From Irpex lacteus (taxonomy: Eukaryota > Basidiomycota > Agaricomycetes > Polyporales > Irpicaceae), in contig MQVO02000007.1 of assembly GCA_001986395.2 (NCBI GenBank), forward strand, positions 310,001-374,000: DNA of 64,000 bases, read 5' to 3'. Below are positions 1 to 64,000 of the stretch, in pieces. The stretch's first letter is position 1; the number at the start of each line of letters is the position of its first letter. Made by a program: the position numbers and the translations under genes. The notes under the pieces are model-generated. The model saw nothing but the letters and a program-made list of their open reading frames with translations, was not told the origin of the DNA and searched no databases.

Positions 1-17
1 ATGTAGACAATTCTCAG

Positions 18-1211
18 TTCGCCGAAACATATTCCCAGAGACGCGTTGGATGACCTGAGAACGCGCCTTGAGAGTATCTTCGACCGGAGCATCGTTATTC
101 GCGATCGAAAACAGGCCATTTCAATAAGTTTGGACGATTCGCTCATGGAATGCTTCGCAAACCTCTCGCCCAAGGCCCGTGATGAAGAGTTTGAAGACCT
201 CGTCTATTTTATTCTAGACCTCTATCAGTTCCACGGTTTTCCGATCGCAACCGCGGAACTTGATATAGACCAGGTAGTGATTGACTTCCGCTCTGCGCTT
301 GAAGACCATGCTGCGAAATATCGTGGGCGTATCATTCCTCAGCCGGACTCACATATGTTCCTTGTATTGGACAAGAATGTACAGGGGATTCCTTGGGAAT
401 CCATCCCCATCTTACGAGGTCAAAGCGTTAGCCGTATTCCTAGCATGGACTTCCTACTGGACCGTCTCCGCTATGCCAAGAACGTGCGAGGGCAGAGTGA
501 TAGGCCTATCGACAGACTAGTCGTCAACCCCCGTGAAACGTTCTTCGTTCTCAACCCTAGTGGTGACTTGAAGAATACAGAAGGACGCTTCGTGAACTGG
601 CTTCAGGATATGAAACAAGTCGGGTGGTCTGGTATCGTTGGCAAAGTTCCGAGCGAACTACAATTTGCAGACGCGCTCATCACGAAGGACTTGCTGATGT
701 GAGTACACGAGCGTGTAACATGATGGGCTATAACTAACAACCTTCTCAGTTACTTTGGTCATGGCGGTGCCGAGCAATACATTCGCTCACGGAAAGTCAG
801 ACATCTCCCGAGATGCGCGGCGACCATGCTCTGGGGGTGCTCATCTGGAGAGCTGAAGGAGATGGGTGACTTTGATCGCGCAGGAACTCCGTATAATTAC
901 ATGCTTGCAGGCTGGTCAGTCACTTACTTTTCTTCACATTGTGAGGCTTACACTCACTCTTGTACGATAGCCCTACTCTGGTCGCAAACTTATGGGACGT
1001 CACAGATAGAGATATCGACAAGTTTTCCCAAAGCGTGTTCGACAAGATGCATCTGACCGCTGACGCCGTTGGTGCCTGGAATCTGCATACGGCCGGCGAC
1101 CAAGATCGAACCTCCATTGTCACAGCAGTCGCTGAATCAAGAGATGCGTGTAAACTCAAGTACCTCACCGGCGCCGCTCCTATTATCTACGGAATTCCAT
1201 TCTACCTCTAG
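18..1211 (+). CDS. ESP1: Separase (Esp1/Cut1), C-terminal protease part, 5' truncated
   Basis: Separase is the caspase-like cysteine protease that cleaves cohesin at anaphase. The window holds only the C-terminal catalytic part, about 361 residues; the rest lies off the left edge. Position 17 looks like an acceptor (TTCTCAG), so the first exon here starts at 18. Exons are 18-698, 750-914 and 971-1211; both internal introns are GT-AG and keep frame. The catalytic dyad is visible: His in YFGHGGAEQY at the start of exon 2 and Cys in LWGCSSGEL about 30 residues on. Also present are the family blocks LDKNVQGIPWESIP, FVLNPSGDLKNTE and VANLWDVTDRDID. No break is seen, so the gene appears functional. 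The 3' neighbour is a LysM gene on the same strand. Identification is firm; only the upstream extent is unknown. Confidence 0.95.
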
Positions 1212-1909
1212 ACTCTGTTTTTCGATGTATGGTTGTATATCTAGTTTTGTGCCTGTATCACTGTCCCACTATCATGTCTCAGCTATCATTCACACTCACG
1301 TCTCACAACATCATTGTCAAAGTTGCTTCGATGAATCGTGCTGCCGTCCCTATATCGGACTCGTCTGCTAGAGCGGTTGATGTAAGGAGCTTTACGATGC
1401 GCAGCCGCTTCCTTGCTCTCCATACGATGATCCATTGGCCACGCAGGTAGGACTCCGACTCTTGGAGGTGCACGTTTTGCCCCTGTACAAGCATTTTCGA
1501 GCTCATTCAGATCACTGTGACCATATTAGTTGAATACACACGAGCTGCCTCCGAGGTCACCGACCGTCTTCGGGAGAGGCGCGGGTATGTTTTCTGACAT
1601 AGAGATTCACAATTTTCTGCCATTGAATCTTGCCACGGTACAGACCAGTAAGTAGCCGATTGTACGTAAGTTAATTCTTTGTGCATAGCTCATTCCCAGA
1701 GCACATTTTTGATAGCGAGTTCCGCACCTTGTCCGTTCGTTCGTTTTCGATGACCTCGGCGCCGTGCAATGCGCGATGGACGCCTCACTTTAGGCCTGGA
1801 AATTCATGGCCAAGCGTATAAAAGATGAGGGCAAGGGCACTAGGAGGACTTCAGCATCGGTCGCAAGTCCCCTTTGCAGACAGATCCTCTAGCTCACCTC
1901 TCAGACACC
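1212..1909. other. Intergenic, separase 3' side and LysM promoter
   Basis: No confident gene. The right end is the LysM1 promoter with a TATA box at 1817-1824 (TATAAAAG), 86 bp before the ATG. A short minus-strand reading frame at about 1270-1600 could be spliced in several ways, none convincing. Confidence 0.5.
1817..1824 (+). promoter_or_regulatory. TATA box of LysM gene 1
   Basis: TATAAAAG, about 90 bp upstream of the ATG at 1910. The LysM paralogue at 39.6-40.3 kb has a matching TATA at nearly the same distance, and the 60 bp before both ATGs are clearly alike, which supports a shared core promoter. Confidence 0.6.
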
Positions 1910-2579
1910 ATGTTCGCTCGTCGCACTCTAGTAGCTCTCGCCCTCGCCGCCGCCATCTCCGCTTGTAACGGTGTTGCTGGTAAGCAGGGTATCGTCCTCA
2001 TACTATCTAAACATATGCTTACTGGCACAATACTTGTAGTCTTGCCTCGCATGGCGGTCCCTGCTAATTGTGCCCGCGCGTACACCGTGGTTTCTGGCGA
2101 CTCCTGCAATGCTATCTCGTTCAAGGAGAGCGTATCCTCGTGAGACCCTTTTATCTGGTGCTCGCATGTATGCCAAATACTTAGTCAATATACCAGGTTC
2201 CAATTGGCTCTAGTCAACAGCGCGATCATCGACCCCGCCTGCGACAATCTCTTCCCTGGCGAGGTTAGTGGGAGCGAAACGTCAAGGAAGCACTTACTCA
2301 CAAGTTTTGTCTGTCTACAGGCCATCTGTCTTGGTCTTACCGGCCAAGATTGCGACACTGTTCGTGTGGTTGAGTCTGGTGATACCTGCCTGGCGATCGC
2401 CGCATGGGCTGGAATCCCCTTCAGTACTTTACTTGCTAACAACAAGAACGTCGATAACTCCTGCAGCAACTTAATTCCCGGGGAGGTGAGAGACTCACAT
2501 AATATTTATCTGACTCCTGCTAATACGACCTTCCCAGGTTCTTTGCGTTGCCCCCAATGTGATCCCTTACTCGATGTAA
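1910..2579 (+). CDS. Secreted protein with two LysM domains (copy 1)
   Basis: A 147-residue secreted LysM protein. LysM domains bind chitin-type glycans; small secreted forms in fungi often act at the cell wall or as chitin-masking effectors. Exons are 1910-1979, 2040-2139, 2197-2263, 2321-2485 and 2538-2579, all introns GT-AG. Residues 1-20 are a signal peptide (MFARR, then an Ala/Leu-rich core ending SAC). Domain 1 contains YTVVSGDSCNAIS and continues across an intron to FQLALVN and CDNLFPGE; domain 2 contains VRVVESGDTCLAIA, LLANNKNVDNSC and NLIPGE. Conserved cysteines suggest disulphides. The chain ends soon after domain 2 with no GPI or membrane segment. A paralogue with identical exon lengths lies at 39649-40334 on the other strand. 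Identification is firm; the biological role is inferred. Confidence 0.92.
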
Positions 2580-3010
2580 GCTCCAGCATGGCTAGAGCAG
2601 ATCATGAGCGTCCGTGAATGAATATAACACATTTGACTGGCTAAGAGATGTGGGTACGCATAACCACCAGAGCTGCCGTGAAGTAAGAATCTTCGCCACA
2701 TGAGCGCTGAACATGTGGGCCGATTACGAGAGACAAATGCTCGAGAGTGGCACAAGGCTGTCAGTTCTCCCAGTTATTTCATGGTAAGGGCAGTCATTAC
2801 CTTGTAGTCTGCGTCAGCAATCATATAAGTCGAATCGGATTGATAGAGTACTTACTTGGCCATAATATCCCCAGCACCTCATGCGATAAAAACACATGAT
2901 TCGATGATTCAATTGTGATGAGGACTTACTGTAGGTGTACAGCAGTATGCGTCAGTAATTAAGGGCGGACTGGTATCGGACGTAGATCAACGAAACTTTA
3001 AGAGTATGTC
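2580..3010. other. Intergenic between convergent LysM 1 and MED21
   Basis: Shared 3' flank of two convergent genes. No coding or structural signal seen. Confidence 0.6.
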
Positions 3011-3651
3011 TTAGCCCGGATTTTCAAGGCTATCGGGCTCGTTCAACATATTCCGGAGCACCTCAGTAATACGCTTATGAAGCCCTCCTGAGAGCATATC
3101 AGCGCGAGCAAGAAAAAGACTGCTTCGACATACGCACTCGCTCGATTAACAGCTTTCAAGTAGTCTTCATTAGCCTGAGTCATCTCTTCCTCGAGAGATT
3201 TCAGCCTCGTTGCCTAATGACCCCTAGTTAAGCTAGTGAAATGAGAAGTCTAATATCGTTGGTTTACCTGAACTTCTTCCGGCTCTGGGACAGGCAGGGC
3301 ATTTATTAGGTACTCTACTTGCTTAGCCTTCACCATTAAGTCGTGAACGAGTTCCTTCTTGTTATCTGCAAAATCCCGAACGTGGAGCAGCGTATCAACA
3401 ACACGAAATAAGATACTCTTACCCTCGAACACATCCGGTGGGTCAACTTTCTCGGGATTACGTTGTTTGGTAATTGGCACCTCGGGGCTAACTTGTGCAA
3501 AGTTTGCCTTAGAGGTTAGATAGGCAACACTATTTGACATTATCGTAAGTAGCTACGGCCGTCCCATGGTGAGATGCTATATGCACATCTGAATTGTGCA
3601 AACGAAACTGACCTGTTGAATCTCATCTTGCAGTTGTGTGATGCGATCCAT
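3011..3651 (-). CDS. MED21: Mediator subunit 21 (Med21/Srb7)
   Basis: Med21 is a small coiled-coil subunit of the Mediator middle module, paired with Med7, acting in RNA polymerase II transcription. Exons read on the minus strand: 3613-3651, 3268-3552, 3138-3213, 3011-3087; together 158 residues, close to the usual fungal length. The start is fixed by the family N-terminus MDRITQLQDEIQQ, which fills the whole first exon and joins LLTIMSNSVAYL. Middle blocks include ILFRVVDTLLHVRDFADNKK and VEYLINALPVPEPEE, as in Srb7 proteins; the C-terminal part (LKSLEEEMTQANEDYLKAVNRA) is heptad-like, consistent with coiled coil. All introns are GT-AG. It is convergent with LysM 1. No oddity seen; assignment rests on overall family pattern. 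Confidence 0.9.
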
Positions 3652-4772
3652 ATGAGACAATTCCTGCAGCATGACGCTGCTTTCGCGAGCAGTCCTTTGC
3701 CAAAGCGACTGCGGTAGTGGTAGCACAAACGAAGTATAAAGAGGCCGCACTGGGACTCGAACTTCTCTCCCAGGGCGTCATTACCATCACCGGCAAACTC
3801 CGACACGTATAAGAGGGCGCTTCTCAGTCAGAGTTTTCTTTATGATTAACCCTCACCACGGCTTTCGTCTTTGTGGCAAAGCAACTCTTTCTGTTCTGCT
3901 ACGACATGGCTGGGGTATGCTGGAGGGGGAAGAAGAATACTAGAGCTCAATTAAGCCGGAGCGCATCCTACCGTTGTGACCACCTCTCCGTATGGAAGGT
4001 CGGAATAGGAAGTGCTTGACTATGCGGCTCGTACATTTCTATCGTATCTTGTATATATTGGTGTTGAATACAGTAATCGTTTGACTAGCCCAAACCAGTT
4101 TTGACCATGCCACTAATGAATGGCTCGCTCAACGAGCAGCAATGTATTAACTCAATGACGACGTTCAGCTTGATATGTCCAGTTTACTCCCAGAATTCTT
4201 TCACCCTTTGTCAATCTAGCCATACCGCAGTGATCAATTTTTAGCTTGTAGGGCTTACTCTGCCTAGCAGGTACGAGCACTTGCAAACTTAAAGCACTTA
4301 TCGAAGAACTAACCGACGGCGACATAATCAGGTACGAAAGATGTTTAGATTCCCTTTGCCTGTTCTTCTCATATTATTCCACCTAGAATGTAGACAAGGC
4401 ACCGGATGCTGAGGCTCTGTTTGACACTTATTCATGGATGTAGGCTATACGAAAGGCTACGAGCAAACGATTGTGACAACGGAGCCTTCGAAGTTTGAGC
4501 GAGGTGACTATGTAAACACGGCCAAATACTCAACTGCGGGCGCTATATCGTCGACATCAGCGGCCACACCGACTTCATTGCTTCCCAACAGCGATGCTCG
4601 ATGCAAGGTCAGTAGCTAGTCAATCTTATGAGATGATACACTGAAAACTTATCTATGCTCCTACCAGCCAGTTGTCTACTTCTCGGCCGTGAGTTCCATC
4701 GTATGCTTTGTTAACTTGGTGCTTATGCTGCAATATAAACTGACTTGACTGTCATAGTTAACTTTTAATAAT
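3652..4772. other. Intergenic, MED21 upstream region
   Basis: Holds the MED21 promoter. Only short reading frames are present (for example 4434-4619 +), with no family resemblance and no convincing splice partners. Confidence 0.5.
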
Positions 4773-6327
4773 ATGCCAGTCAATGTCGATGTATACCACC
4801 TCATATTCCAGTTACTTCAAGACAACAGTGACACACTTGCTCTCACGTCGACCTGCCATGCCCTACGGCATTGCAGAGTGCGCTATGTGCTGCAGAGGAC
4901 CATCCACTTGAACACGACGAACAAGCTGGTCTCTTTTTGTTCATTCATGGACAGAGATCCTGAGCGGAGATTCGGGCTAGTCAAGAAATGCCTGCGATTT
5001 TCTGAAGGGATCACGGCGTTGGACAGTCCCACGACGGTTGAAACGCAACTTATCGCCTACATACTCGAACGCGCGACGTCACTTGAGGAATTCGAATTCT
5101 ATGCAGCTTATCCTGTCGCAAGGCTACAACCCGTAATATTCGGAGCCCTTGGCAATCTGTGTGCGCTGAAGGAGCTCACACTATATTTTCACAGGGCCCC
5201 GTTGTGCGAACAGTTCCTCTTGGCTCTTCCTCTCGGCAGCCTCACCAAAGTGGCCTTGGAGGGTGATGCTAACCACTTCCGCGAAGAAAATGCAATGCGC
5301 TACGAGCCATTGGCTGTTCTCCCCGCTTCTACGAAACCCTCGAACAAGACATGATCGTTGGATACTTACAGTTACCACCCGGCCTGTGCATAACTTTTGA
5401 ATGCGCACGGGTGTGGAGACTACATGTTGACCAGCAACAGGACCCTGCGAGGCATGCATGGTCCATCAGGTCGCTGATACAGACTTTTCCAAATATACGG
5501 GAACTATACCTTGACACGTATTACTTAGACTGGGCTGCAGATGAAGATCGTCAAAGGAATATCGACGCACAGCTGTACCGACAGTAGGACCACCTGGAGT
5601 ATGTCTCGGGCCGTACCGAAGAGCTGTATCTTTTGGGGTTGAAAGGGACGGTCGGGAGATCTTATAGGAGAAGTTATGCAGCTGGTGAAACCTGTGAAGC
5701 TTGCATTCCATCGATTCGACGAGGACTTTGAATACACGATCTCGGAGAATATACTTGGTTATCCCTACTTCCAGGATCTACTTTCCCCAATGTATCACAG
5801 CCTGTACGCGTTGAACCTCGAACTCTCGATATATATAACAGCGGGCCCACTCACGGAGTGTCCAGAATCACTTCGTGCTTCTCTCGTACGTGTCATTCCA
5901 GAGGTCCTCTCATCCTCCAAGGATCAGTACTGATCACTATCCAATTATTTTCACGTAGGACGACCTTATCTTATCCCTCAAGAACTGCCCCTCTCTAGCC
6001 GAGCTGAAACTGGGGATGTGTCAATGTGGTCTCCAGGCAGTGTCGATGAAGACCCCGCGCAAAGATGAAGATTGGCCGGACGTCCTTGACGAGATCTGTC
6101 CGGACGTTTATGCTCGTCGTTGTATGATGGCTGCGATTGCGCTCGAGGAGTTTGTATTCGAGGGACCTGCCGGTCGCATGGGGGAGGAAGAGATTGATAA
6201 ATGGTACTGGCGCATTGACATGCTACCGGGTGGCAAGAGAACGATCCGCCGTACGGAAAGGTGAGCCTGCTTTCAAGAATTGCATCGAAACTCGGAAGGC
6301 AAGCTGACTGCCAGTATACGGCTCTAG
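4773..6327 (+). pseudogene. Decayed F-box/LRR-like protein gene
   Basis: Reads like the F-box plus leucine-rich-repeat proteins that are numerous in Agaricomycetes: it opens with MPVNVDVYHLIFQLLQD and TSTCHALR (F-box-like) and continues with leucine-rich blocks such as LGNLCALKELTLYF and FPNIRELYLD. The frame is broken at least three times. Near 5310-5330 the reading shifts from LAVLP to a frame giving FYETLEQDM; an in-frame TAG stands at 5585-5587 between QLYRQ and DHLEYV; a second shift lies near 5650. No GT-AG intron explains these. The downstream part is still spliceable: introns 5887-5958 and 6261-6314 keep frame to a stop at 6325-6327. Either a young pseudogene or a region with several sequence errors. 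F-box membership is an inference from pattern only. Confidence 0.6.
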
Positions 6328-6792
6328 ACCGTCGGAGGATTTCTTCTTCGCTCATGAGAACGAAAATCGTCAAGGATACAATGGTGATGTATTAGTTACC
6401 CTCGGACAGGTTGAAAGGCAGTGAAGGGTATCGTAGGCATGGATCTGTTACGAGTAGTAAGTGCTGATAGTTTGTACTTGGAATTTCGTATGCGGACTTT
6501 GCTGTCCCAATTTAAGTCCCTCAAGTTATAAGATTTGCGGACTAATCGTAGTACAGCTTCAACTCCAAGTTCAACTTCCAGCGTCGATTTCAGACATCCA
6601 ATCGTTGATGGGCCATGGTCGTACAAACACAACCAAACATGGTCTGCTGAGCTCTACACGTGATGATCTAAATACTAGCGCCCCGAGGTTTCTGAGCGCT
6701 TACTCAGCTTGCCTCCTCCCGCCAAGTAGGACACTGTCTTTGCCTTTACATCTCGAAGACACTCCTCTTTTCAGACAACTTTAGTGCAAGAC
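6328..6792. other. Intergenic, RTF2 upstream region
   Basis: Nothing recognisable apart from being the RTF2 promoter region. Confidence 0.5.
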
Positions 6793-7915
6793 ATGGGTAA
6801 TGATGGAGGAAGTATCCCAGATAGGCGGGACTTGGTGAAAACTAGGCCAAAGGTGAGTATATGCATTGCTCAATTCAGCCACCGGCTCATGTGCTCGTAG
6901 GCAGAACAAGCGGACAAGGCTAATCAGACGAAAGCAAGGTGGTTCTTCTGCGCTCTGTCCAAGGTAGTTACAATGTCTATTTGCTTCAATTTTGGATCTA
7001 ATTTGCTATCCAGCGGCCGTTGCAAGAGCCTATCGTGTCTTGTGCGCTAGGAAAGCTGTATAACAAGGACGCCATCATTGAATATCTGCTTGACAAATCT
7101 GCGTACGGTGACGGAGAGGATATATGTGGGCATATAAGATCATTAAAGGTGTGTTCTCGTCTGTCATTAATGTTGCGCACGATGGCTCATGCGACAAGTA
7201 GGATGTTAAGACTCTAAAGCTTACTCCTAATGCCGCATATACCAGAGGCCAGAGTGATGAGTCGACTGAGAGAGCGCAGTTTATCTGCCCTCTTAACTTG
7301 AAGGAAATGAACGGTTCACAGCCCTTTGTCTTCCTTTGGACCTGTGGCTGTGTATTCTCTCAGGCCGGCTTGCGCGCAGTATCAAGCACTCCACCTCCGA
7401 AGGACGACTCTGGTAAGCTGGAAGACGCCAAGGACACGGGCATCACAGACTCAGGTCCTCAGCTTGATATCTGTCCACAATGCGCGACGAAATACAACCG
7501 AGCCGAAGACGTCATGTTACTCAATCCTCCGGAGGAGCAACTCAATGACCTAATTGTCGCTATGTACAAGAGGCGTGCATCCGAGCCGGTGAAGGCGAAA
7601 GGGAAGAAACGTAAGGGTGCAGTCGCTACATCTGACTCCGTGGAGCCTCCGACCAAGAAGAAGAATGCTTCTGGGTCGCCTGCGCCAACTATCAACCCTA
7701 ATATGGCTTCAGCGAGCAGAGCCGTCGCTAGTAGCCTGGCACAGGAAGAGGCGAAGCGGAAGGCGAACATGAGCGATGCCGTGAAATCGTTATATGGCCC
7801 CAAGGATGGTGTCAAGAAGAAACAGACCTTCATGACCATGAACACATTTACACGAGTGAGTTGTCGACATCGTCTGAGGCGATCAAGTGCTGACGAAACC
7901 AACCAGTACGCCTAA
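6793..7915 (+). CDS. RTF2: Replication termination factor 2 homologue (Rtf2)
   Basis: Rtf2 is a nuclear protein with a degenerate RING-like domain; in fission yeast it supports site-specific fork arrest at RTS1, and the human homologue acts at stalled forks. Exons: 6793-6852, 6901-6963, 7014-7148, 7202-7855, 7907-7915; total 306 residues, introns GT-AG. The start is secured by MGNDGGSIPDRRDLVKTRPK, the family N-terminus (human MGCDGGTIPKRHELVK). Further family blocks: WFFCALSK, EPIVSCALGKLYNKDAIIEYLLDKSA, then the RING-like region with FICPL, EMNG, FLWTCGCVFS and CPQCATKY. The C-terminal half is basic and low complexity (GKKRKG, PTKKKN), typical of the family's disordered tail. The last exon codes only Tyr-Ala before the stop. 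Identification is firm. Confidence 0.95.
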
Positions 7916-8964
7916 TTTTCTTTTCGATCAAGCCGTTGTGTAGCATATTATTGGATCTGTATTATACTTGCTCTTTTTCACTAAGTTTGACTTTGGGATA
8001 CGCCCGAGCTTCCACAATATTCCGTTACCGTTCGGATCCAAACTCTGTCTGGTGGTCTCAGGCATGGCATTTTCCTCCTCCATCGACGGTCGACGTCACT
8101 AAAGCGTTCACTAGATCCTTATTGAGAGCAGGTCGCTATGCAAACCACCGTCAATCATATATTGGAGTCTTTATATGTATCAAGTTACACAATTCACACA
8201 AGCAGCGCGAAGGTGCTATCCATCCATCTTCAATACATGCGCTCAATCAATTGGGGACCTTTTACACACATTCATGTAAGATGGCCCTCTCTCCTCTCTC
8301 TACCAGCTCGCTCAGCGGTGATCTCAATCCATATTGTTCCGAAGCTAACTCCGGACTTTACTTGCGGAGACACATTTGACGCACGGCCGGTCTCGGAAAG
8401 TCCATACACATTCCTCGAAACATTGAGAGCGGCCAGTGCTTCGTCCGTATCCGTAAATTCCTGCGCATATCAGCCAATGCACAGTCATCCTTATACATGT
8501 TCCAGCGTGCTGAGGTGTTAGCGCGGTTGACTGTATTGCGGAGGAGCATAATCCACGATACCAAGCTACAACCACCGGCACTCGCAGACTCCAACGTATC
8601 ATTCCGTGACTGGCCACGAACATGAATTCATTCAAACCATGCTTCGGCTACACGGTGCCCCTCTCCCGTCATTGTCCTGGTTTCGCCTTACTTACTAAAG
8701 TCTCTTTCATTTGATGTGTTTAGAATGCTAAGCGTGCAGAGTGAGATTCAGACTCAGATAAGGCCTTCCGAGCTGCCTTCAACACTATCTGCAGCCGCAC
8801 TTATGTGCAATGACATACCGGTGATTTCTTTGTCCCGCCAGTCGGTGTTCATTATCATACACGCCCTCGAGTACGGTCCAGTATATATAACCACCTATAC
8901 CTTGGGCATACCGTAGCTCAGCAAAGCACTTCACAGCCGTCAAATCTCACATCCTCATACTACC
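7916..8964. other. Intergenic, RTF2 3' side and cyclase promoter
   Basis: No gene supported. Several short overlapping frames exist on both strands without protein-like features. The right end carries a TATA box for the gene at 8965. Confidence 0.5.
8882..8890 (+). promoter_or_regulatory. TATA box of the HAD-like terpene cyclase gene
   Basis: TATATATAA about 75 bp before the ATG at 8965, a usual distance for fungal TATA promoters. Confidence 0.5.
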
Positions 8965-10572
8965 ATGGCTGTTACTGACGCGGTTATCCTTCCCCGCTGC
9001 CGCACAATCATCATGGACATCGGAGACGTTCTAGTCACCATGTCCCTCAACACTACCACTACCATTCCTCCGAAAACCCTCCGCGCCATCCTTTCCTCTC
9101 CTACCTGGGCTGCATACGAGTGTGGCAGACTGACCGAGTCAGAATGCTACCACCTTGTCGCTGAAGAATATGCGCTTGGTGTGGAAGAGGTTACCCGTGC
9201 CTTCAACCAAGACGTCCGCGGCTCCATCACACTCAATCAACCACTCTTCGCCTTCCTTCGCCAGCTCAAAGGCGAGCTTGGCCCTTCCCTTCGACTTTGT
9301 GTGATGTCCAACATCTCCCAGTCAGACATCGACCTCATAGCCGCGAAACACCCCAAAGAATGGTCACTCTTTGACGACCTCTTCCCCTCCTGCAGGGTGG
9401 GCGTCCGAAAGCCGAGCCTCAGCTACTATCAGCAAGTACTAGAAATCATAGGTGGCGACCCTAAGGATACCGTGTTCGTCGACGACAAGGCGGAGCATGT
9501 CATGGTCGCACAATCCTTTGGAATGCGCGGCGTTGTTTATAGCCAGCTGGAGGACTTCCGTAGAGCGATTCGCTCTCTTACGTGCGATCCTATCCGGAGG
9601 GGCATCGACTTCCTGCGTACTCATACGTGTGGATTCGACTTTGCGGCATCAGGCATGCTGGGCTTCATAGATGGCCTCACCCTCTTACTAGCTCAAGACG
9701 GCCTCAAGGAAAAGTGAGGGGTTTCCTAATCATCATGAACGGCTACTAACTGTTGCTATCACTTATCAGAGGCTTCGTAGGTCCTACGAATCTATCACAC
9801 CAACATCAAATTCCATTGCCGTCTGGTCCGTCTTTAAACTTTATCGTGCCAATTTCAGTCCTGACGGATGTGTCATTTCCTAGCGTCACTGGCGAATGTG
9901 GATACAACTGCTCTCATGCTGTTCCATGAAGCGCAACAGCAAGATCAGAAATTCCTGCACGCCACTTTGGACGCAGTTCTCGAGCATCGCGACGACGACG
10001 GGATCATCCGAGTGCGTTCCATAGATCTTATGCCACTCATGGAACTAATATGATGTTATTCACAGACCTTCGTTGACACACGATGCGGAAGGCTAGATCC
10101 AGTCATCTGCGCCAATGTACTGGCCTTATTCCACTTGCATGGACGCGGCTCACAGCTTAAGGACACGGAGACTTGGGTCTGTAACACATTGAGACATCGC
10201 AGTTACCTCGACGGTACACGCTACTACCCATTGCCTGAATCTTTCCTCTACTCCGTCAGCCGTCTCATCAAAGTCTGCCAAGACGGAGCCCTGAGGAAGG
10301 TCCTAGAGCCACTTCTCAAGGAGCGACTCCAAGAGCGCATCGGACTACCCTCAGACATATCTGCGCTGACCCTACGCATTGTTGCATGCGCTGCCGTCGG
10401 CATTTCACCTGCCACGGACGTTCAACAGCTGCTGTCCTTGCAGCTGGAGGATGGCTCTTGGACATCTCGGAAGATTGATCCGTCGGCTTCGAACATAGGG
10501 GGTCGGTGCATTGCGACTGCATTGGCTCTCAAAGCCGTCGGTACCGTCGTCGAGAGTAGTTCAAGTTCGTAG
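8965..10572 (+). CDS. HAD-like class II terpene cyclase (drimane-cyclase type), one apparent frameshift
   Basis: N-terminal HAD domain (about residues 1-240) followed by a terpene-cyclase beta-type domain, the arrangement of fungal cyclases such as AstC that protonate farnesyl diphosphate to drimanyl phosphate. HAD blocks: MDIGDVL (second Asp of the usual DxD absent, as expected for this class), VMSNIS, a conserved Lys in VRKPSLSYY, and VFVDDKAEH. Exons by splice signals: 8965-9713, 9770-10011, 10066-10572. C-terminal blocks include RLDPVICANVLALFHLHGRG and HRSYLDGTRYY. Exon lengths sum to 1,498 nt, one more than a multiple of three. The conflict lies at about 9890-9900: the upstream frame runs FPSVTGE, the downstream frame starts NVDTTALML, and a single extra A in GCGAATGTG would account for it, right at the catalytic DxDTT site. 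Either a young pseudogene or a base-call error. The exact product is not predictable. Confidence 0.8.
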
Positions 10573-11122
10573 TTCATCCTATTGATTCCGCCCTGAGTCT
10601 CCTGATTACCTTTCACGAAAGCGTCATAGAGTAGATTAAAGTTATCAGCGCTTACGCAATAATACCTCATTATCCAACCAAAAGAGTCCGATCACTCCGA
10701 ATCATCATGGGACTTGTTCCGAAAGTTGCCATATTCTGCATGGTCTGTTTCTGTTTGCGCAGTTCCTCTTTTCATCTCATCGCTCATCCTTGCTGTGCTT
10801 TGTGGGGAAGCTGTGGCTGGGAAGTAGCGGACGGTACCGCCAAGCTAAGAAGCCGGAATACGCCTCGGGTCCGGGCACGAGGGCATTGTGGCGTTGTATG
10901 TACCGCGGGCAAAGCTATTCTTGTGTGGGATAGAACGGCGGAAATCGCCTTTTGGAGCAGTTCTTCCCGCGCCTCGACCCCCTTGGGAGTTCTAGCGTGA
11001 CCGTGTCCATTGGGAACGGAAGCCTGGAGCTGCTTGTCCTTGTGACCAGGCGATGCGCTGATCCCGTGTTTATTTACCCTTCGCCTCCTTCTCTTTCAAC
11101 CACCACCACCTCCCACAACACG
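10573..11122. other. Intergenic, upstream of the conserved unknown gene
   Basis: An open frame at 10707-11000 (+) has no protein-like character. Otherwise only promoter sequence, with TTTATTTA at about 11069. Confidence 0.5.
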
Positions 11123-12570
11123 ATGACGACCACAAGAAATCCCGCCCACGGTTGCCCGGGTCATGTCCACTTCGACGACGAATGCGTTCTTATACCCGAC
11201 CCCGTAGCGCAGTCGCGCATGCCTCATCTCGTCAAGAAATCTTACTCTCTTCCTCTTTGGAAGAAGAGATCTGGCTCCCAGCAGCCTTCTAGCGACGGGG
11301 AGCAAGACTGTGCCATAGCCGCCAGTCCTCCCAAAGACACTATGACGATCACTGTCCCCCTTCCGAGGTCCGTTCTCAGTTCTACTTGAACATACTATAC
11401 CTACTATAACTCTCGTGAAACAGTTTCGCAAGGTCTCGCTCCCCCACGCGGAGCGAGTACCAGCACCAGCCCCTCGTCTCATGCATGGTTCACGGAGACC
11501 ACCATCGCCAGAGGCAGCACGTCAGACGGCCCTCATTACCCCTTCCCTCTCGTCAAGAGGCCGTGATCGTCCCTCTTCGTCCTTGCTGCGCAGAGTGCTA
11601 CCACATCACGGAAGAGTGCTTGAAGGAAGGCGACGACTGGCAGGAGAAGTTCACACGGGGGGCTCGCAGGCGCAGGAACTCCAGCGCCGACGCCTGCCAA
11701 CATCGCCATGTCCAGCGCCATAGGACCGTTCGCGATGATCTACCAGGCTTTGGCGCGATCGTCTCTGTCGACGAGGTCGACAGGCGGCACGGCATCAGCA
11801 GGACGGCGGCCACTGCCAGCGCGCTCAGCCCCGACGATTCAGACGAGGAAGCTCTGGCACCGTCGCTCTCACGTACAAAAGTGTCTGACACTGCGCTGAC
11901 ACCACCGCCTGCTGCGATCGGAGAAGTCGAAGAGGAAGAGGAAGAAGATGATGAATTCCCTTTCCCGCTCACGAGCGCATCGACTTCTTGTGCACCGCTC
12001 ACGGTCGAAGATCACTCCCACGCTCCTTCTTCACCTGTGCTCTCCGACGCTCTCGCCGACGCATGTCAACTACCACAACATTTGGAGAGCCAGACCACCG
12101 AGCACGGAGACAACAAAACCATTCGGAATCGTGAGACTGTGTACTACACGCCTGACAGCTCTCCGATGCTCGAATCAGACGAGCCATCCCTCATCTACTC
12201 TTCGCCTTCCCTTTCAACCGACAAGGAAGACACAGTCGTGATTGACACTCCGAAGACTCCGCCGCAGACGAGTGCCATCCCCATAACCGGGACGTCTGCC
12301 CACCACAAGGCGTGGTACTCAGACTTCACGCTATCCACTCTCGACATCTTGCACGACTCGTCCGACCTCAGCCGCACACGTTCACGCTATAGCACGAGCA
12401 CTGCTAGTCCCGAGTTGACGGATTATGTGCCGACGCTGGTGGCTTCGACTTCACCACGGAAACGAAATTTCCTACAGAGTCTTCCCAGTCCGAGTTCCTT
12501 CCTGAAGGTCGGTACGGACGTACTGAAGGGGATGGCTGCGCCAGGCACGATATCCGGTGCTTGTGTGTAA
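11123..12570 (+). CDS. Conserved unknown protein with a Cys/Arg motif and disordered tail
   Basis: A 463-residue protein I do not recognise by function. Exons 11123-11367 and 11424-12570 are joined by one GT-AG intron that keeps frame. The N-terminal part holds GCPGHVHFDDECVLIPDP. The most structured-looking block follows the intron: PCCAECYHITEECLKEGDDW and KFTRGARRRRNSSAD, a short Cys-His and Arg cluster. The rest is Ser/Thr/Pro-rich and acidic, with a run of Glu/Asp (EEEEEEDDEFPF) and many TP/SP sites, suggesting a regulated, largely disordered protein. The last 100 residues include KAWYSDFTLSTLDILHDSSDLSRT and FLQSLPSPSSFLKVGTD, possibly short interaction motifs. Codon use and the clean intron support a real gene. 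The KDZ transposon begins about 940 bp downstream. Confidence 0.75.
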
Positions 12571-13502
12571 ACCTCGGTCTCTTCGCCTTCCCTGCATCCT
12601 TCTCTTCCCTTGCTGTCCTCCCTTCGCTCAAATCATTGCTTCTCCTCGGTTTTTACGTGCTACTGTTGTACCATATAATCAACTACCATTCCCACTGCAT
12701 TTCCTGTACCTTCTTAACTATACCCTCCGCACATCCAGCTTCTGTTTTTTCTCACCGTCATTTCCCTCCCTTTATTCCCCATCACATCTCCCAATGTCAA
12801 ATCACCATCCATGTCACACTACCGGCTTCACCGCGGCTCTCGGCCTCATTGCAACCCAAAATTGGCCATGCTTTCTGGCTTCGATTTTGTACTATCATGT
12901 ATACTGATTCTAATCCGTTCTGTGTACTCTATTTCCTCTTTCGCCTTCCTGATGTGTACCTGGATCTCGAATGTGTCTGTCTACTTTGCGCGTGTGTATT
13001 AATCGTAGTGTTTCCAATGCCTGTCTTGCTTTTGCCGTCGCAGAAGTAAGGCGGGCTATCGAGTCTTTCAACAAGCATGTTTTTAAAGCCAATTTATTGC
13101 CGGTGGACTATGAACGTGGTGTGTATGCACGGCTCGTGTCTACTAGCTATAGTGGTAGTCAGGAAGAGACTATGCCACGCATCGATTCTGAATACAACTG
13201 CCCTCGATACTCGTTGAGTTCTCTATCAAGGCTCGGACTCTACACACTGACTACGTATGTACGCTATGGATAGTTATGCAGTGAAGTCCTCGAACTCATC
13301 TATTAACAATCATAAGCGTCCGTATTAACCGAAAAACTACATTTGTCGTCCGATCTGTATGACGGTCTGGCGAGTTGAACCAGCAGTAGCACTGTAGCGG
13401 GATAGGACGATTGTCAACGCATGGTTTCTTGGAAAGTGGGATGCTTACCTTTCCAGTTCGTCTCCGGCGCTGTGAGCCTGATGGAATACTGTTATGATCT
13501 CC
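12571..13502. other. Intergenic, pyrimidine-rich 3' flank up to the KDZ element
   Basis: 12571-12960 is T/C-rich, like a long 3' untranslated region. Short frames up to 13273 (+) are not convincing. The KDZ target duplication begins at 13503. Confidence 0.5.
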
Positions 13503-13510
13503 GAGAATTG
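13503..13510. repeat. Target site duplication, left copy (KDZ element)
   Basis: GAGAATTG, an exact match to 19186-19193 on the other side of the element. Eight bases is the duplication length reported for Zisupton-type elements. Confidence 0.9.
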
Positions 13511-13545
13511 GGGATAACCGCTAATGAATTTACATGGACTGAGTA
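13511..13545 (+). repeat. KDZ left terminal inverted repeat
   Basis: Begins GGGATAACCGC; identical for 11 bp to the reverse complement of the right end, then alike with a few mismatches and one gap. Confidence 0.85.
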
Positions 13546-14199
13546 TACCCTCTAAGACAAAGACAATAATGTCTGCCTCTGACGAGGACAGACCAATCAG
13601 TCATGCCTGGGAGGGCTCAGAACCCCACAACCGCTGCCTGTATATAACCCTCTCAACCTTGTTTCATGGAACGCATTTCCCACTCCCTCGCTCTGTCTCT
13701 ACCCATACTGCTGCCGCCGCCGCCGCCCTCCGACATTGCGCACGTGTCGGCGCTCGTAGGCATTCGGCAACTCCCGCCCTGCTGCACAGGGTGTCGACGG
13801 CTGTTCACCTCCCCTCCATCCGCTCACCTCCTTCCCTCTGGTTCTCCTCATTTTATATTGACCCTCTCACTCATACGCTCTCTTGATGTCTTCCCACTAT
13901 CCTTGCCTTCGTAGTATGCCCTTCCAACCGGCCACGTCATCGCTCCTTCCCTCATTTTGGAGACCACCTCGTGCATACCACTTGACGTGTGCAAACACAC
14001 ATTGATAGGTGAGTCTATCGTTACATCATATCCACATACGTAACTTACTGTGTATATGGTGCTTAGGATTTGACATGCCGCTGGGCTCGTGTCGCTACGT
14101 GTTGTCGGCACGCAGGCGGGTTGGCGGGATACATAAATACACGGGGGTAGGGTAAACAGGTGAGTAAAACTCTCTACGTACTTTCCACGTCCCACATTC

Positions 14200-17032
14200 A
14201 TGTCGTCTGCCAAGAAAGCAGGGCCTAAGGTCAAGTTTTTCGGTGGGGACTCGACGCCTCCGCCGACCATCGCTACCACACAACAAAAGGCGCGGGTAGT
14301 CATGCATGGAAGCAAACAGTCCCAACACGGACAAGATCCAAGCAAGATACCGACCCCCACGTCACACAATAATCGTTCGAGAGTGGCCCCTTCTCTTGAC
14401 ACTGCCGCCCCGTCTACTCCATCGCGACCCGACGCAAATCCATTGCTCCCACCAACCACACCTCCTGTACTCGTCGCACTTCCTTCTGCCATTATGTCGT
14501 CATCTGGCGCACCTGTCTTCGAAACTTTGCGTGACGTGTACGCTGCCTCATTTGAACTGGATTTACCCTCCATTGTGTCACACACCGCGTCTCTACATCC
14601 TACCGCTACGGAGATCGACTACTGGCATGCGCTAGATACGGTAGAAACTATCTTCCGTCTCGATGAACATCTATTTGTGATGCAGGACTGGGATGACAGG
14701 GAGAATATGCTTCAAGTACGTAGCCTATGTCTGCATAACAGCCGAGTACTAATGTCATCAGTAGATAGGACGATATTATCATATTGTCCGCTTACCGCTT
14801 GGTCCAGAGCAGTATGGTGTAGCTTGCACCTGCGTGCGATGGAAGGCCCATAGTACCTGTATGCACGAGAGGGTATTATCCATGAATATCATAGAGGCCA
14901 ACCGGCTTCCTCAATTATCAACATCTCCTTTACCTGCTGCCCTCCTTCTGCACTCAACACCCTTCCAGGCAATGTATGTCTTCTCGTGTGTCTCTAACAC
15001 TGGCCGCCATGAATCCGGTAAGCGGTCCATTGTTGCGCTGCAAAGAGACCGCCGGTGGCATTGCCAGTCGTGCCGCTACTCGTCGTCATGTAAGCATATC
15101 CCGCATGCGGTCGTGTTCGCAAAGGAAGCAGGACTTGTTGTAGATGCTGACGATGGGTCTTCACCGCCTGAGACCGAGTCCTCTGATGCCACCGACGTTG
15201 AGAACACTCTCTTACTGAAGGCCGGGACTGCCCGAGATGATCAGGGGCAGCGCGGAAGTGTATCTCACCTTCTAATCCCCGCACCGCGCTGGTGTTCGCT
15301 CCCGGAAGAAGAGTCCTTTCTTGCTCCCAAGCCGTACCTCGCTAGCAGCCACTTATCTCTTGATGAGACTGCCCAATGCTCATGCGGCACACCTCTGGCG
15401 TCTGCTGATGGTGGCTCGATGTACACAAAGCCTGCCACGCTCTACGACCTTCTCACACAACAAACAGTTACCATCGAGGTTGTGTTGTGCCCGGTGTGTA
15501 GACATACCAAACGCACAATCGGACCTGACCTTGCCAAGTGTGGTGTATTCAACTGGAACAACACTATGTTATTTACACACACTCTCCTGAATGAATTTAC
15601 CAGTCAATTCACATCCTCCGAGACCCCGTTCTCGGCCTTCTGCCTAACAACACGACGGCGGTATTTCGACGCTGATCCCTTGCGCCCCTTTTGCTCCGAG
15701 GACACGTTCGTTCGGGTTTGGTTTGCGTTCATTCGTCTTCAGCGCCTGGATAGCCGTATGTCATGCCCAACCTGTGGCTCTACACCAGACGTTGTGATTG
15801 CAGACGGTATAAGTCTTGGTACACATCGATCAAAGTTAACTGCAAGTGTCCAACCGCCGACAAGGACTGACTCGGGGAGCGAAGTTGTTAACACAATATC
15901 CTCGTATAAAGCTAGGCACCTACCCGCAATACCCCATGCACCTGTGCGTTCAACGCTCAACAAGATAATTGATGCTAAAGACGATCAGGTGACGGGTGCC
16001 GTTGAAGGGCCAGCCGTGCAAGCCAATCAACAACTCACGTCATTATACCCTGCGGTCAGGGCTCTTGTGGACCTTTGGCTTACGTTCGAGCGTACGACGG
16101 CGCAGTATAGAACATACCGGTCGCTTTTGAGACAGATAGCAGCACCTGATATCGTGCTGCAACTTGTATCGTTTGATGCCATTCCACTGCTTCGCTCATT
16201 CGCCGAACCCAATGCAGAGCCACCAGCATACCTGCAGGCTCGATGTCCGGCACTTGGTGCTGTGATTGCAAGCCACAAGAATGACGGATCAGTCATACCA
16301 CTTCAACTGCGCGAAGCCGTTGACTGGCTAGTAACTCGCGCGGTTGATGTCTACTCCCGCATCGCTCAGCATGAGGCTGCACCCGTTGACTTCCATGCCC
16401 CACTTGATGACTGGACGAAGTCGGGAACCGTGTATGGACTTTCAGCTGTACGGCGACGCCGTGTATACCCTAAGCTGTATCACGATGCACAGCCTCTGGA
16501 CCAATCCACAACTGAAAAAGATGAGGCAGCAAGCGGTGACTGCAACAAATTCTATAAGACATATGCACCAAATTGCCTTACGGGTGGTATCTTAGTACTT
16601 TGGTGCAAGCATTCAATTTGCCTCGGCTTCCACTCGATACCTATTGCAGAGGGCCGCAACGACATCTTTTCCGCCATCTATTCTCGCTTCATCGTGGCAC
16701 CCAAGATCATAATCTACGACTTTGCGTGTCAGCTTGCTCCCTACTGCCTAGTGCGGGAGGCAAAGTTCTTTCGCAACACCAGGTTTCTCATCGACGAGCT
16801 ACATGCACAAGGCCACTCGCGCTGCGGCCAAGCGTGCTTCGCCAGCAACTGGATGCGGTTTGATAACGAAGTCTGGGCTGCAAATACAAGTGCGGCGGAG
16901 TGCGGAAACAAGGGTATGAAGCGTATCCGTAAAAGTGTTAGTTTCATGGTGTATGAGCATGCAATCATTTTCACTAAGGCATTCTTGGATGTATGGAATC
17001 GCGAGAAGATTAAACGTATGAATAGTTGCTAG
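14200..17032 (+). CDS. KDZ transposase with SWIM-like and CxC cysteine clusters
   Basis: Two exons, 14200-14715 and 14765-17032, give 927 residues with no internal stop. After a Pro/Ser-rich N-terminus there are two Cys/His clusters like SWIM-type zinc binding (ACTCVRWKAHSTCMH and WHCQSCRYSSSCKH). Next come CxxC pairs resembling the CxC5/CxC6 domains found with KDZ transposases (CSCGT, CPVCRHTKR, CPTCGSTPDVVIADG). The C-terminal catalytic region holds LTGGILVLWCKHSICLGF, PKIIIYDFACQLAPYC, ELHAQGHSRCG and NTSAAECGNKGMKRI, the usual KDZ order with an Asp in YDFAC and a Glu in AAEC as likely catalytic acids of an RNase H-like fold. The start is chosen as the first Met of the long frame; an upstream exon cannot be excluded. 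Family assignment is by pattern. Confidence 0.88.
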
Positions 17033-17093
17033 TACACTATGAATAGGCTCGAAAGCTGGAACTATGTGTATGGTACATCCAATGGTTATGGTG

Positions 17094-18782
17094 CTACGTT
17101 GTAGTAGAAGTCGTCTGCAGTGCTACGAGCTGTGCTTTGATTAAATCAAGTTCTTTCGCTTTCGCTGCCAGCGCAACTTCGGCCTGCTGCCTACGAACTT
17201 TCTCTTCCTCCCTTTCCGTCAACGTGCGACTCACTTGCTCATTCAAGGCACGCGCATGCTCACGGCTGACAGTGTTGCGCTTGGCATCGTTCGTTAGATG
17301 CTCGAGAATAGCATTTGAAAAATTTGTCTCCGCAGTGCTCTCGACCTCTTCCATCCTGCGCGATCGAAAGCAGGAAACACTGCCGTTCTTTGTCAGCAAT
17401 GTTTCCGGTCTGTGAAATGTCCAAAGTGTAAGTAACACTGTAACTATGGGGTATGATATTGAGGTCAGATTGCTTACCGCGCAACCAGCAGGAAGATGTA
17501 TGGCTGGCTTGCTGCTTCAAGTTTGTCGCACTAATTATTCACAGTGAGGAATTGTTGGTGCTACTTAAGCGTATACGCACATATTTTAAGAGGCGCTGCA
17601 CCCGCTCACTGTGGATCTTGCAACGCAGCCGATCGTTGTTGACATACCGAGGCTCTGAAAATAAAATCGTCATCCATATCTGTCATTGCACAAGGTTCAA
17701 CGGTTACGCACTATTGGCACGTTTGCGCTTTGCTGGTGGCTCCTCATGGTCGCTGGTGTCTGAATCTGAATGATCTTCGTCATCGGAGACACGGTGACTT
17801 GTCAAGCCGATTGGCTCGGAATTCACCTGGCCGGATGCACTGCCAGTGGGATTAGCACTGGTCTGCAGCTGCGGGGTGTTATCTTCGCTAAGTGGTGCAT
17901 GCAGGGGCGTATGGGTCAATCCTGCAGCCTGGTGGGTATTGGCATGTTCTTATATCATCAAGATATCAGGCACTATTACATAGTGCAGTACATATGAACC
18001 AACTGCACCTGTGTTATCTAGAGGCGCACTTATGACTGGATCATGGCCAGCGGAGATTTGAATTAAAGTCTCAAGATCAACACCGCCAATGACAGCGTCA
18101 CTATCTTGCATTGCCAATCCACTATGACCATCCAGAGGAATAGCACCTGAGCCCTATTGTACGGGCAATAAGCTTTCCGTAGTTTGAAAGACAAATAGAC
18201 ACTGACTCACCATAGCTAACCCCGACAGATCACTAGTATCCATCGCGTTCTCGAACCCGAAGGCTGAGCACTCAGCATCGCTCATAGCATTATGGGTGGG
18301 TGTCATGTTATCTGGCCCCCCCAGCAGAAACGAGAGGTCGAACTCGGCATCATCACCGAACGGCCAAATACCGAGGGAGCCGTCCGCAAGGTTCGAAAGA
18401 ACGGGGGGCAAGGACGGCTCCCACAGCTCACCACCACCATCATGCCACTCTGCGTTACTAGGTGATGACTGCCTTGTAAGGTGGTCGCCCGCGCTCCGTT
18501 CATCCGCAGCCTGCTGTGCGCCGTTCATGCAACTCTCTATAAATATGTCAAGATCCTCCTCGTGGGCAGATTTCTACAAGCCAATCATGAGTATAAAGTT
18601 TTCGAGTGACTTTGTATAGACTTTTGCACTGACCCGACCAGCTTTATGAGTACAATGGGGGCCTGGAAACTCCGCAGGACTGCCAGTAGCAGGCTCGAGA
18701 CAGCCACGGCGACAGTGACCTATCAAGCGGAAATTAGAATGAATTGAGACCGGAAGCACATAGTCTTACGTTGTCGAGTCAT
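17094..18782 (-). CDS. Second KDZ-encoded protein: Cys/His N-terminus, acidic middle, coiled-coil C-terminus
   Basis: Eight exons on the minus strand: 18770-18782, 18634-18719, 18211-18573, 18009-18153, 17712-17948, 17581-17654, 17478-17530, 17094-17409. They sum to 1,287 nt, 428 residues, frame kept throughout. The first 33 residues hold a Cys/His set (HCRRGC and PHCTHKAGR) that could bind zinc. The middle is acidic and low complexity (EFDLSFLL, EDHSDSDTSDHEEPPAKRKR, the last a possible nuclear signal). Then a short structured part (KPRYVNNDRLRCKIHSERVQ, DKLEAASQPYIFLLVARPE) and a long Glu/Arg/Lys coiled coil (EREEEKVRRQQAEVALAAK). Function unknown; an accessory DNA-binding or regulatory role in transposition is inference. 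One acceptor (ATATAAG before 17948) is weak. It ends about 60 bp from the transposase stop. Confidence 0.7.
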
Positions 18783-19150
18783 AACCCGTTCCCGATGCAC
18801 GCCGTTCAGATTAAAAGGGGTAAAGTGGTCAGATTAAGAGTATGTGTTGCGTATAGTGAGAGTCAATTAGAAGTGAAAAAGGAGGATAAAATGGTGTAAG
18901 GATATCGAAGAGCGCCGCTCTTAAGAAGACAGACGATCGAAATGAATGCAAAGCGAAACACGGTGGGCAGCGGTGACCAAGTGCTCGACGTGCAAAGGCA
19001 CGAGAGACGAAGGGGAGAAGGAGTGAAGCGCGACACGCATATATAGATCGCAAACAGTCGGAGTTTGAACTGAGCGGCTGTTGCGCCCGCTTGCCATTTT
19101 CGAGTTGTCCTTCAATGACACGGACACTTTTGTCCCTCTAATACGGGGAC

Positions 19151-19185
19151 ATATCACTCCGTCAAATTTAATTGGCGGTTATCCC
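19151..19185 (-). repeat. KDZ right terminal inverted repeat
   Basis: Ends GCGGTTATCCC, the reverse complement of the left end. Followed at once by the right target duplication. Confidence 0.85.
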
Positions 19186-19193
19186 GAGAATTG
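19186..19193. repeat. Target site duplication, right copy (KDZ element)
   Basis: GAGAATTG, exact match to 13503-13510. Confidence 0.9.
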
Positions 19194-20240
19194 CTGTGTA
19201 TCGGGAGTTGCGTTGGTATTCAGTTTATCGGAAAAGTGGCCAGTGTGGTCGGAGGTACGGAACCTACAAGGCTGAAACTGGCGTTGTGAAGTGGGTTCCT
19301 GGCTTCTTGAAGATCTATATGAGGTTTACGAGCTCCTGAGATGTTCGGAAGGAGGTCAAGGTACTTAGGGATAGGTGGTCAGACCATATCCTGGCCCACT
19401 GAAGGATTGAAGGAAAGTGTCAATTGCATGGATAGGTGTTAATGAGTGACCAGTGCCATGGTCGCCAGTACTGCCTAACTGCCTGTGGTTGCAGTAAAGC
19501 GAGATGCCTCATAGTGCCGTGCCGAAGTTTCCTAGAACTCGTCTCCAGGTAGAACTCGTCTCCAGGCGAGTTCCCGACCAGGTCGCCGTCATTCTAGCAC
19601 GGTGGCATTGCAAACAAGTTGGTCTGTCTCCACGTGGATTCCAAACGTCTCGAATGGCGGCCGACAGAGAGACAGCTTCCGCACCCGCCACATTCTTCCT
19701 GTGAGACATTCATCAGAAAATAATATGTATCAATGTCAGAAAATGGTGACCCTATCTGGCCATGTCTTACCAGCAAGAGGCTAGCGACGCCGGCGAACGC
19801 TGCTGGGACACACTCTGTCACTGGCAGATATTGAATACGGCGGCGGGCTGCCAGGAGTAAAATGCATACTATGATCGGTCGTCAGCTGTTCTCGCCAACG
19901 AGATTAATTCATGTAAGAGATGACGGTTCCTTACCACAGAACAATGCGAAACTTCGGACCAACATGAGCGTCGGGGGAATCGAGTATCAGAATTTCTGGA
20001 ATTGTTGTATGAATTCGTGATAGACTAGCCAGGTACACTATGTAATAAGAGGTAATAGGTGCCGGTGATAAGCTATCAAGGTAAAGGAGAAAATGAATAA
20101 TTTTGTAGGCGGCCATCAGCTGGTAAGTAAGCGAAAGTCTACCCGCGGTCGCAACCCTCCTCACCACCGCCGCCATCGTTTCCACCCTTATTCCTTTCTT
20201 TCCTTTCACCACCATCCCGCCCCCCGCGTCCGCTGCAGCC
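19194..20240. other. Intergenic, upstream of the G-alpha gene
   Basis: No gene supported. Two near-identical 15-base stretches at about 19533-19565 (AACTCGTCTCCAGG) form a short tandem repeat. The last 200 bp are the G-alpha promoter and leader. Confidence 0.5.
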
Positions 20241-21986
20241 ATGGGCGCATGCATGTCTTCAGGTCCGATTGAGGTCTCAGAGGAGGACAAGAGGCTGCAC
20301 AGAGAGGCAGAGAAGCAGCTCAAGGAGGTATGTCACGCCTTATCCACCTGGAAATGTCACCCATGCAAACTTTCCTCTGCGCATACAGGCCAAGGCAAAG
20401 ATGGCACATCAAGTCAAGGTGAGACTCTCGCCAACGACAGCTGGAAGCCGACCGACGCGTACTAACGCTTGCGCCCCAGGTCCTGCTACTTGGCTCCGGC
20501 GACTCCGGCAAGTCGACCATTTTAAAGCAGATGCGCCTCATCCACAGGGTCCCTTTCTCCACCCAAGAAGTAGAGTCCTATCGGCAGCTCGTCTTCAACA
20601 ACCTCACCCATGGACTCAAGTACCTGCTCGACGCAATGGTCGACATGGAGCTCGAGGTCTCGGAAGATAACCAGCAGTACATACAGCTAATCGAGGACGC
20701 GCAAGATATTCGCGACGGCCAGCCATACCCCGAAGAGTATCTCGAGCCTCTACGAAGACTCTGGGAGGACCCGAACGTACAGAAGTGCTGGGAGCGAGGT
20801 AATGAGGCTGCACTGCCCGATAAGTGCGTCTTTCTCATCACGCGTTACGTATCATATATCACTCCCGGGTGCTAATAATTCCACCATATTTCAGCTTGAG
20901 CTACTTCTTCGCAGACCTCGACCGGCTGTTTGACCCGACGTACGCGCCAAACGAGCAGGACATTGTCCACACCCGAGCGAGGACGATAGGCATCACTGAG
21001 ACTGTGTTCCACTTGCGGGAGAATGAGATGTTGATGGTCGATGTCGGCGGACAGAAGAGCGAGCGACGGAAGTGGATTCATTGTTTCCAAGACGTGACGA
21101 GTATCCTGTTCTTGGTCAGCTTGAGCGGATACGATCAGTGTTTGATTGAAGACAAGGACGCGGTAAGACTGGCATTCACCTTTCTACTAAGCTCGCGTCA
21201 GATGACTGACCCGGTGTTCGCGCAGAACCAAATGCAAGACGCGATGACCATCTGGGATTCAATATGTCATTCGCAATGGTTCAAGCAGACGTCGATTGTC
21301 AGTGCCTGCTCATCTCAGTTCCCACCCCGTGCATCTGCTAACCATGAGTACCATGCTAGATCCTCTTCTTAAACAAGGATGATCTCTTCCAGAAGAAGAT
21401 TGAGCACTCCGACATTAAGAACTTCTTCCCCGTGAGTGGCGAGCGGCCGTGTGAAGGGCTCCTGGCGTTAAAGTACTGACCGATGCGCCTCTTTCACAGG
21501 ACTTTGACGGCGAGCCGCGCGACGCTCGCGCCGGCCGCGACTACTTCAGGAAACGTTTCGCAAGACTGGCGCAGAAGGCGAATCAGAAGGAACGTGAGAT
21601 ATACATCCAGTGCGTCCATCTCAACTTTCTTTGATAACGATGCTCCGGCATCATTGTTATCATCACCGACGGCGGCCGGTGTACTGACGTATTTCGTACC
21701 GCATCAAGTATCACAACCGCGACGGACACTGCCATGCTTCGAGTGGTCATGGCTGCAGTTGAAGGTACGTGAGAATCAAAGATCGCTCGCGGGCATGACG
21801 GAACTAACGCCACTCTTTGCCTTTGCAGAGTGAGTTCCTTCATTTCATTTTACCCCTTCTTAGTCCCCCACTTTTGGCTTTGGACCTCTATTCTCCCTGT
21901 CTCGCAACGTTCCACGCTCAACTCGCGTATCCTCAACTCTCAGCATCGTCCTTCGTCAAAGTCTCGAGAATGCCGCTTTGATATGA
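20241..21986 (+). CDS. Heterotrimeric G protein alpha subunit with a one-nucleotide exon
   Basis: A GTP-binding G-alpha subunit, 360 residues. Exons: 20241-20327, 20389-20418, 20480-20823, 20895-21162, 21226-21297, 21360-21431, 21500-21609, 21709-21764, 21829 (one base), 21944-21986. N-terminal MGACMSSG fits myristoylation at Gly2 and palmitoylation at Cys4. G1 is GSGDSGKST (residues 44-52) with Asp47 where most G-alphas have Glu. Switch I keeps Arg181 and Thr184 (TRARTIGITET); switch II is DVGGQKSERRKWIHCF with Gln207; G4 is NKDD instead of NKKD; G5 is TTAT instead of TCAT. Without the one-base exon the chain stops at AAVEE; with it residue 347 becomes Asp and the chain ends DIVLRQSLENAALI, the expected alpha-5 helix that contacts receptors. 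Both sides of the single A have strong signals (TTTGCAG before, GTGAGT after). Confidence 0.92.
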
Positions 21987-24900
21987 TCATAATGTCACTC
22001 CGGCATACGAACAGCACGAAGGCCATCCAACAGCAACTTCTTGGTCGTACATTATTACTTTTATATGCATCTGTTGCGTCACCTCTCTCTTCTCTTCTCG
22101 TCCATCTGCTCGCTGTCGCATTGTTTGAACCCTATCGATAACTTTCGTGTAATCCGTCTGTTTCTTTATCTTCGCACTTCCTATTCACTTTCGCTCTTTT
22201 TTCATTTCATTTCATTTTCGTTTTATCATCTATCTTCCGTTTTCGTGGTAATGTCGTGCATGGGAAACTCATATGTCTCTCTCCTCTTTTGACGCGCTCC
22301 CTCCTCCTGCCCTCCCGATCCATCAATGCAATGTTTACACACTCGAATACTCGAAACTCAAAACGTCGTGGGTACTTCTGATCCGCAGTACGCTCATTAG
22401 CCGTAACGTAAGTACCAAGCCCGAAACCTCGTGGGGCCTCCCTCCTCCGGTGTCTAACAATATGCTGACTCGATTTCTATTGTTCTTTGCTAGATTCGCG
22501 AGGTCATGCTATAATTTGGCGCGCCGTGGGGCGGGACGGGTGGGGACAAATACGAAACTCTGCGTCGGCAGGCGATCAAAACTCATGGCCCGCTCATTTA
22601 TCGAGAGGCCGTTGGATCCCGCCGTCCAGGGATCTGGCAGAATCGGGCAGTGTGACTCTGCCTTCCGTATCCCTGCACGGTTTCCAGCTCGTTTCGTCAT
22701 TCCCCGTACTGCGCTCGGTACTCAAGTCGCGCAAGCGAGGGACTATTGCCCCTTTGGTCTTATCCCCGCCCGCCCCCTCCGCCACCGCCGCCAAAAGCAT
22801 GTCAAGCCTCGCCGTTCAGAACAAGTCAAGATAAGAAAAATCGATGTATCCCGATACCAACTCCCATCCAAGTGTTCCAACTCCAATGCTCTGCTTTCTG
22901 TTAATTATCCCCATCCTCATCTCCCTGATCGCCTCATTCACTTCTCTCTTCTTTTTTGGACGTCTCTCTCAGCATGCATGATCATCGGCATCTCACTCTC
23001 ACTCGATCTTACTCTCGCCAATCATCTCCACCCACACCCACACGCTCACACATCTCCCTCCTCACGTATTAATCACCACACACTCCAAACCCGAACCCAC
23101 TCACCGACAATGTACTCTCCTCCTCTCTGTCTCCGCATTCTTCTCATTCTTCTCATCTTCGCCCATCGTCGCCGTCGTCACTTAACTTGTTTATGTCGCC
23201 GTCTCTGTCTGGTCTGGATCTGATTTATTTCTTCCGTGGTTATTCGGGCACCCGAGCGTTTCTTCCGTTCCGTCTGTCCTGTGGATCCGTTGTATGTATC
23301 TGCATGTAGAAGTCAGAGTCGAAGTCTCATGGCAATAGGCTTAATTATACCTTGTTTTATCTTCCTCTCTCGGGTCTGTGTACCTACGTCGGATGGAAAT
23401 GTGGTAGAGAAACGTTGGGGCATGGAAGTCGTGGTAGGGCGCGTACGGCTTGAGAGTGGGTGCGTGGGTGGCATGGGAAATTTCAGAGGCGGAGCCGGGG
23501 TGGAAGAGAGCAGAAAGCTCGTGAGCACGACATGCTCTTGCTTTCTTATCTGAAATCGCCCTCGATACTCCGACCTAGGCCGTGACCGTCTCGCGATCGT
23601 AAATGGGAAAAACAAAAGCAACTGGAATCTATTGAGCGTGCGCTGTCAGTAGTTGCGGCGGTTTTTCGAGCTAGTCGTACTTACTGAGATTTCGGGTCGG
23701 AGATCTTTCCGGTGGAACATTCGTTTCGTCCCTTGGACTGGCCTTGAGGTACGAGTTGTCCTGCTCCCCCTTGCCCTTTCTCCTTTATACAGCGTACCAT
23801 AGCGTACCGTGTCTTCGGGATCGAATGAGAGGCGGTGATTACATCCCGCCTCTCCGGGGTTTCGTGCCTACCGTGACTACTGGCCGATCGACTACTGCAA
23901 TCGCGTGGACAAGGGTCGGCGTTGCGGTCCTATGTGCGAGCCCCTGAGACTCTAAAGCTTTATCAGTAGATCTTCGTAGAACCCGCAAATAGACAGAGTT
24001 GGCTCCGCGGTCGAGCATGCGTTGCGATGTGCTGCTTGCCAGTAGCTACCTTCGAGGACTGGAGACTGTTGAAGGGCAAGACGCTACGAGGAGCAACTTT
24101 CATTCATCATTTATTATATCCCAATTTAATATTGAAGGAAACGAGCACATACTATTGGTTCGGATGTGTTGCAGCATCATATGTGGCAAGCAAGCCGGTG
24201 GCGGTGGCGCGACGACGAGGTTACATGCGGTTGAGCAATATTCACGTTTATTCGCCCTAGCTGGCCTCTGCCACTCCCCTCGCATCCTCGAGGGAGCCCT
24301 TGTTATACATAGGGGCATAGCCGCACGCGGGCGGACCTATGACTCTCACGAGTCTATCACCAGAACGATTAAAAATGATTTGAGAAGTTTATCCGCAGCT
24401 CGAGATGTTCCATTCCTTACTCACGTAAGTAAATCGTTGTGCTGGCGGTGCCATGGAGACTGAGTGGATGTGCGGTCGGTGGACGATTCGGATGCGAACC
24501 TAGCAAAGAAGCCATTTTTGGTCAAACCCCGATCATCTCCACCATTCAAACCCGTACCACCACCATCCGCGGCGAATGGGCGCAAGGCACTCACCATTGA
24601 AAACTGGATGGAAACCGCTTAGCTAACGGCCCTGACCGTCTTGGGAATTGAAGAGTTTTTGCTGGTGCGCCATAAAGTGTGGAGGAACGTTCGACCGTCT
24701 TTGAACGTGAACTGCGACCGAAACGCCCGAGAGCAACGAGCAACATTGTCGGGCTGGTGTTGGTCGCCGACGTGAACGACTTCTGAAGATAGCACCGCAC
24801 TCGACGACTGGATTTTGACACGTCTTCGGTGGTCTGGAGGCTGGGTATGCCCTTTTTGTTGGTTTTCAGATCAAAAGTGATGTAGGAAGCTGATTGCACA

Positions 24901-26647
24901 ACTTACCTAGGGTACGCAACACCTCCCAGACGACCACACTTCAACGACGACGCTTATATATCCAGCGGGCACCTCTCGTAACATTGAGCTGCGGCCAACC
25001 GGAAAGTTACTGTTTCGGGCGTACCGCCGTTTGAGCGCGTTGGCCATTGAATGGATGAAACCTGGTAAGCCGTTTCTAAGTGGCTCCGTGGCAGGCGGGC
25101 TAACGTAGGAGGGGACGGAGGTATGCCTGCTCTTTCCGCTCCCTATTAATCTCATCATTGCACAGTCAAATATAGAAGTGCTCATATTGAGCATATGCCC
25201 GTTTGCTATCAACCCACGCTGTAACTCACAAGTCAGTCATGATTGTCAGGGAGCGCATCTGCTACGTGGTCAGCGGAGCAAGGAGGGTTACTCACCCCGT
25301 TGATAAAACTGTCACGAATTGAGAGCAATGTGAATGGCGCAAGTGCAAAGAAACTGTATTTGGCTCATACCGATATTCATTGGTTTCTGTTCTGATTGTT
25401 ATCCTAACCAGGACAGAATCATCATCTACCCACAAGATCACAATCAGCTCGGTGATGCTGATACTCTCCACCCACCTCTTGCCATTTACGTTCCGCCACA
25501 AAGGTGAGCTATTATCTCATAACGGAACGTTGGAACGACGATACTCTTCGCTGATGCCTTGGTACGAACTCGCAGCGCTACGTAGACGGGCTCAATCGGG
25601 CTGTACGGCTTGTCTCTGGTATGTCTCGGGAGCTGAGCTTGGGTGCATTCGTTCACAGTCATCACGTCTTATTCTCACTTCCATTCAATCAACAAAGTTC
25701 ACTCTACTAATACTGCAGCCGGTGCTGGCTATTTAAGTTCAAACTGTATCAGCATCTGCCCATCTGTGGCTTCAAGTTCAACCACCTCATCAGAGTCTGG
25801 AGAGAGCATTCTGAGCGCCTGCTCGCAGAATGTTGGCCACGCGCTACCAAGTATCGCGGTCATGGTGTTCACGCAAAGCTTGGAGTACTTGAGCTTGCAT
25901 CGAAGCAGATGGCTCGCATCAACCAGGACGCTTACATAAGGTAAGTAATGGTGAGGATGTATCATCTGATCAACAACGATGCATACATCTCTGCGACCTT
26001 GTCCTGATCGGTTCCTGTTCTGTTATCGCGCTGGGAAAGACATCTGTCGCATAAAAGCGCGGGGCTTGTGGCACTGGGTGCGGAATGCTGGCTGGATTGT
26101 CTCACAAACCTAGTATAATTTGTGGCTGCGGTATGAGATGCGTAAGTCGTTGTATGCGCACGTCTGTCTCGTCTGGCAGTAAAGTTGCTTACCATTATCT
26201 AATCTTAGAGTTATTTGTAGAAACTCTGTGTATATCGGTGAGTGATACGCTGTCTCTACATCAATACTGCACTATACGTTCTCACGAAAGATACGTCGTT
26301 TACGTTGGATATAACACAGCACACTAGATTTATGCCCGGCATGAGAATGAGAAGTTGATCATAATTCAAGCTCCAAGAGTCTCGAGCGAAGAACGTTGCC
26401 AGTAACCCGGTGTAGGTCCCATGATGCATAGGTGATGCATATGGCCGGCTGCGTATTATACGGTCCGAAGTCGATATGTCAAAACACGTTTGACAATCGC
26501 GCCCTGCGGCTTCCCGCGGACTTACTGGGTGCTGTCCTGTAGAGAATATCAAGTCCAGGTAAGGTAACATTTGCGCCACAGTGAGTACGCAGTCAAAACC
26601 CCAACTGGTTGTCGCGGTTTCTTTCCCACCAAACCCAACTGTACAAG
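21987..26647. other. Long stretch without a confident gene
   Basis: 4.7 kb with no identifiable gene. 22.0-23.3 kb is pyrimidine-rich; it contains a 316-codon open frame (22273-23223 +) of low complexity with no protein-like pattern. 24.46-24.78 kb has a coding-like stretch with an in-frame stop, entered separately. 25.73-25.97 kb (minus) holds a short frame (YVSVLVDASHLLRCKLKYSK and onward) that could be an exon or a relic. The stretch may hold gene relics, a noncoding RNA or a mobile-element graveyard. Confidence 0.5.
24464..24775 (+). pseudogene. Coding-like relic with an in-frame stop
   Basis: One frame reads SVDDSDANLAKKPFLVKP, then PPFKPVPPPSAANGRKALTI and ENWMETA, a TAG at 24620-24622, and continues LTALTVLGIEEFLLVRHKVW to a TGA at 24773. 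The composition is protein-like on both sides of the stop. No family recognised and no splice sites that skip the stop were found. It could be a decayed gene or transposon fragment, or chance. Confidence 0.25.
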
Positions 26648-28838
26648 ATGGCAGCGCAAACGTCGAGTGCTGTTCAGCTGAACAATCAATACGGGACAGA
26701 GGCTGACTATCAGAATGCTGTCAAAGAGCTGGTAGAAGCCTTGCCGCCTGGTTCAACGTCAACTGAGGAAGCAATTCTTGAAGCCCATGGGAAGTCGTTC
26801 GGTGACAAGAAAGCTTGTGAGTACTCTGGTCTGCCTGCCGTTCCTCCGCACCACTGGCATTCATCATGTTTGTGCTTGTGAATAGTGACTGTTCCAACTA
26901 TCGTGGTATTTGCAAAGTCCACGGAGAATATAGTGCTCGCTATAAACATATCACGAAAATACCGTGTGCCTATTATTGCCTATTCAGGAGCGACAAGTCT
27001 GGAGAGGCACCATATTGCGGTACACTCTCGCACATCTTTGTACCTGATCATGACTTCCCTGCTGATCATGATCGTATTCAATTGTATACAGACCGCGATT
27101 GGAGGTATTTGTGTGGACGTAGCTGGCATGAACAGTATCTTGCAAATTAATGGTAAAACCTTCACTTGACTTTCCTATTCGGTCGAATGGAAGTGACAGT
27201 TTCTAACAGAGGAAGATGGAGACCTTGTCGCCCAGGCTGGTGCAAAATGGGTTGACATCAATGCCACGCTCAAAGAGAAAGGTAATTGTCTCTTCGTTGA
27301 TTCCATGAATATTCGGAGCATCGTACTGACGTGTGCACTGTTGGTCAGGTATACCGTTATTCTTCCCTGTAAGTCGATGTAGTGGTATTTGCGGCCTTCA
27401 TTCCTGAACTCCCGAAGCTTGACCCCAGCTTGGGTGCAACACTGGGTGGCATGATGGCCACGGGATGCTCTGGAAGTCAGTCGCGCATCCATTAGTAGAC
27501 TCCTTAAGGCCAATCTGACTTGATTCTGCACCCAGCCAATGCTGTGCGATATGGGACCGCCAGGGCAGAGTGGTTCTTGAACGCGGTGAGTCGTAGTTTG
27601 CAGAGCTGAGAATCATACCATGCACGTCACTCACATAAATACCAGACTGTGGTGCTACCATCCGGAGAAGTCATTAAAACACGTAGAAGAGCACGAAAGT
27701 GCTCTGCCGGGTTCGACGGCACCCATCTCTTCATTGGTGCTGAGGGTACACTTGGCATAGTGACCGAAGGTAAGGTGCTGCAACGTTTCTCCATTCATAA
27801 CCTGTGCTTGATACGACCTGTTTCGCAGTTACCATCCGCCTTGCACCTGTTCTTCCGACAAGAGTGGCGGTAGTTCAGTTCCCTGATGTACACAAGGCAT
27901 CGAAAGCAGCCATTCAACTTCTGAACAGTGGCGTTGGTATTCGTAAGCTTCTTCGACATCCGTTTCCCTAGATTTCCGGCATCTAATCATATTCCACTCA
28001 CAGAATGCATGGAATTGGCGGATAAATATGGGATGCGTGCATTGAACTTGGTCGCCAAAGATTTCGGACGACGGGAGTGGGCGGAAACAGACAGCTTGTT
28101 CTTCAAATTACAAGGTCCCACGCCGCTCATGCTCGAAGAGACTGCCCGGGTTGTCAAGGAAGTCGCGCAGAAGCATGGAGGGACCAACTTCGAGTATGCG
28201 GCCACGGAGAAGGAGGCGGCGGATTTGTGGGACGTAAGGAAGCACGCCATGCATGCTGGAGCGAAGCTGTTCCCCGGGTTAGGACATGTCACGACGGACG
28301 TCTGGTATGTTGGATTCCCTTTCGAAGTGACCGCCTCTGTCAAGCTGAGCTTATTCTAATGCTCTAGCGTACCCATCTCGCGTCTCCCCGACTTGATCCA
28401 AGAAACAAAAGAGGACTACGAGAAGCTTGGTCTAGAGGGAATTGTCGGTGGACACATCGGAGACGGGAACTTCCATTCGATGATGGTCTATCGTAGCCAG
28501 GAAGAACACGAGAAGGTAGATGAGGCGTGCAAGCGACTAGTTTATCGCGCCATTGCTCTAGACGGGACCTGTATGTCTTTTCATCTGTCTCACTGGTATA
28601 ATGTTACTTATAGAGATGGTGTCCACTGTATAGGTACCGGAGAGCACGGTGTCGGCGAGGGGAAGCGCAAGTATCTGGTTGACGAGCTGGGCCAGGGCAC
28701 TGTCGACTTCCTGAAGACGATAAAGCAGACATTGGACCCTCTCAACCTCTTCAACCCCGGCAAGGTGGGCCTCAAAACTGAGTTCGCGGTTATACTGGAT
28801 CTCTGACGTTGATTTTCTCGCAGCTCTACCCCGAGTAA
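26648..28838 (+). CDS. FAD-linked D-lactate dehydrogenase-type oxidoreductase
   Basis: Belongs to the FAD-binding (PCMH) oxidoreductases with a D-lactate/glycolate-type C-terminal domain; yeast Dld1 and human LDHD are relatives. They oxidise D-2-hydroxy acids and pass electrons to cytochrome c. Thirteen exons (26648-26816, 26886-27019, 27092-27152, 27210-27281, 27349-27368, 27418-27475, 27536-27585, 27646-27769, 27829-27942, 28004-28304, 28368-28570, 28634-28764, 28824-28838) give 483 residues. FAD-domain blocks: [41 protein letters not shown]-terminal blocks: [47 protein letters not shown]. Oddity: the usual SLEGH reads SLERH. No obvious mitochondrial presequence follows the chosen Met, so location is uncertain. 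The last exon is only 15 nt. Convergent with TRM2, about 115 bp between stops. Confidence 0.9.
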
Positions 28839-28953
28839 TGGCTCGAAGACGTGGATTATCCGTTTCTGTTCCAGGTTCTCGTAACGTGACTAGCTACAGA
28901 ATTGTACCAATCATAACATCTTCGTGTTTATGCAAATTCAGGAAGTAACAAAT

Positions 28954-31142
28954 CTAGGAAGTAGATACAAGCCTCAGCACAGCAACAGACTCAACATGTG
29001 CCGTCTGCGGGAAAAGATCAAAACCTCTAACAGTGTCCAAAACATACTTCCTCCCCTCCATAGCCTCACTCTTCCTCAATATCATCCCAACATCTCTAGC
29101 CTGCGTATGCACGTTACAACTAACATACACGACCGTCTGACACGCAAAGTCGATAAGCTGATCAATGAACTTCTCGTCCGAACCTTTTCTCGGCGGGTCG
29201 ATGATGAGAACCGTCTTGTCTCGAGAGAAGTCCTGCACAGTAGCAAAGATATTCGCCGCGTCACCCTCCAAGAACGAACATTTTCCATCCGGTATATCGT
29301 TCAACTTGGCGTTCTTCGTCGCACACGCGATAGACTCCGACGAGAGCTCGATGCCTGCAACTTTCTCGAACTGCGGCGAGAGAGTGATGGCGAAGAGTCC
29401 GCTGCCGCAGTACGCGTCCACAAGATGGGTGGGCTGGGGGTCTAGTGGTGGGTCGCAGGCGAATACGGCGTCGCGGACGTAGGATGTGAGGGGGACGAGG
29501 ACGGAGTTGTTGTTTTGGAAGAATGAACCGGCGGTGTATTCGAAGAGCTTGTCCCCTACGCGTTCGCGGACTGTCCCTCGGTGATTGGTGACGCAGATGA
29601 GCTTCTCCTCGGAGGGAGTGGAAGACTCTGCTGCGGGTGCGTCGCTTTCCTGTGAAGTGGTCTCTAGAGACTCGCGCAGTAGAAGTGAGACGCCTTTCTT
29701 GTACGTCAAAAGGTTCCTACTGCGGGTGAATATCTGGAAATTGAGCAGGAACAATACCTACTTACTTGAAGATGTTGTCTCGTATAGGACCGAGAGCAGC
29801 GTTCAGCACCGGGGTTGCAATCGGACACTCCTCAATGTCCATCACATTGCGTGTACCGATCTGGTTGAACCCAACGTTGAACCAATCAGGCTTCGCGCCA
29901 TCGCCAGCTCCGAACTTCTTCAGCTTGTTACCAGGTGCATCGAAGTGCGGTGTGATTTTTGTGCGATAGCCATATTGCAACGGCGAGCCTATGGTAGGCA
30001 GGATTTCGGGTACAGAGGGGGCAGGCAAGTCTGGTGAAGACGGAACTTAGAGCGTGGATGATGCTTTTTGACAACAGAGCAGGCTTACCTGAGAAGTTCT
30101 TGTAGGCCTTGACTATGACGTCTCGTTTCAGACTGAGCTGAGTTTCGTATGAGAGCATCTTCACGCCAACTTTGAGCTTTGCCACTTATACCACGAAGCA
30201 ACGACTGCATACCTGATACTGACAGCCAGCACATTTGCCAAAGTACTTGCACGTTACTAGACTGTCGTCTCTCATTTCGAGGTTCGGTTTGACGACCTCC
30301 AATAGATCCGCGTAAGAATGTAGCTGACTATGTCGATAGACCCGTGCTCGAATGACTTCGCCAGGGAGCGCAAAGGGCGTGAGGACAACCCATGGTGGAT
30401 ATGGTGCCGGAGCAATAGATAAGGATTCGCCTGGAAAAATGGTGAGCCATGCATGTAGGTTGAGCAATACATTGAGTAAGAGCAGGGAATCTGTTCACGA
30501 CTGCTTTAACTCGGAATAGGTCGACCATGGGGCAACACATGCAGAGCTAAAGCAGGTCGTAAAGAGATTCATCTGCGGAAAGAGATAGCCTTGCAGAAGC
30601 ATCAAGACATGAGACATGTCTAAGACAAACTCATTTTACTCACCGTTTGATGACAAGGCAGATACAGTCAACTCGACTTCCTCCCTCATCTGAAATGGCG
30701 TCGTCCAATCTTTGCCTTCCTCTATCAGCCGGTCGACGACATCTTGTCCTAGTAATGCAATGACGTCCCGATGAACTACATCTTCCGATGTATACGGCTC
30801 GGGAAGTTTGTGCTTGACTTTCCGCCTGTCTTTCTTCCCGCCCCTCTTCCCTCTTGGTTTACTCGCCTTGGAGGCGGAGCCAGACTCAACCGCCATAGCT
30901 TCAGTAGGTGCATCCAAAGCAAGTCCTTCCGTCTCAGCACTTCCCCCATCGCCAGACTTCTCGCCTTCATCGAGTCGAGGCTTTTTGTGCGGTTGTTGAG
31001 CAGGGCTCACGGAGCGGCTTCGTGCTATCGGGGCCTCCATGTTTCTTCGAGCCGTGATAGAATAGCTACGATGCAAGCTTGATGCAGAGACAAAGCTGAG
31101 TGATACAGAGCTGAATGGTCTACGAAGAGAAAGCCTGAGCAT
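28954..31142 (-). CDS. TRM2: tRNA (uracil-5-)-methyltransferase, Trm2/TrmA family
   Basis: Trm2 makes 5-methyluridine at tRNA position 54 using S-adenosylmethionine. Exons on the minus strand: 30644-31142, 30213-30430, 30089-30158, 29766-30030, 28954-29719; 605 residues, introns GT-AG. Visible features: a four-Cys-type cluster (CKYFGKCAGCQYQ), then LSYETQLSLKRDV, SAM-binding VDAYCGSGLFAITL, LIIDPPRKG, the catalytic Cys in YVSCNVHTQARD, and the C-terminal DLFPQTAHVESV with its base Glu. The first 35 residues (MLRLSLRRPFSSVSLSF...) are rich in Arg, Ser and Leu without acidic residues, like a mitochondrial presequence; a second Met at residue 35 (MEAPIARSRS) starts a form without it. Two forms, mitochondrial and nuclear/cytosolic, are therefore possible. 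Residues 40-115 are low complexity and basic (KPRGKRGGKKDRRKVKHK). Confidence 0.93.
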
Positions 31143-32192
31143 GCCTTTCGACTCACAGTCTACAGCCTGAAATGATTGAGCAAAAATATATGTGCGTGGG
31201 AAATTGATGCGCCTTGGCCCGCCGCTGATTTCCCCGCACGGCGGTATCAGACGCCAGCCAATGGCATGATTGCGATTTATATTACAGTGCTTTGCATAAT
31301 AAATGACAGTTGCCCCGAATTTCGCAAGGGGCTAGACGCCAAATCAATGCCCTAAAGAGGAAGCGATAAGGTCTAGAGCTTGTGGAGTTAGGTCTTTTAT
31401 GGGAAGCGGATCACGCACGGCAATCATTTTTACCGTTCCAGGCAAGCGACAAAGGCATGCAAAATAATGTCAACTGTCATTTCTTTTGCAAAGCACTGTA
31501 GTAGTGTAGCCACCACAACCTTAGGTGTGTTTGAAAGTTGTGAGATGCTAGCAAATGAATATATGGTTGTCGGTAGTATTGATGGACAAGTACAATATTA
31601 TTTGAACGGCTCCTCAAGATAGCCTCCGCTGGTATTCGACTTAAGTATAGAAGCAGAGTTTGAACGACGAGTCATTGGAAAGCCAGATGAGAGTTATTTA
31701 TACTGTATTATGGACAAATTTGAGAGAACCTGGATTTTGCGGACGATATGTCGAAAAGAGTATCGACTATGGCGTTACTGCTCTGTCCGATAATTGGCGG
31801 CGTATTGTGCGCAGCTCGGAGACGGAATTTGTATTCGGCGCGACAGGTTTCTGTTCGCCATGTTAAATTCTGTGACTAGACTCAACTTATACGCAGGAAC
31901 TGCTCTTCTCTGAATTTCTGAGCCCTATCTTTGCGAGACTTCATAATAACAAGTCGAAGCGAACGAACCACAGGACGCACAAATCTGGAGGAGTCCATTC
32001 GATGATGCTGCGGCATTGCCCGATACGAGAATGAATGACGCACAGATCTGAGATTGACCACTGAAATGGATTCGGCCAGTATTCGGCCAAGGGTACAACG
32101 GCCGCGCTCGCTCGAAGCGATCCCGCCAAGGTTGTTCTTCAACCACAACGTCCACGACCGCAGTCAACACTTCCATCAACAGCGAAGGACTC
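31143..32192. other. Intergenic between divergent TRM2 and CNNM-type gene
   Basis: Two promoters share this stretch. Short frames such as 31660-31866 (+) and 31882-32148 (-) have no supporting features. Confidence 0.5.
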
Positions 32193-34575
32193 ATGCGGGG
32201 CGTTACTCTTCTCGCTATACTCACTCGTGTCTATGCATCCCCTCTGTTTGCATTGGAGGAAGATGGTCATGGAAAGCACAAGGGTCACCAGAATCATGGG
32301 TTGCCTCCGGGGTCAGCAGAGTTCTGGTCGAAGATCATCATTAGTGCGGTATTCGTACTGTTAGGTGGTTTGTTTGCTGGGTGAGTGGGCTTTCGTATGC
32401 TCTCTATTCACAATCTTACTTGGCAACCAGTCTTACTCTTGGACTTATGGGTTTGGACGAGCTGCATCTCCGTGTGCTCTCAGCCTCGTCTGAAAGCCCC
32501 AAGGAACGTCAGAACGCTGCCAAAGGTGCGTATTCAGATAGCTCATTGATTTACCATATTGACCTCGTCATAGTTCTACGTCTACTGACCAAAGGTCGTC
32601 ACTGGGTTCTGGTCGTGCTACTACTCGGCAACGTCGTACGTAGAGTCTCCAATGTGTGATGATTGTGTTACTGAGGCCATCGCATGTTTAGATTGTCAAT
32701 GAAAGTTTACCCATCTTTCTTGATGATGCTGTAGGTTCCTCTCTCCTATTGTAGTCGTTCGTACATATTAACAGTCTGCAGCTGGGTGGTGGTATCGCGG
32801 CCATCGCCCTTTCTACAACAGCGATTGGTACGTGCGTTGATCACTCACTACGCATGCTTGATATTGACTCGTCATACAATGTATAGTCATCTTCGGGTGC
32901 GTTTGTATTTTACGCACGTTTATTACTGACACTGATCTGGAGCATGACGTAGAGAGTGAGTGATTAGCGTCTTTTCAAAATCAAACAATATACTAATCGT
33001 TCGACCAGAATCATTCCTCAAGCCGTCAGCGTTCGTTATGGCCTGTCAATCGGTGCAAAGTGCGCTCCAATAGTGCTTGGAATGATGTACCTCTTCGGTA
33101 TGTTTGATTTCCCGCGTAAGTCGCCATAAGGTAGCTAATCCGCGTACAGCACCCATCGCCTGGCCCACGGCTAAACTGCTCGACTGGATCTTGGGAGCCA
33201 ATGAGGCTCATACGTACAAAAAGGCGGAATTGAAGTTTGTGAATACAAGTCATGTATTCGAAGGACTTTCTGACCTTCTTCTAGATCGTTCCTGCAGTTC
33301 CACAGGCAGGGCGAAGAACCGCTTCGCGAAGACGAAATAAGCATCTTAAACGGCGTTTTGGAACTGAGCACAAAGAAGGTTGACAAATTAATGACCCCGA
33401 TGAAGGTCGGCGATGTTGTTCTTCGTGCCATTGTTCGCAACTTATGTTCTATTTACCTAGGATGTCGTGACAATTAGCGCAGACACAGTCCTAGATTACG
33501 AAACAGTGAACAAACTGTTAGTAGTGCCTTGTGTTCTTTAGAAAACGGAGGCTCATGATTTTGATCTCACAGCTTGCGAAGTGGCTATTCGCGTATCCCC
33601 GTTCATCAACCTGGCCACCCGCTCGCATTCGTCGGGATCCTGTTACTCAAAAAGGTGCGTTGCAGTATTCTGTCCGTCTTCTTTGTGTATACTCATTACC
33701 CTGTTCTCGTTTAGCTTTCGGTGTACGACACGCACGAAGGACTCGCCGTCTCTAGCTTCCCCCTGTCTATTCTCCCCGAGGCTGGTCCCAACATCAGCTG
33801 TTTCCAGGCTCTGGATTACTTGTGAGAAGTTTGTATGGGCATGTTCTCGGCCTTAACTGACTGTTCTTTTGCTTCCGTCTCCGCTTCTGACTATAGCCAG
33901 ACTGGTCGTGCACATCTGCTACTGATCAGCAGCACCCCGGGAAAAGAAGGCGGTGCTATTGGCATTGTCACACTTGAAGGTCAGATTTTGCTTCTAAACG
34001 CCTCCAACTCCTTCACTCACAGAACGCGCTCCATCGGCAGACATCATCGAGGAAATTATTGCCGAGGAGATCATCGATGAGACCGACCGCTACGAAGATA
34101 ATCACAGCAAAAGACGGGCTCGTCGTACGAAAGATGCCGCGGTTATGCGGGGGTGAGCCTTTCTTACCACTAATTCTTACCCACAGGATTCACTCACGCA
34201 TTCCCTTCTTTTAACACGGCTTGGCATCACAGAATCATCGAATACCGCGACAACCGCTCAAACTCCATAACAGACGGCGAACGCACTCCCCTCCTCAGAC
34301 CAGCCATCATATCCAGTTCTCTCCCAGACTCGTACACCTCGCCCATACCTTCTGGATTGCCCATTCGTGGGTCGAAAGGAGGAGCAGCGGGAGGCCCAGG
34401 TGGTCAGTTGTTGACTGCCGGAAACGCGACGGGAGCGGCGGAGGCCCCGTCGATGAATACTATTGATGAGCATCCGCAGAATGGGAGCGCGCCGACGTCG
34501 GATGGGGATGGGGGTACTACACCCACTGCGACCAACCATGGGAATGGGGGAGCGTCTGGAGCTGGCGCGAGTTGA
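32193..34575 (+). CDS. CNNM/Mam3-type membrane protein (DUF21 plus CBS), with 10-nt and 3-nt exons
   Basis: Member of the CNNM/CorC/Mam3 family: a DUF21 membrane domain plus a CBS pair, linked to Mg2+ and Mn2+ handling; yeast Mam3 sits on the vacuole. Sixteen exons: 32193-32380, 32431-32525, 32574-32635, 32692-32730, 32782-32827, 32887-32896, 32953-32955, 33009-33097, 33150-33234, 33285-33405, 33461-33516, 33573-33654, 33715-33821, 33897-33979, 34041-34152, 34233-34575; 506 residues. A signal peptide precedes the first membrane segment ([20 protein letters not shown]). Family blocks: [28 protein letters not shown] (residues 144-152), [11 protein letters not shown], then CBS motifs [18 protein letters not shown] and [18 protein letters not shown]. 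The VIFGEIIPQ block is only intact if exons 6 (10 nt) and 7 (3 nt) are used. The last 100 residues are Gly/Ser/Thr-rich and disordered. Confidence 0.93.
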
Positions 34576-36344
34576 TGTTGATGAGTGGATGCGTTCGTTG
34601 GGCGGGGATTTGACTTTTTAAGGCTTTGGAAGTGGTTAAGTGTGCGAATACACGTAAACGTATGTTGTGCGTACTACTTGTTGTGTGTTCAACGTACTGT
34701 TACTTAAGAGTTCTAACGATTATTTGGGTTCACAAGTAAAAATGTTCTGCAATATGGGCGCAGCTACTCGACTTGCTGGGGGCTAAGCATCGCCCTATAT
34801 CCGCGGGTATACACGTACAGAAAGTACGTAACAAGTCGAAGATAGCCTTCACATATGAGAGGGAAATCAGACGTCCTTGGTATGATCTTCCAACCAGTCC
34901 CAGAGCTTCTTCCCAACGGCAGGGTCCAGTGCCTCCTTACGTGCCTTGCCAACTCGCGCCCAGGGAATCAAGAACTGTATCCAAGACGAACACATCAGAA
35001 AGCCACCCAAGGCGTCAGACGAATAAACGACTTACTGCCCCGTTCAGATCGAGCGCGTGAGGATCTGTGCCTGCGTATAACTGTGTGAGGGCGCCATAGG
35101 GCGCTGGGTAGAGGATTTTGTCCTAAAGGATGAATAAAACCGGCGGTGTGGGCGGGTTAAATGGATGAATCGTGTGAGGTGGGATGGGTATGAGGGACGT
35201 ACGATTATCCATTTCTTCACGCCTGTGAGGGTACGTTGGAGTTCGGTTCTGAGGTTTCCTGTAAGAGTTTGTGTAGTGATTAGGCACGTGTCGGATACTC
35301 TCTGCGAGGATGAGAAGGTAATAGGGACGAGCGCGTACCTGGGTTTACTGAGATGGCGACGATGCCTTTGTCTCCGTATCGACGTGCAACCTCATTAGAC
35401 ACAACCACATTCGCCTATAAATGGTTCAATGAAAGTCCTCAGTAAGCCCAATTTCTACTTAGCAGTGGTGGTAATCCCAACATACGTGCTTGCTCCGATT
35501 GTAGAGCCCATCCAACGCAACTTTCCTCCGTTGTGGCGTATCCCTGAGAGTGTCCCAATGTATCGTGTCTATGTAGGATGCTAGAGAAGAAGTGGTGATG
35601 ACTCGTGCCTTTTGACCTGGTTCTTCTTGAGCGACGGCAAGTAGGGCGGGCATGAGCAGTTCGGTCAAGTACCAGTGACCTGTGGAGGAGCAGTGGTCGA
35701 TCAAGTAGCCTTAGCGAGTGAGAGCAAAAGGAAGACGCTATACCAATGACGTTTACTCCGAATTGCATGTCAAAGCCCTGCACTGTGAGCTGATCTATGG
35801 GACACTCCATAACGCCACTAGGGTGTAGTTTGATATCGAGGGATCAGGATTCCATGTCAGAGTGCGACCTTTGAAGAGGAACTCACGCATTATTGAAAAG
35901 CACGTGAAGTTTCTTCTCTTTGCTGCATAAGCATGATGATGTCAGTAATCGAATAAACACGCAGTTTACCTTCAGTAGATCCTTACCTGAGAAACTCCTC
36001 TGCTGCCACCTTAACGTTCTTCAGGTCTGCAAGATCAAGGGGCAGGAACAGCGCTTCCTTTCCCGTTGCCTTTCTCAACTCTTCAATAGCAGCTAATGAC
36101 TTTTCCTTATTCCTCGTAGCGATGTATATTTTGGCATTCTTCGCCAGGAGCGCCTTTCAGATGGGATGCCATGGCGTTGAGCACTACAAGTGTGGCGAGT
36201 TATAAGTATCTAGGATGATTTCTTACCTTGACGGTTTCTTTTCCAATACCAGTATTTCCACCTTTATGCAAACACCGCGTTAAGTATTCGAGCTACAGTA
36301 GTATAGGCTCTGCGCACCTGTGACGATAATGACTTTCCCGGTTT

Positions 36345-36351
36345 GGTCTGG
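36345..36351. repeat. Target site duplication, left copy (inverted-arm element)
   Basis: GGTCTGG, repeated at 38748-38754. One copy is needed to restore the exon-1 sequence shared with the paralogues. Confidence 0.85.
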
Positions 36352-36965
36352 CTATATATTACAATCTAAAGATAAAATCTTTAGGTTTTTCCGAGTGGCA
36401 AGGATAAACAGGACATAAAAAGTCACCACTCACTGGTAAGATATCCTTGAGTGCGATGGGCCGCATCACTCACACATCAACAAGCCACACGTGCGCCTAT
36501 GGCGTAAAGCTGCCACCATTGCTCCCGAGCGCGACCGAGTGCAACTTGGCAAGGGGCGTGATGACGCCGTGAATGATGGCGGCGTAGTCCAGGCATGACT
36601 GCCTCATATGGCAGTCATTACGGCCACGGTGTTCGCTCCGCCGGCGCGCCCCACGTCCCGAAGCCATCAAATGGCGTGATCGCTGCACGCAATATCTCCG
36701 GTAACGTCCCCGAACCCGTCCTCGTCGTCTCCGACGATGAAGGCAACGACAATGGTATTTCTCCTCTCCCTTTTCGATTCTCCCTCTCGTTTTTCGCAGT
36801 ATAGGGTAATTTTGTACGTAGATTATGAATATGATGCTCGTTTATTTATAGGACCACGCGATCTGGATCTTGACACCGGATCTAGTGTAGCCATACAGGT
36901 AAATGCCTTCCTGTAAAGGCAACCGTGCCGCATAGCCCCTCGTAACTTACGAGAAGTATACATGA
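36352..36965 (+). repeat. Left inverted arm
   Basis: Pairs with 38133-38747. Contains a coding-like stretch at 36595-36770 (+) reading TASYGSHYGHGVRSAGAP and later PEPVLVVSDDEGND, followed by a possible GT donor. Confidence 0.85.
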
Positions 36966-38132
36966 TATATCTGAATGATTTATCAAACGTCATATCAATT
37001 ACTAGGCTAATAGAAAATGTGCTATACATCAGATATGCTGGCCACTAGAGTGTAGTGTCTCCGCAACAATGGTGGCATAGAATAAATGTTCTACGTATTC
37101 AATACCCTTCTATAGCATGTATGCGCTAGTAATATACTGCCCGTTTACTGATATACGCGCCGGACCTCCTTCGGAGTAGGTGTGCTCCTCCAGGTACAAG
37201 AAAAGCGCCCTCCCAAGAGACAAGTATTCATGGCGCGCACAGAATACCTTTACAATCGTGTTCACTGCACTATATATCAGTAGTTCACTAGTTTGTATGG
37301 CCCCCTCTTTCCTGTGCATGACGTTATGAGGTGTGCATTAGCGGTTAGTGTGGCTAGACTGCAGCACGAACCACATATCACCGTATATAAGTGCATGCAA
37401 GGCGTGGGAAGCTAAAATACATATGCAAGCATGTTTTTCACTTATAATACTGTACTACTGGCACTTTACCGCGAGAGAAATGAGGTCCTATAGCTCCAGA
37501 TGTGCCCGAAACCGTGGAAAGAGCAGTATGAAGACCCGAAGTCACGCACAATTCCCTGTGCACTGGCTTCACCCCAGTGATATTTGGATGCATCTGAGGC
37601 TACAGAACCTCAATCCGCTCTCGGTCCAATGCTAGTAGTATAGTAGTATATACACATAACATGCTCAAATACGTATATCATCCCCCTCTACCTTGTGCCC
37701 ACTTATATAGGGTGATATGTGGTTCTTAGCACAGTCTGGTTATACTACTACTAATATACACCTTATAGTGTCGTATTCAGGGCGGCGGATGACGTAAAAC
37801 ATGCTATTAATCGGTTTAAAGTACTTCCTATACAGCTGTTTAGTTATCCTGTGCGCGCCGTAATTACCTGGCCCTCGGCAGGGCGCTTTGCATGTGGATG
37901 AGGGAAGGAGGAGCACATCTCCCCCGAAGGAGGTGTCGCGTATACCGCAACAATCGGGCGGTATATTACTAGCTTATACATGTAATATAATAGTATGAGC
38001 TATGCAGGAAATTTATTCTATGCATCTTTGGATGTGTGACCACCACCCTCTGGTGGCCGGCACTTCTAGTGTATAAAACCTTCGCTATTGACTCTGCCAT
38101 TAATTGAACATTCTCTACATTATTTAAAAGTG

Positions 38133-38747
38133 TTATTTATACTGCTCGTAAGTTTACGAGAGCCTATGCGGCACGGTTACCTTTACAGGAAGGCATTTAC
38201 CTGTGTGGCTACACTAGATCCGGTGTCAAGATCCAGATCGCGTGGTCCTATAAATAAAGGAGCATCATATTCATAATCTACGTACAAAATTACCCTATAC
38301 TGCGAAAAACGAGAGGGAGAATCGAAAAGGGAGAGGAGAAATACCATTGTTGTTGCCTTCATCGTCGGAGACGACGAGGACGGGTTCGGGGACGTTACCG
38401 GAGATATTGCGTGCAGCGATCACGCCATTTGATGGCTTCGGGACGTGGGGCGCGCCGGCGGAGCGAACACCGTGGCCGTAATGACTGCCATATGAGGCAG
38501 TCATGCCTGGACTACGCCGCCATCATTCACGGCGTCATCACGCCCCTTGCCAAGTTGCACTCGGTCGCGCTCGGGAGCAATGGTGGCAGCTTCATGCCAT
38601 AGACGCACGTGTGGCTTGTTGATGTGTGAGTGATGCGGCCCATCGCACTCAAAGATATCTTGCGAATGAGTGCCTACCTTTTATATCCTATTTATCCTTA
38701 CCACTCGGAAAAACCCAAAGATTTTATCTTTAGATTGCCAGCAGCTC
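38133..38747 (-). repeat. Right inverted arm
   Basis: Reverse complement of the left arm with scattered substitutions (for example GDND read as GNNN in the shared frame). The same coding-like stretch lies on the minus strand here. Confidence 0.85.
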
Positions 38748-38754
38748 GGTCTGG
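38748..38754. repeat. Target site duplication, right copy (inverted-arm element)
   Basis: GGTCTGG, exact match to 36345-36351. Confidence 0.85.
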
Positions 38755-38832
38755 AATATCATCGACTCCCCACGTTGGCTTGGGAGGAAACATCTGCCTC
38801 TGTAAGAACGCTGCAGAGAATGCGGCACCCAT

Positions 38833-39648
38833 GTTTAGTGCTACCAGAAGGATATTTAGTCGATTGACTCAAAAGTGAATAAGTAGTTCACGCCCGCGTG
38901 TCCCTGCGCCGATGGTGATGGTCACGGTATGAGTTGCCAGCCCCACAACTCAACACCCCGTCTATATATATACACTCAGCCACTTTCTTCATGGCAACAG
39001 CCTACAAGTGAGTTTCCGGCCGGGGCAGCTCGGATGACCATCTACATGAGCTCATGAGGGTGTGAGTATACGCGCACGCCGGTGTTGGGCTGCGTGGGAT
39101 CAGCCGGAAGCTGAACTCCCCCCGCTAGCCCCCGCCCGTATCTAGATGATCTCCGAAAGTCAAGACTACTTATAAGTATACTACTTTATGACATCAGCTT
39201 GAATAACACGGCAACATCTGAGAATTGATCAATGTACAAGTCAATGACTCTTGAATCCTCAATACTGGACTTCAAGTAATCGGTAATCTCTGGCCTGTAT
39301 ACACGCTACATATCCGAATCAGGAAGGCTAGAGCTTTGTGGCACTACAAGCGCTGTGGCCACACAACGCTGAGATACCCGATTAAGCTAATCCAGGCCAA
39401 CATGGCCAGCTAAAGGCTTCAAGGCACGCTAAACACGCGTACAGCATAGTCCACACTATCATTGTCTCAATATCCTTAGTTCTGCTAACGGCTACCAAGT
39501 ATGAAGTGCTATTCAGTATTGATATTTTCTACGAAGAGGCTACAGAAGTTTCATTTCCCTACTCTTTGGCGCCAGAGTTAGGTACATTGAATCGTATTCA
39601 TGAACAAAATTCAAGCACCAAACATGCTTTCAAATGAAGAGCGCACGT
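38833..39648. other. Intergenic, SDR 1 promoter and LysM 2 3' flank
   Basis: A TATATATATA run at about 38963-38972 lies upstream of the SDR 1 start. No gene seen. Confidence 0.5.
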
Positions 39649-40334
39649 TTACGAAGAGTAAGGGATAACGTCGGAGGCAGTGCAAAGAACCTAGGAAGAT
39701 ATTGTCAGCGACAGAGAAATGTGCATGGAGTGAGCTTCATAGTACCTCTCCAGGGAAAATGTTGTCGCAGGCGTTGTCGACGTTCTTGTTGTTAGCAAGC
39801 AGGGTACCAAAGGAGATTCCAGCGGCATCAGCGATGCTCGTGCAAGTGTCGCCAGACTGAATGACATGGTTGGTGGTGCAGTCTTGGCCGGTGGTACCAA
39901 GGCAGATAACCTGTGCGTAAATACTATCTGTAAGTATATGTAGATATAACGCAGTCATCATCAGAATACGGACCTCGCCAGGGAACAGGTTATCACAGGC
40001 GGAGTCAATGATACCCTTGTTAACCAGGGCCAACTGGAACCTGAAAATAACGCGTATGAGCATAGCACAACAGCCACGATGAGTGCCAATGAATGATCCT
40101 TACGAGGAGACATTCTCTTTGGCAGAAATAGCGTCACAGAAGTCGCCGGAGATTACTGTATAGTTGCGAGCGCAGTTAGCAGGGAGATCCCTAGCCGATA
40201 AGACTGTAAAGATAGCGGATGAGTATGTGACTGAGTAGTAGGGGAGGACGAGAACTTGGCTTACCAGCAACCCCTTGGCAAGCAGAGATCGCGGCGGCGA
40301 TTGCGAATGCTGCGAGGGAGAGACGGGCGAACAT
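39649..40334 (-). CDS. Secreted protein with two LysM domains (copy 2)
   Basis: Paralogue of the gene at 1910-2579 with the same five-exon structure and identical exon lengths (70, 100, 67, 165, 42 nt): 40265-40334, 40104-40203, 39974-40040, 39746-39910, 39649-39690. The product is again 147 residues: signal peptide MFARLSLAAFAIAAAISAC, LysM 1 with YTVISGDFCDAIS and CDNLFPGE, LysM 2 with NHVIQSGDTCTSIADAAG and LLANNKNVDNACDNIFPGE. The two proteins differ at scattered positions and share the promoter region, so they came from a gene duplication, with copies now about 38 kb apart in opposite orientation. Role as for copy 1: glycan binding outside the cell, inferred from the family. Confidence 0.92.
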
Positions 40335-42171
40335 GTTGTCTGTGAGAGGGGCTGGAGGATCTGTTTGCGAGAGGGAATCTGCAACTGATGCTGAGGAGTA
40401 ACTGCCACTGTTCTCCAGCTTTTATACACAAACCGCCAGAAAAGCAAGCGCTTCAGGCGCTCTCTACCGTCCCCGACAGCTTCGCCATTGAATACAATGA
40501 TGACTGGGCGCTGTCCGAAAAGGTGAGGGCTGGGAAAGCGGGAAGGGATAATGATGACCTTACGTATGGCGGTCGATTCACCGTTGTGCACTTTGGGAAG
40601 GTACGCGGTGTCAGAACACTCTGGCCTGTCAAGGCGTCGGTCACCGGAGCCCGTGCTGTAAAAGACTTCGCGCCAGCCCGACGCTGTCTGGATCTTGAAG
40701 CACACCAGGTCCTGCGTGAGCATGATGTGCATCTGTATGTGTAAGTCATATCTCACCCCTTCTGCGTATGTCCTTGTGCGGATAACGCAGAAATCGCTGG
40801 ATATTGATATGGGATTACTTCGTTGTTTGCTCCTCTGGAGCTGATGGGCATTGGCGCGGAATGCAACGGCAAACTCGAAGCATGTCACCTGCGGCGTCGA
40901 AAGAGTCATATGGCCGTCACTATCAACAGATTTGGACATGTAAAGCAAACTCACCGGAGCCTATAAAGCTGTAGATCAAGAACCTCTACAAAGACGATTA
41001 AGCTCGGTAGCGAGGTGGCTGTGCATGATGTAGAGTTGTTTCTGAAGGACTTGTTGTCAGCGCTGGCTGCAAGAATCTACGGGCTTAAAGCGATTCTCAA
41101 GCCGTATTGGAACGTCCTTATAATATGTATGATAGTAAGACTTCGAAAGCTGAGTAATTCAAAAAATGACCCTCAAGCGATAGTCTAGGAACGCACCTGG
41201 TAGTTAACGTTTTAACTTTTTATGCATCTCTTGATCACGGCTGTAATGAGGGATGTCTGATCATAGTCGCGCACATGGTGTGGCTAGCAGGTATTGACAG
41301 CGTTAGGAGTCAAGTGGATCTTGCTCGGAATACCCTCCGAGGTCATAATCTGCATCATCCTATATGGCTGTGATCAAGTTGAACAATCGTCGGGAGGCAG
41401 TGTAAGCACCAAGAGTGTAGTGACAGCAATCTACTTACAGTAATAGCTCACAAGCATGTGCCTACTACCACACTGGCCTGCACAACACCGCTGCTGAACA
41501 TTACAGATCTGGCTCCTCTGGGAACTTGCGGTACGTTTGTGCCGTGCTCTTCGGGGATTCCTACCTTCCTAGAGAGGAAAAGCATGTTCGGTACCGCCAT
41601 ATCTGAACGTGATACTCATGTAGACTTCGGTTATGCGCCGTCAGGACACTTACATATATGAGTCACATCAGCGAGACCTTGATGAGCGCGTCTGCGCGCT
41701 GAGTTCATTTCAGCCTTCGCAAATATGTTGAAGTAGACTGGCGCACGTACGACTGATGCTCTGACAAAGTGGACCCACGCTTTGACTCCCAAGCGCTCCT
41801 TCTGCAATACTATCATTTATCACAAGGACACGACGCCGGAAGTGCATAAGAATGAAGCATCGTTCCCTCTTGCATCAAGGGCTAGCACACGAGCCGCCAG
41901 TATCCTTGATCATCTCGGGGTGCATCGTTGCTCATGGTGTGAGGGGGGGATACCCGACCATCTTCATACGCGGGGACGATATGGGAAGTCCGCGGGCCGT
42001 TCAACGTTCAGTTTATCGTGCATGATCCAATAGCAGCTCTCTTTACGACAGCAGGTTGAAACTAGGTTGAAGCTGGACTCATAAGTGTAAGGGTATGTAG
42101 GCGTAATTACACAAGTGGAAAGGACACACAAACTCAGGCCTCTGCTGAGAACACGAACGTTCTGCCGGCCA
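40335..42171. other. Intergenic, LysM 2 upstream region to SDR 2 end
   Basis: 40.39-40.95 kb is open for over 100 codons on both strands. The plus-strand reading (for example SFAIEYNDDWALSEK, GGRFTVVHFGKVRG) and the minus-strand reading (LTQDLVCFKIQTASGWREV, KVIIIPSRFPSPHLFG) both look protein-like, so one is likely a gene relic. 41-42.1 kb shows nothing recognisable. Confidence 0.45.
40420..40426 (-). promoter_or_regulatory. TATA box of LysM gene 2
   Basis: TATAAAA on the minus strand, 86 bp upstream of the ATG, matching the position in copy 1. Confidence 0.6.
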
Positions 42172-43656
42172 TCAGATATCCTTCGTATGATCCTCAAGCC
42201 AGTCCCACAACTTCTTTCCTACAGCAGGGTCTTTTGTCGCTTCGGGCAGCGGGCCTACGCGTGCCCAAGGAACCAAAAACTGAGGACAAGCAAGGTCAGA
42301 AGTGATCACTGCTATATGCGACGGGAAGCTCACTCCTCCGTTGAACTCGGTTGCATGTGGGTCTGTGCCGGCGTATAGCTGCGTCAGCGCACCATACGGG
42401 GCCGGATACAATATCAGATTCTGCAGAATTGTGTGAGCTAAATGATAGCCTTGTGGATTAACCCAATGTTGTACGTACAACAATGAATTCCTTGATTCCT
42501 GAGAAAGTCCGGTAAAGCTCTGTAGCGATATTGCCTGATTCCCCCCTGATCGTTAGTAGTACATTCAAGGGCAACGGAAAGCGAAATATACAGACCTGGG
42601 TTCACAGATATCGCAACGATACCCTGGTCACCGTACCGTTTGGCCACCTCATTCGATATGATCACATTGGCCTAGCAAGAGAGCCACAGAGATATGAGTG
42701 AGAGGTTTAAAGTCAAAAACAGAGGATAATACCAACAGTCTTGCTTATCCAATACAAAACGTTTGGCGCAAGCTTTCGCCTCTGTGGTGTGTCCTCAATT
42801 GCATCCCAATGTATCGTTTCCATGTAGGCTGCATATGACGAGGTGGTGATCACTCGAGCTTTCTGAGTCGGGTCTTCCTTAGCTACGGCCAGAAGAGCAG
42901 GCAAGAGAAGTTCGGTAAAATACCAGTGTCCTGCAGCAAACCAATTAGGAGTTAGGCATATAGAGTAGGACTGGGAGAGCAAACCTATTGCGTTAACGCC
43001 GAATGTCAAATCAAACCCTTGTGCGGTGAGCTGTTCAACCGGTGGTTCCATCACGCCACTATTGTACGCGAGCCGTCAGCGTGTTTTCCACCAGAGATTA
43101 TTGAAAGGATAGTACGAACGCGTTGTTGAAGAGTATATGTAACTTCTTCTCCTTCCTTTTCTCAATGAGAAGTCTTTCTCAACCACTATACGAAACCACT
43201 CACTTCAAAAATTCCTCTGCGCTCGCTTTCACACTCTTCAAATCCGCTAGGTCAAGTGGCAGGAATAATGCTTCATTTCCGGTCTCTTTCCTCAGCTCCT
43301 CAATCGCAGAGAGAGACTTTTCCTTGCTCCTAGTAGCAATATAAACCTTCGCGTTCTTTGTCAGGAGAGCCTATGTAATGAACGCCAAGTATTAGTAGAG
43401 ATTTATCAGATAAGACTAACCGCAAAAAGTACCTTAACGGTCTCCTTTCCAATCCCAGTATTGCCACCTGTTCATATATTTAATGAGCATCAATCATACC
43501 AATCTGGGCGGGGTGTTTTAGTTGACCTATGACCTCGAAAAAATACATACCAGTGACGATGACGACTTTCCCAGTCAAGTCAGGGATATCGTTTACGCCC
43601 CACTTCGGTTTCGAAGGAAACGACTGGTTGATGAACCTAGAGAAACCACTACCCAT
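42172..43656 (-). CDS. Short-chain dehydrogenase paralogue 2 (retinol-dehydrogenase-like)
   Basis: Intact SDR of 312 residues; such enzymes reduce or oxidise small carbonyl or alcohol substrates with NAD(P)(H). Ten exons: 43551-43656, 43433-43467, 43204-43370, 43120-43155, 42985-43058, 42737-42930, 42596-42671, 42479-42534, 42334-42420, 42172-42279. Motifs: [14 protein letters not shown] (cofactor), [19 protein letters not shown] (Ser), YWISK (Tyr and Lys), then ISVNPGNIATEL. The C-terminus is [17 protein letters not shown], shared with the other two copies. The N-terminus [20 protein letters not shown] is conserved in the family and fixes the start. Two weak points: the acceptor before 43155 is GAAAAG, and exon 6 begins just after a CTGCAG acceptor. 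Substrate unknown. Imperfect direct repeats lie 290-480 bp upstream. Confidence 0.9.
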
Positions 43657-43947
43657 ACTAGTAGTTCACTGCACAATAGCGATAGAGACTTGGTCAGTGA
43701 GGACTCAGGTATGGAGAATTGTTGTGTACTTCACCGACTAGATCGACCATAATATATACCGTTGCTCATAGTGAGTTGAGGCACTACTGGTACTGCCGTC
43801 AGGAACACGCATATCCACACCACACAGCCAGTAGAATGTATCCGTCCTAACCCGACCGGAATACGACATGGCAGGTGATTCGTGGAACTGGCATTCCCCG
43901 CATTATCGGTGATGGGAGGAGCGCTGCGGAACGTGAGCGTGGTCGTT

Positions 43948-43994
43948 TTAGTCGGCCCGCACGTGGCTTGGCGTAAGCGCATCTCTCGTGAGCA
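43948..43994 (+). repeat. Imperfect direct repeat, copy A
   Basis: Shares GTCGGCC(C)GCACGT, then GTAAGCGC, then TCTCTCGTGAGCA with copy B at 44095-44139, with a few differences and a short gap. Confidence 0.6.
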
Positions 43995-44094
43995 TTTATA
44001 TCTCTTAAAGCCAATACGTATTATGGTGGTCAGCTATAGCTCTTCGAGCTTCAATCTTGAGATATGTATCTGCAAAACTGGAATGTAATATCTT

Positions 44095-44139
44095 TAGTCG
44101 GCCGCACGTTGTCGAGAGTAAGCGCGTCTCTCGTGAGCA
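44095..44139 (+). repeat. Imperfect direct repeat, copy B
   Basis: Partner of 43948-43994, about 147 bp downstream. Both contain the palindrome-like CTCTCGTGAG. Confidence 0.6.
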
Positions 44140-44613
44140 AGAGCGGAAGTGTTGACGAGATATTGAGCATATTCGCACCTCGTTCCACTCCAATGTAAAA
44201 TTGGCACAATCTTACTAGTGTAGTAGCGGGAATTCGTGTCCATACCGGAGGGGACTCGTCGGGGCCAGGTGATGATTGAAGTAGAAGGGATACTCACTTG
44301 ATTACCGAAACGCAATAGGTGGCTTCTTGCATGTCCTTCTAGTATCTCTGTGGGAGTGTAGAGAAGTTCAACCTCTGTGATTCCTTCGCGCGCACCTTGT
44401 ATTTGGCGAAAATCTTGATAAGTCGCCGCAAACCGGGGCACCAGTGCATGAAAAGAGAGCTGCGTTGAGAATGTGCCCACGTGGCATTCGAATTGGAGTC
44501 TACAAGACATGCAAGTTGGATTGCAGTCGCCACTGTTGAAAATGCTACAATATTGTTACAAAGCGCATATGATACATTATTGTCCCACCTATAGATCACC
44601 ATCTACCACGGTC

Positions 44614-46072
<1,459 letters not shown>

Positions 46073-46341
46073 GGTTTGGGGAGAGTTGGATGTGAATGGT
46101 GGTTGGATGCAGGAAATTTGCTTAAGAGTCCACCTCGGGATCCGGAGGCTATTATTAAGAAGTTGAGTATGTATGACTAGTATGAGCGTCGAGCTGCTAT
46201 TCGTGGAAAGAAGGACAAAAGCATTAGCAAGATTCACAGGCCATGGACAAGCAGTAGAAGGGATGAGTAAAAATGAGAAGGTGTGGGTAAGAGTCTGAGG
46301 TCGTGGTGGGCGGCGTCGAGACCGAGTCACCAAATTGCGAC
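46073..46341. promoter_or_regulatory. Shared promoter region, MET2 and membrane SDR
   Basis: 269 bp between two divergent start codons, so the genes probably share a bidirectional promoter. No site was singled out. Confidence 0.5.
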
Positions 46342-47505
46342 ATGTTCTCGGACTTGACCACGACCACCATCTCGACCTTTCAGGCTCAAACCAAGGCTGT
46401 AGCTGTCGCAAGCGTGCTTGGTGCAACTGTTGCTTTTCTATACGGCAAATATGGACGAAAAAGCAGGAGAAACATACCAAAGAACAAGGAGCGAGTCGTT
46501 GTGATAGGGGGCGGAAGGTGAGAACGCCATCCGAGCCAGCGGGCCCAATTTCACTCAATCATCCATCGCAGTGGTATCGGGCGCGCTATCGCACACCTCT
46601 ATTCAACGAGAGCTGCCAAAGTATGCATCGTGGGTAGACAAGGAGATGCCCTTGGGAGTGTACGGGACGAATGCGTCGAGCTACGGACCAAGACCGTTAA
46701 GTTGGAAGAAGCGGACGCAGTGATAACCGCCGTCGCAGACTTTGCTGATGCCGAGGATATGGTAAAGCTCAGAGAGCTGCTGGTGAAAGGTGTGTGAACC
46801 AGAGACACCATCTTGTCAGCGGATATCTAAACTTCTTTCACATCAAGCTTGGAACGGGGTAGATACGGTTATAGTCACCGCCGGAGTCTCTGCCCTTCGG
46901 CCACTTCTGGAGGTCGCTGGCGTGCATGGGAAGGAAGACGAAGCTGCTGTCGATGACGTTCAGAGAACTATCGACGTGTCAAACGCAGCCATACGAGGAA
47001 ACTATACTGGCCCGCTGGTCACAGCGGTAACCTTGGTACGAATCTCTTCATGCATCTTGCGGATACCTCCTCTCTGACATCGCCTCCCCAGATCCCACTG
47101 CTGCAGGCTTCCTCACCCTCCCCGTCTATTCTTCTCATCTCCAGCCTCGCTGCTCTAGTGCCTGCACCAACGCGTTCCCTCTACGGCTCCACCAAATCCG
47201 CGTCGCTCCTACTGTATCAGTCTCTCGCCATCGAGCATCCCCAAATCACTTTCACTACAGTCATACCTGCCACTGTCGAAGGTAACTTCCGTGCCTCTGC
47301 TGTCGATCAGGGGCCAGTACGAGAAACAGAACCAAATACCCATGGTTTGAAGAGGGAGTATGTCGCGAGACGATGCGTGGATGCCGTAGATGCCCAGCAG
47401 AAGAAGGTGTTATTGCCGTATTGGTACGCTCGGCTAGGACACTTGGTGTACTGGTTTATTCCCAGTGTAATAGAGTACTTTGCGCGTAAGAAGTACAACT
47501 TCTAA
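46342..47505 (+). CDS. Membrane-anchored short-chain dehydrogenase
   Basis: NAD(P)-binding SDR of 331 residues, not close to the three SDR paralogues. Exons 46342-46517, 46572-46789, 46848-47035, 47092-47505. The N-terminus (TKAVAVASVLGATVAFLYGKYGRKSRR) is a membrane anchor followed by positive charges. Cofactor motif RVVVIGGGSGIGRAIAH; central WNGVDTVIVTAG (NAG-like strand); Ser in ILLISSLAALVPAP; Tyr and Lys in YGSTKSASLLLY; then TVIPATVEG. The C-terminus is hydrophobic then basic (LVYWFIPSVIEYFARKKYNF), perhaps a second membrane contact. Similar architecture occurs in DHRS7-like and 3-ketosphinganine-reductase-like enzymes of the ER; which it is cannot be told. An upstream in-frame Met exists at 46303, but the chosen one starts nearer the anchor. 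Confidence 0.85.
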
Positions 47506-48602
47506 GCATGTAGGCCTTAGTGCTTGGACATATTCTACTTCACTGACCTAGCCCGGCTCTAGTTGTATCCATTTATGCACTCGTTGTCCATACAACTGTC
47601 GTGGGCGAACCTTTGGAGGTTGTATGCTGGAGGCCCACTGTGCCCAAAAGCTGGTCTTATTTCCGTCAGTCTCCGGGCTATATACCATCTTTTCTACACA
47701 TCGACCAGCCTCTTTCGGAAGGGACAATAAACGAGGCTGTTGAAACGATATGGCGTAGAAGATGATCTGCGATCGTTCTCCCGACTTGGCTATGATAGTC
47801 TTCCACTTTAAATTAATCCCTGGCATCGCGAATTGCGAAACAAGTTACGATTAGTCTTGATGGCCATCGTACTTGTCCTTGACAGCCACTGCTGGGCCTT
47901 AGCTAAGGCCTTACATCCGGCCACTGATAGCTGACAACCCAAATTTTATGATACACGAAACTATATCAGCACTGAGTGCATTTGAGGACCTTGTTATTGA
48001 CGTGTTTGAATGTACCTATGTTTGATGAAACTTCTATTTAGTAGTGATACTTTCAAGCAGCCTGAGCCAACTTGGCGAATAAGTACATCGATAGATAGCT
48101 GAGACTAACAAACGAATAAAAACAGCGGTCAAAACAGCTTCAGATGTGTACTGCCAGTGAATTAGGTGGCCTGATTGGCCTAGGCCTTAGTGATACTTTC
48201 TCTGGCCGCGATTTCGTGGGCAGCTTTGAATATCGAGCGTCTATGGGCCTCAGATTAGATCCCGATTTCATTATGAGGTTTCCTAAAAGGGCAGTACAGA
48301 TGATATAGCACTTGTACCACCGCCCACATCTCCCCCTCTTGGTATCCACTGCTCGTTGACCACGCACACTCTCACACGACACCCATTGCTATACTAGGGT
48401 AATACAGTCACCGCAAGCACATATCTTCGGCGCGACACTCCAGATTGAACAGATCCAACTGATCGACGGCAGTTCCCGAGCCACCACAGTTCAACATTTA
48501 CCCGCCACCAGTCTTGCCTACCGCCTTCGCTTTCGAGCCGCATTCTTCAGCCTCTTAGTGAACTAGCTCACAGGGACTTGTATTCGAGTATAAACGGGCA
48601 AG
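47506..48602. other. Intergenic, upstream of the kinase gene
   Basis: A minus-strand frame at 47548-47826 ends KVRPRQLYGQRVHKWIQLEPG and may be an exon, but no partner exons were found. The right part is the kinase promoter. Confidence 0.45.
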
Positions 48603-50964
48603 ATGCCGGCCATTCGCACAAGAGACAAGGAGGAACTCCCAGGTTCGCCATGTCGCGTACGAAATCAACACGGTCGAGAAGTGCTCTTGCGTAGCCTCTC
48701 ATCCAGCCAGTTGAAAGAGTTAGACAAGAATGGAAAGCAGTACAAATATCACGAGAACCTAAACAGATATGTGAGTATAGCGTTCAACTTCTTACACTCG
48801 TCGCGTCGCGTCCTGCGAACATGCCTGTGGCCGCCCGCCGCCACGCGTCCATCGCGACTTCTTCGTGTCATCCAATCCGATTCGTACTGAAGCGACTTGC
48901 TGTTGTTTCTAGGTCGGTAAACGAATAGATCTTCGGGGAGAGTATGGGAGCAGTCGGTCGCCGATATCATATTCGGTTGAAACTGTTATGGCGTCGGAGA
49001 AGCCGCCGCCGTTTAGGCCATCGGACTTGGAGTTGGTTCGCATCCTCGGTACGTGGCCTAAGATAGTCAAAACGAGTGCTCATCGCAGGGACTGACGATG
49101 GACTGATACAGGACAGGGGGCATTTGGGGCGGTCGGAGTAGTAAAGGCTAAGAAGAGGGAGCCCAAACATCCGAGAGATGTTCCTAGAGCGCAGATGGCG
49201 ATAAAGATTTTCAGTAAGAGCGAACTACGAGAAGACGCGCCGGTGAGCAGTGTGAACCTAATAGTGGTGAGCTCAGTACTGACCAGCTATTCAGTCTCAG
49301 GATGTGACGTGCGCGAAGGTGGATGCAGTTCATGACTTGCTTAACCTTGAGCGTAGGAACCTCGCGATGATCGAGTGGAATCCCTTCGTTGCTGGACTAT
49401 ATACGTGCCTTCAAGACTCGAAGAACTTGTATCAGCTCATGGAGTTAGGCCACCTCGGGAGTTTGAAGAAGCTCATTCAGGAGAGGGGCGCACTTCCAAC
49501 CTCAGTCTGCAGGTTCTACTTTGCCAATCTCGTAAAAATTACCGAGTTCTTGCATGGTCTTGGGCTGATCCATAGCGACATGAAGCCCGAGAACATCGTT
49601 ATAGGGGCGGATGGTTACTTGATGATATGCGACTTGGGAATTTCGGCTTTCCGTAAGGAGCAGCGCAACTGGAACAGCGTTGGGACGACAGCGTATACCT
49701 CCCCCGAAGCTCTGCAGGGCAAACTAAGCAAAGAAGTGGCAGAAAGCGTCGATTGGTGGGCTGTTGCGTGCATACTGTATGAGATGGCCACCGGAAAAGC
49801 GGTAAGTGTATTTACGCTGCCCGCGTTCTCGCATGAAGTTGACGTGGAAACGTAGGTATTTCGGTATCTCAAGGGAACCACGGACGGACGCGGTACTCAG
49901 GAGCGTAAATCAGAACTTGTACAGCGCATCGTAGCATGCAAGTGGTGGTGGCCAAGAAAGTTGGAAGTGGATCCTGCCTTGAAGGATCTCGTTGAAAGGA
50001 TGCTCCATCGAGACTTTGAAAAGAGGCTGGGATCTGTGGTGCCTGCACCAGAAGGATGCGAATACCCTCTGAAGAATGAGGAAGTTCGGGCACACCCTTT
50101 TGTGAGGCAGTTCCCATGGAAGAGACTGGGGGAGAGAACACTGGCGGTACGTTTGATCGAGTCATCTTATGCGAAGGTTAACTTCATACTTACTTTTTGC
50201 AGGCCCCTTTTACACCTAATCAGGTGCCAGACTTAGGTGAAGACGAATGGCATTCGAAGCCGTTGCCGCAGCAGAGAGATGTCCCTGGCATAACCGTGCT
50301 CGAGCCTGTCCCCCACGTTCGCTGGGATAAACGCTGCAGAAGAAAGCAGGACGAGAGACGCTTTGAACGAGAGAAGGAGCTAGTGAAGTGGAACAAGGAC
50401 AGGTTACACCAAAGTCGTGATGCACGAATTGCGTACATCGAGGCCAATGGAAACGAGTCGAGTTCGAGGGATTCCGGGGAAGGAGTGGACCAGCATGATA
50501 TGAACGAGCGGTTGAGAGCAGCGCAAGCAAAGATGCACGACCTTGAAAAAACCATGAGCTCCAGCTGGCAGCCGTTCGTTTCCGAGCAGAGGCAAAGTAC
50601 TACTCACCCAATACCTTCCTTTGGGACAGTCCCTCGCCTTCGACATCCTGCAATCGAGAGGATCCTCAAAGGCACAGACAGACAACGAAGGAGGAGAGAA
50701 GGTCGACATGAGGCATCGATGGAGATACCGAAGGAAGCCTCTCCCAATATCGACAGCGAATCCTGCGACGCCCACTCTGCACACCGTCTCCCGACACAAC
50801 CAACGGACTTCGACATGCTTGACCGAGCTAAACAACCGAAGTGCGTTTTCAAGGAGCCAATACTTCCCGAGCGAATTTTCGTTGGCGAGTTCGGCAGGCT
50901 TACAGTTGCCTCGAATGACGGGGGCACCGGCAACAGTGATGGAAGCAACGATATGTGCCACTAA
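48603..50964 (+). CDS. AGC-type serine/threonine protein kinase with HSD and DLG motifs
   Basis: Protein kinase, 664 residues, exons 48603-48770, 48913-49048, 49112-49242, 49295-49801, 49856-50146, 50203-50964. The domain starts near residue 95: Gly loop LGQGAFGAVGVV, Lys in MAIKIFSK, catalytic loop LIHSDMKPENIVI, metal site ICDLGIS, activation segment SVGTTAYTSPEAL, WWAVACILYEM. After the lobe come HPFVRQFPWKRL and APFTPNQVPDL, as in AGC kinases. Departures: HSD in place of HRD, DLG in place of DFG, SPE in place of APE. Lys, the catalytic Asp, Asn and the metal-binding Asp are all present, so activity is plausible. The C-terminal third is a charged, likely helical region (RRKQDERRFEREKELVKW) and a disordered tail, with no clear hydrophobic motif. 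Specific role unknown. Confidence 0.85.
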
Positions 50965-51578
50965 ATCTTGGTGATTTTCACTCGCAGGACCTTTATTTTC
51001 ATATCAAACCCACGGACTTGTACATTACTCACATTCTACCTATCACATCTCAACTTCATGCCCCTGTACCTCTAGCAATTCTCTCCACGATTTTCGCCCT
51101 AGTGTGTCCAGTGTCTACCGTTCGCCTGGGCCTTGGGAGTCTTGGAATGGTGCTTGTGTAATATACGCCAGACAGCTGCAGGCTACGGATAGTGGTTCAA
51201 AGTCTCTCGTTCGACATTCAATTGATAAACAGAGAATAGAAGTGGTCTTTCGTGAGCCAGTCCAGCTGCGACGGCAATGGAGGAGATGAGTAGGGGATTA
51301 CCAGGAAAGGCAGGAGTCGGGGTTACATGTGGGATTATGTAAGCAATCAGGATGTCCACGGTTGGTTTGAGGGTTTTTGAGGATGTAAGTACTCGTACGC
51401 CTATACATATGTTCTAGCGCATCCGAGACATGTTTATATTCTCAAATTATGCACAACTGAATTGATGCTCAAACTGACTGTGCCGTATAGGTATACAGAT
51501 CGATACAAGGAGGCTTTCGGATGACAGGATAGAAACACGAGGTTATATTTACATCTTTACAGAAGGCTGAAGAGAACC
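50965..51578. other. Intergenic between convergent kinase and monooxygenase
   Basis: Shared 3' flanks; nothing coding seen. Confidence 0.55.
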
Positions 51579-54031
51579 CTAATCCCACTTAATAGGAGCA
51601 GAGTAGCGTTCCTCCAGAAGACCTTCTTGCTTAGCCTTGATTTCTGTGTGCGCCAAACGCATCAGTAATTAATAGGGCGGTTACCGTAAGTAACATGCAC
51701 TTACGCAGCGCTAGAGTCTTGGAGTAGAAGCGGCACCAGGCAAGGTTTCCTAAGAGAATATTGTCAACAGGCTGTCCATAATATCATATACAAAGCTACA
51801 GGCACTCACCCATCATCAACCACATATTTTCGACGCCCAACTCCTTCCAACAGCTCCGCAGCTCTCCCTCATCGTCAAGACCCCAGATAGGTGTAATCTT
51901 CTTCCCGAGTTCCCCGCCGACGAGCTCACGGATAGGTTCACGAGCGTCACCGTATCCAGTGGCAAACAAAACAACGTCAGCCTTGAGTTCACTGCCATCA
52001 TCAGCGATCAGGCCGTCCTTAGTAAACTGCTTGATACCGCCGCTGCCAGACTTGAGCTTGATTTTTCCGTCAACGATCATCTGGGATGTACCGACGTCTA
52101 TGTATGTATATGTCACAAATGTTCGTGTGCTTAGTCAGCCATTGCGCGTACCTAGATAGTAGCCCCCTGCGCGCGTAAGTGCGAGGATGAAGAAGCCGGA
52201 GTCATCTTCGCCCATTGTGAGCCCAAATCCCACCTTTCTGAGGCCATCCAGTAGCTCTCTGAAGCAAACAGTCGCATCAGTATCCTGAGGGGCACGCAAT
52301 GGCACCAACTCACTTGTCAGCTTCAGCAATATCTGCTGCAACACGTTTGTGAAGCATCTTGCGGTAGAGAACGGGCATAGAATTATCGATGAGGTCCGCA
52401 ACTTCGGTCGGAGGGCCGTCTTCCCAGTAAATACCTACTTCACTGTCAACCAACGCGTGCAATCTAGAGCATAGATGCTTACCCTTCATGAACCGAGGCA
52501 TGCCGTTCTTATTCGTCATGACGTATGTCTTTCCCCGCTGCCACAACGTCACATCTATGACAGCCCTCAGACAAAGGCATAACACAAGAAGCAGCTAAAC
52601 ATGTGTACTCACCAACTCCGTGGTCAGCGTAATCGGCTGCGATATCATGGGCTTTATCGTGCAAGTAAGAGTGCGTTAGATAGAACGGGAAGTGGTGTCA
52701 ACGGGCGAGACGTGCCTGAAGTGCAAGCGCCGACGACAACAACCTTCTTGCCTGCATGATCCAAAGCCTTGTCATGTTGCGTAGAGTGCAAAATCTGGCC
52801 CTGGAAGTCGGCCTGAAGTAACGTCAATATCAAACTCCGGGTCAAGGGGCAGAGATAATGCTACACACCATCCCTGGAATTGTCGGCATCTTGGGAGTGC
52901 CTCCACCGATACCAGGTGCGAACACAACATGGTTGGTGTGGAGCACACGGTTCTTATCTCCACGCTGAACGGTTACTTCAAATTTCCCAGAGTCAAGTTT
53001 CTTGACGTTCAGGACCTTCGATGAAGTCCAGACATCGATCTCGAGAGACTTGGCATAGAACTCGAGCCAGTCAGCGAGCTGTGATACAAAGCTATCGTGA
53101 GCGGATGGCAACCAGGTCGGCATGGCCGGCGTTAACTGACCTTCTGCGCAGGCGTATATACGGGCCACGATTCAGGGAATCTGAAAAGTAGAATTAGCTA
53201 ATGCTTTAAACTGAATAAGTCGAAAGCTCATACTTCAGGTAGGGCATGTGGTCGTACCCTGGAGGATATTGTGAGAATTACGTCGCGGCTCATTAAGATA
53301 AGATAACACTTACAAACAACGTCATGCAAACAGAGAGCAGCGTAGCGATGCCTCCATTGATCCCCAATCCTCGCCTGCTTCTCGCAGACGAGCGTGGACA
53401 CACCCAACAGCTTCAATCGTGCAGCGATCTCCAGTCCACTCTGACCGCCTCCAACAACCAGGACCTCCGGGTCACGATCGGCAAACTCCATCTCCTGCTC
53501 GCGCTGAGTGACCCACTTGCCGTGATTAGGGGCAAAGTTGCGTCGCCAGCCAGACTTCTCAGGAAAGTCTTTCAGACTCTCGAGGTTTGTGAAAACGTTG
53601 TGAGCTTTCCATTCCCGCTGGCCATCGCCCTTTTCGACAGGCACTATGCGGAAGACCCCAGAGCCAGAGCCAACGTTGTTGTCGAAGGTGAAGTGACCAC
53701 GGATCCACGCGAGATCTTCGTACAAATCATCGACTTTGGCGAATGAGAGCTGGAAGTCTGAGAGTTTCGAGCGTGTAAGACGATCAGTGAGGAACTGCTT
53801 GATCTTTTCCGTCCCTTGAAAGGTGCGCAAATCCCAAGTGAGGGAGAGGATGTCGCGCCACCACGCATCGTCTGTGAGACGCGATAAGACGCCATCGATA
53901 TCGCCCTTCTCTACGTTGGTGGCGAACGAGTTCAACCAGTCCCGAGCAACCTGCTCATGATCGATGTTCTTGATTTCTGAGGTTTGTATACCGAGCTTAG
54001 CGGTAGTAGGAAGCTCTGTGGTGATAGGCAT
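51579..54031 (-). CDS. Flavin-containing monooxygenase with N-terminal NTF2-like domain
   Basis: FAD- and NADPH-dependent monooxygenase, 608 residues, of the fungal YUCCA/FMO-like group. Twelve exons: 53314-54031, 53234-53258, 53141-53180, 52869-53078, 52716-52812, 52613-52651, 52483-52554, 52314-52434, 52152-52258, 51810-52097, 51706-51750, 51579-51643. Residues 20-150 look like an NTF2/SnoaL fold. FAD site VLVVGGGQSGLEIAARL; HDVVWYDHMPYL; the FMO motif FQGQILHSTQH; NADPH site VVVVGACTSAHDIAADYADHG; FATGYGD near the end; C-terminal RYSAPIKWD. The intron 52652-52715 starts with GC (CTTCAG then GCACGT): only this GC-AG choice yields the conserved SAHDIA. Substrate unknown. The start is the Met of MPITTELPTTAK; the frame is open further upstream but has no better Met. 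Confidence 0.92.
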
Positions 54032-55238
54032 GACCCTCAGTGACAACCGAGAGATGAATGTGGGCCTAGGAAACAACGGGATTGAATGGACTCGGAACTC
54101 ACGCTCGAATATTAAGTACTGTGTCCACTCCTATGTCTCTGAACAATATTCACGTGCGCAGCTGACCAAGGTTCTGGGAAACCAGGCGGTATGGTCAGTT
54201 GACTGCTTGGTTTTCTCACGGCTTCAAGGCGGGATACTCACGAGAACCTTGGCAGTCAACCAGACGGCTTCAACTATAACAGAACGAGCAGAGAATAGTC
54301 TAGGCTCTGCACTCTAATCACAATATTCCTATCAGGGGCTGCAGCAATACTAGCAGCAGCTGTTCATGGGGCGTTAAGAGCACATCCGAGTCGCCTTGGG
54401 TCCGCAAATAGCGTATAGGGTGGAACTGTGCCAATGCTAAGCAGAATCAGTATCTCCCCTTTCTGAAGTTTCCCTCTCTGAAGCCAGGCACAACTGCGGG
54501 ATTCTTCTATATACGTGGTAAACGAAGAAGTGCTTACTGATTGCTTTCACAGTGCAGCGAGTCCCGAGGACAGTCGATACCTGATATCGATAGTCGCAAG
54601 ATAATCACAGTAGAGCGCAAATAGACACTCGAGCCTGGTGATTAGACTGAGAGAAAGATGGTGGTAACTGAACTTGAACAAGCGGATTAGTAGGGATTGT
54701 CGGAACGATATGACGCCACAAAGCCGTCCGCCTGCCCTTTACGGACAGCTGAGTTACATCTGAGTTCATACTTGTTGGCGTCTGCACTGTAAAACAGTCC
54801 GGAATTACTTTCAAATTGTACCGTTACTCAAGCCATCCCGATGCTTACAGTCGCACGGCTACGGTCACCGTAGCCGTTAGCAAATGCGTGAAATACTAAA
54901 CTCTACTGCAGTTCGTACTGGCTTGCAACAATATTTGAAGCTATACTTCCCGGAATCACCCGACCGAGGCCGACCCCGACGAGCAATACAATCGTGGCAC
55001 GATGATGCTCGCGGCGCAGACGACGCGTCACCATGGCCGGCCTGCCAGTGTAGTATACGTAACGGCCAGGGTGACCGCCTGTGATTAAATATATCTGTCG
55101 AGGATCGTTGCCACGACGGCCACATATCCTGCTTTCCTCTTCATATTGAACAGCTCAACAAGCATCGTAGCTGTTATAAACCCGCCCTCTCCTCTAGTTC
55201 TTCAAAACCAACGGTGGTCATCCGCGAAACACGCCATT
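54032..55238. other. Intergenic between divergent monooxygenase and SDR 3
   Basis: 1.2 kb holding both promoters and a near-perfect 23-bp palindrome (entered separately). No gene seen. Confidence 0.55.
54855..54877. repeat. 23-bp palindrome with nested CGG...CCG
   Basis: Arms ACGGCTACGGT and ACCGTAGCCGT are exact reverse complements around a single C. It holds CGG(N3)CCG inside CGG(N15)CCG, the spacing style bound by Zn2Cys6 dimers. Located 362 bp upstream of SDR 3 and 824 bp upstream of the monooxygenase. Confidence 0.7.
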
Positions 55239-56697
55239 ATGGGTGCTCTACTATCAAATTTTGACCAGATGCTCCCTCCACGCCCAAGCTGGAATGTGGA
55301 AGACATCCCTGATCAACGTGGCAAGGTAATCATCGTCACAGGTAGTCTAAGTTTCTCGCTCGTTTGTAGCGCTTCATATTTACTTGGGCTTGGATCTTAG
55401 GTGGAAATAGCGGCATTGGGAAAGAGACAGTCAAGGTGATGTAATCTGACTGGGAATCGACGTGACGTTAGACTGAGTTGCACGCATACTACAGGCTCTT
55501 CTTGTAAAGAATGCAAAGGTTTACATTGCAACGAGAAGCAAAGAGAGGTGCATGGCCGCCATCCGCGAGCTCAAGGAACAAACCGGAAAGGAAGCCGTAT
55601 TTCTGCCTCTAGATCTTGCAGACTTACGCAGCGTTGAGGCTGCCGCGAAGGAGTTTTTGAGGTGAGCTGCAATTTACGACGACACCATGCAGCGTCTTAT
55701 TATTCGTTGGCCTCAGTAAAGAAAAGCATTTACATGTGTTGTTCAACAACGCGTTAGTACCTCCAAGTTCTATGCAAAATCCAAATATCGTATGGCAGCA
55801 TTGATTCTCTTCCAGTGGCCTTAAAGACTGTCCTATGGAACAGCTCACCGCTCAGGGCTTTGACATGGTGTTTGGCGTAAACGTAATCGGTACGCTATAT
55901 CAGTTCGCCCATAGTATTCTTTCACTTAACCGTCTCTATAGGACACTGGTATTTCACCGAGCTACTGCTACCTGCGCTTCTTGCTGTATCTGAAGATAAT
56001 CCAGGGCAAAACTCGCGAGTCATCACCACCTCTTCTTTTGCGGCGTACATGAACACCATTCACTGGGAAAGCATTAAAGACGGTCCCGTACGAAGAGCGA
56101 TGACTCTCGACGATTTCTACGACCAGAGTAAACACGTGAGTATTTGATCTCCGTTCGTGATGTTTACAAATACTGAATTGCTGGTGCGTGCAGGCCAATA
56201 TTATAGTATCTAACGAGGTCGCCCGCAGATATGGTGACAAGGGAATTGTCGCCATTTCTGTCAATCCTGGTACGATTTCATTTGCATTTCGTATCTTCAG
56301 GACATTTGAGCATGAATGATTGCAGGGAATATCTTGACTGAAATGGCGAAGTCCAACCTCACTTGGTGGCAGAGAATTCTCCTCGTGAGTTCTTGTTAAG
56401 TTCTCGAACTAAGAGTCGCTCTCAGAATGTCGCACAGTGGCCCATACTATACTCTCCGCCTTTTGGAGCGCTTACTCAGTTGCGTGCTGGTACCGACCCT
56501 AGCGTGGCAACGTACAATGGAGCGGTAAGTAAATTATATGTACGTGTTGCGTGATCCATCCAGGCTCATGCATCGACGAGTAGTTCATGATTCCGTGGGC
56601 GAGAATCGGTAAGGCTCCCCCGCAGACAGATGACCCCGCAGTTGGTAAGAAGCTATGGGACTGGTTGGAAAACCACGCAAGGATAGGGGTTGCATGA
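55239..56697 (+). CDS. Short-chain dehydrogenase paralogue 3 (retinol-dehydrogenase-like)
   Basis: Third member of the SDR set, intact, 314 residues. Exons 55239-55341, 55401-55435, 55495-55661, 55717-55752, 55816-55889, 55942-56135, 56194-56269, 56326-56384, 56438-56524, 56584-56697; eight of the ten exon lengths equal or nearly equal those of SDR 1 and 2. Motifs: VIIVTGGNSGIGKE, NNASGLKD, SRVITTSSFAAYM, FYDQSKH with catalytic Tyr and Lys, ISVNPGNILTEM. C-terminus [19 protein letters not shown]. For exon 9 the second acceptor (CGCACAG) was chosen because it gives 87 nt as in the paralogues. Near the catalytic Tyr this copy reads TLDDFYDQSK, longer by charge than SDR 2. Substrate unknown. It is divergent from the monooxygenase. 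Confidence 0.9.
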
Positions 56698-57554
56698 ATC
56701 TATAGGCCGCGATCTTGATATCACACTAATCTGTCCCGTTTTGCTAGTGATTTGCTAGGACGCAGACTTAATACAGAAGCTTTACTCTCGCTCAATCTGA
56801 TTGTGAATCAGTCTAGAACCTCAGATCACAGCCGTTTCCCAATTGCGAAAGTGAGCCTTACCAATGACTGCTTCACTCTCCGTCACTATTACAGTAAGTA
56901 ATGGCCGGTCATCTCCACCGTGTAACTCTATCTGACAGATGCAATTATGGCGTCAGTTCTGGATGTCCGGGTGCACGAAGCCTAAGGAGAAGACGGCTGT
57001 GGCCTGATACCTTCGCACGTTCCTTTTCTGAACTTTGCTCACTGCGATCCGCTTTGAGTTCTGAAATCCACGGCGGCCGAGATGCAAAGAATCTATATCG
57101 CACGCGTGTAATCATCGTTGAATGTCAAACCCACTTCGGCGATGATACGAACTTGATAGTCCGGCTTCACGCTCAGGCTCCCCGGTCAAATCTACACGCA
57201 TCTTGTCTTCTGAATCCGCAGCCACAACTCAATTTATGATCGAGGGCAACACAAATCGACTATTAGGACTTAACTGGATGACTGTGTACGCATCTTTAGT
57301 CCAACAGTGATGCATATGATTGCGCGGTGTTGTTCTCGGAGGTTCCGCCCAATCAGTACCTTAAGTTTTACACTTCCACCGCGCATATGCTTGTGAGGTG
57401 TGTTCATATAATTGACATCGTGATAGCATACTTCTGCTTACTTATACTGAACAGGTGCAAGGACTCAGACTGCATATCGGGTGTTGGTCCTTCACTCTGC
57501 CTTCCGTCCTTGGTCATCCTCAAACTCCGGACAGAATACGTAGTTCATCGAACT
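56698..57554. other. Intergenic, upstream of the broken transporter
   Basis: No gene supported; a frame at 56901-57239 (+) has no protein-like pattern. Confidence 0.5.
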
Positions 57555-58395
57555 ATGTCGGAGCAGGTACACTCGCTAGCTGTTGGTCAAGAGACACCGG
57601 CGTCCTTCTCTTCATCTGAAAAGGACACACCCTACTTTGTTGACATAGTCAGGTATGAAGTGCGTAACTTCGTTCAGTTAAAGTTACTAACATCACACAG
57701 TGCTCGAAAGGACACGGGGAATGGCCATGAATTCTCGTGGAGAACTCGTAGTCTCAGTTTCTGGATGATTATCGTCGCCAATCTGCTGAGTGACTTTCTC
57801 TCGGCATTTGACATGGTATGCGTTCAGCTACCGCAAAATGAGTACCCTGCTTACTCCGTTGTGTCCTCAGGCTGTGGTTTCCACTGCCCTTCCGACCATT
57901 GTTCAAGATCTAGGAGGGAATGATTTTATATGGGTTGGTAGTGCTTACGCTCTTGCAGGTAGCGCGATAGTTCCACTATGTGGCGGCTTAGCGTCCATAT
58001 GGGGAAGAAAGCCTATTCTTCTTATTCTAATGACCTTGATGGCTATCGGGTCCGCTGTAGCTGGGTCCGCAAAATCGTTGAACGTATTAATAATTGGTAG
58101 AGGTACGACGTGTCATTTTCCCACGAATGCTTTTCGCTCTCTCTACTAGTCGCTAGTAGTGCGACACTGACTATGTGGTATAGCCTTCCAAGGGTTCGGT
58201 GGATGCGGCGCTCATTGAATTCGATGTTTCAGAGCAGTGTCTATTGTAGAAATCCTGGCGGTAGGTTCTATAATACAGCTACTGAACGATTACTGAAAAC
58301 CTATGTTAACTGTCCACAGTTTGTCGTCACTCCTCGCCCGAAGAATTTCTGGTTTATGACCGTCGAATATATCATGATGTCATCGCGGGCTGTAA
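57555..58395 (+). pseudogene. Broken MFS transporter (N-terminal part)
   Basis: The first exons are sound: start MSEQVHSLAVGQET at 57555, introns near 57652-57700, 57816-57871 and 58102-58181. They encode membrane segment 1 (SFWMIIVANLLSDFLSAFDM), VVSTALPTIVQDLGG, WVGSAYALAGSAIVPLCGGL and the MFS signature loop SIWGRKPILL, as in drug:H+ antiporter-2 proteins. After AFQGFGGCGAH an in-frame TGA appears at about 58215, and downstream only scrambled traces remain (VSIVEILA; a stretch resembling the VPLRERG block in shifted frames). The remaining ten or so membrane segments are missing. Pseudogene, not a short transporter. Confidence 0.75.
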
Positions 58396-58941
58396 GTGCA
58401 CTTTATTCACACACTGGCAATTAAGTATGAATATTCATGGGCTGACCGTCTTTTCCCGACACACAGTGTATGCCAACTCGTTTCTATCCTCCCTAAACTG
58501 TCGCCAACGTATCCGTAAACGATTGGTGGGGAGCGCTCGCCCAACGGAGAACTATCTGCTCCCATCCTCCTCAATCTTTACAGCCCCAACGGCACTAGCG
58601 ACACTACCACAGCTTGCGACGAGACCCAGCCGACGACCGGTGGAATACAAGTGGATGTGTATAGCCAGAAGTTCTACGATAAAGCTGACAAGGTGAGCGA
58701 TAACATTGTGTTGAAATACGACATGTCGCTGACGATTCCCAGGCGTAAATCAGGCTCAGGGTGGAGTGCTTTCTCGTGCTTAGATGGTTGTAGTATACCT
58801 CGCATCACTTCAAGCTTCAATGTGCTCGACTCCGACGTGAGTACAGACACTGGTCTCCCGTATACGTATACGTATATCCGCTCATTGTTAGTGTATTGGT
58901 TGTATGTGGAAATGTCATATATACCTCTGTTTGTTATCCCT
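58396..58941 (+). other. Coding-like fragments of unknown origin
   Basis: A stretch at about 58565-58690 reads SPNGTSDTTTACDETQPTTG then GIQVDVYSQKFYDKADK up to a GT donor, and a later piece reads NQAQGGVLSRA, stop, MVVVYLASLQASM. These look like exons of a decayed secreted or enzyme-like gene that I cannot name. Confidence 0.35.
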
Positions 58942-61892
58942 CTAAGCTACGTAGATGAGTAAACCAAAGTCATCCTCATCTCTCCTTAGATAATCTTGCT
59001 CGACTAAATTATCCACCCGCTGCTTAATCATCGGGATGTCGGGCTTGAAATGATGCTTAACAGCATCGACCGTCGCCGTCTTCAACTGTTCGTACTGCAT
59101 CTGCTGCTTCCCTTTCATGATCCGTACGATAGCCGCATCGAGAGCGTACTTGCGGTCGCCTTCGACCAGCGATTGCGTGCGTTTGGTTTCCTCCGCCTGT
59201 ATACAACAATAAGAATGAGCTAGAGAATCAAGTGAGAGTGTGAAGGACTTATACGTACCGTCTCCTTCACTTGGATAGAGTTGATGTGGACACGGAAGGC
59301 TGGATCTGTGAAGTCAGTGTTGAACAGGAAGATGTCGCCATCGTTGACGTCCTTGCCAGGTGGCTGCTTCTTCAGCACGCGTTTCTTGCCACACGCAAGG
59401 CTTTGTAGAGTTCTACGTAGCTCGCCATCCTCTAGATACTCGATGAGTTATTCGTCAAGAGCGCACCGTCCAAGTGGACATACCCATTTGCGTCAGTAGC
59501 TTAATCTCAGAGAATGGCTTCTGCTCCTCCTCGTTGAATAAAAGTAGAATAATCGCTTGATACAAGCTGACAGATAGCTCCTTCTCCCCTCCGTTAAACC
59601 GAGCACGTAGGTTAGCCGTACCGAGACTATGATCCCAATCGAGCTTGTGGCCCGAATGCTTCCTCTTGTAGAATTCCATGAAAGCTTGAAGTTCCTCGCC
59701 CATCTAAGGGAAACGTCAGTACCTATGCCATCTTTAAGCTCGTTCCTAATTGCGACTCACCCACTCCGGCAGCGCAACATCACCTTTCCGACCGGCAAAA
59801 GGCCACACGCTGTGCTGTAAGACCATGACCGAGACCTTATAGCTGGCGTATCGTTCGAGAGCAGTGAACTCTTTCATAAGGTCTCGAGACAGCGAAAGAT
59901 CCGTAAACATATGATCACCCATGCCAAATTCAGGGTCATATTCTATAATCGGTTCAGTCAGAATCCTACGCGAACCTGTGAAAGGAGTCCACTCACGTTC
60001 TTTCAATTTCTTGAGCATGGCCTTCTCGTGGTCATCCGAAGCCGACTTCTCCAGTAACAACCTCTTCGCCAATGCTCTGTGGTAGAAAGCCCGGAAGACA
60101 TCCTTGTCGTCCGTGAATCGATACAAGCCGAGGGCAGCATCAAGCTCGGCCGAGTAATCCCTGTCGTCCCTCCCCTTTTGACCCCTGCGCATAGACTTGT
60201 CGATATATTTAGCGATGAGCTCTGCAGGCTTGTTTCTCCGAGACCTGAAGCCTTTTGCAAACGCGTCGATCATGGCATACCCGAAGTCCTTGTTGGGCAC
60301 TTTCTCGGTTTGAATCTCGACGTCCGCAGCTGCAGCTGAAGTCGATGGGTTGGAAGGTACGGCTTGGGGCGTCTTGACTTCGTCAACGAAGGTTTGTTCG
60401 ACGAGTTTGTCGCAAAACGCCTTGAACGCAAGGAGCTTGGGGACCATGTGTTCTTCGTCGGTAGTGTCTTGTACGATGTTACGAACGAATACCTGGGATG
60501 TATTTTTTTAGCAATTGCGTGGTGAGAACTGACAGATTGAACTAACCTCGACCTGCCACTTGAATGATTCTTGCATAACTTTGAGTCCGCCGACTGCAGA
60601 GAAGAGAATGTACATCCTGCGTAAACCATCCGAGTCCTTGTTCGCGATTTGGACGGGAATAGCTGGGATAAACAACATTAGAACACCATGGAACTATATA
60701 CGAGAAAAGCTGGATACGTACCCTCTTTGGCGATCCAATCTAACCTATCACTCAACAGAGCGCGATGTGTAGCGTCTTGAACTGCGTCCCAGGTCCTCGG
60801 AGGCAGAATATCCATCGATCTCTTCTGCTCCTGTATATCACGTTTCTCGCATCGCTGCATGAATTCAGCAGCACTGAGTATGTCGCGCAACCTCTGAGAT
60901 TCAGCCTTATAGTACTCTGTGGTAATCTTGAGGTAATACCACTCGAAGACAGCCTCGTACTGATCGTGGTGTATGAGCCGGTTCACTAATCTGGTGACCA
61001 CAGGGCGAGACGCGTGTTCAGCCTCGTTATTACGCTCCCAGTCGAGCCAACCTCGGATGCAGCCCTGAATCCGTTCGTGAATAGGGTTGACGCGGAGGAT
61101 ATTCTTAGCAAAGAGTTCATATGCTAGTGCCCTATAGATCGATCAGGAAAGAGAATGCAGCTAATACCGAATCACAAACCGTGTTGTCTCGAGATCCTTT
61201 TTGTGAAAGATATACTCGCGGTCGAGATATGCGAGTACAGACCCCAGGATACCCTGTTTGACTGTTAGGAACATGATGAACGGTGATGGAGTTCTTCACG
61301 CGTACCACTTGCTTCTCAAACCACTCGCAGGCGTTAACGAAGGACTCCAACCATTGCTCACCAGTCTGCGCGGACGAGACAAGCCGGGTGGCTATTTTGC
61401 CAATGCCTTGCTCCAGGCTGAGCTTCAAGCTCTCGTAGAGATCCTGGCCCCTCTCAGCCTCACACACAACTGCTCTACAGGCGGTAAACAGCCTCTGATA
61501 TGTGGCAGGTAGTGGCTCTACGTTCTCAATATCCAACAGCAAGCGTATCGATGCTCTCAGCACGTTGTATTCAGCATCATAGAGATTGGTGGCAAGAGTA
61601 GTGACTTGAAATGACTGTCAGACCTGAGTGTCGCGTATTGTGGCAAGCACGCACCAGGAGTGCCTTGCAACTTCAACACTACTGGGCCCCTGCCCTCAGC
61701 AGTTCTGTTATTGCTGGCATCGATCCTCGACCTAGATGCGGATGCAGTGTCAGAGTCTGTCGCCCGACGAGGTATCTTCCTGGGAGGTGAATCGGACCGT
61801 GGCTGCTCGACAATCCCAACGCCAGACGAGCGAAACGACGAGAAAGCCTTTGATGACGGCAAGGTCAGAAGAGTATGGACGTCGATTGCCAT
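58942..61892 (-). CDS. CUL4: Cullin-4
   Basis: Cullin scaffold of CRL4 ubiquitin ligases, which bind DDB1 and Rbx1 and control replication and repair. Ten exons: 61655-61892, 61306-61604, 61168-61253, 60722-61131, 60547-60662, 59997-60492, 59761-59942, 59484-59703, 59259-59431, 58942-59196; 824 residues. Cullin blocks: [63 protein letters not shown], then [20 protein letters not shown], which is closer to CUL4 than to CUL1 or CUL3. The neddylation region is [19 protein letters not shown], with Lys of IVRIMK as the NEDD8 site, and the protein ends in the typical YVA. The start [14 protein letters not shown] is one choice; an in-frame Met lies 29 codons upstream. Head to head with CAND1. Confidence 0.93.
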
Positions 61893-62170
61893 TGCTGCTC
61901 GACGAGTTTGACCTCGTGCTCGCTGTGTGAGATAACGAGGAAGGATCTCAAAGCCTCCGTCATCTGGCCCCGTCGGCATCTCAATCTAGTTCGGCGGATC
62001 CCGACCGCACTAGCCTTTATGGGCGCCTACGGGGCTGTGGAATATCGACTGCATGCGCACGCGTCTTGCTTTTATACCACGACCTGGAGTCTTCTCCTCG
62101 TCTCTCCGCATTCATTCTCGTCACGACCACCTAATTTTTCGACGACTCGACAGCCTGAACGTTGCCCAAC
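61893..62170. promoter_or_regulatory. Bidirectional promoter region, CUL4 and CAND1
   Basis: 278 bp between the two start codons. Both genes act in the same cullin cycle, so shared control is plausible. No specific site identified. Confidence 0.6.
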
Positions 62171-64000
62171 ATGACGAAGACGTATGTGATGACAGGGCTC
62201 ATCGAGAAGGTACGGCAGATCAAACACAATTCAATGCCACAGTATTGAGATAGCTTGTGTTCGCAGATGCAATCGCCCGACCAGGATTTTCGGTGCGTTT
62301 TACGCGTAGTTTTCCCCGAAGTGATACTGCTCATGCTCACGGCTTGGTCTAGATACATGGGGTTGAACGATCTTTTGCTTGAGATCAAGCAGGATCAGAA
62401 TAGCTTCATGGGAGATGAGAGTGTAGAGAACAAGGTTTTGAAGCAGGTTCTTACGCTCGTGGAAGACAAGATCTCTGAAGTGAAGAACCAAGCGGTTAAG
62501 ACGTATGTGCCGCCTCTGTTCTGTCGCGTTCAAACCTCATCGGGATTATCACAGGCTCGGTCAGCTCATCAAGATCATCCGTGAACCTCAGATGGTCATG
62601 GTTGTTGACAAGTTGATCGATTTCTCTTCCTCAAAGGATGAGGAACTGCGAGACATTGCGGGCCTTGGTACGTTCTTGTTAATTAACATTACGGTGGTAC
62701 TAATACAGTGTATTGTTACAAAGCTTTGAAGACAATCACGGCCGAACTCCCTCAAGAGGGCAAAATTGCCGCCAAAGCATGCGAGAAGCTAACTCCAAAA
62801 CTGCTTGCTCAGCTTGCAAGTGTAAGTTGGGAATGAAAGTCGCCAATCTCATGACTGACTGCTATTTAATACAGCCCAGTCTCCCACCTGAAACTCTCAT
62901 CGAAACATTGGCCATTCTCTCGATATTGATCACTCGTTTCCCGGCATATCTCTCCGACCCCAACTTAGCTCCCACTCCATTAACAGTAATCACTCCTCTG
63001 CTGTCGCACCCCCGTACTGCAGTACGAAAGCGGGCTATCACAACCCTTGCCCAATTCTTGCCGATATCTCAACCTCAACATTTCCAGGATCTCTTGAAAA
63101 CTCTCATTGTTCCTAATCTTGCGCCTTCTGCGGACCTTGATAAGCAAAGAACCATCGTTCAGTTGGTCGCCGCGGTAGCCCGCCACTCGCCACATCAAAT
63201 AGCGCCCGTACTGAACGATGTTGTGCCGGGAATAATCAAAGCGGTTTCGAAAGATGATGAAGAGTTGCGGGAGAGTGGCTTGCAGGTTAGTGGTTTAGAT
63301 AGATCTGACAGACAACAAGTTCTGAACTACCTTTCAATAGGCACTGGATGCTCTCGTACTCAGATGTCCGACCGAAATCACACCTTTCTTGGGTAACATA
63401 ATTCAAGCAGGTGCTCACTCCATCAAATACGACCCTGTGAGTGTACATTCACTCGCTATCTTCTTTATACTGACGCCTGTATGCAGAATTATGCAGGAGA
63501 TGAAGATGACGAAGACGAAGAGATGGTAGACGAAGAAGATGAGGATGACGCCGAGCTTGACGAGTGAGTGTACTGCTACATGACATAAATTTCGCTAATT
63601 AACTCCGTTGTAGCTACTCTGATGATGAAGACACCTCCTACAAGATTCGTCGATCAGCTACGAAGCTCCTTGCAGCAGTTATTGGCACGCGACCAGAGCT
63701 CCTCGTGGCACTATACAAGGATGTCTCTCCCGTCCTGATTTCTCGCTTCAGTGATCGAGAAGAAACTGTTCGACTCGAAGTCTGGGCAACCTACGGTATA
63801 CTCCTGAGCCAAACAAAGGTATACGCTGGTGTTCCTCAGGCAAAGGATGCGGAATACAGTATCGGTGGAAAGCGAAAGCGTGCGGAGGGTATGGAAGTCG
63901 AGGAGACGCCTTTGTCTCTGCTTGAGAGACAGGTCCCTTCACTAGCCAAGTCGCTTCTGAACCAGTTGAAGTCTCCGAAAACCTCTCCAGCAACGCTACA
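62171..64000 (+). CDS. CAND1: CAND1 (cullin exchange factor), 3' end beyond window
   Basis: CAND1/TIP120 is an all-HEAT-repeat protein that wraps un-neddylated cullins and swaps substrate receptors. Exons: 62171-62209, 62268-62293, 62353-62502, 62555-62667, 62724-62821, 62875-63285, 63341-63436, 63487-63563, 63614 to the edge. The N-terminus joins as MTKTYVMTGLIEK, MQSPDQDFR and YMGLNDLLLEIKQD, the family start (human DKDFRFMATNDLM). HEAT-type helices follow: VLTLVEDKISEVKNQAVKTL, CEKLTPKLLAQLA, VRKRAITTLAQFLP, then the acidic loop GDEDDEDEEMVDEEDEDDAE and YSDDEDTSYKIRRSATKLLA, exactly as in CAND1. About a third of the protein is visible. A 26-nt exon 2 is short but in frame. Confidence 0.95.

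Follow-up and report, generated by a model that had tools for sequence, protein, structure and literature searches.

The window, a stretch of 64,000 nucleotides that forms part of a 1.6 Mb contig of the 44.3 Mb Irpex lacteus genome, carries a G-alpha gene on its plus strand (20241-22514). Conceptual splicing gives eight ordinary exons, then one base at 21829, and then a terminal exon at 21944-21986 (Table 1). The 360-aa product contains the full-length Pfam G-alpha domain (PF00503; 398.9 bits against a cut-off of 48.8, profile positions 3-333 of 333), which identifies it as a G-protein alpha subunit, and it bears an N-terminal MGxC as well as the nucleotide-binding motifs GSGDSGKST, DVGGQ and NKDD. 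An Irpex rosettiformis (Polyporales, Irpicaceae) protein named 'heterotrimeric G protein alpha subunit 4' is 97% identical to it over 96% of the length. Introns of the gene measure 61-114 nt, apart from the long form of intron 9. Two more exons are very short, with 30 nt (20389-20418) and 19 nt (22389-22407). An Rfam search of positions 20000-23500 at gathering cut-offs gave no match.

Table 1. Features of the G-alpha gene in the window, and its paralogue elsewhere in the genome.
Feature	Position	Strand	Details
G-alpha gene body	exons 20241-20327, 20389-20418, 20480-20823, 20895-21162, 21226-21297, 21360-21431, 21500-21609, 21709-21764	+	conceptual splicing
Intron 8	21765-21828	+	64 nt, GTACGT...TTTGCAG; branch motif CTAAC 21 nt from end; junctions kept in paralogue
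One-nucleotide exon A (putative)	21829	+	second base of codon 347 (Asp); required by both tails
Intron 9, short form	21830-21943	+	114 nt, GTGAGT...CTCTCAG; no CTNAY branch motif within 80 nt of end
Terminal exon A	21944-21986	+	C-ATC-GTC-CTT-CGT..., DIVLRQSLENAALI stop; TGA ends at 21986
Intron 9, long form (inferred alternative)	21830-22388	+	559 nt, GTGAGT...GATCCGCAG
Tail B exon 1	22389-22407	+	19 nt, T-ACG-CTC-ATT-AGC-CGT-AAC; G+A+T gives Asp (GAT), then TLISRN
Intron within tail B	22408-22493	+	86 nt, GTAAGT...TTTGCTAG; branch motifs CTAAC and CTGAC
Tail B terminal exon	22494-22514	+	ATT-CGC-GAG-GTC-ATG-CTA-TAA, IREVML stop
G-alpha paralogue L010	contig C315:608595-610106	minus	exons 78-93%, introns 63-80% identical over aligned positions

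The last base of exon 8 (21764) is the G that opens codon 347; the A at 21829 and the C at 21944 complete GAC (Asp347) and lead into the ending DIVLRQSLENAALI (tail A), so that the 360-aa protein has the C-terminus AAVEDIVLRQSLENAALI. A preliminary description of this DNA had given the same positions, letters and protein length, and both the sequence and conceptual splicing bear them out. It had also stated that without the A the protein ends AAVEE, which is incorrect: skipping the A gives a frameshifted protein of 358 aa with the C-terminus VEASSFVKVSRMPL, and AAVEE-stop is what results from splicing out the first intron alone, with the second retained. When both introns are retained, or only the second is removed, translation ends VEGT-stop. 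The A is a single base between AG and GT within an intronic stretch, and the frame of the conserved protein depends on it, as in a one-nucleotide exon. In a zero-length recursive splice site, the acceptor AG stands immediately before the donor GT and no base is retained. At 21829 one base remains between acceptor and donor, which places the site outside that class; it may still resemble a recursive site in that the joined donor would serve a second splicing step.

Such a site is rarely expected by chance. Position 21829 is the sole AG-N-GT site on the plus strand in 21765-22388 (624 nt), and the stricter pattern [CT]AG-N-GT[AG]AGT occurs a single time in the whole window, both strands included. 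We shuffled the 166-nt core 20,000 times with the outer splice sites fixed and dinucleotides preserved, demanding at least 50 nt in both parts. [CT]AGAGT[AG]AGT appeared in 1 of the 20,000 shuffles, and in none once a CT[AG]A[CT] branch motif was added; the observed site has a motif of this type, the CTAAC of intron 8. Looser patterns were more frequent (AG-N-GT in 2,020 and AGAGT in 552 of the 20,000).

A second tail, DTLISRNIREVML (tail B), begins 559 bases past the A. It ends a protein of 359 aa and is in frame solely through the A at 21829, the frame being lost when this base is omitted. Tail B is intact in the window, with an open frame and four canonical splice ends, and its TLISRN-IREVML is near the family consensus TIISKN-IREIML. 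Both terminal exons are in frame at one locus, and the preliminary description, right as to the one-base exon, was incomplete in overlooking a second ending (22389-22514) that requires the same A. The acceptors of the two tails lie 445 nt apart and both are one base short, a coincidence hard to explain except by a shared upstream one-base exon. No consensus branch motif stands at the usual distance before either of these acceptors.

Homologues in other species were taken as the best 120 of 3,502 matches, comprising 52 transcript-like proteins, 67 models from genome records and one of unstated origin. The transcript-like set comes from short contigs (1.2-3.2 kb) that have no NCBI source. The gene spans 1,746 nt of genomic DNA; since 37 of the 52 contigs fall below this length and yet encode 342-362 uninterrupted residues, we take the set to be cDNA. 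DNA fragments from these same collections served as a control: they run through the intron at EIYIQ, indicating that gene calling there does not remove introns. The homologues fall into two C-terminal types, with the consensus DIVLRxNLExAALI for tail A and DTIISKNIREIML for tail B. Among these best 120, the residue after MAAVE is Asp in all 52 transcript-like proteins, 30 of which carry tail A and 22 tail B (21 assigned by pattern and one, P0118, by eye). Asp is also aligned at this position in G-alpha-q of solved structures, in an alignment that runs into the C-terminal end.

The genome-record models behave differently: none of the 67 among these best 120 combines Asp with a real tail. Twenty-three end AAVEE-stop, as does the record of unstated origin; 21 start the tail with Gly, as expected from reading into the first intron; nine have Gly in place of Asp followed by a real tail of equal length (3 A, 6 B); nine have tail A with an insertion; two skip the A, two begin with V and one is of another kind. 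Real tails are found in these models too (12 A, 6 B). The AAVEE-stop form requires A-R-T-R-R after the acceptor, which A/GTRR supplies. It is found, among others, in Irpex rosettiformis, Punctularia strigosozonata, Bondarzewia mesenterica and Coprinopsis cinerea, that is, in Polyporales, Corticiales, Russulales and Agaricales, and Jaapia argillacea (Jaapiales) has Gly followed by tail B. With Asp in every transcript-like homologue and AAVEE-stop in about a third of the genome-record models, the one-base exon looks conserved across several orders of Agaricomycetes, as judged from proteins, and misannotated. A pattern search for relatives' DNA gave 17 matches in viral contigs and 90 in bacterial or archaeal genome contigs, none of them confirmed. 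As a separate observation, the acceptor of intron 7 (21610-21708) is CATCAAG, of AAG type, and is kept in the paralogue; several genome-record models of relatives (P0005, P0067, P0078) have false insertions at this joint.

A paralogue (L010) in the same genome is about 76% identical in DNA and has the same junctions as the window gene. It retains TTTGCAG/A/GTGAGTTC, with 16 of 16 bases around the A unchanged, and ends the preceding exon with the same GAAG/GTACGT. Its support is modest because the copies are not far diverged. The paralogue's frame is open up to the one-base exon, two motifs are altered (DVGGQ to DVGAQ, NKDD to NNDD), and a search of the 1,464 nt downstream for tails A and B scored at best no higher than shuffled sequence; the copy may be truncated, decaying or dominant-negative-like. 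In two other G-alpha genes of the genome (L001 and L003) the codon at the Asp347 position is unbroken.

The Asp of the transcript-like homologues and the retained junction of the paralogue both support the one-nucleotide exon proposed in the preliminary description. We consider it likely, with a probability of roughly 0.87, that the base at 21829 forms a true one-nucleotide exon, common to two mRNA isoforms of one G-alpha gene. In the window gene, the one instance in which this was seen, both tails lie at a single locus; both mRNAs would then be made from that locus within a single organism. In this view the exon is probably a shared hinge for two receptor-contact helices.

The alternative that survives best keeps the exon as real and constitutive but has Irpex lacteus use tail A only, the tail B exons being a relic or serving other lineages. 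Tail labels are indeed partly clustered on the protein tree, and the far acceptor lies 559 nt off, a long distance next to introns of 61-114 nt, with no branch motif at the usual distance. Yet tail B is intact in the window and close to the family consensus, and 22 of the 52 transcript-like homologues carry it, which makes this reading unlikely.

Another possibility is that the tails mark two separate gene lineages that meet in the window by accident. We built a tree of the upstream protein from those of the 120 proteins whose tail could be recognised (69 in all, 42 with tail A and 27 with tail B), excluding the other 51; the bootstrap of this tail-label tree is not fully settled. The tail labels cluster more than shuffled ones do (1 of 500 shuffles was as low), and the nearest neighbour has the same label in 45 of 69 cases, against 35.9 expected. 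In Armillaria solidipes, moreover, the tails differ between two genes (P0126, P0150), as the two-lineage reading would have it. Against it, the tree requires 16 switches of label, of which at least 10 are forced by well-supported branches, and neither tail formed one clade in any of 200 bootstrap trees. The same A also precedes both tails in the window, and we regard separate lineages as very improbable. No pair with identical bodies and different tails was found in a comparison of 59 A with 39 B proteins (207 proteins in all, with clustering at 90% that would hide such pairs; the further homologue set was the best 120 of 203). A fragment search for such pairs gave 50 proteins. The closest A/B pairs were 94.6% identical over 204 residues and 93.4% over 331.

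Three remaining readings do away with the exon itself, and we give them very little credence. If an assembly or sequencing error had dropped a base, beside the donor of exon 8 or beside the acceptor of the tail, putting it back would likewise restore the frame, across one ordinary intron. This would leave as coincidences the identical GAAG/GTACGT exon end of the paralogue, two acceptors 445 nt apart that are short by the same single base, and the AAVEE-stop in 23 of 67 genome-record models of other species; a lone A with full splice signals is also improbable by chance, as the shuffles indicate. We rejected such an error, which we hold to be barely credible, on the grounds that the paralogue and tail B display the same one-base offset.

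No more plausible is a [D1,2] stwintron, in which an internal intron ending AGAG/ rebuilds the external donor G/TGAGT. The letters permit it, and a start with VEV, the expected result of an AGAG/ acceptor, is found in two genome-record models (P0026, P0060). The G and the A would be lost together, though, turning tail B into VEYAH-stop and putting tail A out of frame, against the Asp of all 52 transcript-like homologues; both actual introns, moreover, have complete sites of their own, unlike the stwintrons described in the available part of the source (PMC5639578). The preliminary description had offered two options for this junction; the nested, stwintron-like unit falls since it destroys both tails, and two ordinary introns removed in sequence remains. 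Least credible of all is a single intron with a non-AG acceptor (ending CA) and Gly for Asp, as in nine of the 67 genome-record models: Gly is found in none of the 52 transcript-like homologues, G-alpha-q of solved structures also aligns an Asp there, and the nine models are what would be expected if cDNA-guided modelling had laid an unplaceable A against the G of the acceptor AG.

For the one-base exon shared by two isoforms, we propose the following order of events. With a single base between them, the acceptor and the donor cannot be engaged together, so the two introns would be removed stepwise, in an order that need not be fixed. A consensus branch motif is present in intron 8, but neither 3' end of intron 9 has one at the usual distance, and for this reason we infer that intron 8 (64 nt) usually leaves first. 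Its removal would set GAAGA against GTGAGT, and this donor could then be joined either to the near acceptor (ending at 21943, tail A) or to the far one (ending at 22388, tail B), two weaker acceptors that would compete once intron 8 is gone. The two resulting G-alpha proteins, 360 and 359 aa long, would be identical up to Asp347 and diverge only beyond it, in the C-terminal helix, which in G proteins generally contacts receptors. Retention of intron 9 would yield the truncated AAVEE protein. In AlphaFold models of hand-picked tailed proteins (20 and 22) the tails are helical but have pLDDT below 50, and we gave them no weight.

More tentatively, and with the odds somewhat against it, the G-alpha gene of mushroom-forming fungi might be a splice-operated selector. 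The one-base exon would be its obligatory last shared exon, the choice of acceptor would swap the receptor-contact helix so that one locus serves two receptor sets, retention of intron 9 would give an uncoupled form, and stepwise splicing would act as a timed decision point. In mammals, one gene for G-alpha-o gives two C-terminal endings through alternative 3' exons. That system differs from the window gene in having no known one-base exon as the joint, and it belongs to another G-alpha subfamily and another kingdom.

One-base exons as such are already documented. The preliminary description rightly called them very rare, but this one is neither unique nor the first in fungi: the CYP621A P450 of Fusarium has a one-nucleotide G exon, seen in 20 orthologues and in RNA reads, and the sections of the paper available to us call it the first for a fungal gene (PMC12940212). 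Like the A of the G-alpha gene, that base lies between AG and GT in a nuclear fungal gene, completes the codon of a conserved motif and is mostly misannotated; unlike it, it belongs to an ascomycete P450 for which those same sections describe a single mRNA and no alternative endings downstream (PMC12940212). In Arabidopsis, APC11 has a constitutive one-nucleotide A exon, demonstrated by cDNA and a base change according to the accessible text (PMC4674806). It too is a single A between AG and GT on which the frame depends, but the gene is a plant one and the exon, as that text presents it, is constitutive and involves no choice of terminal exon (PMC4674806). One-nucleotide microexons of APC11 and VPS55 extend across plants, VPS55 having transcript variants, and the excerpts at hand describe them as deeply conserved in a large clade, absent from annotations and followed by a conserved GTRAGT donor, all of which recalls the G-alpha exon (PMC8831610). 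The VPS55 variants include or drop the exon, whereas in G-alpha the exon would be retained and the following exon would change (PMC8831610, same excerpts).

Other systems are more distant. Ascomycete stwintrons resemble the G-alpha introns in being two introns in close contact that are removed sequentially; there, in the portion of the source consulted, the internal intron splits an element of the outer splice site and the order is fixed, whereas each G-alpha intron has complete sites (PMC5639578). Mitochondrial one-base exons are reported, in the available passages, for placozoan cox1 (PMC5436844) and for Ophiostoma rnl, where the base sits between group II introns (PMC12308204). Again a single base lies between two introns, but these are organelle introns (group II in Ophiostoma) that involve no spliceosome (PMC5436844, PMC12308204; same passages). 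Neither the stwintron nor the recursive-splicing comparison weakens any claim about the exon as such. A one-base last shared exon ahead of two alternative endings in a conserved signalling gene was not found in open-licence PMC texts, no paper on a fungal G-alpha with alternative endings was recognised among the top open-licence PMC matches, and the mushroom transcriptome papers checked for the word made no mention of microexons.

One-base exons are an extreme test of exon recognition by the spliceosome, and few are documented. Here, such an exon is apparently common to much of a fungal class, sits in a core signalling gene and would feed two alternative endings, so the same base would have to be joined correctly in either kind of transcript. 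The exon would also explain why many records end G-alpha too early or with a false tail. Because one letter is needed for either ending, gene-prediction programs would err at the end of the protein in many mushrooms, and the misannotation hides the receptor-contact helix together with a probable second isoform. The 179 nt around the exon would offer a compact natural system for measuring splicing order around a one-base exon.

A match search for a second allele in the Irpex lacteus genome returned only the G-alpha gene itself, the paralogue and one weak match. Elsewhere in the genome, two pairs of contigs (C135/C46 and C264/C308) have G-alpha matches of identical score, as from uncollapsed haplotypes or recent duplicates.
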